This document shows, piece by piece, positions 1 through 64,000 of a stretch of DNA of 64,000 bases. The translations under genes and the position numbers were made by a program. The first letter of the stretch is position 1, and every line of letters starts with the position of its first letter. Under the pieces are notes generated by a model. The model saw only the letters and a list, made by a program, of their open reading frames with translations. It did not search any database and was not told the DNA's origin. Location: the IMG/VR virus record IMGVR_UViG_3300032213_001568, positions 46,527-110,526 of that record; one strand, written 5' to 3'. Origin of the DNA: a virus.

Positions 1-1
1 T

Positions 2-373
2 GTTGGATTGTATGGATTTAAAGAATTATTTGACAACCTACCAGATGACTTGGAACAATTAATCATCCAAACTTCAAAGAACATTAAAGAAACAATCGCT
101 CTTGAAGTTCCTGAAAGTATTGGAAGATTTGATAAGTTACAAACACTTTTATTAGGTGGTATGGTTAAATCTGTTCCTGATAGTATTTGTAATTTGACGA
201 GTTTACTATTACTTGCTTTACCAAACAACCCTCAGTTAACGACTATTCCAGCGTGTATTAAAGATTTACCTATGTTAGGTTTCTTGAACGTAAGTGGTAG
301 TAATGTTAAACTTCCTGAAGAACTTAAAGATGTTTTACATGAGGAAGGTGATGGTTATTATTATGTAGTTTAA
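2..373 (+). CDS. Leucine-rich-repeat protein, 5' end missing
   Basis: The reading frame is open to the left edge of the window, so the gene probably starts outside; the only internal start is a TTG at 8. The visible ~123 residues hold about three leucine-rich repeats (motifs such as LPDDLEQLII, VPESIGRFDKLQTLLL and VPDSICNLTSLLLLAL). LRR proteins bind other proteins; no catalytic motif is visible and the partner is unknown. A second LRR-like segment occurs in the 6925 gene. The fold is clear; the function is not. Confidence 0.75.
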   Translation, partial: VGLYGFKELFDNLPDDLEQLIIQTSKNIKETIALEVPESIGRFDKLQTLLLGGMVKSVPDSICNLTSLLLLALPNNPQLTTIPACIKDLPMLGFLNVSGSNVKLPEELKDVLHEEGDGYYYVV

Positions 374-411
374 TAAATTAGTTATATCTTTGTTTCCTAA
401 TCTTACTGCCT

Positions 412-702
412 ATGAAAAATGTAGATGCGGAAATTTACTTAAATCAGTTGATAGGGTTCTTTGAAAAGAACCCCAACGACTTGATTGACTTAATCGGGAA
501 ACTTAAGAAAAATACTTTCTATGAAAGGGTTAAAGAAAAAGTTTACGAAAATCTTGATAATGGTTTGGAACTTATCCTTACCCAGCAACAACTTATTGAT
601 ATTGTTGTAGGTATGTACGATGAGACAAACAAAACTGTTAAACCATTAGAAATAAAAACACCTGTTATCAAAACAAATTACGGAATTATTTGGCTTAACT
701 AA
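412..702 (+). CDS. Small hypothetical protein (96 aa)
   Basis: Unrecognised. It is a charged, mostly helical small protein without a signal peptide or membrane segment. A -7 box TATCTTTG lies at 385-392, 19 nt before the ATG, but no TTG sits 20 nt upstream of it. The promoter of the next gene overlaps its 3' end. Its position in front of the DUF932 gene suggests an early accessory function, which is inference only. Confidence 0.7.
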   Translation: MKNVDAEIYLNQLIGFFEKNPNDLIDLIGKLKKNTFYERVKEKVYENLDNGLELILTQQQLIDIVVGMYDETNKTVKPLEIKTPVIKTNYGIIWLN

Positions 703-720
703 GAAACTGTTGTATATTTG
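690..720 (+). promoter_or_regulatory. Bacteroidetes-type promoter of the DUF932 gene
   Basis: TTG at 690-692, 20 nt, then TATATTTG at 713-720. The ATG is at 743, so the mRNA would have a leader of about 18-20 nt. Confidence 0.75.
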
Positions 721-742
721 TAGTCATAAATAAATAAACACT

Positions 743-1489
743 ATGAACCTACAAGATTTAAAAACAACAGTACCAGCATTATTCCAAACAGAAAAACTTT
801 CAAAATTGTCTGACCGTTACACTATGGTCCCTACCATTGATGTAGTTGACAAGTTCATCCAAAACGGATGGCAAGTAAGCGGAGCAAAACAAGTGGGTAA
901 GAGCTCATTTGGTAAACACCAAGTTCGTCTTCGTAACGCAGAACTTCCACAAGTAGGTGACTCGTTATTAGAGGCGGTAATCACCAACTCACACAACGGA
1001 AGTTCAACTCTTCAAGTAGGTGCAGGTTTATTCCGACTTGTATGTAGCAATGGTTTAACTGTTCCTGTATCAACCTTCGGGGACATGAAACAAACTCACT
1101 TGAACTTGAGTATGAGTGATGTTGAATTGATTACTGAGCAGTTCGTATTGAATACTCCAAAAATCCAAAAGTCAGTAACCCGTATGATGGAAGTGACTAT
1201 GGATACTGAAAGAAAGATTGACTTCGTATCTAAGGCGGTTGGTATCCGTTGGAAGAACACCGAGGATATCTCAACTCTAACTTTGGAAACAATCATTGAC
1301 CCACTTCGTGATGGTGATAGTGATGACAACCTTTGGACCACCTTCAACGTAGTACAAGAGAAGTTAATTCGTGGAGGGTTCATCAAACAACAAGGACGTA
1401 ACACTCGTTCAGTAAAGGGTATCCAATCCTTGAATATGGATAACATGATTAACACAAAACTTTGGGAACTAGCTGAAACATTTTGCTAA
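743..1489 (+). CDS. DUF932 family protein
   Basis: The 248-residue protein resembles the DUF932 / phage-plasmid-like family common on phages and plasmids. Visible signatures are the central HNGSSTLQVGAGLFRLVCSNG stretch followed by a helical C-terminal half with IQKSV and VGIRW. The family's biochemical role is unknown, though it is often near replication or recombination genes. The gene has its own promoter at 690-720 and overlaps the next start by one base (TAATG), so the two are translationally coupled. Confidence 0.8.
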   Translation: MNLQDLKTTVPALFQTEKLSKLSDRYTMVPTIDVVDKFIQNGWQVSGAKQVGKSSFGKHQVRLRNAELPQVGDSLLEAVITNSHNGSSTLQVGAGLFRLVCSNGLTVPVSTFGDMKQTHLNLSMSDVELITEQFVLNTPKIQKSVTRMMEVTMDTERKIDFVSKAVGIRWKNTEDISTLTLETIIDPLRDGDSDDNLWTTFNVVQEKLIRGGFIKQQGRNTRSVKGIQSLNMDNMINTKLWELAETFC

Positions 1490-3183
1490 TGGACAACCTA
1501 TTCACACTCATCAACGAAAAATATTATGTCGGTCACTATCTCCCCTACAATTCGGTGGGGGAGAATAATTCCGATTTTAATGAGGATGACGAGCCATTAT
1601 TTATATTACGTAAGTCAAATCCTAGAGACCATTTTGATGGTAAACATTTGTTTTATACGTTTGATAAATCTGTAAATGGTAGTAAAGAAGAGTTTGAAAA
1701 AAACTATGGTAATCCTCTTTGTGAGGTAACTGTACAAAGAAGTACTTTTGTTGTTGAGGAAAATGAGGATAAGATTTGCTTAAAAGTATTCTATTGTGGG
1801 AAACATAGAAAGGCTGGAGAAGTATTTTTTCGTAAAAGTACTAAACTAAACTACATTACGTTTAATAAGAAAACCAATATTTTTACGGTTGGTAAAAATA
1901 CTGAATACCATAAGAAAAGAGGTAAGGGTAAGAGTAGTGTTGTTAGACGTAATTCATTCCCGATATCGTTAACTACGGATGCTTATCATTCATTTATGAA
2001 TGGGTTAGATGATACCAAAACATACAATTTGGAGATTATCGAAGGTATTAATGTATTTTTATCTAAAATCGGAGCTGAAAAAGTTTTAAACTACACTGGG
2101 TTACCGATGTCTTTATTTGGATGTTTGTTGGACAAACAAGGTGTTAAAAAACCTGACAATTGGAGAGGGTATTACAATGTATATCCAAAACCAATTAAAA
2201 AAGACTATAAGAAATACGGATTTAAGATGGTTGATGCTTATATGAAATTAAACGATGTAAGTTCAGAGAAAATTAAAAAAGTATTACATAAAGTTCAAAA
2301 TCCTTGTTTCAAAAGTATTAAAATGTTGATGGATATCTTTGGGAGAGATTTTATTTTACAAAGACCTGAAGAAGAATTGTGTATTATTTTTAATACTAAA
2401 ATTGACGAATCACCATTTCAACCTGTAAGACATTACTTTGAAAATTTTAGTAAAAGGGATATGAGTAATTGTTATCAGATTTACTTAATATCTAAAACAG
2501 ACCATTTAGCATCTACTCATAGTTTTTACGACCACGTAAGATTTTTTGATGTTCTATCAAGAAACGAACCGATTAAATGGATGTCTAAAACTTTGAAAGA
2601 ATTTAATGCTGAACATACTATTTGGTCAGACAAAGTTGACTTTTATACCACAGGGAAATACTCAAGACAATATTCTAATGAATTTGTTGAACGAGTATCA
2701 AAACCAATAATAACAAGTGATAAAATTACATTTAACCCTCTTGTGTTACAAAGTAGTGAAGAATATGTTGATGAGTCAGTACACCAATCTAATTGTGTAA
2801 GAACTTATCAAAATAGACCTTCATCGTTAATTATATCACTTCGTAAAGAGAATGGTGATAGAGCGTCAATTGAATATAGGCCTTCAATTGGTAAGTTTGG
2901 TATGAATGAAAATCAACCAGTTAATTTCAAACGAGTTCAGACACTTGGAAGGTTTAATAATATGTTAGATGATACTTGGGATGATGCGATTTTTATATTA
3001 GATGTTAGATTAAAAAGTATTACTAGTAGAGTGTGGGGTAATCCTATTGCTGAGTTTGTTACTGGTGGTGGAAGAAAAGAATACAACTTTATTTTTGATA
3101 AAGACGGACAACTTAACTGGGAACATTTAACAAATTCAATTGACATTGGGGACGACTTACCTTACATTGACTTTGAATGGTAA
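1489..3183 (+). CDS. PcfJ-like protein
   Basis: This is a 564-residue protein; I chose the ATG at 1489, which overlaps the upstream stop, over a TTG two codons earlier. The C-terminal third (about residues 420-475) contains SVHQSNCVRTY followed by a beta-rich RASIEYRP segment, resembling the conserved core of PcfJ-like proteins found on conjugative plasmids and phages. PcfJ function is not established. The basic N-terminal half (KKRGKGKS near 145) could contact nucleic acid. It is coupled to DUF932, so they may act together. Confidence 0.65.
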   Translation: MDNLFTLINEKYYVGHYLPYNSVGENNSDFNEDDEPLFILRKSNPRDHFDGKHLFYTFDKSVNGSKEEFEKNYGNPLCEVTVQRSTFVVEENEDKICLKVFYCGKHRKAGEVFFRKSTKLNYITFNKKTNIFTVGKNTEYHKKRGKGKSSVVRRNSFPISLTTDAYHSFMNGLDDTKTYNLEIIEGINVFLSKIGAEKVLNYTGLPMSLFGCLLDKQGVKKPDNWRGYYNVYPKPIKKDYKKYGFKMVDAYMKLNDVSSEKIKKVLHKVQNPCFKSIKMLMDIFGRDFILQRPEEELCIIFNTKIDESPFQPVRHYFENFSKRDMSNCYQIYLISKTDHLASTHSFYDHVRFFDVLSRNEPIKWMSKTLKEFNAEHTIWSDKVDFYTTGKYSRQYSNEFVERVSKPIITSDKITFNPLVLQSSEEYVDESVHQSNCVRTYQNRPSSLIISLRKENGDRASIEYRPSIGKFGMNENQPVNFKRVQTLGRFNNMLDDTWDDAIFILDVRLKSITSRVWGNPIAEFVTGGGRKEYNFIFDKDGQLNWEHLTNSIDIGDDLPYIDFEW

Positions 3184-3518
3184 ACGAAAAAAAGATATTT
3201 CTATTTGAGGATAGATTGTTGGATAAAGAAGGACTTTTATCGATTCTTCAGTTATCTGATGGACACAATCTTTTACCTAATGACTTTTTGAAAAGAGATA
3301 ACATAGAAAAAGTTTTTATCAACTCAATCATGTATAGTGATGGTGAGGTTTATTCCGATTTAATATGTAAACTACCTAACGGTAGTTTCATTTATTTATC
3401 TAAAGCTGATGGGGTTGAGTATAAAGTAAAATTATATTATAATGCCGACAAGTTGAGTGAGGTTAAGTTCTTCTTAACTCAAATTTTGAAACAAAAAAAG
3501 GAAAGTAAAAATATTTAA
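3177..3518 (+). CDS. Hypothetical protein (113 aa)
   Basis: Unrecognised, with no membrane segment or signal peptide. The ATG at 3177 lies inside the end of the PcfJ-like gene (7-base overlap), and the stop is 4 bases before the thioredoxin gene, so it belongs to the same operon. Confidence 0.75.
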   Translation: MVNEKKIFLFEDRLLDKEGLLSILQLSDGHNLLPNDFLKRDNIEKVFINSIMYSDGEVYSDLICKLPNGSFIYLSKADGVEYKVKLYYNADKLSEVKFFLTQILKQKKESKNI

Positions 3519-3522
3519 AAGT

Positions 3523-3828
3523 ATGGAACAATTAACAAGTAGTCAGATACAAGAAAAGATTAACAACGGGGAAGATTTTATTTTAAAGATGTATGCCACA
3601 TGGTGTGGTCCCTGTAAACAATTAACAGAAGAATTAAAGAAAATTACAACTGATGTGCCAATCTATGAATTTGATGTTGAAAGTGATATTTTCTTTTCAA
3701 AGAGTTTGGGTGTTAGAAACGTACCAGTTTTAAAATTCTATAAAGAAGGTGTTGATACACACACAATGGTTGGTTTAAAACCTGCTGATATAGTATCATC
3801 ATTAATCCTTGAACACATTGAAAACTAA
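3523..3828 (+). CDS. Thioredoxin
   Basis: A 101-residue, single-domain cytoplasmic thioredoxin. The active site WCGPCK is at about residues 27-32, and the cis-proline appears in RNVPVLKFY near residue 70. Thioredoxins reduce protein disulfides and feed ribonucleotide reductase; phage thioredoxins usually support dNTP synthesis or redox control. It overlaps the following glutaredoxin start by one base (TAATG), forming a redox pair. Confidence 0.93.
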   Translation: MEQLTSSQIQEKINNGEDFILKMYATWCGPCKQLTEELKKITTDVPIYEFDVESDIFFSKSLGVRNVPVLKFYKEGVDTHTMVGLKPADIVSSLILEHIEN

Positions 3829-4100
3829 TGGCTAATTTATTGGTAGCATACACAATGAAAGGATGTCATTGGTGTACGGAGTTTAAAAAACAACTCAAAG
3901 AAAACAAAATTAAGTTTAAAGAAAGAGACATTGAAAAATACGAAGAGGAATATAACCTTTTTGTTGAAGTGACTGGTAACGATTTTGTTCCAGCATTTAT
4001 GATTGTGGATACTGTAACAGAAGATGCTAAATTATTTGCTCCTGACAGAGATTTTCAAGATATCAACGAAGCTGTTGGAATTATCAAAAATATTTTGTAG
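3828..4100 (+). CDS. Glutaredoxin-like protein
   Basis: A 90-residue protein with the thioredoxin fold and an N-terminal redox motif CHWC (residues 13-16), followed by the helix and strand order of glutaredoxins (KERDIEKYEEEY) and a cis-proline segment DFVPAFMI. CHWC differs from the common CPYC but keeps both cysteines, so a dithiol mechanism is expected. It is coupled to the thioredoxin gene and probably helps reduce ribonucleotide reductase or other thiols. Confidence 0.85.
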   Translation: MANLLVAYTMKGCHWCTEFKKQLKENKIKFKERDIEKYEEEYNLFVEVTGNDFVPAFMIVDTVTEDAKLFAPDRDFQDINEAVGIIKNIL

Positions 4101-4105
4101 TTTTG
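4075..4105 (+). promoter_or_regulatory. Leaderless-type promoter
   Basis: TTG at 4075-4077, 20 nt, TAGTTTTG at 4098-4105, then 4 nt to the ATG at 4110. It overlaps the end of the glutaredoxin gene. Confidence 0.8.
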
Positions 4106-4109
4106 TTCC

Positions 4110-4637
4110 ATGAAGGAACTAACATTTAAAAAGAAAGGGGTAGTTCATACCCCTTTGACATTTTGGCAAGTTGACCCAACATCAAAGATTGCTATCTATC
4201 AAGGTGGAAGAGGGGCTCGTCCTGATTTGGATTTCATAGTAAAACATAAGGAAGAAGGTAAGAGACTACGAACACCATCACATACACATTGGATTGTTGA
4301 TTTGATTGCTAAGAAACAATGCGCTCCGAATGTTATTGTAGGATTTATTGACGACCTGATAAAAATCTATGATGAAACCGAACCATTTAATTGTGAGACA
4401 TCAAGAGACACCTACCAATTACAGTATGTTAATAAACTCACACCAAAGTATCTTGCGTTACAAGGATGTGGTTATTATTCTATTGAAGTTTTAATTTCTT
4501 TTGTTGAGTTGTTTTCCAAGTGTGAAAAACAAACACCAGGTGCCTTCATGTTCCGAAACCTATTGGTGATGGTTAAGCAATATATTGATGGTGAAAGAGA
4601 CTTCTACCAAATCGTTGGTTATTCTAAACGTGTTTAA
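4110..4637 (+). CDS. Hypothetical protein (175 aa)
   Basis: Unrecognised soluble protein. Conserved-looking patches include YQGGRGARPDLDF (about 30-42) and RTPSHTHWIVDLI (about 54-66). The start is fixed by a promoter whose -7 box ends 4 nt before the ATG, implying a leaderless mRNA. Its 3' end meets the convergent minus-strand gene with a 4-base overlap. Confidence 0.8.
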   Translation: MKELTFKKKGVVHTPLTFWQVDPTSKIAIYQGGRGARPDLDFIVKHKEEGKRLRTPSHTHWIVDLIAKKQCAPNVIVGFIDDLIKIYDETEPFNCETSRDTYQLQYVNKLTPKYLALQGCGYYSIEVLISFVELFSKCEKQTPGAFMFRNLLVMVKQYIDGERDFYQIVGYSKRV

Positions 4638-5266
4638 ATAACGTTCAGGAACAATTTAGAAGGTAGTTGGTAGTCATCTGATACCTTACCTTCAAAGTTG
4701 TCGTTTAATATAGATAATAGAAGTTCTGAACTATAGTAACTATCTGATTTTACCTTTGTGAACTTCAGGTTACCCTCATTACTTTCAAATTCTAATCTAA
4801 GGTTTCTGAACTTAAAGTACGGTTGTGATTTCTCCGAGATTTTATAAAGGTAAGAATAAAGATTACCTAAATAGTTTTTAGAATATCCGTGAGGGAATGT
4901 TGATTGTATTGTTATTGATGATAGATTGTTTGTTGTGAAAGTTTCAGGATATTCAAATACGAATTTGGTATCCTCAAAGTTAGTGTCTTTGGTGTCGTAA
5001 TCTATGATGTCTAATGTTTTAAGGTTAAGTCCTGTTAGGTCTGAATAGTTATCTTGGTGTTCTTCTATGAACTTATCTGTAATGTTGTTAAGAACAAGAA
5101 CGTTTGGGTTCTTTGTATAACCTTTAATTATGAATAGACTATTACAATCAACGACGGATAGTTTAGTTTTGTAAGTGTTATTTTCACTTACTTCTTGACA
5201 TAAGAAATCTGCAAACTTATTAACAAATTCCTGATTTAAAATACAACTCTCTTTTTCCATATTCAA
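4634..5266 (-). CDS. Hypothetical protein (210 aa)
   Basis: Unrecognised. It is acidic and soluble, rich in Asn, Asp and Ser, with no membrane segment. It converges on and overlaps the end of the plus-strand gene at 4110. The 200 bases upstream (5267-5467) are AT-rich; I see no gene and no clear promoter box there. Confidence 0.75.
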   Translation of the reverse strand: MNMEKESCILNQEFVNKFADFLCQEVSENNTYKTKLSVVDCNSLFIIKGYTKNPNVLVLNNITDKFIEEHQDNYSDLTGLNLKTLDIIDYDTKDTNFEDTKFVFEYPETFTTNNLSSITIQSTFPHGYSKNYLGNLYSYLYKISEKSQPYFKFRNLRLEFESNEGNLKFTKVKSDSYYSSELLLSILNDNFEGKVSDDYQLPSKLFLNVI

Positions 5267-5467
5267 TTTTAGAACTAAAATTTTAAAGGTTAAAGTCTAA
5301 ATTATTTTCTATTGTATTTAAAATATTCTTTTCTGTCTCGGATGACTAAAGAAACGTTAAAAAATAAAAATATTGAAATAAAAATTAAACTAATCATACC
5401 AATATATAGGTATAGAATGTTGAAAGTGTGTTAAGGAATTATTAACAAATCTTGAATAAATTTATTA

Positions 5468-6580
5468 TTATAAATAACTATTAAACTCAATATTAAGACA
5501 TTTTTTAACGTCACCAAAATCAGGGTAGTCAGGAACTCTACCAGAATTCAACCAATTTAAGTCACCATTATCAAATAAGTTTTTAAGTAAGTCGAGATAA
5601 CCTCTGAAATAATTTAAATTTTCATATTGGTTATTTACGTTACTTTCAAGCCAAAGTTTAATATTATAATGAGCGGTTTTTGTTACTTCATATCTTACAC
5701 CATATCTATCTGTGTATCCAGTTCTAGAGTTGTTGTATTTTTTGTATTTATACTCTTCTGATTTTTTATTATCAATAACCTCACCGACTAATTGTCCTAT
5801 AAGTGATTCATACAATTCGTTAGCATAAACCGACGAATAACAATTTGAGTATAATGAGTATAAATCATGGTTCAGGTCTAAACTAAGATTATTCAAACAA
5901 TATTCCAAACAATCGTTGTCATTAATAATTTGTGTTACAATATTCTCATCTAATTTAAGTGTTGACTCATCACCTTGTTCTTTAGCTAAATCTTCTATGA
6001 ATTCAGGTGTTTTATATCCAACAGATAACTCACCAAGTTTAAGTAATTCTTCTTTAAGATAATTTTTTATTTGTTGTTGGTATTCTGGTTCTAGGTCTTC
6101 ATAAACATCTTTGAATACATCATTTGTTAAATCATCATAAAAATAACCATCATAATCCCCATTTAATATTTCGGCAATTCTATCTTCACTAATATCGTTT
6201 CTACCACTACTAAAGAATTGTGCTAGTTCACCGGAATCTTCTAAATCAACATAATATTTTCCATCAATTTCAGTTATATCTGAAAATTCCATTTCCATCA
6301 TCTTATAGATATAATTTGGGTCTTTTTGTATTAATTGATAAATTATTTTATTTTGATAATCCGACCAATCACTATTAAAAGGGTCAATGTAATGTGTTAA
6401 ATTATTTTTAATTATTAACTCAAAAAATTTATCAAAACTACCCATGGCATTTTCAATATCCTCTTCAGTAACATCTCCGTTTTGGAATAGAGTAATAAGT
6501 TTTACTAACTTATTTTGGAAACCTGTTAGTACGGGTTTTTCCTCTTCTTCGTTTAATTTTTTGAAAATTTTAAATTCCAT
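5468..6580 (-). CDS. Large acidic hypothetical protein (370 aa)
   Basis: Unrecognised. The protein is very acidic, mostly helical and rich in Tyr and Asn. It begins MEFKIFKKLNEEEEKP, a looser version of the charged N-terminal tag seen on many proteins here, with a possible L-x-E processing site. The start is preceded by the TATTTATA motif (minus strand, 6584-6591), as for other tag-bearing genes. I infer a late, possibly virion-associated protein, with low certainty. Confidence 0.75.
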   Translation of the reverse strand: MEFKIFKKLNEEEEKPVLTGFQNKLVKLITLFQNGDVTEEDIENAMGSFDKFFELIIKNNLTHYIDPFNSDWSDYQNKIIYQLIQKDPNYIYKMMEMEFSDITEIDGKYYVDLEDSGELAQFFSSGRNDISEDRIAEILNGDYDGYFYDDLTNDVFKDVYEDLEPEYQQQIKNYLKEELLKLGELSVGYKTPEFIEDLAKEQGDESTLKLDENIVTQIINDNDCLEYCLNNLSLDLNHDLYSLYSNCYSSVYANELYESLIGQLVGEVIDNKKSEEYKYKKYNNSRTGYTDRYGVRYEVTKTAHYNIKLWLESNVNNQYENLNYFRGYLDLLKNLFDNGDLNWLNSGRVPDYPDFGDVKKCLNIEFNSYL

Positions 6581-6583
6581 AAT

Positions 6584-6591
6584 TATAAATA
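6584..6591 (-). promoter_or_regulatory. TATTTATA motif, candidate late promoter
   Basis: TATTTATA read on the minus strand, 3 nt before the start of the 370-aa gene. Confidence 0.45.
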
Positions 6592-6592
6592 T

Positions 6593-6618
6593 AAAAAAAG
6601 GGGAAAAATTCCCCTTTT
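6593..6618 (-). terminator. Rho-independent terminator
   Basis: On the minus strand, AAAAGGGGAA and TTCCCCTTTT form a hairpin followed by a T-run. It closes the small Cys/Gly-peptide operon before the next minus-strand gene. Confidence 0.8.
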
Positions 6619-6642
6619 AGTTTTCTTATGTTGCGGGAAAGA

Positions 6643-6684
6643 TTATTTTCCACATCCGCAACCACCACCGCCGTTGTTTTTCAT
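6643..6684 (-). CDS. 13-residue Gly/Cys peptide (candidate)
   Basis: A 14-codon frame encodes MKNNGGGGCGCGK. It lies between the 41-aa Cys peptide gene and a terminator, in the same orientation. The GC-rich Gly/Cys run is unusual in such AT-rich DNA and echoes the MGCGC start of its neighbour, which argues against chance. It might bind a metal through its two cysteines. Coding status is uncertain because of its size. Confidence 0.4.
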   Translation of the reverse strand: MKNNGGGGCGCGK

Positions 6685-6708
6685 TGTTCTTAATTTATTT
6701 GAGGTTTA

Positions 6709-6834
6709 TTACTTTTTCTTGTTTTTGTTGTAGTACTTATCAATAGTACTCTGAACTGCGTTTTTAATACTTTCAGTTCTTAACTTTTTCACCTGTTCAG
6801 GTGAAGCGTTTTGTTTTTTACATCCACAGCCCAT
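6709..6834 (-). CDS. Small MGCGC-starting protein (41 aa)
   Basis: The frame encodes a 41-residue, lysine-rich helical peptide beginning MGCGCKKQ, with two cysteines at positions 3 and 5. There is no signal peptide, so the cysteines may bind metal or form a disulfide. It is followed by the 13-residue GGGGCGC peptide and a terminator, which looks like a two-gene transcript. Function unknown. Confidence 0.6.
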   Translation of the reverse strand: MGCGCKKQNASPEQVKKLRTESIKNAVQSTIDKYYNKNKKK

Positions 6835-6924
6835 ATTGTTGGTATTTTATTATAAATATTTACCACATGTGATTTAATAGTAAATAATATAGTTATTTTA
6901 ATATTTATTAATATAATTTTTATC

Positions 6925-8223
6925 ATGAGAGTTAATATAGATATATCACAAATACAAAAGGTTGTTCAGATGTTGGTTGAGGAAGAAGGACAAGAGAGTG
7001 TTGTTATAACACCTGAGCAATATATTAATTTTTTAAAGTTCACTAATTATAACGGTAAATTGGTTCAAAATATGAAACAATTCAGAGGTAAAAGGATTGT
7101 TATTGATGGTGATTTAAGTCTGAGAGGTACGGATGCTAATAACATCACAAATATCACAGTTAATGGTGGTTTAGATTTATCATACACTCAAGTTAATTCT
7201 CTTGAGGGAGTTAAATACAAGCATATTTCAACATATGGAACACCGTATGAAAAAATTCAAATCAAAAAACAAAGACAGATTGAATTAGCCAAACAAAACG
7301 ATTTACGACAAGAGGACGAGTGGAATTTAGAAACTGCTACAAGTGATATTGCGATTTTAGCAAATGTTTTATTTGAGTATCTGACTTCATCTTTTGGTCT
7401 TTATGAAGCTAAAGAACCTAATCATGATACAAGGTTACAAGAACTTTATGCTGAAAAAGAAAGAATGGAAGAAATTGAAAGAGAAACAGAAGATAATGAA
7501 AATCTGATGGATTTAGAGGCAGTTGAAGAAGAAATTGAAGACCTTGAAAAAAGAATTGACGTATATAACTTGGTTTATGCCTACAAATATTATAGTATGA
7601 GAGTTTTCTATGTGTTAACCAATGACTTAGAAGAATCAAAAGAAAGATGGGCGGTTGGTGGTGATTATGATACCCACATGTCGGCATATGAAAGAATTGA
7701 TGAATTGATTGATGATATTGGAATAAAAGGTTTTAATTCAAGTTTTGTTGAAGATTATATTGATATTGAAGAACTTAAGGAAACTTTTAGAGAAGATGAA
7801 GAAAATAATGTTAGAGAAAACCTTGAAGACTATTTTGATGAAGATGAGTTTGAATATTCAGACCCGGAAGTTCAAAAAAGAATTGATGAACTTGAAGCGA
7901 GATTGGAAGATTCTGAAATAGACCAAGAAGAAGCTGATGAATTAAATGAAGAACTTGATGAGTTAAAAGATAGTGATAAAACTATTCCTGAAAATTTAAT
8001 TGAGGAAAAGGTTGAAGATTTAATTAGTGATTTGGTTGATGACCCAATGAGCGTAATAGAAAACTACGGTTTGGAAATTGAAAATTATATAGACACACGA
8101 GCATTCAAAGAAGGATTACTTCAATCTGATGGTATCGGTCACACATTGAACACTTACAATGGTGATTACGATACTATTGAATTTAATGATGAAACATATT
8201 ACATTTTACAAATAGAAGGGTAA
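6925..8223 (+). CDS. Acidic coiled-coil protein with a short LRR-like segment
   Basis: A 432-residue protein in three parts. Residues 1-60 start MRVNIDISQIQKVVQMLVEE, related to the window's N-terminal tags. Residues ~60-105 form an LRR/beta-solenoid-like stretch (GDLSLRG, GGLDLSYTQV). The rest is very acidic coiled coil (long E/D/L runs at ~150-190 and ~290-350). It is preceded by TATTTATT at 6902-6909 and followed 2 bases later by the next gene. Probably structural or scaffold-like; no enzyme motif is seen. Confidence 0.8.
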   Translation: MRVNIDISQIQKVVQMLVEEEGQESVVITPEQYINFLKFTNYNGKLVQNMKQFRGKRIVIDGDLSLRGTDANNITNITVNGGLDLSYTQVNSLEGVKYKHISTYGTPYEKIQIKKQRQIELAKQNDLRQEDEWNLETATSDIAILANVLFEYLTSSFGLYEAKEPNHDTRLQELYAEKERMEEIERETEDNENLMDLEAVEEEIEDLEKRIDVYNLVYAYKYYSMRVFYVLTNDLEESKERWAVGGDYDTHMSAYERIDELIDDIGIKGFNSSFVEDYIDIEELKETFREDEENNVRENLEDYFDEDEFEYSDPEVQKRIDELEARLEDSEIDQEEADELNEELDELKDSDKTIPENLIEEKVEDLISDLVDDPMSVIENYGLEIENYIDTRAFKEGLLQSDGIGHTLNTYNGDYDTIEFNDETYYILQIEG

Positions 8224-8224
8224 A

Positions 8225-8986
8225 ATGGAAACCAAACCAAAAAAAAGAAGAACGAAAAAAAATAATCATTTCAGATTAACGACAGACTGGTTATTAACAG
8301 AACCAATTGACTACGAACACAAATATTATATGTTGATGGACTTTTTAAAGTTCTGTGACGATAAGATTGAGAAGTTTGAGTTATATCCATTATTTAGTGA
8401 AATGTCATTACACTTGGCTAATCTACAAGTGATGTCTTCGGAATTTAAATATATTGTTGTTAATAAGAAGTTTGAAGTTATTGATGATGAAATATTAATT
8501 AATGAACTTAAATTCACACCCATCCCAAAATTAAATGATGATGAGTTGGAAGAATTAAATAAGATATTAAAATATGCAGGACCAAAGTTTTTTGAATACT
8601 TTAATGTTATCAAAGCTCTTTGGACATTAACCTACGACTCGGTTTCAATCAAACACACCAACGAAAATAAAAAACAGAATTTAGAAAGAGGTTACTTCTT
8701 CACACTTAACGGAAACAACAAAAAGATTTGGAAGTATACAACTGGTGGTATTGATACTGTTAAACACGACAGTAAGTTTGCGGTTCAGTTAATATTTGAT
8801 GGGGAAAGTAAGAAGGTAATTAGAACAATATTAAATGAGTTAACTCAAGATATAAGTTTACCCATCTTTGAATTAATGTCATCCAATGACTTACCATTTG
8901 AGAATACACTCCTACCCATCTTTAAAAGAAAGGTATTAAGTTACATAGTTCAGAAAAAAACAATTGTAAATCTAAAGAAAAATTAA
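8225..8986 (+). CDS. Hypothetical protein (253 aa) with basic N-terminus
   Basis: Unrecognised. The N-terminus is strongly basic (KPKKRRTKKNN) and could bind nucleic acid or the capsid interior; the remainder is an alpha/beta domain with a regular helical pattern. It lies 2 bases after the acidic coiled-coil gene, so the two are co-transcribed, and an acidic/basic pair might interact. The next promoter lies inside its 3' end. Confidence 0.75.
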   Translation: METKPKKRRTKKNNHFRLTTDWLLTEPIDYEHKYYMLMDFLKFCDDKIEKFELYPLFSEMSLHLANLQVMSSEFKYIVVNKKFEVIDDEILINELKFTPIPKLNDDELEELNKILKYAGPKFFEYFNVIKALWTLTYDSVSIKHTNENKKQNLERGYFFTLNGNNKKIWKYTTGGIDTVKHDSKFAVQLIFDGESKKVIRTILNELTQDISLPIFELMSSNDLPFENTLLPIFKRKVLSYIVQKKTIVNLKKN

Positions 8987-8994
8987 TACTTTTG
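8964..8994 (+). promoter_or_regulatory. Leaderless-type promoter of the methyltransferase operon
   Basis: TTG at 8964-8966, 20 nt, TACTTTTG at 8987-8994, then 4 nt to the ATG at 8999. Confidence 0.82.
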
Positions 8995-8998
8995 TAAT

Positions 8999-9160
8999 AT
9001 GGGATTCAACAAAAAAATAATAGGGGAAGAACAAATCAAAAGTTTAGAAAAAGATTTAACTATTATTAATTACTATCTCAAAGCCGATTCCATCATTTTT
9101 ACAAATAACAACGTTGCTAAAAAATTTAAAGAGTATGAGAAACAATATAGACCCGTATGA
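8999..9160 (+). CDS. Small hypothetical protein (53 aa)
   Basis: The protein is MGFNKKIIGEEQIKSLEK followed by a helical tail. The start is supported by a complete promoter whose -7 box ends 4 nt upstream. It begins with an I-G-E-E-Q version of the window's recurrent N-terminal tag. The next gene starts inside it (26-base overlap). It opens the operon that runs through DUF3310 to the methyltransferase. Confidence 0.7.
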   Translation: MGFNKKIIGEEQIKSLEKDLTIINYYLKADSIIFTNNNVAKKFKEYEKQYRPV

Positions 9161-9335
9161 AGTTCTGTTAAGAAAACTTGAAAAACCAGTTCATATCAAT
9201 TACATTTGTGATTATATCCTACGAGTTGGAATCGACGAAACAAGAAAACGAATTGAAAAACTTGTAAGTGAGGGTATACTTGAAGAAAGTAAATATGGAA
9301 AAGAATATTATGTCAGAACAAAAAGAAATGGTTAA
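9135..9335 (+). CDS. Small winged-helix-like protein (66 aa)
   Basis: Starting at the ATG at 9135, the protein has a helix-turn-helix-like arrangement (HINYICDYILRVG, then TRKRIEKLVSEGIL) ending in a beta wing (ESKYGKEYYVRT). This pattern suggests a small winged-helix DNA-binding protein, possibly an operon regulator. The assignment rests on pattern only. It overlaps both neighbours in the operon. Confidence 0.65.
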   Translation: MRNNIDPYEVLLRKLEKPVHINYICDYILRVGIDETRKRIEKLVSEGILEESKYGKEYYVRTKRNG

Positions 9336-9537
9336 TCATCCATCACACTATGGTGGTAAAGATAATCCATATGAGGCAATCAAAGTCATTGACGCTTGGG
9401 ATTTAGATAAAGATTTTTATTTGGGTAACGCAGTTAAATACCTATCACGAGCTGGTAAGAAAGACAACGTGGTTCAGGACCTGAAGAAGGCTATATGGTA
9501 TATTGAAAAAAAGATAGAAAAATTACAGAATGATTGA
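9310..9537 (+). CDS. DUF3310 family protein
   Basis: The protein carries the DUF3310 signature: VNHPSHY, YEAIKVIDAW, LGNAVKYLSRAGKK and DLKKAIWYIEKKI. The family includes T7 gp1.7-like proteins linked to nucleotide metabolism. The start is ambiguous between 9295 and 9310; I prefer 9310 (MSEQKEMVNHP). It overlaps the methyltransferase gene by 8 bases, so it may act with DNA modification or nucleotide supply. Confidence 0.9.
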   Translation: MSEQKEMVNHPSHYGGKDNPYEAIKVIDAWDLDKDFYLGNAVKYLSRAGKKDNVVQDLKKAIWYIEKKIEKLQND

Positions 9538-10387
9538 GAATTATATTAACAGAGTCCTAAATGGTGATACCATTGAGGTGATGAGTGAGATGCCGGAAGG
9601 ATGGGTTGACTTGATTGTGACATCGCCGCCATATAATGTAGGTATCCAATACGACATACATAACGATGAGATTGTTATGGATGAATATTGGGAGTGGTCT
9701 GAAAAATGGTTGACAGAAGCTTATCGTCTACTTAAAGACGATGGAAGAATGGCTATTAACATACCCTATGAAGTTAATGTACAAGCTCGTGGTGGTAGAG
9801 TATTCTTTGCTTCAGAACTATATCAGGTAATGAAAAAAGTTGGGTTTAAGTTCTACGGTATTGTTGACCTTGAAGAACAATCACCTCATAGAAGTAAGAC
9901 AACTGCTTGGGGTTCTTGGATGAGTCCATCGGCACCTTACATCTACAACCCAAAAGAATGTGTTATCTTGGCTTATAAAAAAGTTCATATTAAGAAAGTT
10001 AAAGGTGAACCACAATGGAAGGGTGAACCTTATCTAACTGAAGAGGGAAAGAACAAAGTTGCCTATTCTGAACAAGATAAGAAAGAGTTTATGGAATTAG
10101 TGTTTGGACAATGGAAATACTTTGCGGATACCCGTTCATTAACAAAGGCAACGTTCTCCATGGATATCCCTGAAAAGGCAATCAAGATATTGTCATACAG
10201 AAATGATATCGTATTAGACCCCTTCAATGGTTCAGGGACCAGTTGTGTGGCATCAGTTGTTCATGACAGACGATGGGTCGGTATTGAATTAAGTGAAAAC
10301 TATTGTGAAATTGCTAAACAACGAATACAAAGTTTTGTTGACCAAAAGAACCAACAGAAGTTACAATTTGAAAACGGAGTCCAATAA
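9530..10387 (+). CDS. Site-specific DNA methyltransferase (amino-group, beta type)
   Basis: A 285-residue SAM-dependent DNA methyltransferase. The catalytic motif SPPY is at residues 32-35 and the SAM-binding motif DPFNGSGT at 230-237; this order is the beta class of N4-cytosine/N6-adenine enzymes. TSPPYN is frequent in both, so the base modified is not certain. No restriction endonuclease is adjacent, so it is a solitary enzyme, probably protecting phage DNA from host restriction. The operon ends at a terminator whose loop holds the stop codon. Confidence 0.92.
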   Translation: MIENYINRVLNGDTIEVMSEMPEGWVDLIVTSPPYNVGIQYDIHNDEIVMDEYWEWSEKWLTEAYRLLKDDGRMAINIPYEVNVQARGGRVFFASELYQVMKKVGFKFYGIVDLEEQSPHRSKTTAWGSWMSPSAPYIYNPKECVILAYKKVHIKKVKGEPQWKGEPYLTEEGKNKVAYSEQDKKEFMELVFGQWKYFADTRSLTKATFSMDIPEKAIKILSYRNDIVLDPFNGSGTSCVASVVHDRRWVGIELSENYCEIAKQRIQSFVDQKNQQKLQFENGVQ

Positions 10388-10400
10388 ACTCCGTTTTTTT
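10374..10400 (+). terminator. Terminator of the methyltransferase operon
   Basis: ACGGAGT (10374-10380) pairs with ACTCCGT (10388-10394), followed by Ts. The TAA stop codon lies in the loop. Confidence 0.85.
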
Positions 10401-10411
10401 ATTTATTTGTA

Positions 10412-10419
10412 TATTTATA
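10412..10419 (+). promoter_or_regulatory. TATTTATA motif, candidate late promoter
   Basis: TATTTATA 13 nt upstream of the DUF5856-like gene and just after a terminator, so a new transcript must start here. Confidence 0.55.
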
Positions 10420-10432
10420 ATTAAATGTTATT

Positions 10433-10804
10433 ATGAAAAATTCGGAAGTTGTTAAATTTTTACTAGAAACACAAACTCAGTTTAGAATACTACACTGGCA
10501 AACAAAATCATTCTCAAGACATGGGGCTTATGGACGTATTTATGATTCACTTGATGATTTGATTGATAAGTTTGTTGAAGTTTGTATGGGTAAACACGGA
10601 AGACCTAGTTTTACAGGTGGTTACACATTAGCGGGTAAAGATATTGAAGAACTTGAGTTAACTGAGTTTATTAATTTAGTATGTGAATACTTGGTGGGAT
10701 TGTCTGAAAGCTACGACCCAAAGATGGACTCAGATTTATTAAACATTAGAGACGAAATGTTAGCGGAAATTAACCAGTTGAAATACTTGTTAACTTTAAA
10801 ATAG
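10433..10804 (+). CDS. DUF5856-like / ferritin-fold protein
   Basis: A 123-residue helical protein with the HWQTKSFSRHGAYGRIYDSL stretch near residue 21, typical of DUF5856 proteins of large myoviruses, which look Dps/ferritin-related. Histidines and acidic residues on the first helices could bind metal. Family function is unknown. The gene stands alone between terminators at 10374 and 10832 and is preceded by TATTTATA. Confidence 0.8.
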   Translation: MKNSEVVKFLLETQTQFRILHWQTKSFSRHGAYGRIYDSLDDLIDKFVEVCMGKHGRPSFTGGYTLAGKDIEELELTEFINLVCEYLVGLSESYDPKMDSDLLNIRDEMLAEINQLKYLLTLK

Positions 10805-10831
10805 AGGTATATTACTTTTTTACTTTAAAAG

Positions 10832-10859
10832 GTTCATCGTAATGATGAACTTTTTTTTT
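10832..10859 (+). terminator. Rho-independent terminator
   Basis: GTTCATC (10832-10838) pairs with GATGAAC (10844-10850), then nine Ts. Confidence 0.9.
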
Positions 10860-10878
10860 GTTATAATATTTATTATTA

Positions 10879-12282
10879 ATGAAAAAGATAATTTCTGAAG
10901 GTGGTATTAGAAACATAAAAGAACTTTCTGATAGATACAAAAAAGCGAAGATATACTTTCACCAAGATTTAGATGGTGTTGCAACTGCATTAGCAATGAA
11001 AAAGTATTTGGAAGACAATGGAATTAAAGTTGTTGATGTTGAAGTAATCCAATACGGAGATAAAGAATTTGCGGTTAAGAAGGCGGATGCTGAAGGTGAA
11101 ATTATGCCAGTTCTTGTTGACTTTGCTCACGGAAAACCAATGTTCGTGGTTCATACCGACCACCACGACAGACAAGCTGGAGCTGACGAAACTCAGTCAA
11201 CTCAGTTCAGAGGAGCTCGTTCAAATGTTGAAACTCTTTCACAGATTGTTCCATCATCTGAGATTTTTACACCTGAAGATGTTGCGACAATATCTATGGT
11301 TGATAGTGCTGATTACGCTTCCAAAAATATTACACCTGAAATGGTGATGAATTATGTTTATGGAACATCAAAAGAAAAGAGTGCTAAAGAAAATAGAATG
11401 TTATTAGGTTTGGTTACAAACAAATTATTGTTGGCATTCAAAAGTAAACCAGGATTTTTAGAGACATTAGTATTAGATTGTAAACCTTCACTTCTTTCAA
11501 TCTTCAATAAGATTAAGGAATTAATGAAGACAAACAGATATGCTGATATATCTTCATTAGAGAAAAACAAAGAAGATTACGTTCAGACAATGAAAGGACA
11601 TAAGAATGTTCAGGTTAAAGATAATATCATCGTTCAGTATGGTGGTGGAAGTATGATGAAACCTGGTTCATATGATAGATATACCCCATTTAGAAACAAC
11701 CCTGAGGCTGACTTCCTTGTTATTGCTTGGCCACTTGGTTTATTACAGGCATCATGTAACCCTTTTAAAAAAGAAAGAGAACTTAAAGGTGTTAACTTGG
11801 GAGAGATTGCTCAAGAAGTATTATCACATTGGGAAGGACAACTTAAAGAAAAACAAATACCACTTTCAACAATTAAATGGGTATCTGAAACTGCTGCAAA
11901 AGAAGAATCAGTTGGATTTACCTTTAAGGATTTTGCGGCAATATACGGAGACAAGTACTTGGATGAGAAAGATGGTGTTAAAACACTTATGGATATTAAA
12001 TCTTTGATGGAAAAGAAATCAACTGAATTGACTGAAGAAGAATGGAGTGTGTTAGACGGTGTTACTGTTCCTGTATGGGAAGTTATTCAAGCTAATTCAG
12101 GTGGACACAAGTGTATTACAAATGTATCTGGTTTAAATTATATTGGAAGAAGTAAACGACCACCACAAGGTAAGTACAAGTACGAGTCTGAAAAAGAAGA
12201 TTCACCTTACATCAAGTTTTTAAAGATGTTACAGAATAGATTTGTGAATGTTTTACAACAGAAGATTGAAGAAAGTAAGTAA
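10879..12282 (+). CDS. DHH/DHHA1-family phosphoesterase
   Basis: A 467-residue protein with the DHH phosphoesterase core: HQDLDG (28-33), VDFAHGK near 79-85 and TDHHD (93-97), which bind two metal ions. The C-terminus has a GGH element (SGGHKC) as in the DHHA1 substrate domain. Related enzymes include RecJ, NrnA oligoribonucleases and cyclic-dinucleotide phosphodiesterases, so it may degrade nano-RNA or nucleotide second messengers; the substrate is not decidable here. It starts MKKIISEGG, a variant of the N-terminal tag, and has TATTTATT 5 nt upstream. Confidence 0.88.
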   Translation: MKKIISEGGIRNIKELSDRYKKAKIYFHQDLDGVATALAMKKYLEDNGIKVVDVEVIQYGDKEFAVKKADAEGEIMPVLVDFAHGKPMFVVHTDHHDRQAGADETQSTQFRGARSNVETLSQIVPSSEIFTPEDVATISMVDSADYASKNITPEMVMNYVYGTSKEKSAKENRMLLGLVTNKLLLAFKSKPGFLETLVLDCKPSLLSIFNKIKELMKTNRYADISSLEKNKEDYVQTMKGHKNVQVKDNIIVQYGGGSMMKPGSYDRYTPFRNNPEADFLVIAWPLGLLQASCNPFKKERELKGVNLGEIAQEVLSHWEGQLKEKQIPLSTIKWVSETAAKEESVGFTFKDFAAIYGDKYLDEKDGVKTLMDIKSLMEKKSTELTEEEWSVLDGVTVPVWEVIQANSGGHKCITNVSGLNYIGRSKRPPQGKYKYESEKEDSPYIKFLKMLQNRFVNVLQQKIEESK

Positions 12283-12283
12283 T

Positions 12284-12631
12284 TTATTTAAAGAACTCAC
12301 AAACTTGTCCTTCTTTGATACCTAAATCTTCACAGGTACCACCTTCAAGTTCTAATACATACATTCCTTTACCTACAAACCTTTCACAAGGTTGAGACTT
12401 ACATGGTTCACAGTTGTGATGTATCTTATTGATTTTAAAGTTTTTATCTATAAAGATAATATCTAAAGGGATGATACAATTCATCATCCAAAAACTATGT
12501 AAACCATCACCCATGATGAACAACATACCGTCAAAATTGTCAAAAGTCTTGTTCATCATACCTTCACTGGTTTCGGAACTTTCAATTAATACTTTGACAT
12601 TGAAACTATTTTTATTTATTTTTAACAACAT
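12284..12631 (-). CDS. DUF192 family protein
   Basis: A 115-residue protein with the DUF192 pattern: MLFIMGDGLHSFWMMNCIIP followed by LDIIFID and YVLELEGG. The family is a small beta-barrel of unknown role, often exported in bacteria; no signal peptide is visible here. Four cysteines (CEPCKSQPC plus a later CED) could bind metal. It is convergent with the DHH gene, with one base between stops. Confidence 0.88.
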   Translation of the reverse strand: MLLKINKNSFNVKVLIESSETSEGMMNKTFDNFDGMLFIMGDGLHSFWMMNCIIPLDIIFIDKNFKINKIHHNCEPCKSQPCERFVGKGMYVLELEGGTCEDLGIKEGQVCEFFK

Positions 12632-12651
12632 ACTTATTAATAAATATTTCT

Positions 12652-13062
12652 ATGAAACAAAGTGCAGGAATTATTGTGAAAGTAAATGATAAATGTTTGG
12701 TTTGTAAGAGAGCTTCAGACATTAATGAACCATCAAAGTGGGCAATACCTATGGGTGGAATAGAAGAAGGTGAAGACCCTAAAGAGGCGGCATATAGAGA
12801 GTTCTATGAAGAGATGGGTGTTTCAGTTGATGGTGTTATTAAACCTTTGTCTAGGATTAATCGTTATAATAAGTTAGGACAGATAAAAACAATTTTACAT
12901 GTTTTTATTTTTAAAACCGATACTGAAATCATTCCTGATTTAGATGGTGCTGTAGATGGTTTTGAACACACAGAATGTGAGTATATGACTTTAGACCAAA
13001 TTAAAGGGCTTAAGATGTCATCAGGTATTAAGGAAGTTTTAACAGATGTGTTAAACTTTTGA
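12652..13062 (+). CDS. NUDIX hydrolase
   Basis: A 136-residue protein with a complete Nudix box: G-x5-E-x7-REFYEEMGV spanning about residues 36-58. NUDIX enzymes hydrolyse nucleoside diphosphates linked to another group; in phages they clean the nucleotide pool, decap RNA or cleave signalling nucleotides. The substrate is not evident. A TACTTATT motif lies at 12631-12638. The gene is followed directly by the promoters of the large non-coding RNA. Confidence 0.93.
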   Translation: MKQSAGIIVKVNDKCLVCKRASDINEPSKWAIPMGGIEEGEDPKEAAYREFYEEMGVSVDGVIKPLSRINRYNKLGQIKTILHVFIFKTDTEIIPDLDGAVDGFEHTECEYMTLDQIKGLKMSSGIKEVLTDVLNF

Positions 13063-13080
13063 TTTTTTTGATATATTTAT

Positions 13081-13111
13081 TTGACACTACGGAATATTTG
13101 CCGTAAGTTTG
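13081..13111 (+). promoter_or_regulatory. First of two tandem promoters of the large ncRNA
   Basis: TTGAC at 13081, 20 nt after TTG, then TAAGTTTG at 13104-13111. The downstream sequence GTAAGTTTGTAAAAGATTT is repeated at the second promoter. Confidence 0.82.
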
Positions 13112-13182
13112 TAAAAGATTTAACACTCATAGGGAATGAAAGATACTCGGTAGTTAAATCAAAAAAAAAGTTCACAAACTAC

Positions 13183-13213
13183 TTGACAGAAAGAAAAAAA
13201 AGTCGTAAGTTTG
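13183..13213 (+). promoter_or_regulatory. Second tandem promoter of the large ncRNA
   Basis: TTGACA at 13183, 20 nt after TTG, then TAAGTTTG at 13206-13213. Both boxes and the flank copy the promoter 102 bases upstream. Confidence 0.82.
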
Positions 13214-13233
13214 TAAAAGATTTGAGATGAAGA

Positions 13234-13279
13234 GGTTGTAAAGATTCCTACTTCGGTAGGTTGTAAAGATTCCTACTTC
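13234..13279 (+). repeat. 21-bp tandem direct repeat in the ncRNA 5' region
   Basis: GGTTGTAAAGATTCCTACTT plus a final C occurs at 13234-13254 and again at 13259-13279 (25-base period). The UUCG hairpin sits across the junction, so alternative pairings are possible. Confidence 0.85.
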
Positions 13280-14216
13280 TTCTCTTTTTGAAAAAGCGTT
13301 CTTTGAAACAAAAAGATTATCCGTTCAGGAAACACAAAGTGTCGGTGATATTATCCACCGAGTAAATGGCAGAAAGTCCGCAGCTTGAGTGTAACTGATA
13401 AACGATAATGGGCCGTGTATGGTCCTTAAATAAACTACGAAAGTAGGATAAAGTGGTCTCCCTCGTGTTGAGGAGACTGCGGTTTGAAACCCCGTAAGGG
13501 TGATTGAACTCGAGTACACAAGTGGGATATCACCACACCGTAAGTACCGAGGATAACTTCGTAGGGAAAATGGTAGGGTGACCTGGCAAAGTAGATTGTC
13601 AGGTTGAGTTCGGAAGAACGATAAGAATAACCCATAGGAACTCTGTAAGAAATGTGACCATCCAGTTACACTATTGCGGGTCCCAATATGATAGAGGACT
13701 TAAAACCGAAAGGTAAGATGGAGAACGAGTGGTGTCGCTACTATCCCTAAGGAAGACCTACCAAGGTCTCTTTATGAAGTAATCTTGAAATATGGAGGTG
13801 GGGACACTTCACGGAGTAGTTTAGTATTTCGTTTCTCAAAAGGAGACGGAGCTTACGTTGGACCACTACTCTGACACATCTACAACACAAACCTAAAATT
13901 ATTACAAAATAACAAAGGAAAAGTGTCCATCAGGTTTGAGTGAAAGGTGACTACATAGTAATGAGCTGTTCATTGCATACAGAGACCCCAAGTCAATGTG
14001 TATTGTTAAGAAAAACCTTTAGTCCCGCAAGGACGAACTGGGGTGGCAACCTCGGAAAGAGTTAAGTACTGATAGAGTAATTCAAACCTCAAGGAGTGGT
14101 ACACCTAAAATACCGTCACTAAGAAATACTACCCAAAAGGTGGTGGATACGAAGGGAAACAATAATCCTTCAAAAGTTTCTTAACATAAGCTGTAATCTC
14201 AGGCTTTTCTAATCTG

Positions 14217-14240
14217 ACCTGTCAATTGACGGGTTTTTTT
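14217..14240 (+). terminator. Terminator of the large ncRNA
   Basis: CCTGTC (14218-14223) pairs with GACGGG (14228-14233) around an AATT loop, then seven Ts. Confidence 0.88.
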
Positions 14241-14247
14241 ATTTATA
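14240..14247 (+). promoter_or_regulatory. TATTTATA motif, candidate late promoter of the lysis region
   Basis: TATTTATA right after the terminator T-run, with a TACTTATA variant at 14250-14257, upstream of the ATG at 14262. Confidence 0.45.
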
Positions 14248-14261
14248 GATACTTATAAACT

Positions 14262-14486
14262 ATGACAATATTAGAAAATCTTAAAGAAGTATTACCATCA
14301 TGGGCGGTGGTAACACAAAAGGAACTACCATATAAGATGGAGTATGAGATTAGACTTCAACCTACTTTGGATGAGGATGAACATTTTGCTTTAACACCAA
14401 AACTTAAGGAGGCTTGTCAGGGTAAGTTTATGGAAAGATACACTGTGGATATTGGTGAACACTTTTATATTTATACTAAAAAGTAA
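14262..14486 (+). CDS. Hypothetical protein (74 aa)
   Basis: Unrecognised small soluble protein with a beta-rich C-terminus. It is first in a three-gene group that leads through a small membrane protein to an endolysin, so a role in lysis is possible by position only. Confidence 0.7.
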   Translation: MTILENLKEVLPSWAVVTQKELPYKMEYEIRLQPTLDEDEHFALTPKLKEACQGKFMERYTVDIGEHFYIYTKK

Positions 14487-14488
14487 TC

Positions 14489-14674
14489 ATGACACAAGAA
14501 GAACTTAAAGAATTAGTTGACAGATACCCTAACAGTTATGAATTAGGTGAGGAAGTTAAAAAAATTTATTATAAAAATAAAGAAGAAGAAAACTCTAATA
14601 TTGGTATGTTATGGGTGGGTTTTTTATTTTTAGCGATATTATTATCACTCATAACTTGGATTGTAGTCGTTTAA
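14489..14674 (+). CDS. Small C-terminal membrane protein, holin candidate
   Basis: A 61-residue protein with a charged N-terminal half and one C-terminal transmembrane helix (IGMLWVGFLFLAILLSLITW). It starts 2 bases after the preceding gene and lies 41 bases before the endolysin gene. Size, topology and position suit a holin or lysis regulator, but single-pass phage membrane proteins have many roles, so this stays a suggestion. Confidence 0.7.
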   Translation: MTQEELKELVDRYPNSYELGEEVKKIYYKNKEEENSNIGMLWVGFLFLAILLSLITWIVVV

Positions 14675-14691
14675 TTTCCAGACTTTAAACA

Positions 14692-14699
14692 TATTTATA
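14692..14699 (+). promoter_or_regulatory. TATTTATA motif before the endolysin
   Basis: TATTTATA 16 nt upstream of the endolysin ATG. Confidence 0.5.
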
Positions 14700-14715
14700 A
14701 TTAAAATTATTAATT

Positions 14716-15561
14716 ATGTTACTAAAAGTTGGGTCTAAAGGGGAAGACGTTAAACAACTCCAAGCAAAATTAGGATTAACCGCAGATGGTTCATTTGGTC
14801 CTAACACAGAAAAAAAAGTTAAAGAATGGCAAGCGGCTAACGGACTAACTGCTGATGGTATCGTTGGTGATGGTACTTGGTCTAAAATGTTCGGAGCAAC
14901 AACTCAACCTGTTCAACCAGCACAAGTGGTTAAAGAAGATGTTGTTATCCCTACAAGTTCAGAATTTAAATTACAAAATCTAAAAGGACATGTTCCTGAC
15001 GCAGTAATTGTTCAAATCCCTGACACTGCTAAAAAATTCAATATTACTAACCCATTAAGATTGGCTCATTTCTTAGCTCAGTGTGGACACGAGTCAGGTG
15101 GGTTTAAAGCTGTTTCTGAGAACCTTAACTATTCTGCTGACGGACTTAAGAAAATCTTTGGTAAGTATTTCCCTGGTAACTTAAACGAGTCATACGCTCG
15201 TCAACCTGAAAAGATTGCTTCACGTGTTTATGGTGGAAGAATGGGTAATGGTGATGAGTCAACAGGTGAAGGTTTTAAGTTTCGTGGAAGAGGTTACATT
15301 CAACTGACTGGAAAACAAAACTATACAAACTTTGCTAAGTTCATTGGTGAAGATACTGTGTCTAATCCTGATTTAGTTGCTACCAAATATCCTTTAGCTT
15401 CTGCGGCGTTCTTCTTTGATTCAAATAAACTTTGGTCAATCTGTGATAAGGGTGCTGACGAAGCAACTGTCACGGCAGTTACCAAAAGAGTTAATGGTGG
15501 TACAATAGGTCTACCAGATAGAATAAAACACTTCAACGAGTATTATAACTTACTTAAATAA
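14716..15561 (+). CDS. Endolysin: peptidoglycan-binding domain plus GH19 lysozyme/chitinase fold
   Basis: A 281-residue protein. Residues 1-62 form a PG_binding_1 domain (GSKGEDVKQLQAKLGL, DGIVGDGTWSKMFG). Residues ~90-281 form a GH19-like domain with the catalytic-glutamate segment CGHESGGF near 127-134 and the RGRGYIQLTGKQNY motif near 195-208. It would cleave cell-wall glycan strands. There is no signal peptide, so release should need a holin. A second GH19 protein at 59431, with the virion-type tag, is probably the entry enzyme. Confidence 0.93.
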   Translation: MLLKVGSKGEDVKQLQAKLGLTADGSFGPNTEKKVKEWQAANGLTADGIVGDGTWSKMFGATTQPVQPAQVVKEDVVIPTSSEFKLQNLKGHVPDAVIVQIPDTAKKFNITNPLRLAHFLAQCGHESGGFKAVSENLNYSADGLKKIFGKYFPGNLNESYARQPEKIASRVYGGRMGNGDESTGEGFKFRGRGYIQLTGKQNYTNFAKFIGEDTVSNPDLVATKYPLASAAFFFDSNKLWSICDKGADEATVTAVTKRVNGGTIGLPDRIKHFNEYYNLLK

Positions 15562-15564
15562 TCT

Positions 15565-15590
15565 AAACCCCCTCTAAACAGGGGGTTTCT
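15565..15590 (+). terminator. Terminator after the endolysin
   Basis: AAACCCCCT (15565-15573) pairs with AGGGGGTTT (15580-15588). Confidence 0.85.
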
Positions 15591-15653
15591 AATTAATATG
15601 TTGATTTAGTCAACCAAATCTTCTATTATTACCTAAACATAAAAAAACAAACT

Positions 15654-16676
15654 ATGAAAAAAATTAAATTATTTCTCTTAACCCTTTTCGCATTCATTGG
15701 ATTGAGTGCTTCGTCACAAGTATTAACATCGTTTAATCTTGATGTAATCAACCCTGAAGGTTGTCCATACACTTTAATTGGAAACTACTATGGTGGTGGT
15801 ATCCAAGGAACGATAACTTTCTCATCACAACCTTTAGCAGGATATTATGTTTGTACAGTACCGGCGATTGACAGTTTGAATATTAGTATTTGTGTGGTTT
15901 CAGCGCCACCTTGTTTTGGTGAATCTTGTATAAATGAAGTTATATATCTTGGACCTGGACAAGGAGTTCAAACATTTACTGTTGTACTACAACCTCAAGA
16001 TATTGATGGGGATGGTTTCTTTGATAGTGTTGACTGTAACCCATTTGACCCAACTGTTTATCCTGGAGCACCTGAGTTGTGTGATGGTATTGATAATAAT
16101 TGTGATGGGATATTTGATTTAACACCATCAATTAGTATGTATTTTGTTCCTGACTCAATTGTTACTGAACCAAACTCAATATTCATTGTATGTCAAACAA
16201 CAAATGTTACTTCTTGGAATTGGAATTTTGGAAATGGTGTGACATCAAATACATCTTACCCAACTACAAATTACGATATTGATGGAACATACTCAGTATG
16301 TTTATATGGAACTTCATACGATGGATGTGTAGTTGATTCTTGTCTAACATTTACAATTGATTCACTTGGATGGACACCAGGAGGTGTTATGACTAACTAC
16401 ACTTTAAATATTGTACCTGAGTATACTGTTGGTGTGACTGAATTAACTAACAACGTTAAAGTTTGGCCAAATCCTGTGTTAGGTATTGTTAATATTAACA
16501 CACCATCAAATAGTGGAACATTAAGAATTATGTCTATTGACGGAAGATGTGTTTACCAACAAAAATATTTCACTAGCAACATTCAGTTTGATTCTGAAAC
16601 ATTAAGTGATGGAACTTATGTTATTACTCTTACTGACGATAGTGGTAAGTTTTACACAACAAGAATTATTAAATAA
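15654..16676 (+). CDS. Secreted protein with Ca-binding motif, PKD-like domain and T9SS type A sorting domain
   Basis: A 340-residue exported protein. Residues 1-22 are a signal peptide ([20 protein letters not shown]). Near residues 118-160 lies a thrombospondin-3/MopE-like motif ([28 protein letters not shown]). A PKD-like beta domain follows ([15 protein letters not shown]). Residues ~258-340 resemble the Por secretion type A C-terminal domain (VWPNPVLG from 270, then SIDGRCVY and [10 protein letters not shown]). Such domains direct proteins through the Bacteroidetes type IX system to the cell surface. The gene is monocistronic between terminators. A host-surface or adhesion role is inferred. 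Confidence 0.88.
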
Positions 16677-16678
16677 TA

Positions 16679-16712
16679 AAATCCCCCTGAAATATGGGGG
16701 ATTATAATTTTT
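16679..16712 (+). terminator. Terminator after the T9SS type A cargo
   Basis: ATCCCCC (16681-16687) pairs with GGGGGAT (16696-16702), followed by an AT-rich tail. Confidence 0.8.
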
Positions 16713-16721
16713 ATATTGGAT

Positions 16722-16985
16722 ATGAAAATTAAAATGGGGGTGGTTGAAAAACACCAATACGAAGGTGTTAGGGAATTTGAAGAAATTGACTTGGACAAGT
16801 TTCCGATAATTAAACAATTTATGGATGTTAATCCAGATTGCACCGAGCATGAATTACTTTCTTATATTAAGAAAATTAAAGATGAGGAGTTCAAAAAATT
16901 CATAACAGAATTAAGTTGGAACTCTATCATTAAAGAAAACTTCAGTAAGAACAAGACTGAATTTAAAATAGAAATAGAGAAATGA
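16722..16985 (+). CDS. Hypothetical protein (87 aa)
   Basis: I chose the ATG at 16722 over a TTG two codons earlier. It is a charged, helical, soluble protein with no recognised motif. Its stop overlaps the rmlB start (ATGA), so the two are translationally coupled. Confidence 0.7.
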   Translation: MKIKMGVVEKHQYEGVREFEEIDLDKFPIIKQFMDVNPDCTEHELLSYIKKIKDEEFKKFITELSWNSIIKENFSKNKTEFKIEIEK

Positions 16986-17950
16986 ATATATTAATAACTG
17001 GTGGATTAGGTTTTATTGGTTCTAATTTTTATAATACCTTTAAAAATAAATATCCTGACTATAATTTAGTTATCCTTGATAGTGAAACATATGCTGCTGA
17101 TGAAGATAATATTGAAGATTATGGAAAGGCAAGAATAATCAAGTTCAGTATTACTGAACGAGAAAGATTATTTGAGTTATTTGAAAATTACAAGTTTGAT
17201 TCGGTGATACACTTTGCAGCTGAATCACATGTTGATAACTCAATATTAAATCCGATGGAGTTTGTTCAAACAAATATTATTGGAACGTTGAATTTGTTGG
17301 ATGCTTCTGTTAAGTATGGTATTAACTTGTTCTATCATATATCAACCGATGAAGTTTTCGGACATTTAGGTGCTGTGGGTTCTTTTGATGAGAAAACCGC
17401 TTACGACCCAAGAAGTCCTTACTCGGCATCAAAAGCATCATCCGACCATTTTGTTAGAGCGTATTACCACACTTACGGATTACCTGTTGTGATATCAAAT
17501 TGTTCAAATAACTTTGGACCAAACCAACACCAAGAAAAATTAATTCCAACAATCATTAAGAGTATCCTTAATGGGAAACCAATACCAGTTTATGGTAACG
17601 GACAAAATGTTAGAGACTGGTTGTATGTTCAGGACCATGTGGATGCAATTGATATGATATTTCACAAAGGTAAGGTAGGTGAGACCTATTGTATCGGTGG
17701 ACGTAATGAACTAAACAATTTAAGACTGGTTAGGTTGATTTGTGATAAGATTGATAATATTAAACAATGGGAACAGAACTCACAAGACTTAATTACATTT
17801 GTTGAAGATAGAAAAGGACATGACTTTAGATACTCTATTGATTCAACCAAGGTGAAAGAACAAATTGGGTGGGAACCTAAAGTTAATTTTGACGAAGGGT
17901 TAGATAGAACTATCGATTTTTATTTCAAAAAGTTTGGAAGTAAGGAATAG
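16982..17950 (+). CDS. rmlB: dTDP-glucose 4,6-dehydratase-like enzyme
   Basis: A 322-residue extended SDR enzyme. The NAD-binding motif TGGLGFIGSN is at 6-15, and the catalytic Y147 and K151 lie in YSASK. STDEVFG and NCSNNFGPNQHQEKLIP match the RmlB family, and the length is typical. It converts dTDP-glucose to dTDP-4-keto-6-deoxyglucose, a precursor of rhamnose and other deoxysugars. The matching RmlA is 39 kb away at 56276; no RmlC or RmlD is in the window. The product may glycosylate virion proteins or alter host surface sugars. Confidence 0.93.
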   Translation: MNILITGGLGFIGSNFYNTFKNKYPDYNLVILDSETYAADEDNIEDYGKARIIKFSITERERLFELFENYKFDSVIHFAAESHVDNSILNPMEFVQTNIIGTLNLLDASVKYGINLFYHISTDEVFGHLGAVGSFDEKTAYDPRSPYSASKASSDHFVRAYYHTYGLPVVISNCSNNFGPNQHQEKLIPTIIKSILNGKPIPVYGNGQNVRDWLYVQDHVDAIDMIFHKGKVGETYCIGGRNELNNLRLVRLICDKIDNIKQWEQNSQDLITFVEDRKGHDFRYSIDSTKVKEQIGWEPKVNFDEGLDRTIDFYFKKFGSKE

Positions 17951-17964
17951 TTTATCTATATTTG
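17934..17964 (+). promoter_or_regulatory. Leaderless-type promoter
   Basis: TTG at 17934-17936, 20 nt, TATATTTG at 17957-17964, then 4 nt to the ATG at 17969. Confidence 0.85.
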
Positions 17965-17968
17965 TGTT

Positions 17969-18229
17969 ATGAAAGTAACATTAAACATCCAACACGAAAA
18001 ATTCGGTAAAGTATTAACAATGTCTTTTGTGGACGCAATACAGACGAAGTTATTTTTAAAACTTGTGAATGACGCTATTGATAACGGAGTTGCGTTTAGA
18101 TACTACAACGTAACTGATACATTAGTACATATTCCTAACAAGATTTTAGTTGAATCTTTAATCACAACTGAAATGGAGTTTGTGACATTTTCTGAACAAG
18201 TATTGGCTAAAGTAGGTGATGTTAAATAG
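17969..18229 (+). CDS. Hypothetical protein (86 aa)
   Basis: Unrecognised small soluble protein, monocistronic between its own leaderless-type promoter and the terminator at 18273. The start is fixed by the promoter spacing. Confidence 0.75.
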   Translation: MKVTLNIQHEKFGKVLTMSFVDAIQTKLFLKLVNDAIDNGVAFRYYNVTDTLVHIPNKILVESLITTEMEFVTFSEQVLAKVGDVK

Positions 18230-18272
18230 TCTTTGTTAAACAAAGTGGTGGACCGACTTCCGGGTTGGGCTC

Positions 18273-18300
18273 AAAAGGGAACATTATTGTTCCCTTTTTT
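18273..18300 (+). terminator. Rho-independent terminator
   Basis: AAAAGGGAACA and TGTTCCCTTTT form an 11-bp hairpin with a TTAT loop (18273-18298) and a T-run. Confidence 0.92.
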
Positions 18301-18311
18301 CTTTTTATTTG

Positions 18312-18319
18312 TATTTATA
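18312..18319 (+). promoter_or_regulatory. TATTTATA motif of the tagged-protein operon
   Basis: TATTTATA directly after a strong terminator and 15 nt before the ATG at 18335. Confidence 0.55.
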
Positions 18320-18334
18320 TATAAAACTATAGTT

Positions 18335-18652
18335 ATGTCTAAAATTATAATCACAGAAGAACAACTTGAAAAATTAAAAAAAGCTTTATCTGAAAATACT
18401 AAACCTATTAATGAAGATAAAGATGGTAATTATATGGCTAAGCAACAACTTTTCGCCCTTGGTACTTTAGCATTACAAATGTGGGAGATTATGGAGGATG
18501 ATGAACAGTTGGATGACTGGATGGAATCTAAAATTGCTCAATCTGAACAATCAATCGTTTCAGTGGTTAAAGCATACATGTATGACGAAGTGGTTGATGA
18601 TATGAAAGGTATGGAAACCTTAAACTATAGTGATATTGTTATTGGTAAGTAA
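18335..18652 (+). CDS. Tag-bearing hypothetical protein (105 aa)
   Basis: The start at 18335 is chosen because a terminator and a new promoter motif lie just upstream, excluding the longer frame. The protein begins MSKIIITEEQLEKLKKALSE, a clear copy of the shared N-terminal tag, followed by an acidic helical domain. A-L-S-E would fit cleavage after L/I-x-E. It heads an operon of tagged proteins with ATGA overlaps. I infer a virion-internal protein. Confidence 0.8.
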   Translation: MSKIIITEEQLEKLKKALSENTKPINEDKDGNYMAKQQLFALGTLALQMWEIMEDDEQLDDWMESKIAQSEQSIVSVVKAYMYDEVVDDMKGMETLNYSDIVIGK

Positions 18653-19533
18653 TGAAAAAGAAAAAACTTATAACTGAAGAGGTCAAAAATAAATTTTACC
18701 TATACAATCCTATTCCTATTGTTAAACAGGAAGCAGTTGTTGTTATCCAAGACATTTTAGAAGCTTACGGGTTAAATTATGATTGGGGTCAAGATGTTGA
18801 TTTGAATAGTTTAAATGTTGTTAACCGATTAAGATTTGAAGATTATATTAATCGTATTGTTAAGTATAAAGAGATTAGAGGACATGCGATAGAAGGATTG
18901 ATGGCTGGTTTATTTAATGGTACTCTTAATGAAAGTAAAAGTGGAATTTGGGATTATAAAATAAGTCAAGGAGAAGTTGAACAGAAATTTTTAAATGATA
19001 GTAATGAAAGTCCATCAATTGGTGGTTTTACAACGGCATTAAATGGATTGGGTGCTGATGCGGTTATAGATATAAAAAATACCCTATCAAAATATGATAT
19101 GACAGGAACCAATTTATTTTTGGTTAACGACGATAGCTTGACTGAATATAAGAAAGAAATTTTAAGAAAAATACTTGTTGATATAACATCTATTACATTT
19201 GAATCTGATGACAGGTTAAAGACATATTATTTAACAAAAGAAAATGCGGTTGAATTGTTTTCAGATGCTAGTAATATAAGAAAACCTAGAAAATTGGGTT
19301 CTAACGAGTTAAGAGTTTCATCAGATGTTTTTATAAAAAAAGGAAGTTCTTTTGATATTATTAAACCAATAGTGACGGATGAAGAACGTAAAGAATATTT
19401 GGAGGTAAGTCAAAGAGATGAAGAAGTTGCTAAGATTTTTGGACCTTATGGTGGAAAGATTAGACCTGATATTTTAAATTGGATAGAACAAAATAAAGAA
19501 GAATTTAAAAATTTAGTTAATACATTGTTATAA
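18652..19533 (+). CDS. Tag-bearing protein, possible PD-(D/E)xK nuclease fold
   Basis: A 293-residue protein starting MKKKKLITEEVKNKF (shared tag). Around residues 77-110 the order HAIEGLMAGLFNG, then GIWDYKIS, then EVEQKFL places a glutamate helix, an aspartate strand and an E-x-K strand as in PD-(D/E)xK nucleases, followed by SPSIGGF and IDIKN. If right, this is a packaged nuclease or an inactive structural relative. It sits between two tagged genes with overlapping starts and stops. The fold call is by eye. Confidence 0.65.
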   Translation: MKKKKLITEEVKNKFYLYNPIPIVKQEAVVVIQDILEAYGLNYDWGQDVDLNSLNVVNRLRFEDYINRIVKYKEIRGHAIEGLMAGLFNGTLNESKSGIWDYKISQGEVEQKFLNDSNESPSIGGFTTALNGLGADAVIDIKNTLSKYDMTGTNLFLVNDDSLTEYKKEILRKILVDITSITFESDDRLKTYYLTKENAVELFSDASNIRKPRKLGSNELRVSSDVFIKKGSSFDIIKPIVTDEERKEYLEVSQRDEEVAKIFGPYGGKIRPDILNWIEQNKEEFKNLVNTLL

Positions 19534-20576
19534 TGAAAGTTGTTATTACCGAAGAACAATATAAAAGATTACTGAATGAAGATTTAGGTGTTAGTCGTGC
19601 AACAATTCCTTTTATTAATATTGTTCTTAATGAAGTTACACCAATTGTTGAAGACATGTCATTCAATAAAAAAAATGATTCAGAGTCAATTAATTTAGAC
19701 TACAACACAATGAAACAAGTTGTTAAGTCAGACCCTGATTCATTTATTGAGTTTCCAGTTGAAGGTTTAGATATTGAAATCAAATTTGGTTATGTAAAAA
19801 AACCGAATAGTGATGCTAAGTTTAGAACAGGTGGGGCGATGTATCAGATTAAAAAAGAATCTGAAGGGGAATCTTATATGAAACTTCCATCACTTGAAAT
19901 ACCTGAAAAAATACTGAAAGAAATTAATAAAACTATCATAGGTAAAATGGAAGTTGAAGTTTTAATAACACCTACATTTGAACCTGAAGATATTGATGAT
20001 TTGATTGATGATTTAAGAGATAGTATTACTCACGAAATGTTACATCTATATGAATTTTACAAAAGATGGGAGTCAACAGGTAAGGGTGAGGTTGATTTAA
20101 CTAAAACATTTGCTGGTGGAATTAATCCAAATGTCCCTAAAAAGATTTTCAAATATTATAGTGATTTTTTAGATTTAGTTTATTATTCGGAACCATATGA
20201 ATTGAACGCTATGTCACAAGAGGCTTATTCAAAATCATTTAAAATGACACCTGAAGAGTTTACAAAATCACCTTATTGGCTTATTGCTGATAAAATGGAA
20301 AAGTTTAATGCTGACAACTTCTTTGATGGGTTGGTAGATGTTATTAAACAAAGAAGTGGTGAGGACACTCTTGTGTTTCATTTAAGTAATTTACATAAGT
20401 TCTATATGAAACAGTATAGACAAATTGCTAAACAAACTAATAAAGCAGTACCAAGGGACATAGAGAAAACAAATAGTATATACGATTTGTTTAAAATGTA
20501 TGAACCAAGAATTAACAAGGCTGGTAAAAAATTAAAAAGAAATCTAGGACGTGTCTATGGAATTGAAAAATCTTAA
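19533..20576 (+). CDS. Tag-bearing putative zinc metalloprotease (HExxH)
   Basis: A 347-residue protein starting MKVVITEEQYKRLLNED (shared tag; L-L-N-E could be a processing site). Residues 167-171 are HEMLH in the helix ITHEMLHLYEFYKRW, a zincin-type active-site motif. A paralog at 32554 has HELLH at 171-175 in a similar helix with the same following YKR, so the pair is conserved. It may digest host or virion proteins after injection, or be a structural relic. It overlaps the lipoprotein gene by 20 bases. Confidence 0.75.
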   Translation: MKVVITEEQYKRLLNEDLGVSRATIPFINIVLNEVTPIVEDMSFNKKNDSESINLDYNTMKQVVKSDPDSFIEFPVEGLDIEIKFGYVKKPNSDAKFRTGGAMYQIKKESEGESYMKLPSLEIPEKILKEINKTIIGKMEVEVLITPTFEPEDIDDLIDDLRDSITHEMLHLYEFYKRWESTGKGEVDLTKTFAGGINPNVPKKIFKYYSDFLDLVYYSEPYELNAMSQEAYSKSFKMTPEEFTKSPYWLIADKMEKFNADNFFDGLVDVIKQRSGEDTLVFHLSNLHKFYMKQYRQIAKQTNKAVPRDIEKTNSIYDLFKMYEPRINKAGKKLKRNLGRVYGIEKS

Positions 20577-20988
20577 CATATTATTTTTTATCTTACTATT
20601 CACATCTTGTGCTAGTTTTGAAAATCTAACTGACGACAGAACAAGACCTGAAGATGATGAGATGTATTGGAATAGGACTGAAGAGTTTTGGGTAACACAT
20701 CACGAACCTAAAGCAAGACCAGTATCAAGTGAGGATTACTATGGTAACAGAGTTGTATTACCCCCAACGTTTTACAATAACTATCCTGACTATAACTACT
20801 ATGATAGAAACAACAATTATTATCCAACGTATAACTATCAACAGACTACACTACCGTTACCACCACCACCTCCACCACAACACAACAATCCTTCACCGAC
20901 TATTAACACTCCTAAACCAAATGTAACTCATTATAAAAGAAATAATGAACCACAGAGAGGTAATTCTAAACCTGGTGTTAGACGATGA
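20557..20988 (+). CDS. Proline-rich lipoprotein
   Basis: Starting at the ATG at 20557 (a GTG lies two codons earlier), the protein has a lipoprotein signal (MELKNLNILFFILLFTSC) with the modified Cys at 18. The mature part is low-complexity: Tyr/Asn-rich, then PLPPPPPPQ, and a basic end. Lipoproteins with proline-rich spacers occur among outer-membrane spanins, so a lysis role is possible, but it lies between a metalloprotease and an unknown gene rather than by the endolysin. Confidence 0.78.
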   Translation: MELKNLNILFFILLFTSCASFENLTDDRTRPEDDEMYWNRTEEFWVTHHEPKARPVSSEDYYGNRVVLPPTFYNNYPDYNYYDRNNNYYPTYNYQQTTLPLPPPPPPQHNNPSPTINTPKPNVTHYKRNNEPQRGNSKPGVRR

Positions 20989-21398
20989 ATAAAGAACTTA
21001 ACGGGATAAATAAATTTCTTGAGGGTAAAACTTTTGGTTATGACCACCGTGTTAGTTTCAGTGAAAAACCTCAAAAGGGTTATTATCAATTCCATATAGA
21101 TAAAGTTGCTCCGCTAATAAGTATTGGTGAGATGAAAGACCATCTTTTTGTATCGGTTAAATTGGTTAATGGTGAAGGTATGGTTAATTATTACTTATGT
21201 GCGTTTGGTAATAAAGAAAAGATAACTGGAAGAGACCGTGTTAATAAAGGATGGTATGAATTTTCAGTTCAAATAGGTCATGACATTGAGGAATTCCTTA
21301 AATTCTTCAGTATTGATATGCCTGTCGTTGTTGATAACTTAGAATTTACCCCATCAAAAGATTTTGTTCCATTAATTAATTTGGAAAACGAAAAATAA
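20985..21398 (+). CDS. Hypothetical protein (137 aa)
   Basis: Unrecognised beta-rich soluble protein. It starts within the stop of the lipoprotein gene (ATGA) and ends just before a small gene with its own promoter, which overlaps its 3' end. Confidence 0.75.
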   Translation: MNKELNGINKFLEGKTFGYDHRVSFSEKPQKGYYQFHIDKVAPLISIGEMKDHLFVSVKLVNGEGMVNYYLCAFGNKEKITGRDRVNKGWYEFSVQIGHDIEEFLKFFSIDMPVVVDNLEFTPSKDFVPLINLENEK

Positions 21399-21411
21399 TT
21401 TCGTATCTTAG
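21381..21411 (+). promoter_or_regulatory. Bacteroidetes-type promoter, variant -7 box
   Basis: TTG at 21381-21383, 20 nt, TATCTTAG at 21404-21411 (one base off TAnnTTTG), then 7 nt to the ATG at 21419. Confidence 0.6.
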
Positions 21412-21418
21412 CTCCCTT

Positions 21419-21589
21419 ATGAGCGACAAAACTAAATTTACAAGAACCTACGAAACGGAAGATACCATCGCTGTTTGGACTTATGATTTGGATAGGTTCA
21501 AGAACGGCCCGATATCTGTTGATATCAAATACAAATACGACCCTGACAGGAAACTTTCCAACAGGGAAAAATACTCAAAGAAAAAATGA
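21419..21589 (+). CDS. Small hypothetical protein (56 aa)
   Basis: The protein starts MSDKTKFTRTYETEDTIAVW and ends in a lysine-rich tail. Support comes from an upstream promoter with 20-nt spacing and a 4-base ATGA overlap with the HAD gene. Function unknown. Confidence 0.7.
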   Translation: MSDKTKFTRTYETEDTIAVWTYDLDRFKNGPISVDIKYKYDPDRKLSNREKYSKKK

Positions 21590-22158
21590 AAGTAATCTTT
21601 TTAGACCACGATGGAGTTATCTGTTTATCTGATAACTGGGGGTCACGATTTAAGAAACAAAAAAAGTATAGAAAAAAATTGAGTCAATCAGTAATGACAA
21701 TGCCTCTTGATGCTCGTTTTGATAACTTTGACAAGAAGGCAATCAAGGTATTGAATGAAATCTTGGAACAGACTGGTGCTGAAATCGTTGTATCTTCTGA
21801 TTGGAAAGTTTGGTGTTCAGTTGAGGAGATGGGTGATTACTACGAAAAACAAGGTATCATCAAACGACCAATTGATTTCACAACCAATACGATTGATGGT
21901 GACAAAGTAACTTGGTTCCGAAATTGGGATTTGGAAGGAACAAGAAGTGTTCAGATTCAAGAGTGGTTAAAGGAACATCCCGAAGTTACACATTGGGTTG
22001 CGATTGATGATTTGGAGATGGGAAAGACTGGACTACGTTACTCAATGGAATATGAACACGAATGGGGTTTAGATAACTTTGTTCATACACCTTTGAACAA
22101 TGAGGGTATCAAACAACTTGGGGTTAAAGAAAAGGTGTTATCCTTTTTGGAAGGGTAA
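21586..22158 (+). CDS. HAD-superfamily phosphatase, SAK/RNA-repair type
   Basis: A 190-residue HAD protein: motif I FLDHDGV (5-11), motif II VVSSDWK near 74-80, and an acidic motif AIDDLEM near 146. Layout and SSDWK resemble HAD domains described in 'Swiss army knife' RNA-repair proteins, which trim phosphate ends. The phage also has a ligase, kinase, cREC and 2H enzyme elsewhere in the window, so an RNA end-healing role is reasonable but unproven. Confidence 0.8.
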   Translation: MKVIFLDHDGVICLSDNWGSRFKKQKKYRKKLSQSVMTMPLDARFDNFDKKAIKVLNEILEQTGAEIVVSSDWKVWCSVEEMGDYYEKQGIIKRPIDFTTNTIDGDKVTWFRNWDLEGTRSVQIQEWLKEHPEVTHWVAIDDLEMGKTGLRYSMEYEHEWGLDNFVHTPLNNEGIKQLGVKEKVLSFLEG

Positions 22159-22166
22159 TATTTATT
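22159..22166 (+). promoter_or_regulatory. TATTTATT motif, candidate late promoter
   Basis: TATTTATT 4 nt before the ATG at 22171, overlapping the end of the HAD gene. Confidence 0.45.
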
Positions 22167-22170
22167 TAAT

Positions 22171-22728
22171 ATGAAATACCTAATAACAGAGGAACAAAAT
22201 AAATTTTTGAAGGAAGAATTGGATAAACCAAATTTTCAAAAGTTGATTAAGAAATTGTTTGAGAAACAAGTTAGTAAAGGTGAACAACCACATATTGATA
22301 ATATGATTATGGATTTCTTTGAAGTTGATGTGTGGGAAAAAGACTTTAATATCCTGATTGAATTATTAAGGGATTTCTTGGGTAGGGAACAATCGGTTAA
22401 ATTGACTGAAGAACTATTACAGAAAACCTTCAAAACAGACCGATATAACTTTTCAGGTGGATACAGTTTTGATTTCAAAGTGACACCAATAATATACCAA
22501 GAAGAAGGACACATGTGGGTTGAAGTTTATATTTTACCGGGTGGTGAGGTGGATTTAATAATGACAGGTGATGGAGCTCGTGATTTAAAACATGCTCTTA
22601 ACGACCAATCTATTGGATTTGAAATTGAAAGTGAAGTAAGGGAAATTATTGATGAAATTTTCACAGAAGAAATTACCTATAAGACTGGTGTTGTTGTGGA
22701 TTTAGAAACACTTGTTATTCAGGATTGA
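22171..22728 (+). CDS. Tag-bearing hypothetical protein (185 aa)
   Basis: It starts MKYLITEEQNKFLKEELDK, a strong copy of the shared tag with F-L-K-E and L-K-E-E as possible L/I-x-E sites. The rest is an alpha/beta domain with no recognised motif. It converges on the minus-strand gene at 22719 with a 10-base overlap. Likely virion-associated by tag and promoter. Confidence 0.78.
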   Translation: MKYLITEEQNKFLKEELDKPNFQKLIKKLFEKQVSKGEQPHIDNMIMDFFEVDVWEKDFNILIELLRDFLGREQSVKLTEELLQKTFKTDRYNFSGGYSFDFKVTPIIYQEEGHMWVEVYILPGGEVDLIMTGDGARDLKHALNDQSIGFEIESEVREIIDEIFTEEITYKTGVVVDLETLVIQD

Positions 22729-23384
22729 GGTAACATATAGTTAGTATTCACCATCCATCCCATCCAGTTAAAATCAACAAAAGATTTGTTGTTTCTTATA
22801 TCATCAGTCAGACATTCCCACATTAGTTCATCAATATCTTGGTCAAACTTATCGTGAAGTATATCATATATTTCATCCTCATCAAATTCATCGGAAACTT
22901 TACCATCTAATGTTATTTCCATAGATTTTACTAATAAATTAACTTCTATAACAACCATTTCACCATCAATTTCAAAATAAAAGTCTTTAGAAAAACGACC
23001 TTCAATCGTTATGTTTTTAAGTCCATAAAAAGTATTTAATTTAAATGGTTTTCCTACAAGACAACTACTAATTTCATTTAAAGTTTTTTGTGGGATATAT
23101 AAACCATCGCAATCTAAATAATATAAAAATTGTGAGGCGACGGTAACTTCAGGAAAAAACTTTTTTAACGAATGTATTTCTTCATCAACGTAACCTGACA
23201 GAGCTTCTTTGGTATATGGTAAGTTTTTAGGGTTGTCTATTGTATAAACAGGTATTTGTTTGTAATAAACTGATTTTTTATATTTACCTGTTAAACGCAA
23301 TGTTATACCATCCGCTTCAATTACAGGTAACATTTTAACAACGGTGTTCATTAATCTTTTTAGTTGTAATTCACTAATGTTCAT
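22719..23384 (-). CDS. Tag-like hypothetical protein (221 aa)
   Basis: It starts MNISELQLKRLMNTVVKMLP, a looser form of the tag (I-S-E, then K-R-L-M). The body is acidic. Its layout (tag, 'VIEADGITLRL', short repeats of hydrophobic strands) resembles the 33645 protein and the partial 63738 protein, suggesting a small paralog family. Function unknown. Confidence 0.72.
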   Translation of the reverse strand: MNISELQLKRLMNTVVKMLPVIEADGITLRLTGKYKKSVYYKQIPVYTIDNPKNLPYTKEALSGYVDEEIHSLKKFFPEVTVASQFLYYLDCDGLYIPQKTLNEISSCLVGKPFKLNTFYGLKNITIEGRFSKDFYFEIDGEMVVIEVNLLVKSMEITLDGKVSDEFDEDEIYDILHDKFDQDIDELMWECLTDDIRNNKSFVDFNWMGWMVNTNYMLPQS

Positions 23385-23385
23385 A

Positions 23386-23820
23386 TTAGATAATTAGTAT
23401 ATTAGTCGCGTTAGTGTAATAAGTTTTATTTAAAAAATATAATAATCCCTGTTCCCAATTATAAGATGGCCCCAAATACATTTCCATTTTTTCTGCAAAC
23501 ACATCATAGAATATATAAGTGTCAAGGCGAGGGTCTCTAACGTTAGGACTTTCTTCACAAATTTCAGGTAGTTCACCTGTAAGTTCCTCACCATAATTAC
23601 CATTACCATCATAGTACTTGTCCTCAATCAATTTAAACAGATAATCATCGTGGTTTGTATTAGGGAGAACAAACCCAACGGCATAAGGGTCACAACAAAC
23701 ACCCATACCACAATTAAAGTCGGCCCAATCATAGTATATATCGTCAAACCCTTTGAATTCCATAACAAGAACTCGGTGGATAATCTCGGACATTCTATCT
23801 TCTCCTATAATGTATTTCAT
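23386..23820 (-). CDS. Hypothetical protein (144 aa)
   Basis: It starts MKYIIGEDRMSEIIHRVL, again tag-like, and contains a Cys cluster GMGVCCDPYAVGF near residues 38-50. It is one base upstream of the 22719 gene on the same strand, so the two form an operon. No recognised family. Confidence 0.7.
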   Translation of the reverse strand: MKYIIGEDRMSEIIHRVLVMEFKGFDDIYYDWADFNCGMGVCCDPYAVGFVLPNTNHDDYLFKLIEDKYYDGNGNYGEELTGELPEICEESPNVRDPRLDTYIFYDVFAEKMEMYLGPSYNWEQGLLYFLNKTYYTNATNILII

Positions 23821-23874
23821 ATTAGGTAAATAGTAATAATTTTATTTAAAATTTGAAACTAAAATGAAAAAAAC

Positions 23875-23905
23875 TTGACATAACAAGAAATTTATATTAC
23901 TTTTG
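23875..23905 (+). promoter_or_regulatory. Promoter of micro-ORF / first tRNA cluster
   Basis: TTGACA at 23875, 20 nt after TTG, then TACTTTTG at 23898-23905. Confidence 0.82.
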
Positions 23906-23933
23906 TAAAACAATTGATATTTAATAAGAAACA

Positions 23934-24047
23934 ATGAAACAGAACTCAACACATAACGTAAGTAATCTCCCGACAAACGTGGGCCAATCATGGTTTACGA
24001 TTAAGGGGCAGGATTGCCGTAAGTTCAGGGTTCTTAATAAGATGTAA
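23934..24047 (+). CDS. 37-codon micro-ORF between promoter and terminator
   Basis: The frame encodes MKQNSTHNVSNLPTNVG followed by a basic SWFTIKGQDCRKFRV segment. It lies on a ~200-nt transcript of its own, between the promoter at 23875 and the terminator at 24071. Composition is like other genes here and the peptide is not low-complexity, so a microprotein is plausible, but the transcript could also be a small RNA. Confidence 0.45.
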   Translation: MKQNSTHNVSNLPTNVGQSWFTIKGQDCRKFRVLNKM

Positions 24048-24070
24048 TCGTATCATCAAATATATAAGGA

Positions 24071-24108
24071 AACCCTGGACTACAAAAAAGTTCAGGGTTT
24101 TTTTTTTG
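24071..24108 (+). terminator. Terminator before the tRNA cluster
   Basis: AACCCTGGAC (24071-24080) pairs with GTTCAGGGTT (24090-24099), followed by ten Ts. Confidence 0.92.
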
Positions 24109-24133
24109 GTTCTTTGACATATTGGAAAAATAC

Positions 24134-24204
24134 ACGTAAGTGGTGAAATGGTATCATAACTCTCTCCAAAAGAGTTGTTCGGGGTTCGAGTCCCTGCTTT
24201 CGTG
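24134..24204 (+). tRNA. tRNA-Trp(CCA)
   Basis: Anticodon arm ACTCT-CTCCAAA-AGAGT gives anticodon CCA. T-arm CGGGG-TTCGAGT-CCCTG. The acceptor stem ACGTAAG/CTTTCGT has one T-T mismatch. No CCA end is encoded. Confidence 0.82.
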
Positions 24205-24210
24205 CTAACA

Positions 24211-24287
24211 TTCTCACGTAGCTCAGTTGGCTTAGAGCATTTGTCTGATACACAAAAGGTCGTTGGTTCGATTCCAACCGTGAGAAC
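24211..24287 (+). tRNA. tRNA-Ile(GAT)
   Basis: Acceptor TTCTCAC/GTGAGAA, anticodon arm TTTGT-CTGATAC-ACAAA (GAT), T-arm GTTGG-TTCGATT-CCAAC. Confidence 0.92.
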
Positions 24288-24294
24288 TTAAATT

Positions 24295-24367
24295 GGTACC
24301 ATAGCTCAGTTGGTAGAGCAAAGGACTGAAAATCCTTGTGTCGGTGGTTCGAATCCACCTGGTACCA
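24295..24367 (+). tRNA. tRNA-Phe(GAA)
   Basis: Acceptor GGTACCA/TGGTACC, anticodon arm AAGGA-CTGAAAA-TCCTT (GAA), T-arm GGTGG-TTCGAAT-CCACC. Confidence 0.95.
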
Positions 24368-24368
24368 C

Positions 24369-24442
24369 GAGGTCCTGAATTAACAGGACAACCCCCACCT
24401 CCTATATGGCAGTCGGTCCGTTAATCCGACGAAGATGGGGTT
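24369..24442 (+). ncRNA. Structured, possibly pseudoknotted RNA between tRNAs
   Basis: GAGG (24369-24372) and TCCTG pair with CAGGA and CCTC (24398-24401). AACCCC (24390-24395), which lies in that loop, can pair with GGGGTT (24437-24442), giving a pseudoknot. An anticodon-like arm TCGGT-CCGTTAA-TCCGA (24413-24429) would read GTT, so a degenerate tRNA-Asn without a T-arm is an alternative reading. Confidence 0.5.
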
Positions 24443-24520
24443 TAAAAAAGTGTCTCGGTACGCTCTGACGAAAGTTAACGACGAGGTCTCGGTGGACAGA
24501 AGGCCTCTGATTCCACCCAA
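24443..24520 (+). ncRNA. Second structured RNA with H-type pseudoknot signal
   Basis: GAGGTC (24483-24488) can pair with GGCCTC (24502-24507), while GGTGGA (24491-24496) pairs with TCCACC (24512-24517). The interleaved order is that of an H-type pseudoknot. It fills the space between tRNA-like sequence and tRNA-Gly. Confidence 0.45.
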
Positions 24521-24523
24521 AAT

Positions 24524-24595
24524 GCGGTAGTCGTATAACGGTTATTACAGGGCCTTGCCAAGGCTCAGATAGCAGTTCAATTCTGCTTTACCGCT
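24524..24595 (+). tRNA. tRNA-Gly(GCC)
   Basis: Acceptor GCGGTAG/TTACCGC, anticodon arm GGGCC-TTGCCAA-GGCTC (GCC), T-arm AGCAG-TTCAATT-CTGCT. Confidence 0.92.
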
Positions 24596-24605
24596 CAAAG
24601 GGTCT

Positions 24606-24643
24606 GGGGGAGTCCCGCAAAAGGTATAAATAACCTGTCCCCC
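24606..24643 (+). ncRNA. Long hairpin between two tRNA-Gly genes
   Basis: GGGGGA (24606-24611) pairs with TCCCCC (24638-24643) and AGGT (24622-24625) with ACCT (24633-24636). It is not a tRNA and has no T-run. Confidence 0.45.
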
Positions 24644-24648
24644 TCCAC

Positions 24649-24722
24649 GAGGGTATCGCCTAGTAGGTATGGCATCACACTTCCAATGTGAAATAGGGTC
24701 GGTTCGAGACCGACTACCCTCT
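24649..24722 (+). tRNA. tRNA-Gly(TCC)
   Basis: Acceptor GAGGGTA/TACCCTC, anticodon arm TCACA-CTTCCAA-TGTGA (TCC), T-arm GTCGG-TTCGAGA-CCGAC. Confidence 0.95.
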
Positions 24723-24728
24723 CTTTTT

Positions 24729-24801
24729 GGCTCCATGGTTGAATGGCTACAATGCCGGCTTGTCACGCCGTGTGGTACGGGTTCGAATCCCGTTGGAGCC
24801 G
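24729..24801 (+). tRNA. tRNA-Asp(GTC)
   Basis: Acceptor GGCTCCA/TGGAGCC, anticodon loop TTGTCAC (GTC) in a GC-rich stem, T-arm ACGGG-TTCGAAT-CCCGT. Confidence 0.93.
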
Positions 24802-24818
24802 CTAAAGAGGAATAACTT

Positions 24819-24854
24819 GCGTAGGTGCCTCAGGGGACTGCAGCCCCACTACGC
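24819..24854 (+). ncRNA. 36-nt two-helix RNA between tRNAs
   Basis: GCGTAG (24819-24824) pairs with CTACGC (24849-24854) and encloses GGGG/CCCC (24833-24836/24844-24847) with a 7-nt loop ACTGCAG. It looks like a tRNA reduced to its acceptor and anticodon arms. Confidence 0.45.
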
Positions 24855-24860
24855 TCCATA

Positions 24861-24933
24861 TTGCCCCTTCATCTAAGGACAGGATATCTGATTTTGATTC
24901 AGAAAATGGTGGTTTGAATCCATCAGGGGCAAC
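24861..24933 (+). tRNA. tRNA-Gln(TTG)
   Basis: Acceptor TTGCCCC/GGGGCAA, anticodon arm TCTGA-TTTTGAT-TCAGA (TTG). The T-loop TTTGAAT has T instead of C. A T-run follows. Confidence 0.92.
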
Positions 24934-24939
24934 TTTTTT

Positions 24940-24970
24940 TTGTTTTATTAATAAACTTACCTTATCTTTG
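24940..24970 (+). promoter_or_regulatory. Leaderless-type promoter
   Basis: TTG at 24940-24942, 20 nt, TATCTTTG at 24963-24970, then 4 nt to the ATG at 24975. Confidence 0.85.
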
Positions 24971-24974
24971 TATT

Positions 24975-25394
24975 ATGGAAAAAGAATTTGTAACATACGA
25001 AATTGGTTTAGAACTCAAGAATCTTGGATTTAACGAGCGTTGTTATGGATGTTTCAGTCATTTGGACAACAGGGAGTTGAGGACAAGTAGAGTATACACC
25101 AACGGAGTATCTGAAAATATTGCGGCACCAATCTTCTCACAGGCATTTAGATGGTTTGAAGATAATTATTCATATTTTGTGGATATTAGAACTGACACCA
25201 CACCAAATGAGATTTTGGGATTTGACTATACGATTAAGAGTTGGAAGTTTCCACCGATGTATTTTGATTTCTTCAAAGATAAGAGAGAAGGAAACATTGA
25301 GGTAATCAAGAAGATGATTGAGATGGTGAAGAAAGAAAAACAAAAGGAGACTCTTATTGAGTTGATGGATAACGATAAAGATTTAGATAAATAA
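24975..25394 (+). CDS. Hypothetical protein (139 aa)
   Basis: Unrecognised soluble protein; the pattern FRWFEDNYSYFVDIRTD and a lysine-rich helical C-terminus are the main features. The start is set by a leaderless-type promoter. One base separates its stop from the next gene, so they are co-transcribed. Confidence 0.8.
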   Translation: MEKEFVTYEIGLELKNLGFNERCYGCFSHLDNRELRTSRVYTNGVSENIAAPIFSQAFRWFEDNYSYFVDIRTDTTPNEILGFDYTIKSWKFPPMYFDFFKDKREGNIEVIKKMIEMVKKEKQKETLIELMDNDKDLDK

Positions 25395-25395
25395 T

Positions 25396-25701
25396 ATGAC
25401 ACAGAAACAACAAGACGCAATTGACGGAATAATGGACCACTTCAAGTTTGAACAAGTCCGTCAAGTAATGGAATTATTAAATTGGGAGTGGGTGGCGGCT
25501 GAAGAAGGTATCCCTACTGTTCCTGAATTGAGACAAGAAGCAAGACGATTATTAAAGATGGCGTTTAAAGAAAAAACAGATGTATCAACAGGTGGGTTCC
25601 ACGTAAGATATGAATCGGACGCTGATGGAAGTGAGTTTATTCAATTAATCTTTGCGGTTGAAGAATGGTATGAAGACGTGGAAAAAGATTTGGCAGAATA
25701 A
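25396..25701 (+). CDS. Hypothetical protein (101 aa)
   Basis: Unrecognised helical protein starting MTQKQQDAIDGIMDHF, with W-rich ELLNWEWVA. The 34-codon frame at 26464 also starts MTQxQ but is otherwise different. The promoter of the next RNA block overlaps its 3' end. Confidence 0.75.
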   Translation: MTQKQQDAIDGIMDHFKFEQVRQVMELLNWEWVAAEEGIPTVPELRQEARRLLKMAFKEKTDVSTGGFHVRYESDADGSEFIQLIFAVEEWYEDVEKDLAE

Positions 25702-25720
25702 GAAAGTTGATGTATATTTG
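25690..25720 (+). promoter_or_regulatory. Promoter of the second RNA block
   Basis: TTG at 25690-25692, 20 nt, TATATTTG at 25713-25720, about 30 bases before the first tRNA-like element. Confidence 0.82.
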
Positions 25721-25748
25721 TTGAAGTTCTTTGAGAGATTAAAAAAAT

Positions 25749-25863
25749 AGTCAGGTGGGTGTAATGAGGGACGGTCCCAAATCCATAGAGCTAGTGGTTC
25801 TCGACACTTGTAGATTCCATTAGAAGTAAGGTTACTTATCCGGTTCGAGTCCGGCCCTGACTA
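25749..25863 (+). tRNA. tRNA-like RNA, 115 nt, isotype not assignable
   Basis: The ends are those of a tRNA: acceptor AGTCAGG (25749-25755) pairs with CCTGACT (25856-25862), and a T-arm CCGG-TTCGAGT-CCGG precedes the 3' strand. A variable-arm-like hairpin AAGTAA/TTACTT lies before it. The core is about 30 nt longer than a class II tRNA, and no standard 7-nt anticodon loop can be found; CTAGTG...CAC is the best hairpin. It may carry an insert or be a tRNA mimic. Confidence 0.45.
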
Positions 25864-26108
25864 CTAAAGTACACACTACGCTACCCATTGACCAGCGTCC
25901 CAGGGTGTGTCTTTTACGGTGTTGTTCCCTTGAGAAAGGAGGTATTGATAAAAAAGGAAGTTGTTAAAAGTAACAATATGCTTACAACACAGAGGTTCTC
26001 AACCTCAAACTATTAGTGAACTTTGGTACCCATACCGCTGACGATGGGCTAAGTAAGATACAATTCCGTGTTGCGGGGAGTAGAATGCCGAAGAGCTGAT
26101 AGTAAGAT
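25864..26108 (+). ncRNA. Structured non-coding stretch between tRNA-like genes
   Basis: There is no gene here. Visible hairpins are ACACAC/GTGTGT (25871-25876/25905-25910) enclosing ACGCT/AGCGT, GAGGTT-CTC-AACCTC (about 25990-26006), and CCCAT/ATGGG (about 26029-26049). It is probably part of one long processed transcript from the promoter at 25690. Confidence 0.45.
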
Positions 26109-26175
26109 AGTCAGGTAACTCAATTGGCAGAGCTCCTAACAAGGAAGATTGCAGGTTCGAATCCTGTTCTGACTA
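26109..26175 (+). tRNA. tRNA-like RNA with truncated anticodon arm (67 nt)
   Basis: Acceptor AGTCAGG/TCTGACT, a D-arm (ACTC...GAGC) and a perfect T-arm GCAGG-TTCGAAT-CCTGT are present. Only 17 nt separate the D-arm and T-arm, against about 23 normally. The anticodon region folds as TCCT-AACA-AGGA, a 4-nt loop, so it cannot decode normally. It may be a decoy or a decayed tRNA. Confidence 0.5.
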
Positions 26176-26392
26176 CACGTTCTGACTAATCATCAGATAG
26201 TATGTCCCATACGATGAGAAATGGTATGATAACCATAGGGAAGAGTTGAAGGTTTGTATATATATTACCTTCTAGTTGACTACTAAGGTCGGTAAAACCC
26301 ATCACGAAGGGGAGCAAGACAGTTTATTCCTAACTCAGCAATGAGGACAGCCATAACACCTGTAAGTTGGATAGATAAGGGTGTTTTAATAT
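26176..26392 (+). ncRNA. Structured non-coding stretch with several hairpins
   Basis: There is no gene here. Hairpins include GTATG-TCC-CATAC near 26199-26211, TGGT/ACCA near 26223-26236, GAAGGT/ACCTTC near 26249-26274, and AACACC/GGTGTT (26355-26360/26380-26385) followed by a T-rich stretch that could terminate transcription. Confidence 0.4.
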
Positions 26393-26457
26393 AGTCAGGT
26401 AGTGAGATAGGGAAACACAACTCTCTTTGAAAGAGAGTGATTCACAGGTTCAATTAA
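26393..26457 (+). pseudogene. Truncated tRNA-Ser(TGA)-like gene
   Basis: The acceptor 5' strand AGTCAGG matches the two upstream tRNA-like genes, and the anticodon arm CTCTC-TTTGAAA-GAGAG reads TGA. The T-arm begins ACAGG-TTCAATT but the pairing strand and acceptor 3' strand are missing: AT-rich DNA and a small reading frame follow directly. The break falls exactly in the T-loop. Confidence 0.55.
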
Positions 26458-26463
26458 ATAAGA

Positions 26464-26568
26464 ATGACACAGCAACAAATAAAGAATTGGATAGATAGGT
26501 GGTCGAAACTAAAACCATCTCCACAAAGAGATATGGTAATTAAGATTTGGTCTAGGTTGTTGAAATAA
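26464..26568 (+). CDS. 34-codon reading frame fused behind the tRNA fragment (candidate)
   Basis: The frame starts MTQQQIKNWIDRWSKLK and continues as a basic, tryptophan-rich helix. It starts 6 bases after the broken tRNA-Ser T-loop and ends 10 bases before tRNA-Cys. It may be the tail of a mobile insertion or a real microprotein; evidence is limited to composition and position. Confidence 0.35.
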   Translation: MTQQQIKNWIDRWSKLKPSPQRDMVIKIWSRLLK

Positions 26569-26578
26569 AATATAATAA

Positions 26579-26650
26579 GGTCGGATGTCTGAATGGTTTA
26601 AGTGGAGCTCTGCAAAAGCTTTTATGTTGGTTCGATTCCAACTCCGACCT
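26579..26650 (+). tRNA. tRNA-Cys(GCA)
   Basis: Acceptor GGTCGGA/TCCGACC, anticodon arm GAGCT-CTGCAAA-AGCTT (GCA), T-arm GTTGG-TTCGATT-CCAAC. A T-run follows. Confidence 0.92.
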
Positions 26651-26659
26651 CAACTTTTT

Positions 26660-26690
26660 TTGACTTTACAAAGTCTAATGTGTATAATTG
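26660..26690 (+). promoter_or_regulatory. Bacteroidetes-type promoter of the T9SS type B gene
   Basis: TTGAC at 26660, 20 nt after TTG, TATAATTG at 26683-26690 (one mismatch), then 7 nt to the ATG at 26698. Confidence 0.65.
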
Positions 26691-26697
26691 ATTTCGT

Positions 26698-27297
26698 ATG
26701 AAAAAACTTTTATTTGTATTATTATTTATTCCTTCACACTTCTTTGGTCAGTGTGACACCTTACCACTAACGATAACACACGATGGTAATGTACTTGATA
26801 TGTGTTCAGAGTTTAAGACACATAACTATTCTGTTGAGAACATAGACAATGTTGTTTATTACTGGACGGTTGATAGTGTAGGACAGGTTGAGTCCGATAA
26901 TGATATTTCATTGACTTGGGATGATACCACTGATAATCATTTGATTGAAGTGTATGGTGTGGATTTAAATGGGTGTAGTACTGACACGGCTTCTTTAACT
27001 ATTACCACCACTATCTGTCATAAACTATACATGCCCAATTCGTTTTCACCTAACAACGATGGGTTGAATGATATATTTTCCTTCAAGGGAACCAATGTAT
27101 TTAATCCACGATTGGAGATTTATACCCAATGGGGTGAAATGGTTTGTGTTATTGAATCATCATCACAATATTGGACTGGTAATGTTAATAACAGTGGATA
27201 CTACTGTGAGTCGGGTATATATACTTGGAAGATGTATTATCGTGATGAAAAAGGAACACCACATTACCAAAAAGGTTTTGTTAGTTTGGTAAGATAA
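26698..27297 (+). CDS. Secreted protein with T9SS type B (gliding-motility) sorting domain
   Basis: A 199-residue exported protein: signal peptide MKKLLFVLLFIPSHFFG, an Ig/PKD-like beta domain (about 25-105), then the gliding-motility-associated C-terminal domain (CHU_C type). That domain shows FSPNNDGLNDIF (116-127), QWGEMVCV, and the terminal YTWKMYYRDEKG...GFVSLVR. These domains target proteins to the Bacteroidetes type IX secretion system. With the 15654 protein, the phage has one type A and one type B cargo. Probably surface-exposed or secreted in infected cells. Confidence 0.9.
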   Translation: MKKLLFVLLFIPSHFFGQCDTLPLTITHDGNVLDMCSEFKTHNYSVENIDNVVYYWTVDSVGQVESDNDISLTWDDTTDNHLIEVYGVDLNGCSTDTASLTITTTICHKLYMPNSFSPNNDGLNDIFSFKGTNVFNPRLEIYTQWGEMVCVIESSSQYWTGNVNNSGYYCESGIYTWKMYYRDEKGTPHYQKGFVSLVR

Positions 27298-27300
27298 TAT

Positions 27301-27331
27301 TTGATATAACCAAAAATTAAAAGTATATTTG
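27301..27331 (+). promoter_or_regulatory. Bacteroidetes-type promoter
   Basis: TTG at 27301-27303, 20 nt, TATATTTG at 27324-27331. The leader to the ATG at 27362 is about 25 nt. Confidence 0.82.
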
Positions 27332-27361
27332 TAAAAGAAATAAAAACAAAAAAATAATAAT

Positions 27362-27727
27362 ATGTCTAAGAAGAACAAAAAACAAAACGAAGAGTTAATT
27401 GAGAAATTAATTGAAATCCAATCACAATTAAATGAAGTTAAATCTGAAGCGGGTATCGTAGTTGAAGAAGCGGATATCGTTTTCACAAGAGAACAATTAA
27501 AAGATTTCTTGATTGAATACACCGGTAAAATTAATGAATGTATCTTTGATGAAATGATTAATTCATTAGAAGCTAATGATGTGGTAACATTTGAAGTTGA
27601 TGGTCGTTTAATCATCCCAAGTATTGACGAAGATGTTTTGAGAGACACATTCGTAAGTGCTACAGGCGAAATTCACTCAGATATTATAATGGATTGTGCT
27701 GACGAGGCAATCTCTGAAGTAATCTAA
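27362..27727 (+). CDS. Hypothetical acidic protein (121 aa)
   Basis: It begins with a basic, coiled-coil N-terminus (KKNKKQNEELIEKLIEIQSQ) followed by an acidic helical domain. It is monocistronic, with its own promoter and the terminator at 27742. A small multimeric regulator or structural protein is possible; no family is recognised. Confidence 0.78.
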   Translation: MSKKNKKQNEELIEKLIEIQSQLNEVKSEAGIVVEEADIVFTREQLKDFLIEYTGKINECIFDEMINSLEANDVVTFEVDGRLIIPSIDEDVLRDTFVSATGEIHSDIIMDCADEAISEVI

Positions 27728-27741
27728 TTTAATTTATATAT

Positions 27742-27777
27742 AAAGGTCGGATTGTGAAATACACCGGCCTTTATTTT
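27742..27777 (+). terminator. Rho-independent terminator
   Basis: AAAGGTCGG (27742-27750) pairs with CCGGCCTTT (27764-27772), then a T-rich tail. Confidence 0.85.
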
Positions 27778-27781
27778 ACAT

Positions 27782-27855
27782 GAAGAAGTAGCTCAGTCGG
27801 TAGAGCAAAGGTTTGAAACATCTTGCGCCACGTGGTTCGATTCCCGTCTTCTTCA
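27782..27855 (+). tRNA. Second tRNA-Phe(GAA), atypical T-stem
   Basis: Acceptor GAAGAAG/CTTCTTC, a good D-arm, and anticodon arm AAGGT-TTGAAAC-ATCTT (GAA). The T-stem 5' strand has an extra base (ACGTGG against CCCGT), so it needs a bulged T. It differs strongly from the first tRNA-Phe at 24295. Confidence 0.78.
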
Positions 27856-27869
27856 CAAATTTTAAAATT

Positions 27870-28079
27870 ATGGCAGCAAAAGGAAAGAACTGGTTTGATG
27901 TATTGAAGTGGGTTGAAAAAGTTATTGAGTCGTGTGAGACACCAGGACAAGAAAGGACAACAAGAAAACTGGTTAAATTGTATTTTGAACGATACAAAAA
28001 AGAATTTGGTGAAGTAGATTTACATATCTACAATATGTTGATTGAAAAACTTGATGGTATTACATTTAAAAAAATATAA
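27870..28079 (+). CDS. Hypothetical protein (69 aa)
   Basis: The ATG at 27870 is chosen because the longer frame starts inside the tRNA. It is a basic helical protein with no recognised motif (WFDVLKWVEKVIESC at the start). One base separates its stop from the next ATG. Confidence 0.72.
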   Translation: MAAKGKNWFDVLKWVEKVIESCETPGQERTTRKLVKLYFERYKKEFGEVDLHIYNMLIEKLDGITFKKI

Positions 28080-28080
28080 T

Positions 28081-28242
28081 ATGTCTTGTTGTAAGGAATG
28101 TCCTTGGAAGGTTGAGAATAATCACAACAGTAAGTTAAAAAACTTTGTTCAACGAACAGGTAGAAAACATACCTGTCATATGGTTAATCCCAAACTATGG
28201 GACACATCGGACGATAAACAAATTTGTAAAGGAATAAAATAA
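28081..28242 (+). CDS. Small Cys-rich protein, DUF6283-like
   Basis: A 53-residue protein with CCKECPWK at positions 3-10, HTCHM near 30 and a final CKG. The CxxCPW...CH pattern resembles DUF6283-type small phage proteins and suggests a zinc site. Function unknown. It lies 6 bases before the clpP-like gene in the same operon. Confidence 0.75.
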   Translation: MSCCKECPWKVENNHNSKLKNFVQRTGRKHTCHMVNPKLWDTSDDKQICKGIK

Positions 28243-28248
28243 TATAGT

Positions 28249-28974
28249 ATGGATTACGGGAAAGAATTTAGAAAGTTTGCTTTAAGTGAAGGAATTTCAT
28301 CAACGAGCCTTGATGCGTTTGAGAACTCATTAACACCTTATGTGTTAGAGGAAAGAGAGATGAGGGCAACACAGATTGATATCTTCTCACGATTGATGAG
28401 AGAACGTATCCTGTGGGTATCAGGAGCGGTGAACCAACGTATGTCCGACATCGTTCAAGCTCAAATGTTATTCTTGGACTCGGTTGAACAGAAAGATATT
28501 ACCTTATATATCAACTCACCAGGTGGTTCAGTATTGTGTGGTCTTGGTATTGTGGATTTGATGAACTACATTAAATCAGATGTTGTTACCACAAACATTG
28601 GTATGTGTGCATCTATGGGTTCAGTGCTACTTTCATCAGGAACCAAAGGTAAACGTTCATCACTGGTGTATTCAAAGGTAATGACACACCAAGTAAGTCA
28701 TGGAACAAGTGGTAACATCCAAGATACTCGTATCAACCAGATGGAAGCCGAGAAGTATAACTATATTTTGTTTAAGATGTTGGCTGAGAATTGTGGAAAA
28801 ACTATTGATGAGGTATTGGAGTTTTCTGCACGTGACAGATGGTATAATTCGGACGAAGCAAAAGAGTTTGGATTGATTGACGAGGTTATCAAAAATGATG
28901 GAACCAAAACAATCACTGAAATGCTTGACGGGTTTGATGACTACTACAAAAAGAGTGTATTGTCAATCGGATAA
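28249..28974 (+). CDS. clpP: ClpP-family serine protease
   Basis: A 241-residue protein with a complete ClpP catalytic triad: S122 in GMCASMGS, H147 in MTHQVSHG and D196 in ARDRWYNS. YINSPGG near 84-90 lies at the substrate channel. The N-terminus is ~40 residues longer than usual. ClpP subunits form a barrel fed by Clp ATPases; none is in the window, so it may use host ClpX/ClpA or act as a prohead or regulatory protease. It lies in the tRNA region. Confidence 0.9.
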   Translation: MDYGKEFRKFALSEGISSTSLDAFENSLTPYVLEEREMRATQIDIFSRLMRERILWVSGAVNQRMSDIVQAQMLFLDSVEQKDITLYINSPGGSVLCGLGIVDLMNYIKSDVVTTNIGMCASMGSVLLSSGTKGKRSSLVYSKVMTHQVSHGTSGNIQDTRINQMEAEKYNYILFKMLAENCGKTIDEVLEFSARDRWYNSDEAKEFGLIDEVIKNDGTKTITEMLDGFDDYYKKSVLSIG

Positions 28975-28979
28975 AAAAT

Positions 28980-29010
28980 TTGTGGGGTAAACTATTTCGT
29001 CGTATATTTG
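28980..29010 (+). promoter_or_regulatory. Leaderless-type promoter
   Basis: TTG at 28980-28982, 20 nt, TATATTTG at 29003-29010, then 4 nt to the ATG at 29015. Confidence 0.85.
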
Positions 29011-29014
29011 TGAT

Positions 29015-29497
29015 ATGAATAACGAAATAAAGTACATACCTAAAAAAGATGCAATTATTGGTTATAGTGATTCTGTAATCGCTAAGAATGAAACTAATGA
29101 TTGTGCGGTGAACGCGATATCATCAGCATTTCAAATGCATTATGATAGAGCTCACGAATTTCTTAGAACGAAGTTTGGTCGTGTTAACCGTAAGGGGACA
29201 AAGTTCTTTGTTGGTGGAATGAGACGTATGGAAAATGATGGGCAAGACATCAATCTAAAGTCATTTGAAAGTATGGGTGACCAAAACGGACGTATGGATT
29301 ATGAGGTTAAAGTAAAAGGTGAGGTTGTTAAAAGAAAAATGACAACAGGAACCTTTATCAAGAAGTATCCTGTAGGTAGATATCTTGTGGTTGTTAGTGG
29401 TCACGCCTTCTCAATCATCAACGGTGAGGTTGTTGGAAATGAAGAAGATGCTAAAATGAAAAAAAGAGTTATTGTTTCAGCATTTAAAGTTGACTAA
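29015..29497 (+). CDS. Papain-like cysteine-peptidase fold protein
   Basis: A 160-residue protein with NDCAVNAISSAF (Cys near residue 30), then GRYLVVVSGHAFSIINGEVVGN (His near 130 with a following Asn). Cys, His and Asn in this order resemble C39/papain-like phage peptidases. The target is unknown; early expression from a strong leaderless promoter could suit attack on a host protein. Peptidase activity is inferred from motif spacing only. Confidence 0.7.
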   Translation: MNNEIKYIPKKDAIIGYSDSVIAKNETNDCAVNAISSAFQMHYDRAHEFLRTKFGRVNRKGTKFFVGGMRRMENDGQDINLKSFESMGDQNGRMDYEVKVKGEVVKRKMTTGTFIKKYPVGRYLVVVSGHAFSIINGEVVGNEEDAKMKKRVIVSAFKVD

Positions 29498-29505
29498 GAT
29501 TTTTC

Positions 29506-29536
29506 TTGACACGAGAGTATTTATACCTTACATTTG
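29506..29536 (+). promoter_or_regulatory. Promoter of the third tRNA cluster
   Basis: TTGACA at 29506, 20 nt after TTG, TACATTTG at 29529-29536. Confidence 0.85.
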
Positions 29537-29581
29537 TCAGACAATTCAGGAACGACTGAATGTTAAATTGAAATATTAAAT

Positions 29582-29655
29582 CGCGGAATAGAGCAGATGG
29601 TCAGCTCGTTAGGCTCATAACCTAAAGGTCAAGGGTTCGAATCCCTTTTCCGCAA
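29582..29655 (+). tRNA. tRNA-fMet(CAT), initiator
   Basis: Anticodon arm TTAGG-CTCATAA-CCTAA (CAT). The acceptor CGCGGAA/TTCCGCA has a C1-A72 mismatch, the hallmark of bacterial initiator tRNA. The anticodon stem has only two G-C pairs rather than three. Confidence 0.85.
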
Positions 29656-29659
29656 CTAT

Positions 29660-29731
29660 GGTCGGTTCATCTAAGGGTTAGGATACAAGATTTTCATTCT
29701 TGTCATAGGGGTTCGAATCCCCTACCGACTA
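29660..29731 (+). tRNA. tRNA-Glu(TTC)
   Basis: Acceptor GGTCGGT/ACCGACT, anticodon arm CAAGA-TTTTCAT-TCTTG (TTC), T-arm AGGGG-TTCGAAT-CCCCT. Confidence 0.94.
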
Positions 29732-29734
29732 CCA

Positions 29735-29818
29735 TGGGAGTATCGCATAGTGGCAATTGCAAAAGACTGTAAATCTTTCACCGATAGGTTTCGGAGGTTC
29801 GAGTCCTCCTACTCCCAC
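29735..29818 (+). tRNA. tRNA-Tyr(GTA)
   Basis: Acceptor TGGGAGT/ACTCCCA, anticodon arm AAAGA-CTGTAAA-TCTTT (GTA), long variable arm, T-arm GGAGG-TTCGAGT-CCTCC. Confidence 0.95.
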
Positions 29819-30110
29819 AAACAAACCTTACAGAAGACGGATTAGCACCGTTGAAAGAAACCTTGGCTTCACCGTGGAGTAGCTACCACAACCGAAGTTT
29901 AAATGCCCCAAGGTAAGCTGTGATGGACCCTGCTCTGTGTGGCCACGCAACAGGTGAACAGTAAATTATGTTCAGTCAAATCTACAACTACGGTGAACGT
30001 AGATGGTTTGTTAAAATTAAATAACCAACTTTAAAAAGGGCGCTTCCTGAAATATTGGCTCGCTGGGCCCGAGTTTGTTAAACCCCACTCACAATGTGGG
30101 GTTTTTTATT
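29819..30110 (+). ncRNA. Structured RNA downstream of tRNA-Tyr with terminator
   Basis: There is no gene here. The ~290-nt stretch is more GC-rich than coding DNA and ends at the terminator 30080-30110. CTACAAC...GTAGA and GGGC...GCCC pairings are visible near 29980-30070, but I cannot derive a full fold. It is probably processed from the tRNA transcript that starts at 29506. Confidence 0.5.
30080..30110 (+). terminator. Terminator of the third tRNA cluster
   Basis: AACCCCAC (30081-30088) pairs with GTGGGGTT (30096-30103), then Ts. The next promoter's TTG starts in its tail. Confidence 0.92.
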
Positions 30111-30139
30111 GACAATACAAAGTTAATATTCTATACTTG
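30109..30139 (+). promoter_or_regulatory. Leaderless-type promoter, variant -7 box
   Basis: TTGAC at 30109, 20 nt after TTG, TATACTTG at 30132-30139 (one mismatch), then 4 nt to the ATG at 30144. Confidence 0.75.
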
Positions 30140-30143
30140 GAAT

Positions 30144-30497
30144 ATGAAAAAATATCTTACACTTAAAAATTTGGGATGGTTGTTAACTGCAATCGTTACC
30201 TTTATGCTTGGAATGGGTGGATTGTCAAAAATCGCCGGCTCAGAAGCAATGACAACAAACTTCACCGCAATGAACATGTTACCGTATATGGCACTTGTTG
30301 GTGTGATGGAAGTAGCTGGTGTTATCGCTCTTTGTATCCCGAGAACATCAATCTATGGAGCGTTGGCTTTATCTTCTGTTATGTCAGGAGCAGTTGCTGT
30401 TCACATCGCAATGTTCGGAGGAGCTGGAATATTTGTACCAATCTTCTTGGGAGCGGCAGCTTGGGCTGGACACTGTTTGAGAACTTATACTAAGTAA
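30144..30497 (+). CDS. DoxX-like integral membrane protein
   Basis: From the ATG at 30144 (fixed by the promoter) the protein is 117 residues with four hydrophobic helices (first about 8-28, with LGMGGLSKIAG in the loop), as in DoxX-like family proteins. Such proteins sit in the inner membrane with poorly known redox or sulfur-related roles. Monocistronic, with a terminator at 30515. Confidence 0.78.
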   Translation: MKKYLTLKNLGWLLTAIVTFMLGMGGLSKIAGSEAMTTNFTAMNMLPYMALVGVMEVAGVIALCIPRTSIYGALALSSVMSGAVAVHIAMFGGAGIFVPIFLGAAAWAGHCLRTYTK

Positions 30498-30514
30498 TCT
30501 TAAAAAAAATTATC

Positions 30515-30545
30515 AAAACCTGTCCTTATGGACGGGTTTTTTTAT
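30515..30545 (+). terminator. Rho-independent terminator
   Basis: AACCTGTCC (30517-30525) pairs with GGACGGGTT (30530-30538), then Ts. Confidence 0.9.
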
Positions 30546-30554
30546 TTTATTATA

Positions 30555-30562
30555 TATTTATA
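30555..30562 (+). promoter_or_regulatory. TATTTATA motif, candidate late promoter
   Basis: TATTTATA after a terminator and 16 nt before the ATG at 30579. Confidence 0.55.
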
Positions 30563-30578
30563 ATAAAAATTAAAAACT

Positions 30579-31214
30579 ATGAAAAATAAAGAATTATTAT
30601 CTGAAGAGTTATTACAAATACAATATCTTTTAAACTATAAAAAAGGTGTTGTTATTTCAGAACAAGTCCCACCTCAATCACCATCTACTGAACTACCATC
30701 TGCTCGTCAAATTAAAAAGGACATTAGACAAGATGCTAGACAACAGATTAAAGGTTTAAACCAAGCGGCTCAAGACTCAAGACAAGCAGACAGACAAGCT
30801 GCTCAGGATGCTAGACAAGCTGAAAGACAGGTAAATCAAGACGCTAGACAAGCTAACAGAGATGCTAATCAAGCTGAAAGACAAGCTAACAGAGCTGATA
30901 GACAACTTAACAGAGACATTAACCAAGATATTAGACAAGATAAGAGAGAAGCAAATCAAGCTGAAAGACAGGCGAATCAAGATGAAAGACAAGCTCAAAG
31001 AGAACTTGCAAGAACTCAAAGACAAGCTGAAAGAGCCGCTAGAAAAGAACTAAGAGTTGACGCGAGAAATAGAAAGGAAATGGAGGCACAACTAGCTGAT
31101 TTCCAAAACATGGTTAAATTATATGGCAAGAGTGAAGCATTCAAACAATATCTTCAACAATATAATACGGCTATTGCTGAACTTCAAAAACAATTGGCAG
31201 TTCCAACACCATAA
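30579..31214 (+). CDS. Tag-bearing Arg/Gln/Ala-repeat protein
   Basis: A 211-residue protein. It starts MKNKELLSEELLQIQYLL and then VVISEQ, matching the shared tag, with I-S-E as a possible cleavage site. Residues ~45-165 are an imperfect repeat of the type Q-A-x-R-Q-A-x-(Q/R)-D (for example NQAERQANRADRQ), a long, highly charged helix. A C-terminal helical cap follows. The basic repeat could bind packaged DNA or act as an internal spacer. Monocistronic, with a TATTTATA promoter and a terminator. Confidence 0.82.
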   Translation: MKNKELLSEELLQIQYLLNYKKGVVISEQVPPQSPSTELPSARQIKKDIRQDARQQIKGLNQAAQDSRQADRQAAQDARQAERQVNQDARQANRDANQAERQANRADRQLNRDINQDIRQDKREANQAERQANQDERQAQRELARTQRQAERAARKELRVDARNRKEMEAQLADFQNMVKLYGKSEAFKQYLQQYNTAIAELQKQLAVPTP

Positions 31215-31233
31215 TTTTGATATAAAAATTATT

Positions 31234-31263
31234 AAACCCTGTCGTAAATGATGGGGTTTTTTG
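31234..31263 (+). terminator. Rho-independent terminator
   Basis: AAACCCTGTC (31234-31243) pairs with GATGGGGTTT (31250-31259), then Ts. Confidence 0.85.
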
Positions 31264-31273
31264 TTTATATTTG

Positions 31274-31281
31274 TATTTATA
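31274..31281 (+). promoter_or_regulatory. TATTTATA motif, candidate late promoter
   Basis: TATTTATA 6 nt before the ATG at 31288, right after a terminator. Confidence 0.5.
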
Positions 31282-31287
31282 AATTAT

Positions 31288-31842
31288 ATGACAAAGAAAG
31301 AACAAATATTGAGTAGTTTTTTAAAAACTAAACTGAACATCCCAAAGGATGTTAAATATGAGTTTGTTGATTTTGATAATAGACGAGCATTGAAGGTTTA
31401 TACTGATGTTGCCAAGACTGATAAGAATAGTGGTCAATATGATGAAGAATACACCAAGTTTTTTAGACCCTCAAGAAAAAAATTAACTGGAATTCCGTTG
31501 TTTACATATGATTGGTCAAGAAAGTTTGAAGGTGTATTTAATGAGTTTTTTAATTCGACAGGATTACCAAAAGAATATTATAAAGTTTTTGATGAATTCA
31601 TTAATTATGATTACATATCAGATATCAATGATAAAATTGAAGAAGCAATTAAGAGAACAAACTATCCCAATACAGAATTAAGTTGGGATAGAAGTACCAA
31701 TCCTGAAATAACAATTACATTTACTAATTTAACAAAGGAACAATTTGCCGATTGGAAAGATTTTAAGATTGAGTTAGAAAATGAACTTAGAGGTTCCGTT
31801 GATTTAGATGAGTATAATCTTTCCTTTAGACAACCAAGATAA
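31288..31842 (+). CDS. Hypothetical protein (184 aa)
   Basis: The ATG at 31288 is chosen because promoter and terminator lie just upstream. It is a soluble alpha/beta protein with no recognised motif; its N-terminus (MTKKEQILSSFLKTKL) is weakly tag-like. The next promoter begins right at its stop. Confidence 0.75.
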   Translation: MTKKEQILSSFLKTKLNIPKDVKYEFVDFDNRRALKVYTDVAKTDKNSGQYDEEYTKFFRPSRKKLTGIPLFTYDWSRKFEGVFNEFFNSTGLPKEYYKVFDEFINYDYISDINDKIEEAIKRTNYPNTELSWDRSTNPEITITFTNLTKEQFADWKDFKIELENELRGSVDLDEYNLSFRQPR

Positions 31843-31843
31843 T

Positions 31844-31874
31844 TTGATTATCTAAAAGTTTCACCTTATATTTG
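31844..31874 (+). promoter_or_regulatory. Leaderless-type promoter
   Basis: TTG at 31844-31846, 20 nt, TATATTTG at 31867-31874, then 3 nt to the ATG at 31878. Confidence 0.82.
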
Positions 31875-31877
31875 TTA

Positions 31878-32216
31878 ATGAAATTATTACTGGCAATATT
31901 AGTGGGGTCACTCGCTCAAGTACTAACTTTCTTACAACTACAGGGGAGATGGAAGTTTGAGTGGATGAAAAACCATCAGTGGTTGGTTGTATTGATGGGT
32001 ATCCCGATTTCAATATTGTTTATGACATCAGTTGGTTTAATGGTTCAACACTTCGACGGTCAGTTGTGGCCATCAAGATTGATAGGGTTTGTTATTGGTA
32101 CGATAATGTTTACAATTATGTCTGTCTCATTATTTGGTGAACCGATAACGATTAAAACTGGTGTATGTTTGTTATTGAGTTTGATGATACTGATGGTTCA
32201 GTTGTTTTGGAAGTAA
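31878..32216 (+). CDS. Four-helix membrane protein, DMT-like
   Basis: The promoter favours the start at 31878, giving 112 residues with four hydrophobic segments (about 3-20, 35-55, 65-85, 92-110). Size and helix number resemble small multidrug-resistance or DMT transporters, and the C-terminal SVSLFGEPITIKTG fits the DMT pattern. Its job in infection is unknown. The stop is one base before tRNA-Met, so both are on one transcript. Confidence 0.75.
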   Translation: MKLLLAILVGSLAQVLTFLQLQGRWKFEWMKNHQWLVVLMGIPISILFMTSVGLMVQHFDGQLWPSRLIGFVIGTIMFTIMSVSLFGEPITIKTGVCLLLSLMILMVQLFWK

Positions 32217-32217
32217 A

Positions 32218-32291
32218 GCGCCCTTAGCTCATTCGGTTAGAGCAACTGACTCATAATCAGTGGGTGACAGGTTCGATTCCTGTAGGGCGCA
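32218..32291 (+). tRNA. tRNA-Met(CAT), elongator or Ile2
   Basis: Acceptor GCGCCCT/AGGGCGC, fully paired (unlike the initiator at 29582), anticodon arm ACTGA-CTCATAA-TCAGT (CAT). CAT can also be lysidine-modified to read ATA (Ile2); sequence alone does not decide. Confidence 0.9.
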
Positions 32292-32297
32292 CTTGTT

Positions 32298-32382
32298 GGT
32301 TGGATGGTGGAACAGGTAGACACGCAAGACTTAAAATCTTGTGGACATAACGTCCGTGCGGGTTCGATTCCCGCTCCGACTA
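32298..32382 (+). tRNA. tRNA-Leu(TAA)
   Basis: Acceptor GGTTGGA/TCCGACT with G-T pairs, anticodon arm CAAGA-CTTAAAA-TCTTG (TAA), long variable arm, T-arm GCGGG-TTCGATT-CCCGC. Confidence 0.93.
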
Positions 32383-32387
32383 CTTTA

Positions 32388-32417
32388 TAACCCTCTAATT
32401 TATTTAGGGGGTTTTTT
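32388..32417 (+). terminator. Terminator after tRNA-Leu
   Basis: AACCCTCTAA (32389-32398) pairs with TTAGGGGGTT (32404-32413), then Ts. Confidence 0.88.
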
Positions 32418-32428
32418 GGTTTTATTAA

Positions 32429-32436
32429 TATTTATC
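32429..32436 (+). promoter_or_regulatory. TATTTATC motif, candidate late promoter
   Basis: TATTTATC after a terminator and 14 nt before the ATG at 32451; a one-base variant of TATTTATA. Confidence 0.45.
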
Positions 32437-32450
32437 ATTATATTCGTATT

Positions 32451-32597
32451 ATGAAAAATCCATTTGAAGGTTTAACAGAGGAACAGATTAAGAGACTGAT
32501 GTTTACTACTGACTTATCTTTATACGAAAGGAATAAAGAATTATTTGAGAAAAATGTCCGTATCAAACAAACTGAAAATAAGAAACCTACTTCGTGA
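32451..32597 (+). CDS. Tag-bearing small protein (48 aa)
   Basis: The protein starts MKNPFEGLTEEQIKRLMFTT, a clear tag (L-T-E-E-Q), and is charged and helical. Its 3' end overlaps the metalloprotease gene by 44 bases. It may be a packaged peptide or assist the next protein. Confidence 0.7.
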   Translation: MKNPFEGLTEEQIKRLMFTTDLSLYERNKELFEKNVRIKQTENKKPTS

Positions 32598-33648
32598 AGC
32601 TGTAGGTGTTCCATCTGATATTGAAATGATGACTTCGGTATTCACTGAGGTTGTTAAAAAACTGCTCTATTCTTTTAAGTCTGCCAACGAACCTTTAGAC
32701 GAGGTTGAGATTGATGTTAAAAACATTGGTGAAAGTGTTATGAGTTCTGGTGTGATAACTATTGGTGGGGAGAAGTCTTGGAATATGGTTAAGCAATCAC
32801 AAAGCTTTGATGAAAAGGAGTGGAAAAAATTCCCGATGTATAAAAATCCTATTGGTATTAAGTTTGAAATCTTTGAAGAGGGTGTTTTACAGGCGGTTTA
32901 TAAAACTAATCTTAATATTGATGCGTCACATAGTTTTGAGGCTAAAGATTTCAAGAGTGGAGATGTCTTTGATGTAAGTACGTTAGACTTTCATATCAGA
33001 ATGGATGAAGACACGTGGGATAATTTGGAATTGTTATCACCCAAGTTGGATTCGGTAATATCACATGAGTTATTACATGCTTATCAGTTGTATAAGAGAT
33101 ATGTTAATAAGGGTCAGGTAGGATTTGGTAAGGGACAAGCGACTAATGTTTTGGTTAATGTTATCAACAATCAGTTTTTACCTGAGTGGAATAATTTTTT
33201 ACATTTAATTTATGTTAGTTTAAAGTTTGAACAAGATGCTCGTATCCCACAGGTTTCACATATCTTAAGACGGACTAAGATAGATAGTTATGAAGATTTT
33301 ATTGGTGCTTTAAAGGGTACACAGATTTTTGGAGAGATTGAGGAATTAAGAAATTTCTCAGCTGAAGAATTACTTAACTCGTTTGGTAAGATTAATAGTA
33401 TACACGACATGATATTCAAAGAGACATCGGTTGAGAAAGCTTATGAATGGATTTTTGAATGGAATGATATTTTACAAAAGATTATAGACCATTTAATTAC
33501 AACTGGTGTTAGTCCTTCAAAGATTGATGCCGTACCATTAGCGGTTAGAAAAGACCCAAAGAAGTTTTTTGAATATTTTGAAAGAAAGTTTAAATTCACG
33601 GCTAATAATATGTTAAAAAGGGTTTCAAAACTTTATTCTTTAAGATGA
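32554..33648 (+). CDS. Tag-like putative zinc metalloprotease (HExxH), paralog of 19533
   Basis: From the ATG at 32554 the protein has 364 residues and starts MSVSNKLKIRNLLREAVG. Residues 171-175 are HELLH in ISHELLHAYQLYKRY, matching ITHEMLHLYEFYKRW of the 19533 protein. Both share a similar length and a similar N-terminal layout (a Phe/Pro-rich beta region before the motif), so they are diverged duplicates. Probably a virion-associated zincin; activity is inferred. It overlaps the next gene by ATGA. Confidence 0.75.
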   Translation: MSVSNKLKIRNLLREAVGVPSDIEMMTSVFTEVVKKLLYSFKSANEPLDEVEIDVKNIGESVMSSGVITIGGEKSWNMVKQSQSFDEKEWKKFPMYKNPIGIKFEIFEEGVLQAVYKTNLNIDASHSFEAKDFKSGDVFDVSTLDFHIRMDEDTWDNLELLSPKLDSVISHELLHAYQLYKRYVNKGQVGFGKGQATNVLVNVINNQFLPEWNNFLHLIYVSLKFEQDARIPQVSHILRRTKIDSYEDFIGALKGTQIFGEIEELRNFSAEELLNSFGKINSIHDMIFKETSVEKAYEWIFEWNDILQKIIDHLITTGVSPSKIDAVPLAVRKDPKKFFEYFERKFKFTANNMLKRVSKLYSLR

Positions 33649-34031
33649 AATACCAATTAAGCGCTCATCAATATCAGAAACTTCAGAACATGATTTATAA
33701 TGTTATTGAGGATATTATGCCTGAGTATGTTAATGTTGAATTTATTGATGGTTTTGATGACTATGATGATTTGAATGAGGTACCTGATGTAAATCAAATT
33801 GATTCGGTATCATTTTATGATGAGGAAAGTTACGAGATGCTTTTTAAGATACGTATAAGAAATCCTTATAGGGGTGGAGATGTTCCTATGATAGTTGTTG
33901 AGTACTTTATTCAAGAAAAACTTGATGGTTTATTTGGTGAGGGTAGATGGCATGAGCAGTTAATCAAATGGATTGAATACAATCATCCTGAAGTTACCAC
34001 TTTATATGACAAAATTAAATCTGTTGTATAA
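33645..34031 (+). CDS. Tag-like hypothetical protein (128 aa)
   Basis: It starts MKYQLSAHQYQKLQNMIYNV, a relaxed form of the tag, followed by an acidic alpha/beta domain (MPEYVNVEFIDGFDDYD). The same outline, a helix and then 'Met-Pro/Ile-acidic strand', is seen in 22719 and 63738. Function unknown. Confidence 0.72.
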   Translation: MKYQLSAHQYQKLQNMIYNVIEDIMPEYVNVEFIDGFDDYDDLNEVPDVNQIDSVSFYDEESYEMLFKIRIRNPYRGGDVPMIVVEYFIQEKLDGLFGEGRWHEQLIKWIEYNHPEVTTLYDKIKSVV

Positions 34032-34042
34032 TACTTATTAGT

Positions 34043-35212
34043 ATGGCAGAGATATACAACAGTATTGTACCAAACAAAATCAAAATAGATTATAGTTCAA
34101 ACGGTAATTCTAACGACCTTACATACAATTCTAATTTTTTAAATGTTAACACTTGGTATTTTGGTATTGATGTTAATAGAAATTATGGTCCTTCATCTAA
34201 AACTGGATGGTATCAGGGAATTAATAATGGTACAATAGACGATGGTCTTTATACTATTTATTATACTGGCTCAACAACAGGTAGGACTAACAATCTTAAT
34301 GATTATTATAGATGTGTTCAGTATAGTGACACTCAAGATGTAGTTAATTTTGTTAATTCACAAGCGGGTTTTAGTGTTGCGGATTTTCCAGAGGCGTTAA
34401 ATTGGTTTAAACATGATGCTTCTGCTGGAAACGGAACATCAGGTAGAGGTGGAGGAGGTTCAAATGTTTGTGTTAATATGAATTATCCAAACATACCAAC
34501 GAGTGGGTTAACATTTGCGGTTGATGCTGGACATGTTGCGTCATATCCATGGACAAATCCTACTTGGTATGATTTTACTCAATCGGCAATGAGTGGGTTT
34601 TCAGGTACTAGTACAATTATTGGTAATTTTAATAGTGGAAGTTTATTTTTTAATTTTTCAAATGCTGGTACACCACAAGAATACTTTACGTCATCAAGAC
34701 AGGAAAACTTAGGGCAAGATTTTACTGTAATATTTTGGGCGGCACCAATAAATGTTGCAGATACTGATACACATTCGGTTTATTCAGTTAGGTCTAATAG
34801 TCGTTCAAACTATGTTGGTATTTACGATAGAAAAAGTTCAATAAATTTTTATTTCAGGGTTCGTGATACTACCGATGGTTTAAAAACTAGACAAGGTAAT
34901 ACTGATTATCTTTCAGGTGTTTGGGCTCAATTCTCATATGTTTTTGAAACTAATAGTAGTGGGACTACTACAACTAGTTTTTATTATAATGACACACTTT
35001 CAGAAACAAATGATGAAAGTTATTTAGTTGAATCATGGAACTCGGATATTGGTGAAGGATGGGTTATTGGACAGCTTGCTGGTGCAAAATCAATTTCTGA
35101 AAACTATTACGGTGGTCTACAAGTATTATTGGTATATAACAGAGTATTAAGTGCTACTGAAATTGCTGACATATACCAAAACTATTTTGACACAAGGGCT
35201 TTATTTGCGTGA
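34043..35212 (+). CDS. LamG/concanavalin-like surface protein
   Basis: A 389-residue protein with no signal peptide. The N-terminal ~150 residues are Asn/Gly/Ser-rich beta structure and end in a Gly-rich linker (GRGGGGSN). Residues ~155-385 look like a LamG-like jelly roll: LTFAVDAGHVASYP, FTVIFWAAPI, YVGIYDRKSSINFYF and the closing YNRVLSATEIADIYQNYF typical of Laminin_G_3. Such domains bind glycans or decorate capsids and tails. A virion surface adhesin is likely. A TACTTATT motif is at 34032-34039. Confidence 0.82.
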   Translation: MAEIYNSIVPNKIKIDYSSNGNSNDLTYNSNFLNVNTWYFGIDVNRNYGPSSKTGWYQGINNGTIDDGLYTIYYTGSTTGRTNNLNDYYRCVQYSDTQDVVNFVNSQAGFSVADFPEALNWFKHDASAGNGTSGRGGGGSNVCVNMNYPNIPTSGLTFAVDAGHVASYPWTNPTWYDFTQSAMSGFSGTSTIIGNFNSGSLFFNFSNAGTPQEYFTSSRQENLGQDFTVIFWAAPINVADTDTHSVYSVRSNSRSNYVGIYDRKSSINFYFRVRDTTDGLKTRQGNTDYLSGVWAQFSYVFETNSSGTTTTSFYYNDTLSETNDESYLVESWNSDIGEGWVIGQLAGAKSISENYYGGLQVLLVYNRVLSATEIADIYQNYFDTRALFA

Positions 35213-35313
35213 CAATTTGTCATACTTTTTTCTTTGGCACATTGTTTAATAATGGGGGTCGGACTTGACTCCATAAAAAATAATCAATATTATTAAACAA
35301 ATTAAATTAAACT

Positions 35314-37203
35314 ATGGGAAAAATTATAGGCGTGGATTTAGGTACTACAAATTCGTGTGTTGCCGTAATGGAAGGTAACGAACCAGTTGTGATTACAAAC
35401 AGTGAAGGAAAAAGAACCACCCCTTCAATTGTGGGTTTCTTAAATGGTGGTGAAAGAAAGGTTGGTGACCCGGCTAAACGTCAGGCGGTTACTAATCCTG
35501 ATAAGACTATTTCATCTATCAAACGTTTCATGGGAACAAGTTTTGATGAAAGTAAGGGTGAGGTTAAACGTGTTCCTTATAAAGTAGTTAAGGGTGATGG
35601 TGGAACTCCTCGTGTTGAGATTGAGGATAGAAAATATTCACCACAAGAAATTTCGGCAATGGTTCTCCAAAAGATGAAACAAACTGCTGAGGACTATTTG
35701 GGTTCAGAGGTAACTGAGGCAGTTATCACGGTACCAGCATACTTCAACGATGCTCAACGTCAAGCTACGAAAGAAGCGGGTGAGATTGCAGGTTTGAAGG
35801 TAATGAGAATTGTTAATGAACCAACTGCGGCGGCACTTGCTTACGGACTAGACAAACAATCTAAAGATATGAAGATTGTTGTGTTTGACTGTGGTGGTGG
35901 AACACATGACGTATCTGTATTGGAACTTGGTGATGGAGTGTTTGAAGTATTGTCTACTGATGGTGATACACACCTTGGTGGTGATGACTTTGACCAAGCA
36001 ATCATTGACTGGTTGGTAACTGAGTTCAAAGATGAAAACGGAATTGACTTGACCAAAGATGCTATGGCTCTTCAACGTCTTCGTGAGGGAGCTGAGAAGG
36101 CGAAGATTGAATTATCATCTTCACCATCTACAGAGATTAACTTACCATATATTATGCCTGTCGATGGTATACCAAAACACTTGGTAAGAACTTTAACTAA
36201 GGCGAAGTTTGAACAACTTGTTGATAGTTTGGTTGAAAGAACTATTGCTCCTTGTAAGTCGGCATTGAAGAACGCAGGGATTAAAACAAGTGATATTGAC
36301 GAAATAATCTTGGTTGGAGGAACAACACGTATTCCGGCAATTCAGGAAGCGGTTAAGAAGTTCTTCGGTAAGGACCCATCAAAGGGTGTTAATCCTGATG
36401 AGGTTGTTGCTCTTGGAGCGGCTATTCAGGCTGGTGTATTAGCAGGTGATGTTAAAGATGTATTGTTATTAGATGTAACACCACTATCACTTGGTATTGA
36501 AACAATGGGTGGAGTGTTCACAAAGTTAATTGAAGCTAACACTACTATCCCGACTAAGAAGTCACAGGTGTTCTCAACTGCGGTTGATAACCAACCTACC
36601 GTTGAAATCCATGTATTACAAGGTGAGAGGGCAATGGCTAAAGACAACCGAAGTATTGGACGTTTCCACTTGGATGGTATCCCACCGGCTCAAAGAGGTA
36701 TTCCACAGGTTGAGGTTACATTTGATATTGATGCTAACGGTATCATCAATGTATCGGCATTAGACAAAGGAACTAACAAACAACAAAATATCCGTATTGA
36801 ATCATCATCAGGACTTTCGAAAGAAGAGATTGAAAAGATGAGACAAGAGGCGGAGATGAACGCTGAATCAGATAAGAAAGCAAAAGAAGACGCTGAGGTT
36901 ATCAACCAAGCTGACACAACAATCTTCCAAGTGGAAAAGTCTTTAAAAGATATTGAAGACAAAATCACTGAAGAACAAAAGTCAGAGGTAACAACTGCTC
37001 TTGAAGAATTGAAATCCGCTCATTCATCAAAGGACATTGAGAAAATTAAAGAAGGGATTGAGAACATTAATAATGTATTTCAAGGTATTACGGCAAATCT
37101 TTATAGTCAATCTTCTGATATAAACGAAATGGATAATATGAACGAAATGGACAATAACGATTCTGAAGTATCTGATGTAGATTTTGAAGAAGTTGGTAAG
37201 TAG
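35314..37203 (+). CDS. dnaK: DnaK / Hsp70 chaperone
   Basis: A full-length (629 aa) Hsp70. The nucleotide-binding domain shows [15 protein letters not shown] (6-20), [17 protein letters not shown] and [15 protein letters not shown]; the linker [15 protein letters not shown] is intact, and a substrate domain and lid follow. The C-terminus is shortened and Asn/Met/Asp-rich but ends VDFEEVGK, like Bacteroidetes DnaK. It appears functional and host-derived. No DnaJ or GrpE is nearby, so host partners are presumably used. A phage DnaK is uncommon; it may fold virion proteins. A terminator follows. Confidence 0.96.
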
Positions 37204-37222
37204 TTCACAACCAACTAATGTT

Positions 37223-37252
37223 AAAACCCCTCAAATTAGAGGGGTTTTTTTA
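37223..37252 (+). terminator. Terminator after dnaK
   Basis: AAAACCCCTC (37223-37232) pairs with GAGGGGTTTT (37239-37248), then Ts. Confidence 0.92.
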
Positions 37253-37264
37253 TTTAATAAAAGT

Positions 37265-37272
37265 ATTTATGA
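37265..37272 (+). promoter_or_regulatory. TATTTATG motif before the signalling operon
   Basis: TATTTATG 3 nt before the ATG at 37276, after the dnaK terminator. Confidence 0.45.
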
Positions 37273-37275
37273 AAT

Positions 37276-38862
37276 ATGACGAAAAATACAAAAATCTATT
37301 TACTTTTTTCTATTTTAATAATGTCTGTATTTTTTTTGGTTAAAACATCGGTTTTACTTGAAATTCAGGAATCAACAAGAGTTACACGTGGTATTGAATA
37401 CATTTGTTTTATATTATTCATCCCACTTTTTATTTTAATAGTTCGTGAAATTAATAATTTCCAAAGTAAAAAACTTAATGATACGGATAAGTTCATTGAT
37501 AGAGCAGCAATTATATCGGTTACCGATAGAAAAGGTAAAATAACTTATGTTAATGATAAGTTTGAAAAAGTGTCAGGTTGGAAACTTGAAGAAGTAATTG
37601 GTAAAGACCACTCAATAGTTAATTCAGGTACACAACCTGATGGATATTGGGGTAAGATGTATGAAACGGTATTAAAAGGTGAGATATGGAACGACATTGT
37701 TTGTAATAAAGCAAAAGATGGTAGTTTATATTATGTTGATACATACATCAGGGCAAGATTTGGAACTGATGGAAGATTAGATGGTTTTTCATCTATCAGA
37801 CAAGATATTACAGAACTTAAGAAAAAAGAATTAGATATTAGAAATAGAATGAATGCTATTAACCAGTCTAATGCGGTGATTGAGTTTGATTTATCAGGGA
37901 ATATAGTTTACGCTAACCAAAACTTTTGTGATTCTATGGGGTATTCTTTAAACGAATTAAAAGGAAAACACCACAGCATTTTTGTGACAGAAGATTACTC
38001 AAAATCAGATGAATATAAAGAATTTTGGAATAAATTAAAAAATGGAGACTTTATATCTGAACAATTTAATAGAATTAAAAAAAATGGTGAAGAAATTTGG
38101 TTACAAGCAACATACAATCCAATTTTTGACAATAATGGTCAGGTAATCAGAGTTATGAAAATTGCGGTAGATATTACCGACAAAGTTTTACAATCAAAAG
38201 AGATAGAAAGAAAGAATACTTACTTGGAACACGCTGCCAAAATATTAAGACACGACATGCACTCAGGTATTAACACTTACATGCCAAGAGGTGTTAACTC
38301 ATTAGAAAGAAGATTAACTCAAGAAGATATTATTAATCTTAAAATTGAGGCGCCACTTAAAATGATTAAGGAGGGACTTAAACATTCACAGAAAGTTTAC
38401 AAAGGTGTTTATGAGTTTACCAATCTTGTTAAGAAAGATGTGGTGTTGAACAAAGAAGAATGTAACATCAAGGACATACTCAAGGACTATTTGTCCTCGA
38501 CGGCTTACGCAAGTCAGGTGGTATTGGATGATAACCTACCAACAATTGAATTAAATGAACCATTATTCTGTACTGCGGTGGATAACCTAATTAGAAATGG
38601 TTTAAAGTATAATGATTCAGACACCAAGTTTGTTGAAATATCTTCAGATGAGGATTCCATTTATATTCAAGATAATGGTAGAGGTATCACTCAAGAAGAT
38701 TTTAATTATTTGTCTAAACCATATACAAGAAAAGAAGGACAAAAAGAATCGGGTACTGGTTTAGGATTGAATATCTGTGTGGCAATTTTGGAAGAACACG
38801 GATTTAAAATAACCTGTGAAAAAAATGAAACGGGAACTAAAATGAAAATCAAATTTAAATGA
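37276..38862 (+). CDS. PAS-domain sensor histidine kinase
   Basis: A 528-residue membrane kinase. Two transmembrane helices (about 7-27 and 42-63) are followed by two PAS domains (~75-185, with GKITYVNDKFEKVSGW; and ~190-305, with GNIVYANQNFCDSMGY). The phosphoacceptor region has H326 in ILRHDMHSGINTY. The HATPase domain shows DNLIRNGLKYND (N box), DNGRGI (G1) and GTGLGL (G2). All catalytic boxes look intact. It heads an operon with a second kinase sharing its C-terminal half, a receiver protein and envelope coiled-coil proteins. A two-component kinase in a phage is very unusual. Confidence 0.93.
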   Translation: MTKNTKIYLLFSILIMSVFFLVKTSVLLEIQESTRVTRGIEYICFILFIPLFILIVREINNFQSKKLNDTDKFIDRAAIISVTDRKGKITYVNDKFEKVSGWKLEEVIGKDHSIVNSGTQPDGYWGKMYETVLKGEIWNDIVCNKAKDGSLYYVDTYIRARFGTDGRLDGFSSIRQDITELKKKELDIRNRMNAINQSNAVIEFDLSGNIVYANQNFCDSMGYSLNELKGKHHSIFVTEDYSKSDEYKEFWNKLKNGDFISEQFNRIKKNGEEIWLQATYNPIFDNNGQVIRVMKIAVDITDKVLQSKEIERKNTYLEHAAKILRHDMHSGINTYMPRGVNSLERRLTQEDIINLKIEAPLKMIKEGLKHSQKVYKGVYEFTNLVKKDVVLNKEECNIKDILKDYLSSTAYASQVVLDDNLPTIELNEPLFCTAVDNLIRNGLKYNDSDTKFVEISSDEDSIYIQDNGRGITQEDFNYLSKPYTRKEGQKESGTGLGLNICVAILEEHGFKITCEKNETGTKMKIKFK

Positions 38863-39491
38863 AAACATTACTAACTTTTATTTTCTTAACAATTTCTTTA
38901 TTTGGTTTCAGTCAGATTAAGTACCCAATACAGACAATCTATAAGGGTGACTCAGTTGTTATTCTAACTATTAAACAATCTTTGGATATTAATAAGGCAA
39001 TTGACACACAAAGAAAAATTATAAGAGACCAAAATAAAAAAATAGTTGCACTGAATAAAAGAATTGATAGTTTAACTAGAATAAATGACAGAGTTAATAT
39101 TGTTATTGATAGTATACAATATATTGCTGATACAACATACAAGTGGGCTGATGAATTTAATATGGTCATTAGAGAAAGGGCTATAGGTCCATGTTTACTT
39201 TATACTATACCTCCTTATAACAGTGTATTCTTTTTAGACTTAAGTCGTTATAGAATGTATAGTACAGACTATGGTGAAAAAATTGAGTTAGAATTAATGT
39301 CAGATAAACAATATGCCGAGTTTAAAAGACTACAAGATTTATATTTTGACAGATACTATCCTACTTTAGATTATTATAAAGAGATTGGGTTTAAAGATTT
39401 TAACACTGAGATTGAATTATACGAGAAAGCGATTTGGAAAAATAAAAACATAATGAGGTTAATGATTAAACAAGAAGAAAAGAAAAAATGA
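38859..39491 (+). CDS. Exported coiled-coil protein of the signalling operon
   Basis: A 210-residue protein with signal peptide MKTLLTFIFLTISLFGFSQ, a coiled coil (about 45-90, DTQRKIIRDQNKKIVALNKR) and an alpha-rich C-terminal half. Predicted periplasmic or surface-attached. It overlaps both kinase genes by ATGA, so it is made together with them; a ligand-binding or sensor-partner role is inferred from context. Confidence 0.8.
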   Translation: MKTLLTFIFLTISLFGFSQIKYPIQTIYKGDSVVILTIKQSLDINKAIDTQRKIIRDQNKKIVALNKRIDSLTRINDRVNIVIDSIQYIADTTYKWADEFNMVIRERAIGPCLLYTIPPYNSVFFLDLSRYRMYSTDYGEKIELELMSDKQYAEFKRLQDLYFDRYYPTLDYYKEIGFKDFNTEIELYEKAIWKNKNIMRLMIKQEEKKK

Positions 39492-40807
39492 AAAAGATAA
39501 TATTATTACTTTCAGTTATCCTTGTAACATCAACTTCATATTCACAAGAAGTTAATTATGAAGACACTATCGTTGACGGAATAAACACCACATGGACGAA
39601 TAATGATTTGGATACTTTACAAGTTGCTGCTATGGGTATACAAGAAATTGTTACCACTTGGATTGCCCCTGAACCTGAAAAACCTGTTGATGAAACTAAA
39701 TTATCTGAAACTGATTTGGAAAGTATTGCTGGTGATTTGAAATTCTTAGACGACTTACCAAAATCGTATACTGATTTACCTAAAGAAGATTTAAAAAATG
39801 TATTGGTTCAAATTGATAACAAGATTGCTAAACTTACCGCAGAACGAGATTCATTATTGGCTCAAGCGGTTAGAAACGAAGAACTTATTAAAGCGAAAGA
39901 AAACACAATCGGTTCCTTAGGTAAAGAAAAGAATATCATTGGTTTAACTTTGGAGACCGGTAATTTAACTGATGAAAACGGGAATTTGATAAATCAAAAA
40001 ACTGATTTGGAAAAACAAAGAGAGACCTTGAAGAAATACCTTTATGGTGCTTTAGGTGTTGTTATATTGTTTGTTTTAATATTGGCGGTTGTCTTACAAA
40101 GAAAGAGAATACAGGTACAAGATGTGGAAATTGAACAACAGATTAGTGATATTGCTAAGAAGAATAGTTATTTGGAACACGCAGCAAGAATCATCAGACA
40201 TGACATGCACTCAGGTATTAACACATACATGCCAAGAGGTATTACATCATTAGAAAAAAGATTAACTGCTGAGGACATCCAAAGATTAAAGATTGAAGGG
40301 GCACTTAAGATGGTTAAAGAAGGATTAAACCATACTCAAAAAGTTTATAAGAGTGTTTATGAGTTTACCAATCTTGTTAAACAAAATGTTGTGTTAAATA
40401 AATCTGTGGTTAATCTTAAAGATTTGATTTGGAAATACATTTCACCGAATTCATATAGTTCACAGGTTGAGATATCTGACTTGGGTGATATGGAAGTGAA
40501 TGAGACTTTATTCTGTAATGCGGTTGAGAACTTAATTAAGAATGGTTTATCATATAATGATAGTGAAGTTAAAAAAGTTAAGATATATAACGAAGAAGAA
40601 TATTTAATAGTTGAGGACAATGGTAAAGGATTCTCACAAAAACAACTTGAAAAACATTTAACAAAATATTCAAAGAAGGCGGATGTTACTGGTGAAGAAA
40701 AGGGTCTTGGGTTGAATATATGTGTTGCGATATTGGAAGAACATGGTTTTAAATTGAGTTGTGAAAAAATTGAAGGTGGAACCAAAATGAAAATAAAAAT
40801 AAAATAA
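39488..40807 (+). CDS. Second sensor histidine kinase with periplasmic coiled-coil region
   Basis: A 439-residue protein: signal peptide (1-19, MKKIILLLSVILVTSTSYS), a periplasmic segment with coiled coil (~100-178), one membrane helix (about 183-205, YGALGVVILFVLILAVVL), then a kinase core. H238 lies in IIRHDMHSGINTY, and ENLIKNGLSYND, DNGKGF and EKGLGL form the ATP site. The ~220 C-terminal residues are very similar to the first kinase, showing duplication with different sensor halves. Confidence 0.92.
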   Translation: MKKIILLLSVILVTSTSYSQEVNYEDTIVDGINTTWTNNDLDTLQVAAMGIQEIVTTWIAPEPEKPVDETKLSETDLESIAGDLKFLDDLPKSYTDLPKEDLKNVLVQIDNKIAKLTAERDSLLAQAVRNEELIKAKENTIGSLGKEKNIIGLTLETGNLTDENGNLINQKTDLEKQRETLKKYLYGALGVVILFVLILAVVLQRKRIQVQDVEIEQQISDIAKKNSYLEHAARIIRHDMHSGINTYMPRGITSLEKRLTAEDIQRLKIEGALKMVKEGLNHTQKVYKSVYEFTNLVKQNVVLNKSVVNLKDLIWKYISPNSYSSQVEISDLGDMEVNETLFCNAVENLIKNGLSYNDSEVKKVKIYNEEEYLIVEDNGKGFSQKQLEKHLTKYSKKADVTGEEKGLGLNICVAILEEHGFKLSCEKIEGGTKMKIKIK

Positions 40808-40821
40808 AGAGAAAGAAAAAA

Positions 40822-41253
40822 ATGATTGATTCAATTTTGTTAGTGGATGACGAGGATTTGTTCCACTTGGTATTTGAGGACTCTTGTTCATTACTTGACA
40901 TTACATTGTCATTAAGAAGTTTGAACAGTTCGGATGAGGCGGCTAAACTATTTGCTGGATGGCAAAAAGATACATCACAAAAACCTGAATGTGTGTTTGT
41001 GGATTTAAACATTATAGGTTCATCCTTTGATGGTATTGAACTTATCCGTAAGATTAATTTTGAATATGGTAACCATGTAGTCATCGGTATCATATCTTCA
41101 AGTAACGAACCTGAAGAACAGGCTAAGGCAGTTCAGGCTGGTGCTCAGTTTTGGATTATCAAGTCAGATGATATTGAACCAAGACTTGAAGAGTTTAAGA
41201 AAGACTACGACGGATATAAGAACAGAACAAACCCTTTCAAAGTTTATAAATGA
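40822..41253 (+). CDS. Stand-alone response-regulator receiver protein
   Basis: A 143-residue CheY-like receiver with acidic residues D9, D10 and E11 (LLVDDEDL), phosphoacceptor D61 in VFVDLNII, a Ser after strand 4 (GIISSSNEP) and K114 (WIIKSDD). No output domain is attached, so it must act by protein contact, probably on the two kinases or the coiled-coil proteins encoded next to it. Confidence 0.92.
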   Translation: MIDSILLVDDEDLFHLVFEDSCSLLDITLSLRSLNSSDEAAKLFAGWQKDTSQKPECVFVDLNIIGSSFDGIELIRKINFEYGNHVVIGIISSSNEPEEQAKAVQAGAQFWIIKSDDIEPRLEEFKKDYDGYKNRTNPFKVYK

Positions 41254-41933
41254 TTGTTTTAGATAAAAATACAAAGAAGATATTAATGGAAACCTTTAAG
41301 ACCAAGAACATTGGCCTTGAGGGTAACATTACTAAATTAATAGATGCTGAAGATGACCAAGAGTTTAAAGAGTATCTTAAAACTTGTATTGAAAAGGATA
41401 CTACAACCAGACGTAAACGTTTAGAGATGACCAAACAGGTTCAGGTTCAGAACAAAGACTTGACTGAACTTAATGAAGAAAACCAAAGAATACTTGAGGA
41501 ACTCCAAAATACTTTAACAGGTATGGAGGAACAAAAAAGTCAGATTGAGTGTCAGAACTCTGAACTCCTTGAATGGAAAAAGGAAAATGAAAAGATAGGT
41601 GCTGAGCTTGTTGAAGCGATGAAACAATCGGAACAGGCAAGAGTCATTGCTGAAAACGCTAAGAATGAGGCGGAAAACAATTTGGATTTAATACAAAAGA
41701 AAACTCAGTTTGAGTTGATTAACAATATTGTTAGAGTTGCTCTTTATGTAATCATTGGTGTTGGAACCATAACTACTGGAATATATGTTTACTCTATGAC
41801 TATAGGGATGGATACAGACATCATCGGCTCTACTTGGAGTAACATGTTTGGTATTCTATTAACAAATAGTTTCAGTATCGTGGGAACAATACTTGGGGTG
41901 AAGTATGGAGCAAGTCCTAACAAAGATAAATAA
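41250..41933 (+). CDS. Coiled-coil membrane protein of the signalling operon
   Basis: A 227-residue protein: short N-terminal helical region, a long coiled coil (about 60-150, LNEENQRILEELQNTL), then two transmembrane helices (about 160-180 and 193-213). It overlaps the receiver gene by ATGA. The cytoplasmic coil could receive the phospho-signal from the receiver and pass it to the membrane; this is inference from context. No known family. Confidence 0.8.
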   Translation: MIVLDKNTKKILMETFKTKNIGLEGNITKLIDAEDDQEFKEYLKTCIEKDTTTRRKRLEMTKQVQVQNKDLTELNEENQRILEELQNTLTGMEEQKSQIECQNSELLEWKKENEKIGAELVEAMKQSEQARVIAENAKNEAENNLDLIQKKTQFELINNIVRVALYVIIGVGTITTGIYVYSMTIGMDTDIIGSTWSNMFGILLTNSFSIVGTILGVKYGASPNKDK

Positions 41934-41949
41934 ATAAAAAAATAAAAAA

Positions 41950-42474
41950 ATGAGTAGATTTAAAAGAATGTTATTCGGTGAAACTCCGTATGTAAAGGTT
42001 GAAGATAAAAATCGTTTTTATTACATGCTTCAACAGATGCAGGCAAACAGATGGAAGATAACAATGATTGTATTGTTTTTATTCTTCTTTATCATTGCCG
42101 GTATAAACTCCGCAATATTTTTCGGTGTGTCCATTGAAGAAAGTTGGAAAGAAATGTTATTGATATTATTTGGAGCGTTCGTTGGTAACTTAAATAAGGT
42201 TGTTGACTATTGGTTCAACTCTGAAGACAGAGACAAGATGTTAATTCAAAAGGTTGACGAGGAAGATGGAACATCACTATCAAGTGCTGTGGAATACCCA
42301 ACAACTCCAAGACCACCACAACCACCAGTTGTTGTAGTTACACAAGTTAAGGAAGAAACTCCTGTGGTTGTTGAAGAACCAGTTGTTTATACTGAACCTG
42401 AAGTATATGTGGAGCCAATCGTTGAGGAATACCCAACTGAGGAACCTACACAAGAAGGTGAAGAAAACGTATAA
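41950..42474 (+). CDS. Membrane protein with Pro/Glu/Val-rich tail
   Basis: A 174-residue protein with two hydrophobic helices (about 37-60 and 68-88) and a long C-terminal tail of TPRPPQPPVVVVTQ and repeated EEPVVYTEPEVYVEP units, like TonB-type spacers that span the periplasm. It ends the signalling operon before a strong terminator. It may link the inner membrane to the outer envelope; family unknown. Confidence 0.8.
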   Translation: MSRFKRMLFGETPYVKVEDKNRFYYMLQQMQANRWKITMIVLFLFFFIIAGINSAIFFGVSIEESWKEMLLILFGAFVGNLNKVVDYWFNSEDRDKMLIQKVDEEDGTSLSSAVEYPTTPRPPQPPVVVVTQVKEETPVVVEEPVVYTEPEVYVEPIVEEYPTEEPTQEGEENV

Positions 42475-42489
42475 TAAGTTAACTTAATA

Positions 42490-42525
42490 TTGAAAACCCC
42501 ACTTGAAAAGGTGGGGTTTTTGTTT
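42490..42525 (+). repeat. 36-bp direct repeat, copy 1, containing a terminator
   Basis: AACCCCAC and GTGGGGTT (loop TTGAAAAG) plus T-run form a terminator. The whole 36 bases recur exactly at 43263-43298, so the lipoprotein gene lies between two identical terminators. Confidence 0.92.
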
Positions 42526-42532
42526 AACGGGA

Positions 42533-42540
42533 TATTTATA
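42533..42540 (+). promoter_or_regulatory. TATTTATA motif of the lipoprotein gene
   Basis: TATTTATA 19 nt before the ATG at 42560, directly after the terminator repeat. Confidence 0.5.
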
Positions 42541-42559
42541 AATAAAAAACCAAAAAATT

Positions 42560-43246
42560 ATGAAAAAAATTATTTTAAGTATTATTATGTCAACTATGTT
42601 ATTTAGTTGTGATACAAGTACAAAAACTGAAAATGCTGAAGACATTAAATCTGATAAAATTGTTAAGATACATGATGGGTCTTTTGCTTTTTGTGGTGCA
42701 TCGGGAGTGATTCCAACCGGACGAAAGATTGTTGTTCAAGGTGTAGAATATGATGAGGGTTGTGCAATATGTCCTGTATTATCAGGGCCATCAATCTCCA
42801 ATTTGGCGATGGAAGGTTTTAGTGAAACCTACGGAAAGTTTAATGTTAATGAATACTTCCAAAGTCCTGACGGAACCAATAATACTGTTTGGTCGTTATT
42901 TTGGTATTATGATTCAACTACGACTATTCCTCAATTTAACCCCTCAACTAAAGAATGGGAAATGATGACACCTGTGAATAGAGCTTTTGTTGTGAATACA
43001 GATGAACCAAGTACAAGTGAAAGTAATATGTTCGCAATGCCAGGTATTATCTTTGATACAACATCTACAGGTATTGTGTTGGCAAAAGTATATGGACCAC
43101 TTAATGAGGCTGCGGTTCCACTACGTAAAGCAATTCCTGTTAAAACAGGTATGACATCAATCACGGCAGCTAAGATTGGATTTCCTTATCCTGTGGGGAC
43201 ACCTGTACCTATTGCTGAGTATAGTAAAGAACTTCAAAAAAAGTAA
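42560..43246 (+). CDS. Lipoprotein in a terminator-flanked cassette
   Basis: A 228-residue protein with lipoprotein signal MKKIILSIIMSTMLFSC (Cys 17), followed by a soluble beta-rich domain with a Cys pair (CAICPVLSG) and no recognised family. It stands alone between two identical 36-bp terminator repeats. Phage lipoproteins are often involved in superinfection exclusion, which would fit, but nothing in the sequence proves it. Confidence 0.82.
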   Translation: MKKIILSIIMSTMLFSCDTSTKTENAEDIKSDKIVKIHDGSFAFCGASGVIPTGRKIVVQGVEYDEGCAICPVLSGPSISNLAMEGFSETYGKFNVNEYFQSPDGTNNTVWSLFWYYDSTTTIPQFNPSTKEWEMMTPVNRAFVVNTDEPSTSESNMFAMPGIIFDTTSTGIVLAKVYGPLNEAAVPLRKAIPVKTGMTSITAAKIGFPYPVGTPVPIAEYSKELQKK

Positions 43247-43262
43247 AAACAAATAAATATTG

Positions 43263-43298
43263 TTGAAAACCCCACTTGAAAAGGTGGGGTTTTTGTTT
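43263..43298 (+). repeat. 36-bp direct repeat, copy 2, containing a terminator
   Basis: Identical to 42490-42525. The TTG of the next promoter (43276-43278) lies in its hairpin loop. Confidence 0.92.
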
Positions 43299-43306
43299 TA
43301 TATTTG
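43276..43306 (+). promoter_or_regulatory. Promoter overlapping the terminator hairpin
   Basis: TTG at 43276-43278, 20 nt, TATATTTG at 43299-43306. The ATG is at 43351, so a leader of about 40 nt is expected. Confidence 0.78.
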
Positions 43307-43350
43307 TATCAGTTACAAGAGTTCTTTGAAATAAATAAAGAGATAATATT

Positions 43351-43722
43351 ATGGAAACAACTTATTTTGTTCTAGGTGTGCTCACGGTAGTTGCGGTAAT
43401 TGTTGCTGGATTGATTACTTGGGGTTTGCTTATGATTAATAAACAACAAACAGAAATTGGAAATCTGAAAGAAGATATCCAAGGATTAGTGAGAACAATC
43501 TCACAAGAAATAGAAGATACGACTCGTCGTATTGATTATGAAAGACAAAACATTCAATTAGAGTTTAGAGGATATAACGACAGATTGGAAAAACAAATTA
43601 CAGATATTTGGAGAGGTATGACGGATTCTATTTCTGAATCCAACTCATATACTGACAAACGAATTGATAAATTAATTGATACCTATGATATCAAGAAAGA
43701 AAAAGACCTGTTAAAAGGATAA
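43351..43722 (+). CDS. Membrane-anchored coiled-coil protein (123 aa)
   Basis: An N-terminal transmembrane helix (about 5-28, VLGVLTVVAVIVAGLITWG) is followed by a coiled-coil cytoplasmic or periplasmic tail (LKEDIQGLVRTISQEIED). No enzyme motif. The leader repeats the phrase AGAGTTCTTTGA seen in other transcripts of this type. Function unknown. Confidence 0.78.
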   Translation: METTYFVLGVLTVVAVIVAGLITWGLLMINKQQTEIGNLKEDIQGLVRTISQEIEDTTRRIDYERQNIQLEFRGYNDRLEKQITDIWRGMTDSISESNSYTDKRIDKLIDTYDIKKEKDLLKG

Positions 43723-43765
43723 AATAAACATAAAGAACTCTTGTAATTTTTAAAAAAAATATATT

Positions 43766-43957
43766 ATGAAAACTTTCAAAAAAATAATGGGAATACTTCC
43801 CTTAATCGTTGCTCTTTACCTTTTTGTGGTATTGTTGATTTCTGCTTTTACAGGAACTAAAATTGAAGAATATGTTGATGTTAAGTGGTGGGGACTGTTC
43901 CTTTTAGTTGACCTTTGGGCTGAACAAAAAAATAAGAAGTTATATGAGGGTGAATAG
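43766..43957 (+). CDS. Small membrane protein (63 aa)
   Basis: A basic N-terminus, one clear transmembrane helix (about 9-29, LPLIVALYLFVVLLISAF) and a second shorter hydrophobic stretch (WWGLFLLVDLW). Unrecognised. Confidence 0.72.
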   Translation: MKTFKKIMGILPLIVALYLFVVLLISAFTGTKIEEYVDVKWWGLFLLVDLWAEQKNKKLYEGE

Positions 43958-43968
43958 AAAAAACGCAT

Positions 43969-43976
43969 TATCTTTG
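43969..43976 (+). promoter_or_regulatory. -7 box of the RNA-repair cluster
   Basis: TATCTTTG exactly 4 nt before the ATG at 43981. No TTG is found 19-21 nt upstream, so it is a partial promoter match. Confidence 0.55.
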
Positions 43977-43980
43977 TGGT

Positions 43981-44679
43981 ATGATTTTAAAGATTGAACA
44001 AGACATAAAAGGGGTATTCCCAAATATTTGGATATGTTCTGACCCGCACTATAACCACAAGAACATTTGTAGAGGAACGACTAATTGGAGAACAACAGAT
44101 AACGAAATCCCTGTTGACCAAACTCGTGACTTTGACACACTTGAACGAATGAACCAATCTATCGTTGATGGTATCAATTGGAACGTTGGACAGGATGATG
44201 TATTGGTTTGTCTTGGTGACTGGTCCTTTGGTGGGTTTGAGTTCATTAAACAATTCAGAGATAGAATTGTGTGTAAGAATGTTCACCTTGTATTAGGTAA
44301 CCATGACCAACACGTTGAAAGAAACAAAGGGGGCATACAATCAATCTTCAGTTCAGTATCCGAATACCTACGACTTGTAGTTATGGAACCTGTTAAGAAG
44401 AACGAAGTAAAGAGACATGAGTTTGTATGTATGCACTACCCAATTCAAAGTTGGGACGGGATGAATAAAGGTATTCCTCACCTTCACGGACACGTTCACT
44501 TACCAAACAATAAAAAGTTTGGTAATGGAAAGAAAATGGATGTTGGATTTGACGGACACCCTGAGTTCCGACCATACAACTTGTTGAGAGAAGTATTACC
44601 TTTGATGAAAAATCGTGAGCAGTTGTCGGATATGCCGAATGACCACCACCTTGAAAGATTATTAAACGCTGATAAATAA
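43981..44679 (+). CDS. Calcineurin-like metallophosphoesterase
   Basis: A 232-residue enzyme with the metal-binding motifs of the family in order: SDPHYNH (about 20-26), LGDWSFGG, VLGNHDQH, MHYPIQSW and HGHVHLPN. Substrates of relatives range from RNA 2',3'-cyclic phosphates to nucleotides. It opens the cluster that includes cREC, a P-loop kinase and an RNA ligase, so an RNA end-processing role is the likeliest reading, by context. Confidence 0.92.
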   Translation: MILKIEQDIKGVFPNIWICSDPHYNHKNICRGTTNWRTTDNEIPVDQTRDFDTLERMNQSIVDGINWNVGQDDVLVCLGDWSFGGFEFIKQFRDRIVCKNVHLVLGNHDQHVERNKGGIQSIFSSVSEYLRLVVMEPVKKNEVKRHEFVCMHYPIQSWDGMNKGIPHLHGHVHLPNNKKFGNGKKMDVGFDGHPEFRPYNLLREVLPLMKNREQLSDMPNDHHLERLLNADK

Positions 44680-44684
44680 AGATT

Positions 44685-45134
44685 ATGAAAATATATTTGG
44701 ACGATGTAAGAACACCTGTTGAAAAGGACTGGCAGGTTGTTAGAACTTTTTATGAACTATCTGACTTGGTTCAGAAGGTTGGATTGAATGTTGTTGATGT
44801 TATATCATTAGACCACGACTTGGGTGATAGCGCTATGACTGAGTATCACACAAATGTTTCACCTAACTATAAATTGAGTTATGAAAACATTGATGAGAAG
44901 ACTGGCTACGATGCTGCGAAGTTCTTGGTTGATGAGTTCTATAAACTAAACCCTGAAAGATTGGAGATGGGTTATTCCAACCGAAAGAGAGAACCAATTA
45001 AGTTCCCTGATGTTTATACTCACTCAGCTAATCCTATTGGTAGTGCTAACATCATGGGTTATATCAATAACTTCTTGATGAATGAGGGTAAACCACAAAA
45101 TTGTATCAGAGTTCAAATACCGCACACAGTATGA
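44685..45134 (+). CDS. cREC-type (cyclic-phosphate-processing receiver-like) protein
   Basis: A 149-residue protein with LDDVRTP (5-11) and ISLDHDLGD (about 40-48), then TGYDAAKFL; this is the pattern of the cREC domain described in RNA-repair loci, a receiver-fold domain without the phospho-switch lysine context. It probably handles 2',3'-cyclic phosphate ends together with the adjacent kinase and ligase. The next gene starts within its stop. Confidence 0.8.
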   Translation: MKIYLDDVRTPVEKDWQVVRTFYELSDLVQKVGLNVVDVISLDHDLGDSAMTEYHTNVSPNYKLSYENIDEKTGYDAAKFLVDEFYKLNPERLEMGYSNRKREPIKFPDVYTHSANPIGSANIMGYINNFLMNEGKPQNCIRVQIPHTV

Positions 45135-45349
45135 CGATAACAAGTAGAATAGAATTAACTATCAATCTTACGATTGACCAACGTCTTGATATCATTAAAA
45201 AGATTGACCAACACTTTGATATTTTAGATTTCGGAATTGGACCGGTACCTGATGATGTTGATGAACAGGACGAGAACATCCATCGTAGGATTGATAGTTT
45301 CTACCCAGGACTTCCAAGAACTACAAAAGTATATTATACAATTAATTAA
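45131..45349 (+). CDS. Hypothetical protein (72 aa)
   Basis: The ATG at 45131 overlaps the cREC stop (ATGA), which decides the start. Small acidic soluble protein; no recognised motif. Confidence 0.7.
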   Translation: MTITSRIELTINLTIDQRLDIIKKIDQHFDILDFGIGPVPDDVDEQDENIHRRIDSFYPGLPRTTKVYYTIN

Positions 45350-45350
45350 T

Positions 45351-45521
45351 ATGGGACATGCAATTGTTATTATATTTTCTTGGGTATTTTTGATTAGTAT
45401 TGGTGCCCTTTTAGTAGTAATTTTAGGAACTTATTTGGCAGATACGTTTAAAGATAGTAAATTTGACAAATGGTGGAGACGCCATATTATTGATGATATA
45501 CCTGAAGAATTAGAAGATTAA
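45351..45521 (+). CDS. Small single-pass membrane protein (56 aa)
   Basis: The ATG at 45351 follows the previous stop by one base. One transmembrane helix (about 4-28, IVIIFSWVFLISIGALLVVI), then a charged tail with KWWRRH. Unrecognised. Confidence 0.7.
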   Translation: MGHAIVIIFSWVFLISIGALLVVILGTYLADTFKDSKFDKWWRRHIIDDIPEELED

Positions 45522-45524
45522 AAT

Positions 45525-45914
45525 ATGAAAACATTATATATCGTAAGAGGTGTACCAGGAAGTGGTAAAAGCACATTTGCACAATCATTGGATTGTCCTG
45601 TATTTGAGGCTGACCAATATTTTATTGACTCTGAAACAGGTGAATACAAATTTGACGGGTCAAAAATAAAACTGGCTCATAACTGGTGTAAATTACGTGT
45701 TGAGCAAAGTATGGAAGATGATTTTCAAAAGATTGCCGTTTCAAACACATTTACTCAAGAATGGGAAATGGACGCTTACTATGAGTTAGCCAAACAATAC
45801 GGATACAGAGTTTTTTCACTTATAGTGGAGAACAGACACGGAGGTGTAAATGAACATGGTGTACCTGAAGACAAGTTAGAATTAATGAAAAACCGTTTTG
45901 AAGTAAAACTTTAA
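45525..45914 (+). CDS. P-loop kinase, polynucleotide-kinase-like
   Basis: A 129-residue P-loop protein: Walker A GVPGSGKST (9-17), EADQYFID as the likely catalytic Asp segment near 30, and IAVSNTFTQEWEMDAY resembling the NEDD4BP2/AAA_33 and T4 Pnk kinase domains. It would phosphorylate 5'-OH RNA ends. It lies between cREC and the RNA ligase, as expected in a break-repair operon. Confidence 0.85.
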   Translation: MKTLYIVRGVPGSGKSTFAQSLDCPVFEADQYFIDSETGEYKFDGSKIKLAHNWCKLRVEQSMEDDFQKIAVSNTFTQEWEMDAYYELAKQYGYRVFSLIVENRHGGVNEHGVPEDKLELMKNRFEVKL

Positions 45915-45920
45915 CAAGTA

Positions 45921-46520
45921 ATGATTAACAACATTGAATTAATAAAACCATTATTGAACTTTGAAAACGAGGGTGACTTCTATATGCTCTACGTGTTCAA
46001 ACGAAAGAAGGACCAACCTGAAGGTGAGAGAGACAATCACCAGTCAGTTCGGACTATTAAAACTTATTGTGTTGAAAGTATTGAATACTTGGAGAAACGA
46101 TACGATGAGATTAAACAACTTTGTGAGATGTTTAAAGCTCGTGCATATATCCACGTTCAAAAACAAAACCATAAGGATGTGTCTTTGGAGATGATGATTG
46201 GACTGGCTGAAAAGATTAAGAACAGACAACATAACCAAAAACATTTGTTTGACTCAGTTGTCGGACAGATTAAAACTCATGAGAGTAGATGGATTGTGGA
46301 TTTGGATACTCAAGATGAAGGTGAAGTGGTTAGAATAACTAAAGTCATCAATATTATCAGACCTGAGGGAGATAAAATTAAATGTATCATCCCAACAAAA
46401 AATGGTTATCATTTCATTACCGATAGATTTGATGCGATGGCGTTTAAAAATGTATTTCCTGACGTTGATATTCAAAAGAAAAATCCAACTTTATTATTTT
46501 TACCTGAAAGTTTAGATTAA
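45921..46520 (+). CDS. Hypothetical protein, possible AEP-primase-like core
   Basis: A 199-residue protein. Residues ~122-130 read SRWIVDLDT, a hydrophobic-D-x-D strand, and ~155-165 read IPTKNGYHFIT, resembling the two signature motifs of archaeo-eukaryotic primases (hhhDxD and the G-x-H element). It is shorter than full primases. If correct it could be an end-filling polymerase in the RNA-repair cluster; the assignment is tentative. Confidence 0.55.
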   Translation: MINNIELIKPLLNFENEGDFYMLYVFKRKKDQPEGERDNHQSVRTIKTYCVESIEYLEKRYDEIKQLCEMFKARAYIHVQKQNHKDVSLEMMIGLAEKIKNRQHNQKHLFDSVVGQIKTHESRWIVDLDTQDEGEVVRITKVINIIRPEGDKIKCIIPTKNGYHFITDRFDAMAFKNVFPDVDIQKKNPTLLFLPESLD

Positions 46521-46534
46521 TTTTTGTATCTTTG
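46504..46534 (+). promoter_or_regulatory. Leaderless-type promoter of the RNA ligase
   Basis: CTG (variant) at 46504-46506, 20 nt, TATCTTTG at 46527-46534, then 4 nt to the ATG at 46539. Confidence 0.65.
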
Positions 46535-46538
46535 TCAA

Positions 46539-47600
46539 ATGAATGAAGTTCTAAACAAATATTTTGAGGAAGGGTTGGTGTATAAACAAGTGCACCCAAC
46601 TCTTCCTTTGACTATATGGAACTACACTGAAAAGGTTCAGTACGAAGGTTTATGGGATGATGTAACTTTACAAACTCGTGGGTTAGTTACCGACGACAAA
46701 GGTAATGTTGTTGCTCGTCCATTTAGAAAGTTCTTCAACATAGAAGAGGGAAGACACACCCCAACTTCTGAGTTTGATGTCTATGAAAAGATGGATGGCT
46801 CACTTGGTATATTGTTCAACTATGAAGGACAATGGGTGTTAGCCACTCGTGGTTCCTTTGCTTCTGACCAATCATTAAAAGGTTTCTTCATGTTACAAAA
46901 ATATGACTTCAAGAAACTTCACAAAGATTACACTTACTTATTTGAAATAATATATGACGATAACCGTATAGTTGTTAAGTATGACTATGAGGACTTGGTA
47001 TTACTTGGTATGATAAATACTGAAACTGGGTATGAGGTTGATTTGTATGGTGAGGGAGTTGATGTTAGATTGAAGAACATGGTTAACAATCTTGATTTCA
47101 AAGTTGTCAAAAAATACGATGGAATTCGGGATTATACCGAATTGAAGGATAAAGTTGAACAAAACGCTGAAGGATTTGTTGTTCGTTTTACTAACGGAGA
47201 TAGAATGAAAGTTAAGGGTGTGGAGTATCTTCGTCTTCATAAACTCATGACTAATGTGTCTACCACTTCTGTTTGGGAAATGTTGAGTGAGGACAAAGAT
47301 GTGTTGGAGATATTGAAGGATGTTCCTGACGAATTCTATAAGAAGATAAAGATGTATGTTCAGGAGTTAAGATATAACCACTATCAGTTTGGAGAACGTG
47401 CCGGTAAGATATATCAGTATTTCAGATATGGTAAGTATGGGGACAGAGACCCTGAACCATCAAAGAAAGAGTTTGCGTTACACTTACAAGAATGTGATAC
47501 TCACCCAAAGATAAAGGCATTATGTTTTATGATGTGGGATGGAAAGAGTACTGATAAAGTAATATGGAATTATTTAAAACCCGAATATAAAAAGTTATGA
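46539..47600 (+). CDS. T4 Rnl1-like RNA ligase
   Basis: A 353-residue ATP-dependent RNA ligase. I chose the ATG at 46539, set by the -7 box. The nucleotidyl-lysine motif KMDGSLG has K84; TRGLVTD and ARPFRKFFN precede it as in T4 Rnl1, and AEGFVVRF with a downstream K-x-K (RMKVKG) forms motifs IV-V. It seals 5'-phosphate and 3'-OH RNA ends; T4 Rnl1 repairs host tRNA cut by the PrrC anticodon nuclease. With kinase and phosphoesterases beside it, the same use is likely. Confidence 0.93.
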   Translation: MNEVLNKYFEEGLVYKQVHPTLPLTIWNYTEKVQYEGLWDDVTLQTRGLVTDDKGNVVARPFRKFFNIEEGRHTPTSEFDVYEKMDGSLGILFNYEGQWVLATRGSFASDQSLKGFFMLQKYDFKKLHKDYTYLFEIIYDDNRIVVKYDYEDLVLLGMINTETGYEVDLYGEGVDVRLKNMVNNLDFKVVKKYDGIRDYTELKDKVEQNAEGFVVRFTNGDRMKVKGVEYLRLHKLMTNVSTTSVWEMLSEDKDVLEILKDVPDEFYKKIKMYVQELRYNHYQFGERAGKIYQYFRYGKYGDRDPEPSKKEFALHLQECDTHPKIKALCFMMWDGKSTDKVIWNYLKPEYKKL

Positions 47601-47875
47601 AAAACATCTTAACATCAGTTTGGACACTTGGAGCTGTGTTCATTGGAATTGTAATATCGTTAATTGTAATTGCGTCTTATGATAAACAAAATGGTTATCA
47701 TTATACAGAGGCTCATTACGTTATAAAGGTTGAAAGACACCGACCACAGAATGTTCATGAAGAGATGAACTTGTATTATAACATCACACTTGAAAATGGT
47801 GTGGAGATGAAGTCGTTGAGACAGGTATCTGTTGGTGATACTATCTATTTTGATATGTATAAAGTTGGAAAGTAA
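47597..47875 (+). CDS. Membrane-anchored hypothetical protein (92 aa)
   Basis: An N-terminal transmembrane helix (about 9-28, LGAVFIGIVISLIVIASY) and an extracytoplasmic beta-rich domain. It overlaps the ligase stop by ATGA. Its C-terminal SVGDTIYFDMYKVG resembles the end of the 50489 protein (IGDTAMFVD), another anchored protein. Unrecognised. Confidence 0.75.
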   Translation: MKNILTSVWTLGAVFIGIVISLIVIASYDKQNGYHYTEAHYVIKVERHRPQNVHEEMNLYYNITLENGVEMKSLRQVSVGDTIYFDMYKVGK

Positions 47876-47895
47876 GTAATTTATTCGTATATTTG
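47865..47895 (+). promoter_or_regulatory. Leaderless-type promoter
   Basis: TTG at 47865-47867, 20 nt, TATATTTG at 47888-47895, then 4 nt to the ATG at 47900. Confidence 0.87.
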
Positions 47896-47899
47896 TTAA

Positions 47900-48580
47900 A
47901 TGTTGAAAGTAACCTTAATATCAGACACGCACACTAAAGAACGAAATGTTCTTGTGAATGGTGGTGACTTGATTTTACATAGCGGTGACGTTATGAACTC
48001 AGGTTATAATTGGGAAGATTTGTATGACTTCTTAAAATGGTTCAGTGAGTTACCATATAAGATGAAGGTATTCATTCCTGGTAATCACGACAGATACATT
48101 GAAGACAAACCATTTGACGCTTGGAAGATGATTCGTGAGTTTAACGACAAAGGTGTTGTTTGTTTGATTGATGACTTCGTTGAGTTTGAGGGATTGAAAA
48201 TCTATGGTAGTCCTTGGCAACCTGAGTTCTACAATTGGGCATTCAACCTACCACGTAATGGTAAGGAGTTGGAAGAGAAGTGGGCAAACATTCCTGACGA
48301 TACTGACATCTTGTTAACACACGGACCAGCTTGGGGTATCTTGGATACCGTAGTCAATCGTCGTGATGTTAATCTTGGATGTGAAATGTTAACCAAACGA
48401 TTGGAGACATTACACCCACTAATCCATAGTTGTGGTCACATCCACACAGGTTATGGGTATGTTGAAAAGAACGGAACACACTTCTTCAACGCATCTATCT
48501 TGGATGAGCGTTACAGTCACAACCAAAAACCTTTTGATATCACCATTGATGTTGAAAATAAAAAAATAGAAATACTATGA
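47900..48580 (+). CDS. Second calcineurin-like metallophosphoesterase (MPPED-type)
   Basis: A 226-residue enzyme with SDTHTKE (8-14), HSGDVMNSG, IPGNHDRYI, LTHGPAWGILD and CGHIHTGYGY. The TxGPxxxIxD and GHxHxGYG motifs are those of the MPPED1/2-like subgroup, which cleave phosphodiesters. It differs clearly from the 43981 enzyme. Early expression from a leaderless promoter; its substrate may be cyclic nucleotides or RNA ends. Confidence 0.92.
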   Translation: MLKVTLISDTHTKERNVLVNGGDLILHSGDVMNSGYNWEDLYDFLKWFSELPYKMKVFIPGNHDRYIEDKPFDAWKMIREFNDKGVVCLIDDFVEFEGLKIYGSPWQPEFYNWAFNLPRNGKELEEKWANIPDDTDILLTHGPAWGILDTVVNRRDVNLGCEMLTKRLETLHPLIHSCGHIHTGYGYVEKNGTHFFNASILDERYSHNQKPFDITIDVENKKIEIL

Positions 48581-49350
48581 TTGAAAAATTAGTTAAAAAC
48601 AGAACTCCATATCTTGGGAAAATGGTATTGAAGTTTGAGAGACATCCGTATTACACCAGTAGTCAAGATGGGAAGTTAAATAAAGTTCACATCAATCTTG
48701 GATTTACTAAGTTGGTGACTAGGTTCAAACCAAAACAGGTTATAGAAGGTTACTCAAATATTGACCCCAAGAAGATTGAACTGATTGAGAAATACACTGG
48801 TGGTGTTATTGGAACTCACACTTTTGGAAAGGATGACGAATATACTTTGGATAATTCGTTTTTGACAAAGGATGGTGTGTATATTGGTGATATTGATACT
48901 GCTTGGTGGTATTACATTAACAAATTCTATGTTTGTAAAGAATATCCTCACGGAGTTGCTATCAAACTTAAAAGTTATGGACCAACTATTGTATTGAAAA
49001 ATTCAATTGAAGATGAGTATGAGAACTTTGTAACAGAACAGATTGAGAGTGATAATGTTGAAGGGTTCCACGGATATACTCATCGTGGAGGTTCAACATT
49101 CAAGATTGGAGACAGATTGTTTGATGCTAAATATATACCAGTTGTTGATGATTATGATAGAAAAGAGTTTGAGGGGTATTGGAAAGAATATGCAAAGTCA
49201 TACTCAAAGGCTGACGACTTTGATAAAAAATCAATTTATAGTGATGGAATCAGGGCGGTAATACCGTTTAACCGTAGAGGTAAACAAGTCATTAAAGATT
49301 GGGACCAAGCGAGACAAGCAGCGATTAACATATCAAAAGATTTATCGTAA
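48577..49350 (+). CDS. Hypothetical protein (257 aa)
   Basis: Unrecognised. An alpha/beta protein with aromatic-rich stretches (IDTAWWYYINKFYVC; GFHGYTHRGGSTFKIGDRLFD). It overlaps the phosphoesterase stop by ATGA and is coupled to the next small gene, so it belongs to the operon that runs to about 51.99 kb. Confidence 0.75.
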   Translation: MIEKLVKNRTPYLGKMVLKFERHPYYTSSQDGKLNKVHINLGFTKLVTRFKPKQVIEGYSNIDPKKIELIEKYTGGVIGTHTFGKDDEYTLDNSFLTKDGVYIGDIDTAWWYYINKFYVCKEYPHGVAIKLKSYGPTIVLKNSIEDEYENFVTEQIESDNVEGFHGYTHRGGSTFKIGDRLFDAKYIPVVDDYDRKEFEGYWKEYAKSYSKADDFDKKSIYSDGIRAVIPFNRRGKQVIKDWDQARQAAINISKDLS

Positions 49351-49550
49351 TGACAGGAAAGATTTATAAAACAACAAAAGGTTGGTTCGTTGAAACTAAA
49401 AACAATGAAATCATACCAGTACATCCAAAGAGTGAATTGGATGAAATGAATAGTGGTAATAAAGTTGACTTTGATATTGTTGAAGAAGACAATAATGGAA
49501 TGGGTTACACCGAGACATATGAACTAATCAAATACGCAAAAATACTATGA
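49350..49550 (+). CDS. Hypothetical protein (66 aa)
   Basis: Small soluble beta-rich protein (MTGKIYKTTKGWFVETKNNE). It starts in the stop of the previous gene and its own stop overlaps the next ATG. Unrecognised. Confidence 0.72.
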   Translation: MTGKIYKTTKGWFVETKNNEIIPVHPKSELDEMNSGNKVDFDIVEEDNNGMGYTETYELIKYAKIL

Positions 49551-49708
49551 AAATAATTCCATTTTTTGATATGACTTGGAGTGAAGACTTTAAACAGGTT
49601 GGATTAATCCCGACAATCTTCGTGACTAAAAGCTACGGAAATAGATATAACTTGTGTATAAACTTTTTATGTTTTGATTTTGGACTATGGGTGATAAAAA
49701 GAAAATGA
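49547..49708 (+). CDS. Small hypothetical protein (53 aa)
   Basis: The protein starts MKIIPFFDMTWSEDFKQ and contains a hydrophobic beta hairpin ending VIKRK. ATGA overlaps at both ends place it in the operon and support it as a real gene. Confidence 0.68.
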   Translation: MKIIPFFDMTWSEDFKQVGLIPTIFVTKSYGNRYNLCINFLCFDFGLWVIKRK

Positions 49709-49854
49709 CACAACAAGAAATCATTTCAAGGATTATTGTATTAGAATCAATTGTAACAGATGCGGTGTCCAAAGGACACAAAGCTCATACACATGATGAA
49801 TTTCAACCATACAGGGAAGAACTTAAAGTATTAAGAAAAAAATTAATTTTATGA
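49705..49854 (+). CDS. Small helical hypothetical protein (49 aa)
   Basis: The protein starts MTQQEIISRIIVLESIVTDA and is an amphipathic helix pair. It overlaps both neighbours by ATGA. Unrecognised. Confidence 0.68.
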   Translation: MTQQEIISRIIVLESIVTDAVSKGHKAHTHDEFQPYREELKVLRKKLIL

Positions 49855-50126
49855 GTAAAGTAAGAGTTATTGAAGATTTAAGTAAGTATGAAGATTACCT
49901 TACCGTTGGTAAACTTAAAAAGTTTTTAGAGGAACACTCCGAACTACCTGATGATGCTTTGGTTCTAACACAACGAGTGGAAGACAAGTACTATGAGGAA
50001 AACGGTTGGGGTGTTGTATTAAAAGAAAGTACTTGGTATGAGACGGAACAAGAACAATACCATCCGGCTTGGTGTTGTGTTAAATATAACAATGATAAAC
50101 ACCTTTATATAGATTTACACTATTGA
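49851..50126 (+). CDS. Hypothetical protein (91 aa)
   Basis: Soluble, with VGKLKKFLEEHSELPDDALV near residue 19, a pattern often seen in small phage proteins of unknown role, and an aromatic C-terminus. ATGA-coupled to the previous gene. Confidence 0.75.
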   Translation: MSKVRVIEDLSKYEDYLTVGKLKKFLEEHSELPDDALVLTQRVEDKYYEENGWGVVLKESTWYETEQEQYHPAWCCVKYNNDKHLYIDLHY

Positions 50127-50127
50127 T

Positions 50128-50469
50128 ATGAAAAAGATTAACGGAGAAGTATTATCAGAGCACCCATTTCCAGGTTCTGAGTTTGTTCAGGATATAATTT
50201 ATTACGACGCACCAATCCTGTCGTTATATAAGTTTGAAGATAGATTGTTCTTGTGGTATTGGATGGACACTAACGAAATCATGAACCGATGGAGTGTGAT
50301 TGAAACCACCATGGACAAATTGAAAACATGGAAAGAGAAAGATTATGTTTGGGAATTTGTTGAAGATTGTGTTTTGAATAATGAAGTTTATTTCATAAAT
50401 TTGGACACTGAAAAGAAGTTTGTTGTTGGGTGGAAGTGTGATGTTAAAGAGTTAGTTAACTACGATTAA
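50128..50469 (+). CDS. Hypothetical protein (113 aa)
   Basis: Soluble beta-rich protein with many Trp and Tyr (FLWYWMDTNEIMNRWSV). One base after the previous stop. Unrecognised. Confidence 0.75.
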   Translation: MKKINGEVLSEHPFPGSEFVQDIIYYDAPILSLYKFEDRLFLWYWMDTNEIMNRWSVIETTMDKLKTWKEKDYVWEFVEDCVLNNEVYFINLDTEKKFVVGWKCDVKELVNYD

Positions 50470-50488
50470 TAATTAAATAAATAAATAT

Positions 50489-50887
50489 ATGTTAAAAAAA
50501 TCAGTTATTTTACCAGTCCTTGCGTCTGTTGTCCTTGTGTTATTCTTAGCATCATTTGGATTTATGATATCCAAGATGTTGTATCAAGAAACCCCTGTTA
50601 GTAAAGAAACACCTAAGTTTGAAGCACCATCTTGTGAAGATGAATGTGATGAAGATGAGGACAAAATTGAATTTCAAACATTGGATACCTGTTTGAGTAG
50701 TGAAGAGATGTATCCAGCGGTAGTCGTTGATATTCAAATTGACGAGTATTATGGTAAAGGTAAATACTATGCGGTTACTACACAAAATGGTATTCTTTAT
50801 TATACTAAAAAGAAACCAAAAATTGGTGATACTGCTATGTTCGTGGATGATAACCACAACATCATCAATTGTGATATGAATAAATAA
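50489..50887 (+). CDS. Membrane-anchored acidic protein (132 aa)
   Basis: An N-terminal transmembrane helix (about 7-30, ILPVLASVVLVLFLASFGFM), an acidic spacer (CEDECDEDEDKIEF), then a beta domain outside the membrane (YYAVTTQNGILYYTKKKPKIG). The outline matches the 47597 protein. Unrecognised family. Confidence 0.75.
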   Translation: MLKKSVILPVLASVVLVLFLASFGFMISKMLYQETPVSKETPKFEAPSCEDECDEDEDKIEFQTLDTCLSSEEMYPAVVVDIQIDEYYGKGKYYAVTTQNGILYYTKKKPKIGDTAMFVDDNHNIINCDMNK

Positions 50888-50895
50888 TAAGGATT

Positions 50896-51102
50896 ATGGA
50901 TAATTGTTTTGAGGTTAAGAAAATTGCTTACGAAATTATAACGGCTCTAAAATATTTTGAGAAAGAAAGAACTGGATTTGAAAGTTGTAGTTTAACGGTT
51001 CTACCTGAGGTGGAACAATCAAATAATGAAATCATAATCCCTGTTATTACAAAAAATAATAAACAAATAAAAATATCTATATCAGTAAATGAAACTGTTT
51101 GA
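50896..51102 (+). CDS. Hypothetical protein (68 aa)
   Basis: Small soluble protein; its 3' end overlaps the next gene by 14 bases. Unrecognised. Confidence 0.7.
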   Translation: MDNCFEVKKIAYEIITALKYFEKERTGFESCSLTVLPEVEQSNNEIIIPVITKNNKQIKISISVNETV

Positions 51103-51409
51103 TGTAAAATTAGGAAAATGTATTGTGGGGTTTTATTATAAAACTCTATGGACGGATAATACTTTGAAACAAAGTAATTATCGTCATGTTGGTGTCTTTA
51201 CCTCAAGACACTTGGCTTATGTGTGGTATAAAGATGAAAAGACTGGTGAGAAGAAACGAGAGTCAACCTATAACTTTGGTTTGGACTTGGTCGTGACTCG
51301 TCTTTGGATTTCATTTAACTTTAACAAGAAGAAAGCTGCTAAACCAAAAGAAGACAAACGAAAATTCGTAGAACCACTTTCAACTGAAGAAGTTGTCTGG
51401 GAACAATGA
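51089..51409 (+). CDS. Hypothetical basic protein (106 aa)
   Basis: A basic protein (many Lys/Arg; KKKAAKPKEDKRK near the C-terminus) with an aromatic beta-rich N-terminal half. It could contact nucleic acid. ATGA overlap with the following gene. Confidence 0.73.
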   Translation: MKLFDVKLGKCIVGFYYKTLWTDNTLKQSNYRHVGVFTSRHLAYVWYKDEKTGEKKRESTYNFGLDLVVTRLWISFNFNKKKAAKPKEDKRKFVEPLSTEEVVWEQ

Positions 51410-51633
51410 AAAAGTATATCCACGTCAATCAACACAAGATAAGGTCCAACAAGAAGAATAACGAGTTAGAACCTGTTATAACCATTAAAGAAGGTAGGAA
51501 GAACACCTACTGTTCTGAAGTGGAAATCTTGGGACCTAGTCGTGTTGTGTATGGTGGTAATGAAAAGACATTGTTGTCCTGTGGGGCACGTGTGATAATT
51601 GAAACTGAATCGGAGATTAAGATTATAAGATAA
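51406..51633 (+). CDS. Hypothetical basic protein (75 aa)
   Basis: Basic small protein (IHVNQHKIRSNKKNNE) with a beta-rich core. Its stop overlaps the next start by one base. Unrecognised. Confidence 0.72.
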   Translation: MKKYIHVNQHKIRSNKKNNELEPVITIKEGRKNTYCSEVEILGPSRVVYGGNEKTLLSCGARVIIETESEIKIIR

Positions 51634-51986
51634 TGGCAACACTTGAATCACAGTATTGGAAGTTTTTGGAAGACAACCCTGGCTCAACTTTAACATTTGA
51701 GCAGTGGAATGTTGAGTTAGGTAAACGAATTAAAATGGGTTTTGAAAATAGAAAAAATAATTTAGAGGAACAATTTGAAGAGTTTGAAATGGTTCGTTAT
51801 AGAATAGAAGCTGAAGGTTTCCACTATTGTTTCAAACATTATTCATCATTCAAAGAAGTTGAAGATGAAAAGTTCCACGAACTGAGAAGAAAGTATTTGG
51901 AGATATCTCACGAGCTTGAGGAGTATGTCCATTCAAAGATTAACGAATTAAGAAATGAAATTGATGGATTGGAAGACATCATTTAA
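51633..51986 (+). CDS. Hypothetical coiled-coil protein (117 aa)
   Basis: Helical and charged, with EENNLEEQFEEFEMV-like coil segments. It is last in the small-gene run before thyA (15-base gap). Unrecognised. Confidence 0.73.
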   Translation: MATLESQYWKFLEDNPGSTLTFEQWNVELGKRIKMGFENRKNNLEEQFEEFEMVRYRIEAEGFHYCFKHYSSFKEVEDEKFHELRRKYLEISHELEEYVHSKINELRNEIDGLEDII

Positions 51987-52001
51987 ATAAGGAAAAATAA
52001 T

Positions 52002-53150
52002 ATGAACAACCTAGATAAACAATATCAAACATTACTCCAAACCATTTTAGATTTTGGGGTGGAGAAGAAAGACCGAACTGGTACAGGAACCAAATCAATT
52101 TTTGGTTATACCATTCGTCATAATATGAAAGATGGATTCCCACTTCTTACAACCAAGAAGATGGCTTGGAAAACTATGGTAACTGAGTTGCTATGGTTTC
52201 TAAGAGGTGATACCAATATCAAATACCTTGTTGATAACGATTGTCATATTTGGGATGGTGATGCGTATAAGAACTATCTTAAACATACAATAACTGGTGT
52301 AGAAAATGGTTTAGATAGAATTAAAGGACATTTAGATAATTGTTTGGTTGAATTTGAAGGTTCCTACGAACACTTTACAAATCCATCATTTGCGTATGGT
52401 TTTAGACCACACACACAAGAAGAATTCATCAACAAAATCAAAACAGATGATGAGTTTGCTAAGAAGTGGGGTGAGTTAGGTCCTGTGTATGGTAAGCAGT
52501 GGAGAAGGTGGCATACAGGTTGGGATGTAGTTGAAGATAAGAGTAAAGAGGCAGGCGTAAGAAGGATTGAGTATGGGATAGACCAAATCGCAAACCTAAT
52601 CAACGACCTTAAAACAAATCCTGACTCAAGACGATTAATGGTTAATGCTTGGAATGTAGGTGAATTAGACCAAATGGTTCTTCCACCTTGCCATTATGGA
52701 TTTCAAGTATATACAAGAGAGTTGAGTTTGGAGGAAAGATATGAGTTGATGAAAAAATTAGATAACTGGGTGTCAGTTCATTACAAAGAACCTAAAACAA
52801 TGGAATATATGGATAAACATAATATCCCAACCAGAGCAATCTCTTTAATGTGGAATCAACGTTCAGTAGATACATTCTTAGGTTTACCATTCAACATTGC
52901 TTCTTACGGGTTATTATTATTGATGATTGCTGATGAAGTGAATATGGTTCCTGGCGAATTGATTGGTAACTTGGGTGACACACATTTGTATTTGAATCAT
53001 ATTGAACAAGCAAAAGAACAGATTGGTAGAGAACCTTACCCACTTCCTAAAGTAATAATCCAAGATGGAATATTCTGTAGTTCAGTCAATGATGTTATTT
53101 TGGAGAACTACCAATCACACCCATCAATTAAAGCACCATTAAGTAATTAA
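52002..53150 (+). CDS. thyA: Thymidylate synthase
   Basis: A 382-residue ThyA: KDRTGTGTKS at the N-terminal substrate loop, nucleophile C230 in LPPCHYGFQ, MWNQRSVDTFLGLPFNIASY and GDTHLYLNHIEQ. It methylates dUMP to dTMP with methylene-THF. It is about 100 residues longer than E. coli ThyA, with extra segments around 85-150 and 240-265, as in some bacterial and phage versions. It supplies dTTP for phage replication. Confidence 0.96.
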   Translation: MNNLDKQYQTLLQTILDFGVEKKDRTGTGTKSIFGYTIRHNMKDGFPLLTTKKMAWKTMVTELLWFLRGDTNIKYLVDNDCHIWDGDAYKNYLKHTITGVENGLDRIKGHLDNCLVEFEGSYEHFTNPSFAYGFRPHTQEEFINKIKTDDEFAKKWGELGPVYGKQWRRWHTGWDVVEDKSKEAGVRRIEYGIDQIANLINDLKTNPDSRRLMVNAWNVGELDQMVLPPCHYGFQVYTRELSLEERYELMKKLDNWVSVHYKEPKTMEYMDKHNIPTRAISLMWNQRSVDTFLGLPFNIASYGLLLLMIADEVNMVPGELIGNLGDTHLYLNHIEQAKEQIGREPYPLPKVIIQDGIFCSSVNDVILENYQSHPSIKAPLSN

Positions 53151-53153
53151 CCT

Positions 53154-53309
53154 ATGACCGCAACGTTAGAACCTGTAACTCACATTAACACATCAGATGT
53201 TTTATATGATACAAAAATGAAACATCTATGTGTTTATCCACAAGGTGTAGAGACCTTTGACGAGGAGTATATTAAGAAGAACTGTTTAAAAATAGTAATT
53301 GAAGATTAA
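53154..53309 (+). CDS. Small hypothetical protein (51 aa)
   Basis: The frame starts MTATLEPVTHINTSDVLY, 3 bases after thyA, and ends 2 bases before the next gene. Spacing supports a real gene. Unrecognised. Confidence 0.65.
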   Translation: MTATLEPVTHINTSDVLYDTKMKHLCVYPQGVETFDEEYIKKNCLKIVIED

Positions 53310-53311
53310 TT

Positions 53312-53566
53312 ATGATTAAATTTAGAATAGTTGAGGTAATCTCAAAATCTGGACACCCTGATAGAAAAGGTCATTGGGTGATTGAAGAAAAGAAATTTTT
53401 TGGTTGGAGAGAAATCTTTAATAATGAAGGTCCTAACTCTAAATCAGTTGAACATAAATCTTATAAAGACGCTGAACTTTACCTATTAAAAAAATACACA
53501 GGTTACGGAGAATGTAGAGTATATGGAAATGTTTATACTTATCAACCTTATACTTTTTATATGTAG
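53312..53566 (+). CDS. Hypothetical protein (84 aa)
   Basis: Small beta-rich soluble protein (KGHWVIEEKKFFGWREIF) resembling small phage proteins that wrap a single sheet. The stop is one base before the next ATG. Unrecognised. Confidence 0.72.
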   Translation: MIKFRIVEVISKSGHPDRKGHWVIEEKKFFGWREIFNNEGPNSKSVEHKSYKDAELYLLKKYTGYGECRVYGNVYTYQPYTFYM

Positions 53567-53567
53567 T

Positions 53568-54110
53568 ATGAAAGAACTAATTAAAAAAATTTTGAAAGAA
53601 GAAACAAAGGAAAAGTTTGATTATGGATGTGTAATGTTATATTACGACTTCCCTGAAATAGGAGATATCCATAACATCATTGACCCCAACGACATTTATC
53701 ACCAAGAAGGTGATAGAAGTTTTGGATTGGAAGATGAACCACACACAACATTATTGTTTGGATTACACGATGATGTAACAGATGAAGATGTGTCAAAAGT
53801 GTTAAATAAATACAAGTATTCAACTTGCAAACTACACAATCCTTCTTTGTTTGAAAATCCTGATTATGATGTGTTAAAGTTTGATGTGAAAGGTGACAAT
53901 CTTCATAAGACAAATTCAGATTTAAGAAGATACCCTCACACCAATTCATTCCCTGATTATCATCCACATACCACAATAGGTTATTTGAAACCTGGTATGG
54001 GTAGAAAGTATGTGAATAAACTCAAAGGTATGAACTATTCATTGTCACCACAATATGCGGTTTATTCAAAACCAAATGGAGATAAAGTTAGAATGGATAT
54101 TAATCTTTAA
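53568..54110 (+). CDS. 2H-family RNA phosphoesterase (LigT-like), tag-like N-terminus
   Basis: From the ATG at 53568, a 180-residue protein. Two H-x-T motifs, EPHTTLLFG and YHPHTTIGYLKPG, about 80 residues apart, define the 2H phosphoesterase fold that opens 2',3'-cyclic or 2'-5' phosphodiester bonds in RNA. The N-terminus MKELIKKILKEETKEKF resembles the shared tag with an I-L-K-E site, so it might be packaged. It adds to the RNA-repair set, or could degrade 2'-5' or cyclic oligonucleotide signals. Confidence 0.88.
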   Translation: MKELIKKILKEETKEKFDYGCVMLYYDFPEIGDIHNIIDPNDIYHQEGDRSFGLEDEPHTTLLFGLHDDVTDEDVSKVLNKYKYSTCKLHNPSLFENPDYDVLKFDVKGDNLHKTNSDLRRYPHTNSFPDYHPHTTIGYLKPGMGRKYVNKLKGMNYSLSPQYAVYSKPNGDKVRMDINL

Positions 54111-54112
54111 TT

Positions 54113-54307
54113 ATGGACAATTTCACACACATATTAAATCGTATTAAAACTCAATTGGATAATGTTAATTACGACAACGGAGATGTTTCTGATGTTGGAA
54201 ATGAAATAGGTATTGTCTTGGGTGAGTTTATTACAACTGAAAGTGAATTGCAAGATTTTATTACAGGAATAAGACACGGAATGTCATTAACAAATGGAAC
54301 ACATTAA
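54113..54307 (+). CDS. Hypothetical protein (64 aa)
   Basis: Small acidic helical protein. It starts 2 bases after the 2H gene; its stop lies 1 base before the cysK ATG at 54309. Unrecognised. Confidence 0.7.
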   Translation: MDNFTHILNRIKTQLDNVNYDNGDVSDVGNEIGIVLGEFITTESELQDFITGIRHGMSLTNGTH

Positions 54308-54308
54308 T

Positions 54309-55184
54309 ATGAAGTTATCAAATTATATAGGAAACACACCACTTATAAAAATAAGTGATAAGGTTTATGCTAAAGCCGAACTACTAAACCCAACAGGTTC
54401 AATTAAAGACAGACCAGCATCTTACATTATCAATGACGCAGAAAAGAATGGATTACTTAAAAAAGGTGATACCATTATTGAAGCAACATCAGGTAATATG
54501 GGAATATCATTTGCTTGGTTGGCCGCTGAACGAGGTTATAATTGTAAGATTGTTATGCCATCCAACATGAGTGAAGAAAGAAAACAAATGTTACGTTTGT
54601 TTGGAGCTGAACTGATTGAGGTTGATGCCGGTGACTTTGACGGAGCAATCAGATTACGAAATGAACTATCAGAAAAGAACGGATGGTTTAACTGCAATCA
54701 GTTTGATAGTGAGTTAAACGTTCTATCACATAGACAAACAACCGCAAAGGAAATTATCAATCAAGTATCCGATATTGGTGAAACAGTATCAGCTTTTATA
54801 ACTGGTACAGGAACAGGTGGAACTCTGATGGGTGCAGGATTAACATTAAAAACAAAGTTTCCATTTATGGATATTGTTGCGGTGGAACCTGATGAATCAC
54901 CTGTGATGAGCGGAGGACAACCAGGACTCCATGGTATCCAAGGGATTGGTGACGGGAGCAAATTCTTGGTTGATTTAAAACACGTAGACTTAATCGTAAG
55001 AATTGAGACAGAAGAAGCCAAAGAAAGAGCAAGACAACTATCAAAAGAGATGGGTATTTTTGTTGGAATATCTGCAGGGGCTAACATACTGGCAGCTGAA
55101 AGATATGTTAAACAAACTAATCCTGAAGGTATTGTTGTTACGTTCTTATGTGATAGAGGTGAAAGATATTTAAGTATATTATAA
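54309..55184 (+). CDS. cysK: Cysteine synthase (O-acetylserine sulfhydrylase)
   Basis: A 291-residue PLP enzyme of the CysK/CysM family: IGNTPL (7-12), PLP lysine K33 in PTGSIKDR, substrate loop EATSGNMG and the phosphate-binding GTGTGGTLMG near 170-179. QGIGDGSK and VGISAGAN fit cysteine synthase. It makes cysteine from O-acetylserine and sulfide. A phage copy is unusual. The ATG at 54309 is chosen over one 5 codons earlier because homologs start near there. Its stop overlaps the next ATG. Confidence 0.93.
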   Translation: MKLSNYIGNTPLIKISDKVYAKAELLNPTGSIKDRPASYIINDAEKNGLLKKGDTIIEATSGNMGISFAWLAAERGYNCKIVMPSNMSEERKQMLRLFGAELIEVDAGDFDGAIRLRNELSEKNGWFNCNQFDSELNVLSHRQTTAKEIINQVSDIGETVSAFITGTGTGGTLMGAGLTLKTKFPFMDIVAVEPDESPVMSGGQPGLHGIQGIGDGSKFLVDLKHVDLIVRIETEEAKERARQLSKEMGIFVGISAGANILAAERYVKQTNPEGIVVTFLCDRGERYLSIL

Positions 55185-55651
55185 TGGAACACACTGACGA
55201 TTTATGGTGTGAGTACTCTGATTTACCAAGCGTAATGTCTTACGATATGCCAAAAGAAAAAAAATACCCCGATAACGTTGTATGGAGTGAGGAACGTGGA
55301 TACTACGCTCATCTATTACCATACGCAACAAATGTCGGAGCACCTGTCATCATACCTGATAATGTATCGACATGGAAGAACGAAAAGATATTAAAGACAA
55401 ACCATTACTTCCAAAAGAAATATCAAGAAATCAAAGAACAATACGACGACTTACTCAAAGAGTTTGAATGGAATAGTGTTGTCTATGGTTCACATTATAA
55501 CTTTCAACCAATAATTGGTGAAACATATTACCTATACCGTAGACAAGATGGTGAATTGTTCTTATCAATTATTAAACCAACGGAATGGAAACAAGAATAT
55601 GTTGGTGAGTTTGAGTTGGACTCAGAAAATAAATGGATTAAAAAAGATTAG
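55184..55651 (+). CDS. Hypothetical protein (155 aa)
   Basis: Soluble, rich in Tyr and acidic residues, unrecognised. It overlaps the cysK stop by one base and abuts the following gene, so it is in the same operon. Confidence 0.75.
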   Translation: MEHTDDLWCEYSDLPSVMSYDMPKEKKYPDNVVWSEERGYYAHLLPYATNVGAPVIIPDNVSTWKNEKILKTNHYFQKKYQEIKEQYDDLLKEFEWNSVVYGSHYNFQPIIGETYYLYRRQDGELFLSIIKPTEWKQEYVGEFELDSENKWIKKD

Positions 55652-56275
55652 ATGTCAAAATTAAACGAAAACATCGAATTGTTTAAATGTTATGTAAGAG
55701 CATCACACTTTACAAAAAATGAAGAAGATAAGGACACTTATCATAAAGCTTATGCATTTGCGGTTCAATCATTGGCAGGTAAGATATTAACATTCCATGT
55801 AATGACTGATTACGGAATGTTGAGGTCAAGAGTTCCTATATCTGAAATTTTTATGGAAATACCAAAAAGTGATATTCCATTTCACTTTAAACAATTATGG
55901 GATTGTTTCTCTGAGAATGTTAGTGTAATTACCTATGATTATCTTTATGAAAAAAGATGCCAGGTTGTGTTAAAAGACGGTTCAAAAGTTTGGGCAACTT
56001 ACTTAATGACTATTGATTGGTATAGAAATCCATATTCTGATGAACCATCTGACTATAAGTGTGGACATATCTTAATTGCTGATGATGGTTATTTACTTTG
56101 TCAACCTAACAACAGAATATATTGGAAGGATTCTAACTGGGTGACTAAACCATTTCCCGTTGAACCATCAAGTTTTAAAGTTGATACTCACATTGAGTCA
56201 GTAGAAGCTCAATCGGATAAATGGGTATCTGAAGATTCAAATAACTATTACTACGAAATTAAAAAAATTGATTAA
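55652..56275 (+). CDS. Hypothetical protein (207 aa)
   Basis: Unrecognised alpha/beta protein with a beta-sandwich-like middle (FHVMTDYGMLRSRVPISEIF) and an acidic aromatic C-terminus. Directly between two operon genes (0-1 base spacing). Confidence 0.75.
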   Translation: MSKLNENIELFKCYVRASHFTKNEEDKDTYHKAYAFAVQSLAGKILTFHVMTDYGMLRSRVPISEIFMEIPKSDIPFHFKQLWDCFSENVSVITYDYLYEKRCQVVLKDGSKVWATYLMTIDWYRNPYSDEPSDYKCGHILIADDGYLLCQPNNRIYWKDSNWVTKPFPVEPSSFKVDTHIESVEAQSDKWVSEDSNNYYYEIKKID

Positions 56276-57142
56276 ATGAAAGGAATTATTTTAGCGGGTG
56301 GTTCAGGAACGAGACTACACCCTTTAACTATTTCAGTAACAAAACAATTGTTACCAATTTACGATAAGCCGATGATATACTATCCCTTATCAACCATCAT
56401 GTCTTTGGGTATTAAAGATATATTAATCATCTGTACACCAAACGATAAACATCTATTTGAACAACTATTAGGTGACGGAACTCAGTTTGGTATTAACTTA
56501 ACATATAGAATACAACCATCACCTGATGGACTAGCACAAGCGTTTATAATAGGTGAAGACTTCATTGGTGATGATAGTGTTGCGTTGGTTCTTGGTGATA
56601 ATATATTCTCAGGATTGGATATTAAGAAAATAAAGAAATCAATTAAGAACATCTATGGTTCAATGATATTTGCATACCATGTTCACGACCCTGAAAGATA
56701 TGGTGTGGTTGAGTTTGATGAGGAATGTAATGTATTAAGTTTGGATGAGAAACCAACACTCCCAAAATCTAATTATGCTGTACCAGGTTTATACTTCTAC
56801 GACAATAATGTGATACAGATTGCCAAGAAGATTAAACCATCTTGGAGAGGTGAACTTGAGATTACAGATGTGAATAGAGATTATCTTGAAAGGAACATGT
56901 TAAAGGTTCACATCCTTGAGAGAGGAACCGCATGGTTAGATACAGGAACCTTTGAATCACTTATGCAAGCGTCACACTACGTTCAGAGTATTGAGGAGAG
57001 ACAAGGATTAAAGATTGGATGTATTGAAGAGATTGCCTATCTAAACAAGTGGATTAATAAAGGTGAACTTATTTATTTTGCTGAAAAATACCATAAGAAT
57101 AATTATGGAAAATATCTTAAAAGTTTAATTGATAGAATTTAA
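56276..57142 (+). CDS. rmlA: Glucose-1-phosphate thymidylyltransferase
   Basis: A 288-residue nucleotidyltransferase. The signature [11 protein letters not shown] (8-18) is followed by [16 protein letters not shown], the catalytic VLGDNIF near 107-113 and EKPTLPKSN. It joins dTTP and glucose-1-phosphate to give dTDP-glucose, the substrate of RmlB (gene at 16982). Length and motifs are complete. Together they commit glucose-1-P to a deoxysugar. Confidence 0.96.
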
Positions 57143-57151
57143 CATTAACCT

Positions 57152-57182
57152 TTGACAAAAATAATACTTTATTTTATATTTT
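57152..57182 (+). promoter_or_regulatory. Leaderless-type promoter, variant -7 box
   Basis: TTGACA at 57152, 20 nt after TTG, TATATTTT at 57175-57182 (last base differs), then 4 nt to the ATG at 57187. Confidence 0.7.
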
Positions 57183-57186
57183 AACT

Positions 57187-57360
57187 ATGAGTGTAAACAG
57201 TTCTGATTTTATTGAAGAAATAATACATGAGGCATATTCTAAAGATATGTACAAGGAGTTATTTGAACTCGCAAAAAAGTATAGAGATACAGAGGGAGTA
57301 CCATTTTACGAATCTTTTGAGAAGGCGTATTATGAACTTGGAATACCAGAAATTGATTGA
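57187..57360 (+). CDS. Small hypothetical protein (57 aa)
   Basis: The frame starts MSVNSSDFIEEIIHEAYSK and is an acidic helical protein. Promoter spacing fixes the start. It ends 2 bases before the glutamine synthetase ATG, so it may be a small partner or regulator of that enzyme; this is context only. Confidence 0.72.
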   Translation: MSVNSSDFIEEIIHEAYSKDMYKELFELAKKYRDTEGVPFYESFEKAYYELGIPEID

Positions 57361-57362
57361 AT

Positions 57363-58382
57363 ATGATATATAAATTAGAATACATTTGGTTAGACGGATA
57401 TACTCCTGAACCAAACTTAAGAAGTAAAACAAAAGTTTTAACATCAGAAACTGAACCAGAATTAGAATCACTCCCAATATGGAATTTCGATGGTTCATCA
57501 ACAAAACAGGCTGACGGTAATTATTCAGATTGTCTTCTAAAACCTGTAAAAATAATCAGAGACCCACAAAGAAAGAATGGTTACTTGGTATTGTGTGAGG
57601 TTCTTAACCCTGACATGACACCACATAGTTCTAATACTCGTTCAAGTATTAAAGACGATTCTAATATGTGGGTTGGTTTTGAACAGGAGTATTTCATATA
57701 TGATGGTGAACTACCATTGGGTCATACCAAAGGTATTATGAGACCACAAGGTGAGTATTACTGTGGTATTGGAACCGATAATGTATCAGGACGTAATATT
57801 GTTGAACATCATTTAGATATTTGTTTAGCAGCAGGACTTAACGTTACAGGTATTAATGCTGAAGTTGCTCTTGGACAATGGGAGTTTCAAGTGATGGGTA
57901 AGGGAACATTAGATTCTTGTGACCAACTTATCTTGTGTCGTTATCTTCTTGAAAGAGTTGCTGAAACTTATAATGTTAAAATTGAATATCACCCAAAACC
58001 TTTACACGGAGATTGGAACGGTTCAGGATTACATACAAACTTCTCAAACAAAAAGATGAGAGAAGTCGGAGGTAAAGATTACTTTGATTCAATTTTCAAT
58101 GTATTTGAATTAAATCATTCTAAACATATTCAAAACTATGGTTCGGATAATGGAATGAGATTGACTGGTAAACACGAAACACAATCTATTGATAAGTTCA
58201 GTTATGGTATTTCAGATAGAGGTTCATCAATAAGAATACCACAAGTAACTGTTAATAACGGATGGAAAGGTTATGTTGAGGACAGAAGACCTGCATCTAA
58301 TGGTAACCCATATAAAATTATGAAAGTGATTTCTGAATCAGTAAATCAGGCAGAAGCCAACTTATCCTTCAATACTATTTAA
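57363..58382 (+). CDS. Glutamine synthetase, type II (eukaryote-like)
   Basis: A 339-residue enzyme with GSII features: a beta-grasp N-domain with WNFDGSST, then GFEQEYFIYD (catalytic Glu), GQWEFQVMG, NGSGLHTNFS, RGSSIRIP and DRRPASNGNPY. The length (~340) is that of GSII, not the longer GSI or GSIII more typical of Bacteroidetes. It makes glutamine from glutamate and ammonia with ATP. A rare gene for a phage; it would support nucleotide synthesis. The ATG at 57363 is chosen over a TTG two codons earlier. Confidence 0.94.
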   Translation: MIYKLEYIWLDGYTPEPNLRSKTKVLTSETEPELESLPIWNFDGSSTKQADGNYSDCLLKPVKIIRDPQRKNGYLVLCEVLNPDMTPHSSNTRSSIKDDSNMWVGFEQEYFIYDGELPLGHTKGIMRPQGEYYCGIGTDNVSGRNIVEHHLDICLAAGLNVTGINAEVALGQWEFQVMGKGTLDSCDQLILCRYLLERVAETYNVKIEYHPKPLHGDWNGSGLHTNFSNKKMREVGGKDYFDSIFNVFELNHSKHIQNYGSDNGMRLTGKHETQSIDKFSYGISDRGSSIRIPQVTVNNGWKGYVEDRRPASNGNPYKIMKVISESVNQAEANLSFNTI

Positions 58383-58825
58383 TGGAACTAATCACAACTT
58401 ATATATGTAAAAAGAGTGATATTGGAGTTCACGACAATATGTTTGGTGGAACGATAATGTCTCTAATTGATGACTCAGCCGCTTCATACGCTGCACAGAT
58501 ATGTGACACATCAAGAATGGTTACGATTAAGATTGATGAGTTGATTTTCAAAAGTCCTGTTAAGATTGGAAGTCTATTAAAGATTTACGGTAAGGTAGAG
58601 AAGTTTGGAACGACATCAATCAAATTATATATTGAGGTTAGAAAGCATAATGTTCACACTGGTAAACAAGAAGCAGTCACACAAACATTCATAACATTTG
58701 TAAGAATAGATGGTGATGGTAAGGCAATCCCGATTCACCAATATGTTAAGGACAGATACTACGAAAGATACGAAAAATATGGTAAGGGATTACTTTCTTT
58801 AGACGAAAAACATAATAATGATTGA
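58382..58825 (+). CDS. Acyl-CoA thioesterase-like hotdog protein
   Basis: A 147-residue hotdog-fold protein with HDNMFGGTIMSLIDDSAASYA near 17-37 and a second strand-rich half ending GDGKAIPIH, as in YciA-type acyl-CoA thioesterases (Asn-x-x-Gly-Gly and an acidic helix). Its substrate is unknown. It overlaps the glutamine synthetase stop by one base and so is co-translated with it, an odd metabolic pairing. Confidence 0.87.
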   Translation: MELITTYICKKSDIGVHDNMFGGTIMSLIDDSAASYAAQICDTSRMVTIKIDELIFKSPVKIGSLLKIYGKVEKFGTTSIKLYIEVRKHNVHTGKQEAVTQTFITFVRIDGDGKAIPIHQYVKDRYYERYEKYGKGLLSLDEKHNND

Positions 58826-59126
58826 TTTGTTGAAGAAGAATGATTTGTTCTTCCTCAAACAAGTTAAAGAGAATATTCTAACTAAATACAATCTTCCATT
58901 TGAATGTCTGTCTATTGAATATATGGATGAGATTTACTTCAAGATTCATTTCATTATGAAAAAGATACCGTTTGAAGTTTATTTTCATAGATATGAAATT
59001 TTAGAAGAAGTTGAAAGTGATTTGAAAACTTTTTTAAAGATAATTAATCCTGAAAGACAGATTCATCATTTAAGGGTTTATGTTGACTATAGACCACAAA
59101 ATAAAAACTTATTAAATTTTGTTTGA
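58818..59126 (+). CDS. Hypothetical protein (102 aa)
   Basis: Soluble alpha/beta protein with a basic, His-rich centre (FHRYEILEEVE...HHLRVYVDYRP). It overlaps the previous gene by 8 bases. Unrecognised. Confidence 0.73.
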   Translation: MIDLLKKNDLFFLKQVKENILTKYNLPFECLSIEYMDEIYFKIHFIMKKIPFEVYFHRYEILEEVESDLKTFLKIINPERQIHHLRVYVDYRPQNKNLLNFV

Positions 59127-59127
59127 C

Positions 59128-59454
59128 ATGAAGTATGATTACTATGGTTTGAAGTCTAAAATAGACGATTTTTTGGATTTACATGATGAAGAAATTGTTA
59201 AACAAGGTTGGACAATAACATCTAAACCATGTGATGATTGTAAAGATTTTGATATTAAATTAAGATATTCCGACCCCAAGTATTGTTATGAAACAACAAC
59301 AGGTAGTAAAAGTTATAATTTAGATTATCTATTTGTTGAGAAGATTGATAAGAACAAACAGAACAGAACGGTTTATAGTTCCGCTAAAAAAATGGGTTTA
59401 GAAATTAATGATAATGGTCTAATTACCGAACTACTTAACATCAAACTTGTCTGA
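59128..59454 (+). CDS. Hypothetical protein (108 aa)
   Basis: From the ATG at 59128 (an upstream TTG is less likely), the protein has a CDDCKDFDIKLRYSD segment near 40. It converges on the tagged GH19 gene with a 24-base overlap. Unrecognised. Confidence 0.72.
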   Translation: MKYDYYGLKSKIDDFLDLHDEEIVKQGWTITSKPCDDCKDFDIKLRYSDPKYCYETTTGSKSYNLDYLFVEKIDKNKQNRTVYSSAKKMGLEINDNGLITELLNIKLV

Positions 59455-60342
59455 GTATTTAACCGCATTCGCTCTGTGACTTGATGTTCCACCACCGGCA
59501 TTTATATCTGCGAAGTATTCAGCTGCTTCTTTCTTTGTTTTAAACTCAGGGAAACCTGTTTTCTTTCCTTTTGTGAAGAACATAATTGCAACATCGGCTG
59601 CAGTTCTTGGGTCATTAACTTCATCAGGGTCACCGACTAAATTTTTACCAACTAAACCACCATATTTTCTATAGTTACCAATACCTGTTAATTGATTAAA
59701 TCCACGACCTCTATATTTGTATCCGTCACCATCGTCCGCACCATTTTTACCATTACCAACGGTGTTGGCATAAATTAAATTATAAAACTTTTCATCATCT
59801 TTTTTAAGTTGATTGATTTCAGAATCTGAAAGATGAGAAACTCTTTTTCCAAAAAGATGTCTTATTCTACTAGGTGCGGTGTTAGAATAAGATGTTTCTG
59901 ATTTTGGAATATAATTACTTTCTTTACCGATTACTGATAGTATACCAATTTGAGCCATCGGGTCGGTAATTCCAAAATCATTCATTGCGTCAACTAGTAA
60001 ATCTATATTCCTTGCTTCTTGACCTGAGAAAGTATGAACTAAATCACCTGAATATTTGTCTTCATTACCATAAGTTAAATCTTTTAATTTAGCATCGGTT
60101 AAACCTTTTTCAAGTTCTTTTTCTTCACCTGAAGTTAATTCTTCTGCTTTATCTTTAATTTTATTGGCAATTTCACTTGGGTTTGTTGTTCCAAAAGTAT
60201 CTTGAACAAAATCTTTAACTGCCTTACCAACTTCAGTTGTTTTTAAGTAGTTAAGTGTATCATCTAAAATCCCTTCATTCAAATTATATAATTTTCTGAT
60301 GTCATTTTTTTCTTGTTCTGAAATAATAAATCTTTTACTCAT
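59431..60342 (-). CDS. Tag-bearing GH19-type lysin (virion lysin candidate)
   Basis: A 303-residue protein starting MSKRFIISEQEKNDIRKLYN, a full copy of the shared tag with L-N-E as a possible cleavage site. A helical spacer (about 25-100) precedes a GH19-like domain with GKESNYIPKSE (catalytic Glu) and YRGRGFNQLTGIGNYRKYG, homologous to the endolysin at 14716. Lacking a cell-wall-binding domain and carrying the tag, it is probably a virion-associated entry lysin. A TATTTATT motif is upstream on the minus strand (60357-60364). Confidence 0.87.
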   Translation of the reverse strand: MSKRFIISEQEKNDIRKLYNLNEGILDDTLNYLKTTEVGKAVKDFVQDTFGTTNPSEIANKIKDKAEELTSGEEKELEKGLTDAKLKDLTYGNEDKYSGDLVHTFSGQEARNIDLLVDAMNDFGITDPMAQIGILSVIGKESNYIPKSETSYSNTAPSRIRHLFGKRVSHLSDSEINQLKKDDEKFYNLIYANTVGNGKNGADDGDGYKYRGRGFNQLTGIGNYRKYGGLVGKNLVGDPDEVNDPRTAADVAIMFFTKGKKTGFPEFKTKKEAAEYFADINAGGGTSSHRANAVKYSDKFDVK

Positions 60343-60394
60343 CGTATTGTTTTTATAATAAATATTATCTTATATTTGTTTGTAAACAAAACAC

Positions 60395-60547
60395 ATGATT
60401 TTAGTATTATTTTGGGTGGTAATTGCAAGGTTTGTTAGATTACTAACAATTAAAGAAAAACCAACATTCAAGGAAGAGTTGGGTGACTTTGTATTTCATT
60501 ACCTTTTTGCTTTGGTAATCTACTTTATTCTTATCTCAATTTTCTGA
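60395..60547 (+). CDS. Small two-helix membrane protein (50 aa)
   Basis: The frame encodes MILVLFWVVIARFVRLL, a charged loop, and a second hydrophobic helix (FHYLFALVIYFILISIF). A TATATTTG box is at 60371-60378 with TTG 21 nt upstream; the leader is about 12 nt. It overlaps the convergent minus gene by 17 bases. A small membrane protein such as a holin-like or exclusion factor is possible; not decidable. Confidence 0.62.
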   Translation: MILVLFWVVIARFVRLLTIKEKPTFKEELGDFVFHYLFALVIYFILISIF

Positions 60548-60887
60548 GTTCATTTTTGATTGACTCTTCTATCAAATCATCTGATTGTTCTATATCAAGA
60601 TATATATTGTCGTATTTGTAATTAAGTGAATCCATCGCGTTGGAAATAAGATTGTTCAAGAAAGATTTAAGTTTACCCATTCTACCATCTTTAATATCAA
60701 CACTTACATCGACAAAGACACTTCCGAAAACAATATTACCTCTCATCCATTCTTGTTTAGATGGGTAAGCATCAATACGATTAATCCTAATATTAGGAAG
60801 ATTGAAACCTTTATCCTGTTCAAACTTTGATAAGGCTTTAGGTAATATCCTTTCAATATGATTTTTTAAATGTTCTCCGTATGTCAT
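60531..60887 (-). CDS. Hypothetical protein (118 aa)
   Basis: Soluble helical/beta protein (starts MTYGEHLKNHIERILPKAL) with a basic C-terminus. A TATTTATA motif lies 10 nt upstream on the minus strand (60897-60904). Unrecognised. Confidence 0.73.
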   Translation of the reverse strand: MTYGEHLKNHIERILPKALSKFEQDKGFNLPNIRINRIDAYPSKQEWMRGNIVFGSVFVDVSVDIKDGRMGKLKSFLNNLISNAMDSLNYKYDNIYLDIEQSDDLIEESIKNELRKLR

Positions 60888-60896
60888 TTCTAATTA

Positions 60897-60904
60897 TATA
60901 AATA
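60897..60904 (-). promoter_or_regulatory. TATTTATA motif, divergent region
   Basis: TATTTATA on the minus strand; the plus strand carries TACTTATA at 60903-60910 for the gene at 60927. The two overlap, giving a compact divergent region. Confidence 0.5.
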
Positions 60905-60926
60905 CTTATAGTAAAACAAATATACT

Positions 60927-61523
60927 ATGAGTTACACGAAAGAACAAATTGAAACTGCGGTAAAATCAAAAGGTTATGTATGGTTTGAAGATACTGCTAA
61001 TAAAGGTTACGATGTTAACATCGTTGGAATCAGAAACACTGCAACAGGACAAAAGGTTACAAATGCTTTTGATGATTATTTAACTATTTCTTACAAAGAG
61101 AATGGACAATGGAAATGTCACGTTTGGCCGGCAACAACTGACCCAGGTAAGAAAGGTGTAATGGAATACCACAACAAAGATGGTGTTGCTCGTTTGGTTG
61201 AGGGACAATATCGTGGTTCACACATCATTAGATTACATCAGGGTAAGTATGAAGCGTTAGGACAAGATAGAGCGGTTAAAGTTTACCGTGATGCTAACAA
61301 GGATATGACTTATGATGAGAACAAAATCACTGAAGGTGTTTATGGTATTAACATTCACAAGGCAGGTGCTGATTCAACATATGTTGAGAATTGGTCTGAA
61401 GGATGCCAGGTATTCAAGAAGTCAGCGGACTTTGAAGAGTTCATGAAGATTTGTCGTAAGTCAAAAGACATTCACGGAAATCGTTTTACATACACATTAA
61501 TTGAAACAAAAGATATAGTATGA
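60927..61523 (+). CDS. L,D-transpeptidase-like / YkuD-like phage peptidoglycan enzyme
   Basis: A 198-residue protein. Residues ~145-165 read GVYGINIHKAG...WSEGCQVF, resembling the His...S-x-GC active-site block of YkuD L,D-transpeptidases (Cys near 163), as in a phage family annotated near lysins. An EF-hand/dockerin-like loop (YRDANKDMTYDENKI, about 120-134) may bind calcium. It probably acts on host peptidoglycan. ATGA overlap with an NlpC/P60-like gene suggests a cell-wall pair. Confidence 0.72.
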   Translation: MSYTKEQIETAVKSKGYVWFEDTANKGYDVNIVGIRNTATGQKVTNAFDDYLTISYKENGQWKCHVWPATTDPGKKGVMEYHNKDGVARLVEGQYRGSHIIRLHQGKYEALGQDRAVKVYRDANKDMTYDENKITEGVYGINIHKAGADSTYVENWSEGCQVFKKSADFEEFMKICRKSKDIHGNRFTYTLIETKDIV

Positions 61524-62035
61524 TAGATTTATCGCAATTTAAAACAGGAGACGTTCTACATTGTCGTGGACGTAGATTAATTAGTAAATTAATTCGTTGG
61601 GCAACCAAATCACAGATTAATCACACGGCCTTATTCATTTGGTTGTGGGATGAACTTTATGTTATTGATGCTCAGGATAATGGTGTTAATGTTAAACCAT
61701 ATGACGCTTGGGTTAATGAATACAAGTATGACTATGTTGTTATGAGAACACCAAAGAGAATTGCTGAGAAAACATTAGCAACTAAAGCGATGAGTAAAGT
61801 TGGATATACTGCTTATGATTTTGAAGGATTGTTGGTTAAACAACCTATTGAATTACTAACTGGTAAGTGGAACAAGAAGAAAGAGAAACGCGAAGAAGAC
61901 AAAATGTATTGTTCGGAGTTTGTTGCTTGGGTTTACGGATTGGACGAATCATATAGAACATCGCCAAAGGATTTCTTGGACTATTGTTTAAAGAACAAAT
62001 GGGAAGAAATTTACAATACAGGGATTAAGTATTAA
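61520..62035 (+). CDS. Permuted NlpC/P60 (YiiX-like) peptidase
   Basis: A 171-residue papain-like protein with H35 in INHTALFIW and C131 in MYCSEFVAWVYG; the His-before-Cys order is that of permuted NlpC/P60 (YiiX/YebB) proteins. GDVLHCRG at ~10-17 matches the family start. It may cleave peptidoglycan peptides or act on lipids. Coupled to the YkuD-like gene by ATGA. Confidence 0.85.
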   Translation: MIDLSQFKTGDVLHCRGRRLISKLIRWATKSQINHTALFIWLWDELYVIDAQDNGVNVKPYDAWVNEYKYDYVVMRTPKRIAEKTLATKAMSKVGYTAYDFEGLLVKQPIELLTGKWNKKKEKREEDKMYCSEFVAWVYGLDESYRTSPKDFLDYCLKNKWEEIYNTGIKY

Positions 62036-62056
62036 TACAATTTAGTATCATCCAAA

Positions 62057-62064
62057 TATTTATT
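62057..62064 (+). promoter_or_regulatory. TATTTATT motif, candidate late promoter
   Basis: TATTTATT 3 nt before the ATG at 62068. Confidence 0.45.
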
Positions 62065-62067
62065 GGT

Positions 62068-62367
62068 ATGACAAAACTAACCGAACAACTTGGAAAAATT
62101 AGACAGATGATGGGAGTTATCAGAGAGTCTAAAGATGTGTCAGAACCTTACGATGAGAAGGCTGATACTGATTACAACGACGATGTTCATGGGGATGATA
62201 TGAAAGACCACCCATCATTCAAACAGAAGTTTGACTACATTGATGAGTTGGAACAAATCATGGAGAAGTGGACAGATGAATACAAGAGAAGTATTAACTG
62301 TAACGCTCCAAGAGGATTCAGTCAGAGAGCCCATTGTGATGGAAGAGCTAAAAAGAAAAGAAAATAA
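62068..62367 (+). CDS. Tag-bearing small protein with Cys motif (99 aa)
   Basis: It starts MTKLTEQLGKIRQMMGVIRE, with V-I-R-E as a possible L/I-x-E cleavage point, then an acidic linker and a basic C-terminus CNAPRGFSQRAHCDGRAKKK. The same kind of GFSQ-AHC tail is known to me from tagged proteins of large marine phages, but I cannot name a family. Likely virion-packaged. Terminator follows. Confidence 0.75.
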   Translation: MTKLTEQLGKIRQMMGVIRESKDVSEPYDEKADTDYNDDVHGDDMKDHPSFKQKFDYIDELEQIMEKWTDEYKRSINCNAPRGFSQRAHCDGRAKKKRK

Positions 62368-62373
62368 ACAATA

Positions 62374-62403
62374 AAAAACCCCTTTAATTAGGGGTTTTTT
62401 ATT
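62374..62403 (+). terminator. Rho-independent terminator
   Basis: AAACCCCT (about 62376-62383) pairs with AGGGGTTT (62390-62397), then Ts. Confidence 0.9.
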
Positions 62404-62433
62404 TATTGTTATCGTTTCAGGACGTGTACTTTT

Positions 62434-62646
62434 TTATAGACCGTAGACTGATTTGTATTTTGTCCCAAGTAACGACAAACATTTTTCAACTGCTTCTTCT
62501 TTCTTTTTTAAACCTTTAGCCACCAATTTCTTTGAATGGTAAATAACGAATTCTACTGAACCACCTTTTGGACTTGGTAAAGTTTTGTAAATGTCATAGA
62601 AACCTACTTTAGAGGTGTAGATACCTTTTGATGAACCTTTTGCCAT
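62434..62646 (-). CDS. Small basic protein (70 aa)
   Basis: Lys/Ser-rich N-terminus (MAKGSSKGIYTSK) and a compact alpha/beta body. No recognised family; its basic charge suggests nucleic-acid contact. Confidence 0.7.
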   Translation of the reverse strand: MAKGSSKGIYTSKVGFYDIYKTLPSPKGGSVEFVIYHSKKLVAKGLKKKEEAVEKCLSLLGTKYKSVYGL

Positions 62647-62699
62647 TTTGTTTTATTTTTTATTTGTTTATATAAGTTTAGTAGTAAAAATTGATATAA

Positions 62700-63017
62700 T
62701 CAATTGGGGAATGGTATTTCTAAATTAGCGATGAACTTATAAATTGGTGAACCTAAAAATATAACACTCTTCAATTCGTTATTAAATTGTGATTGTACCC
62801 ATTCATTAAACACTTCAATTACCAATGCCTTTGGGACAGAGTGTAAGGTTGAAATTGTTTTAATGAATTCTTTATTACCGTAAGCGTATTTAGTTGAGTT
62901 TACTACACAAATAGGTAATTCCAAAGATTGAACTTTTAAAAAATAGTAACTACCATCATTTAATAGTTCAACATTTTGGGATTCAATAAATTTCTTTATC
63001 TGTTCTTTTATTAGCAT
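62700..63017 (-). CDS. Hypothetical protein (105 aa)
   Basis: Soluble, unrecognised. Its start overlaps the 28-codon membrane-peptide gene by 7 bases, so it is probably on the transcript that begins at 63103. Confidence 0.72.
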   Translation of the reverse strand: MLIKEQIKKFIESQNVELLNDGSYYFLKVQSLELPICVVNSTKYAYGNKEFIKTISTLHSVPKALVIEVFNEWVQSQFNNELKSVIFLGSPIYKFIANLEIPFPN

Positions 63018-63097
63018 CCTATAAAAATCATTGATACAACTGCTACCAAGGCAACAAGTGTAAAGATTACGGATTCTATTTTGTCGCTCTTTTTCAT
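63011..63097 (-). CDS. 28-residue single-helix membrane peptide
   Basis: The frame encodes MKKSDKIESVIFTLVALVAV followed by VSMIFIGC: a short charged head and one transmembrane helix ending in Cys. It is supported by a complete promoter (TTG, 20 nt, TACATTTG) ending 5 nt before the ATG and by overlap with the next gene. Such peptides can modulate membrane proteins or act as lysis or exclusion factors. Confidence 0.62.
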   Translation of the reverse strand: MKKSDKIESVIFTLVALVAVVSMIFIGC

Positions 63098-63102
63098 TAC
63101 TA

Positions 63103-63133
63103 CAAATGTAATGATAAAAACTTATACTGACAA
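63103..63133 (-). promoter_or_regulatory. Leaderless-type promoter, minus strand
   Basis: On the minus strand, TTG (plus 63131-63133), 20 nt, TACATTTG (plus 63103-63110), then 5 nt to the ATG at 63097. Confidence 0.82.
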
Positions 63134-63134
63134 A

Positions 63135-63653
63135 TTATTTTCTCTTATTTGGTGAAAATTCTTTTATAGTCCCCCAAAGTATATTAACTTCTTGAATTTC
63201 AGAATCGGTAATAATATCACTAACTTCTTTTCCATAGTAATAATCAAAATTACCATCATTTTGTGAAAGTTCTATAATTGGTGTCACAGAATGTTTTGAA
63301 TAACTGGTTATCGTATTTCTATATACCGTTTCAACATATTGAACACGATTTTCAGAAACATCATAAGTATATTCTTTAGGTTCAGGTATTGTTAAATCGG
63401 TAAATGCTTTATTTGTGGTGATTTTATTAACATTTAATACATAAAGATTAAAAATAAAATCTATATCAATATAATCTAAATTTTTTCTTCCTGTCCCAAT
63501 AGCGGAATTAATTGCCGACTCAAAAGTTTCTACAATATATGAATGCTCTATATCGTTTAATACAACTTTTTCATCATCTAACGATGTTTTAACGACATAT
63601 AGGATTGTGTATAATAACTTTTGACTTAATGATTCTAAATATGATTTCTCCAT
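63135..63653 (-). CDS. Hypothetical protein (172 aa)
   Basis: Mostly helical N-terminal half and beta-rich C-terminal half; begins MEKSYLESLSQKLLYTILY, which weakly recalls the shared tag. A TATTTATG motif lies upstream on the minus strand (63670-63677). Unrecognised. Confidence 0.73.
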   Translation of the reverse strand: MEKSYLESLSQKLLYTILYVVKTSLDDEKVVLNDIEHSYIVETFESAINSAIGTGRKNLDYIDIDFIFNLYVLNVNKITTNKAFTDLTIPEPKEYTYDVSENRVQYVETVYRNTITSYSKHSVTPIIELSQNDGNFDYYYGKEVSDIITDSEIQEVNILWGTIKEFSPNKRK

Positions 63654-63690
63654 GTGATTAAATATATAACATAAATATATAAAATAAAAG

Positions 63691-63698
63691 TATTTATA
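63691..63698 (+). promoter_or_regulatory. TATTTATA motif at the right edge
   Basis: TATTTATA upstream of a 15-codon frame at 63704 and of the partial gene at 63738. Confidence 0.45.
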
Positions 63699-63737
63699 TT
63701 ATAATGAATTTGAAGGACAAATTCTATAAATTTGAAT

Positions 63738-64000
63738 ATGATTTTAACTGATAAAGTATTAAATAAACTTTTCAATTCGGAATATATTAAAAATATATAT
63801 CCGATGATTGATAATATTGATGTTAATGTTGATTGGGATGGTGACGATTCTTTTCCTTTTTATAAACTTCATGTTACTGTTAAGTTAAATGACCCAACGA
63901 TTAATGAATATAACATTTATGAAAAAGGGTTTGACCCACATTATCTTTATGATTATCATCTGAAATACCTTCTTAATTTTTTAAATATTAATTTAAACAC
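63738..64000 (+). CDS. Tag-like hypothetical protein, 3' end beyond the window
   Basis: The reading frame is open to the window edge. It begins MILTDKVLNKLFNSEYIKNI and continues with an acidic strand (PMIDNIDVNVDWDGDD) whose layout resembles the 33645 and 22719 proteins (helix, then acidic beta strand), so it likely belongs to that paralog family. Function unknown. Confidence 0.65.
   Translation, partial: MILTDKVLNKLFNSEYIKNIYPMIDNIDVNVDWDGDDSFPFYKLHVTVKLNDPTINEYNIYEKGFDPHYLYDYHLKYLLNFLNINLN

What the first reader, a model, noticed from the sequence alone, without database searches (positions are those of the whole stretch)
24369..24854. tRNA genes interleaved with small, possibly pseudoknotted RNAs
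The gaps between tRNAs hold compact structures: an interlocked GAGG/CCTC and AACCCC/GGGGTT element, an H-type pseudoknot (GAGGTC/GGCCTC and GGTGGA/TCCACC), a GGGGGA/TCCCCC hairpin and a 36-nt acceptor-plus-anticodon-like mini-RNA. They look like reduced tRNAs or tRNA mimics, perhaps decoys for tRNA nucleases or small RNAs liberated by tRNA processing.
Basis: partly seen in the sequence, partly recalled or inferred. Interest (0 to 1): 0.7.

Follow-up and report, generated by a model that had tools for sequence, protein, structure and literature searches.

The report
Pseudoknotted small RNAs between phage tRNAs
The gaps between tRNA genes in this uncultured phage hold small folded RNAs, several tied into pseudoknots, that many related phages have kept nearly unchanged while the tRNAs around them were swapped, so they are probably RNA genes of their own, cut out by the tRNA-processing machinery, with a job not yet known.

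Summary
The window lies in an uncultured phage, and its tRNA gaps hold four elements.

A (24369-24443) is a true pseudoknot: all four helices, including both interlocked ones, covary across 42 sequences.

C (24597-24648) has the same layout but no relatives were found, so it is weakly supported.

Relatives' tRNA gaps hold more families of this layout (G, H). No Rfam match for A-D or G; no clear match in bacterial genomes (A, B) or GenBank phages (A, B, D).

A sits exactly at a tRNA or tRNA-like 3' end in 74 of 74 contexts; B lies 3-7 nt before a tRNA; D lies between tRNAs. In most relatives compared they are better conserved than neighbouring tRNAs. Each record holding A, D or G has one copy.

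They are not reduced tRNAs. Best explanation: phage RNA genes excised by tRNA processing, acting in trans. A new 5'-cleaving ribozyme is not excluded for A.

The parts
24134..24933 (+). tRNA array Trp-Ile-Phe-[A-B]-Gly(GCC)-[C]-Gly(TCC)-Asp-[D]-Gln, probably one transcript (terminator-like hairpin before it at 24066-24104, T-run after it)
   Evidence: the single-transcript reading is inferred
24369..24443 (+). Element A, ~75-nt pseudoknotted RNA starting right after discriminator A24367 and C24368 of tRNA-Phe. P1 24369-24373/24397-24401; inner hairpin 24374-24377/24384-24387; P2 24390-24395/24437-24442; P4 24412-24416/24426-24430
   Evidence: 59 unique sequences in 74 contexts
24450..24518 (+). 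Element B, ~69-nt two-hairpin RNA. Hairpin 1: 24453-24457/24482-24486, 24461-24462/24479-24480 and 24466-24469/24474-24477. Hairpin 2: 24491-24496/24512-24517 and 24497-24500/24506-24509. Ends 5 nt before tRNA-Gly
   Evidence: 46 unique sequences
24597..24648 (+). Element C, putative pseudoknot of the same layout: S1 24600-24602/24614-24616, S2 24606-24611/24638-24643, hairpin 24622-24625/24633-24636
   Evidence: no homologue found, so the structure is not tested by covariation
24804..24859 (+). Element D, ~56-nt pseudoknot: S1 24807-24810/24828-24831, S2 24819-24824/24849-24854, hairpin 24833-24836/24844-24847; sits between tRNA-Asp and tRNA-Gln

Best explanation
A, B and D (and probably C) are small structured RNA genes of the phage, single-copy where this was counted, embedded in the polycistronic tRNA transcript. 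Tested here: conserved folds, a fixed register against tRNA ends, one copy per record for A, D and G, and conservation above that of flanking tRNAs in most relatives compared. Inferred: the tRNA 3'-processing activity that frees the upstream tRNA sets the 5' end of A and D, RNase P cutting the downstream tRNA sets the 3' end of B and D, and the tight folds resist exonucleases, so that stable ~50-75-nt RNAs accumulate during infection. Most likely (the least certain step) they act in trans as structured RNAs that bind a protein or ligand rather than as antisense RNAs, because their unpaired loops and junctions are conserved while helix sequences drift. The target is unknown.
For: Covariation in A, B, D and the sister family G. 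Register: A begins at the same position after the tRNA acceptor stem in 69 of 74 contexts by ARAGORN, one more by Rfam, and the last 4 by reading the sequence (tRNA-like acceptor and T-loop); its downstream distance varies from 1 to over 500 nt. B lies 3-7 nt upstream of a tRNA in 54 of 65 contexts (mostly Gly); D lies within 2 nt of the next tRNA in 26 of 29. Copy number: A in 14, D in 10 and G in 8 of 30 phage records, one copy in every record that has it. Conservation: against L001, L006 and L008, A/B/D are 87-100% identical to the window while the flanking tRNA-Phe and tRNA-Gln are 63-74%, so tRNAs are replaced around them. No match to the element-B pattern in 84,980 prokaryotic species genomes, and only chance-level partial hits for A.
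Against: No transcript data: nothing shows that the RNAs are cut out, accumulate or act in trans. A is next to tRNA-Phe in 60 of 74 contexts, which could mean a local role. In some relatives (e.g. L003) a flanking tRNA is as well conserved as the elements. Covariation counts include related sequences, so the number of independent events is lower than the cell counts. B was not counted per whole record except in the window's own (1 copy).
Confidence: 0.5

Rival explanations
1. Element A is a new self-cleaving ribozyme, or another cis-acting tRNA 3'-end maturation element: it cuts between C74 of the tRNA and its own G1, as theta ribozymes do in gut phages.
For: Exact register at the tRNA or tRNA-like 3' end in all 74 contexts; invariant G1 beginning P1; compact pseudoknot with many invariant unpaired bases (junction ATGGCA, P4 loop, AAG before P2); hairpin-less variants keep that core while P2 is replaced entirely (L271, L289, L263, L284). 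Theta ribozymes fill the same niche (PMC10879173). The phage encodes RNA-ligase and RNA-repair domains.
Against: Most tRNAs in the arrays have no such element, and each record with A has one copy. No match to any Rfam ribozyme. C74 follows the discriminator in 1442 of 1463 tRNAs with or without A, so it is not special to A. Unlike theta ribozymes, A was never seen away from a tRNA-like end.
Confidence: 0.2
2. The elements are nuclease-resistant spacers or folding insulators that keep long tRNA transcripts correctly folded or protect trailers, with no function after excision.
For: Compact pseudoknots lying between tRNAs; several unrelated sequence families share one layout (A, D, G, H).
Against: Primary sequence, including loops, is conserved beyond what an insulator needs; most gaps in the same arrays are a few nt long and do without; one copy of each family per record.
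Confidence: 0.13
3. They are tRNA mimics or decoys for host anticodon nucleases or tRNA-processing enzymes.
For: Location among tRNAs; stacked S1+S2 of 10-12 bp could imitate an acceptor/T-arm minihelix; D often ends S2-UCCA (11 of 21); the phage carries RNA-repair proteins.
Against: No tRNA-model match and no T-arm motif; hairpin loops are not anticodon loops; the CCA-like end of D is not kept (UCUA, UCAA, UGCA, UCCG, UCUU, UCAU also occur); B has a different two-hairpin form.
Confidence: 0.08
4. They are remnants of tRNA genes or chance folds in spacer DNA.
For: Element C has no relatives and 3 of 60 shuffles fold as well.
Against: Covariation, near-invariance and recurrence in many phages for A, B and D; no tRNA similarity.
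Confidence: 0.02

Closest known systems
Theta ribozymes (minimal HDV-like ribozymes next to phage tRNAs; Kienbeck et al. 2024, PMC10879173)
   Same: Small pseudoknotted RNAs of tailed phages placed exactly at tRNA 3' ends, with tRNAs that mostly lack an encoded CCA
   Different: Element A has a 5-bp first helix, no P3 between P2 and P1, an extra hairpin between P1 and P2 in most members, and no conserved cytosine at the catalytic position; no cleavage shown; always next to a tRNA-like end
3' external transcribed spacer of leuZ in E. coli (3'ETS-leuZ, 53-nt sRNA sponge; described in PMC8166272)
   Same: A functional small RNA excised from the spacer of a tRNA transcript
   Different: That one acts on other sRNAs as a sponge; these are pseudoknots with conserved loops and lie between tRNAs of a phage
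Stable non-tRNA RNAs of the phage T4 tRNA cluster (bands C and D; recalled from general knowledge, not read here)
   Same: Small RNAs of unknown function encoded within a phage tRNA array
   Different: No sequence similarity found in the GenBank phage collection; structures not compared
C4 antisense RNA of phages P1 and P7 (listed in the references of PMC11143913 as an RNase P substrate)
   Same: Phage small RNA whose precursor is cut by RNase P
   Different: C4 is an antisense RNA and not part of a tRNA array with pseudoknots

Membership tests
HDV-like / theta ribozyme | Cleavage-site G1 directly at the tRNA 3' end | tested here: met
   Element A only: invariant G directly after discriminator + C74 in 74 of 74 contexts
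HDV-like / theta ribozyme | About 7-bp P1 starting at G1 (feature from general knowledge) | tested here: not met
   P1 of A is 5 bp; the sixth base opens another hairpin. In D the first helix is 4 bp and starts about 5 nt after the discriminator
HDV-like / theta ribozyme | P3 hairpin between the 5' strand of P2 and the 3' strand of P1 | tested here: not met
   0-1 nt between these strands in A
HDV-like / theta ribozyme | Invariant catalytic cytosine first in J4/2 (PMC10879173) | tested here: not met
   The base closing P4 is U in 40 of 42 sequences, the next is G or C
HDV-like / theta ribozyme | Self-cleavage in Mg2+ | not testable with these tools
   Needs biochemistry
H-type pseudoknot | Two crossing helices, both supported by covariation | tested here: met
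   A, G, D. Not met for B; C untested
tRNA or tRNA-like mimic | Match to tRNA model, or T-arm motif | tested here: not met
   No RF00005 match at E<=1 inside A-D; 0 of 147 members carry GTTCRANNC
Any described Rfam 15 family | Covariance-model match | tested here: not met
   None for A-D at E<=1; none for a family G member
Excised tRNA-spacer sRNA (3'ETS-leuZ kind) | Encoded between or after tRNAs in one transcript | tested here: inconclusive
   Position between tRNAs is certain; no + strand terminator-like or promoter-like site inside the array, but the transcript itself was not observed
Excised tRNA-spacer sRNA (3'ETS-leuZ kind) | Discrete stable RNA in vivo acting in trans | not testable with these tools
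   No RNA-seq available

The most novel reading that the evidence does not exclude
Element A, with its hairpin-less variants, is a new class of self-cleaving or tRNA-end-cutting RNA that releases the 3' end (C74) of phage tRNAs and tRNA-like RNAs, unrelated in fold to HDV-like ribozymes, and D/G/H are sister classes doing related jobs.
Probability: 0.15. Interest if true: 0.88.

Novelty: new variant of a known kind. Interest (0 to 1): 0.6.

Why it matters
It adds several previously unlisted families of pseudoknotted RNAs to phage biology, with defined members, structures and register, all tied to tRNA ends. Their exact placement, and a constraint often above that of the neighbouring tRNAs, suggest that phage tRNA arrays also carry other RNA genes. 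They give concrete constructs for testing whether these are trans-acting RNAs or a second kind of tRNA-processing RNA beside theta ribozymes.

Tried and rejected
Theta/HDV-like ribozyme membership: rejected on helix layout and missing catalytic C (PMC10879173). Hammerhead core in B (CTGACGA...): no second core strand; rejected by reading. Anti-Shine-Dalgarno mimic in A (CACCTCC): only in the GAGG subset, others read CACTCCC, so not conserved. Kissing between the two hairpin loops of A (TTAA/TTAA): not kept in all variants, not claimed. Palindromic loops (CTGCAG in D, GGCC/CGCG in B) as dimer sites: seen, but B has several non-palindromic variants; not claimed. Relatives of C: none by nhmmer. 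GenBank phages: only chance matches for A+B, none for D. Bacterial genomes: B pattern 0 hits, A pattern 11 partial hits with best E about 0.01, judged chance. Literature searches for an earlier description of such spacer RNAs found only theta ribozymes and tRNA-spacer sponges. A first fuzzy-regex script timed out.

Full report
WHAT THE WINDOW IS. The window is part of a 110.5-kb uncultured virus record with 15 tRNAs, a GOLLD RNA at 13812-14205, a near-threshold freshwater-1 RNA at 29919-29980, and genes including a T4 Rnl1-like RNA ligase, a HAD_SAK RNA-repair domain and a Tad6-like Thoeris inhibitor. A protein at 15654-16676 carries a Por_Secre_tail domain, which points to a Bacteroidota host (inference). 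The array 24134-24933 holds seven tRNAs; a terminator-like hairpin precedes it and a T-run follows.

FINDING RELATIVES. Two proteins just after the array brought in 56 and 26 loci; in about two dozen of them the same array is present with the same gap elements. Iterated profile searches of the held loci gave 59 unique A, 46 unique B and 17 unique D sequences. Scans of 84,980 prokaryotic species genomes found nothing for B and only short partial matches for A.

STRUCTURE. For A, the interlocked helices P1 and P2 plus the inner hairpin and P4 are 98.6-100% paired in 42 distinct sequences; P1 changes from GGAGT/ACTCC to GAGGT/ACCTC and GAAGT/ACTTC, and sliding partners by one column drops pairing from 99.5% to 43-53%. 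Hairpin-less variants in L271, L289, L263 and L284 keep P1, the ATGGCA-like junction, the TCCGTTAA loop and the AAG before P2, while P2 is replaced by unrelated pairs such as TTTTACACT/AGTGTAAAA. For D, S2 and the hairpin covary, and the pseudoknot helix GAGG/CCTC becomes GTGG/CCAC in four relatives. C (24597-24648) can fold in the same layout but stands alone.

A WIDER CLASS. A scan of 127 tRNA-tRNA gaps of 30-75 nt for an H-type pseudoknot spanning the gap found 24 that at most 1 of 60 shuffles equalled, where about 4 would be expected. They include new families: G (48 nt; all three helices covary, 11 pairs changed on both sides) and H (three sequences). A, D, G, H and C share one layout: tRNA, first helix strand, second helix strand, first helix closing, a hairpin, second helix closing, then usually a tRNA. 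Whether this is common descent or convergence cannot be told.

REGISTER AND COPY NUMBER. A starts at the same position after the acceptor stem in 69 of 74 contexts by ARAGORN (60 Phe, 7 Asn, 2 Gly). Rfam finds the tRNA in a further one (L252). The remaining four (L233, L256, L216, L222) are preceded by tRNA-like sequences with acceptor and T-loop that end at the same position, read by eye, with a possible one-base ambiguity in L216 and L222. Downstream distance varies widely, so the coupling is to the upstream RNA. B is coupled to the downstream tRNA (3-7 nt in 54 of 65); D to the downstream tRNA in 26 of 29, and in most also to the upstream one. In 30 records, most of them large, A, G and D were found in 14, 8 and 10, always once. 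In 1463 tRNAs of these phages C follows the discriminator in 1442, but only 127 encode CCA, so the tRNA end is probably at C74 and A begins at base 75 (inference).

CONSTRAINT. Compared with L001, L006 and L008, A, B and D are 87-100% identical to the window while tRNA-Phe and tRNA-Gln beside them are 63-74%. In other relatives, such as L003, single flanking tRNAs are equally conserved. Low values for L070 (B) and L118 in that table reflect absence or reversed orientation and carry no information. The elements are therefore not tRNA remnants; they stay while tRNAs around them are exchanged.

WHAT THEY MOST LIKELY ARE. Small RNA genes, single-copy where counted, excised by tRNA processing. The excision, stability and trans action are inferred. 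The chief rival for A is a cis-acting tRNA 3'-end element, possibly a ribozyme, because of its exact register; theta ribozymes in gut phages fill the same place (PMC10879173). Membership in that family fails on P1 length, the missing P3 and the missing catalytic C. Single copy per record weakens but does not exclude a processing role.

LIMITS. No transcript data; covariation counts are not corrected for relatedness; the kinship of C with family G is a guess from layout; prevalence figures are lower bounds; hosts are unknown.

Noticed in passing
window 26010-26106 (and L003 8126 on): About 97-nt conserved structured-looking RNA, also found between tRNA-Leu and tRNA-His in relatives, with an outer stem that changes on both sides (CTTTGG/CCGAAG to CTCAAG/CTTGAG). 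No Rfam match.
   Followed up: partly
window 26177-26400: A 224-base stretch without a long ORF that is 97-100% identical in many relatives; probably another conserved RNA.
   Followed up: no
L003 11564-11682, L018 11497-11613, L077 11320-11435: About 117-nt conserved spacer between tRNA-Met and tRNA-Glu that looks structured.
   Followed up: no
window 13812-14205: GOLLD RNA (321 bits), a large RNA whose homo-oligomeric structure was solved by cryo-EM (PMC12286853).
   Followed up: no
window 29919-29980: freshwater-1 RNA just below its Rfam cut-off (69.8 vs 72 bits), after a tRNA-Tyr.
   Followed up: no
all held loci: 1442 of 1463 tRNA genes carry C right after the discriminator but only 127 encode CCA; these phages seem to encode C74 only.
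   Followed up: partly
L222 about 2637-2758 and L216 (minus strand), just before element A: Unusual tRNA-like or tmRNA-like RNA with acceptor and T-loop but no normal anticodon arm, flush with element A; no Rfam match in L222.
   Followed up: partly
window 46524-47600, 21586-22158, 48577-49350: T4 Rnl1-like RNA ligase, HAD_SAK RNA-repair domain and Tad6-like Thoeris inhibitor.
   Followed up: no
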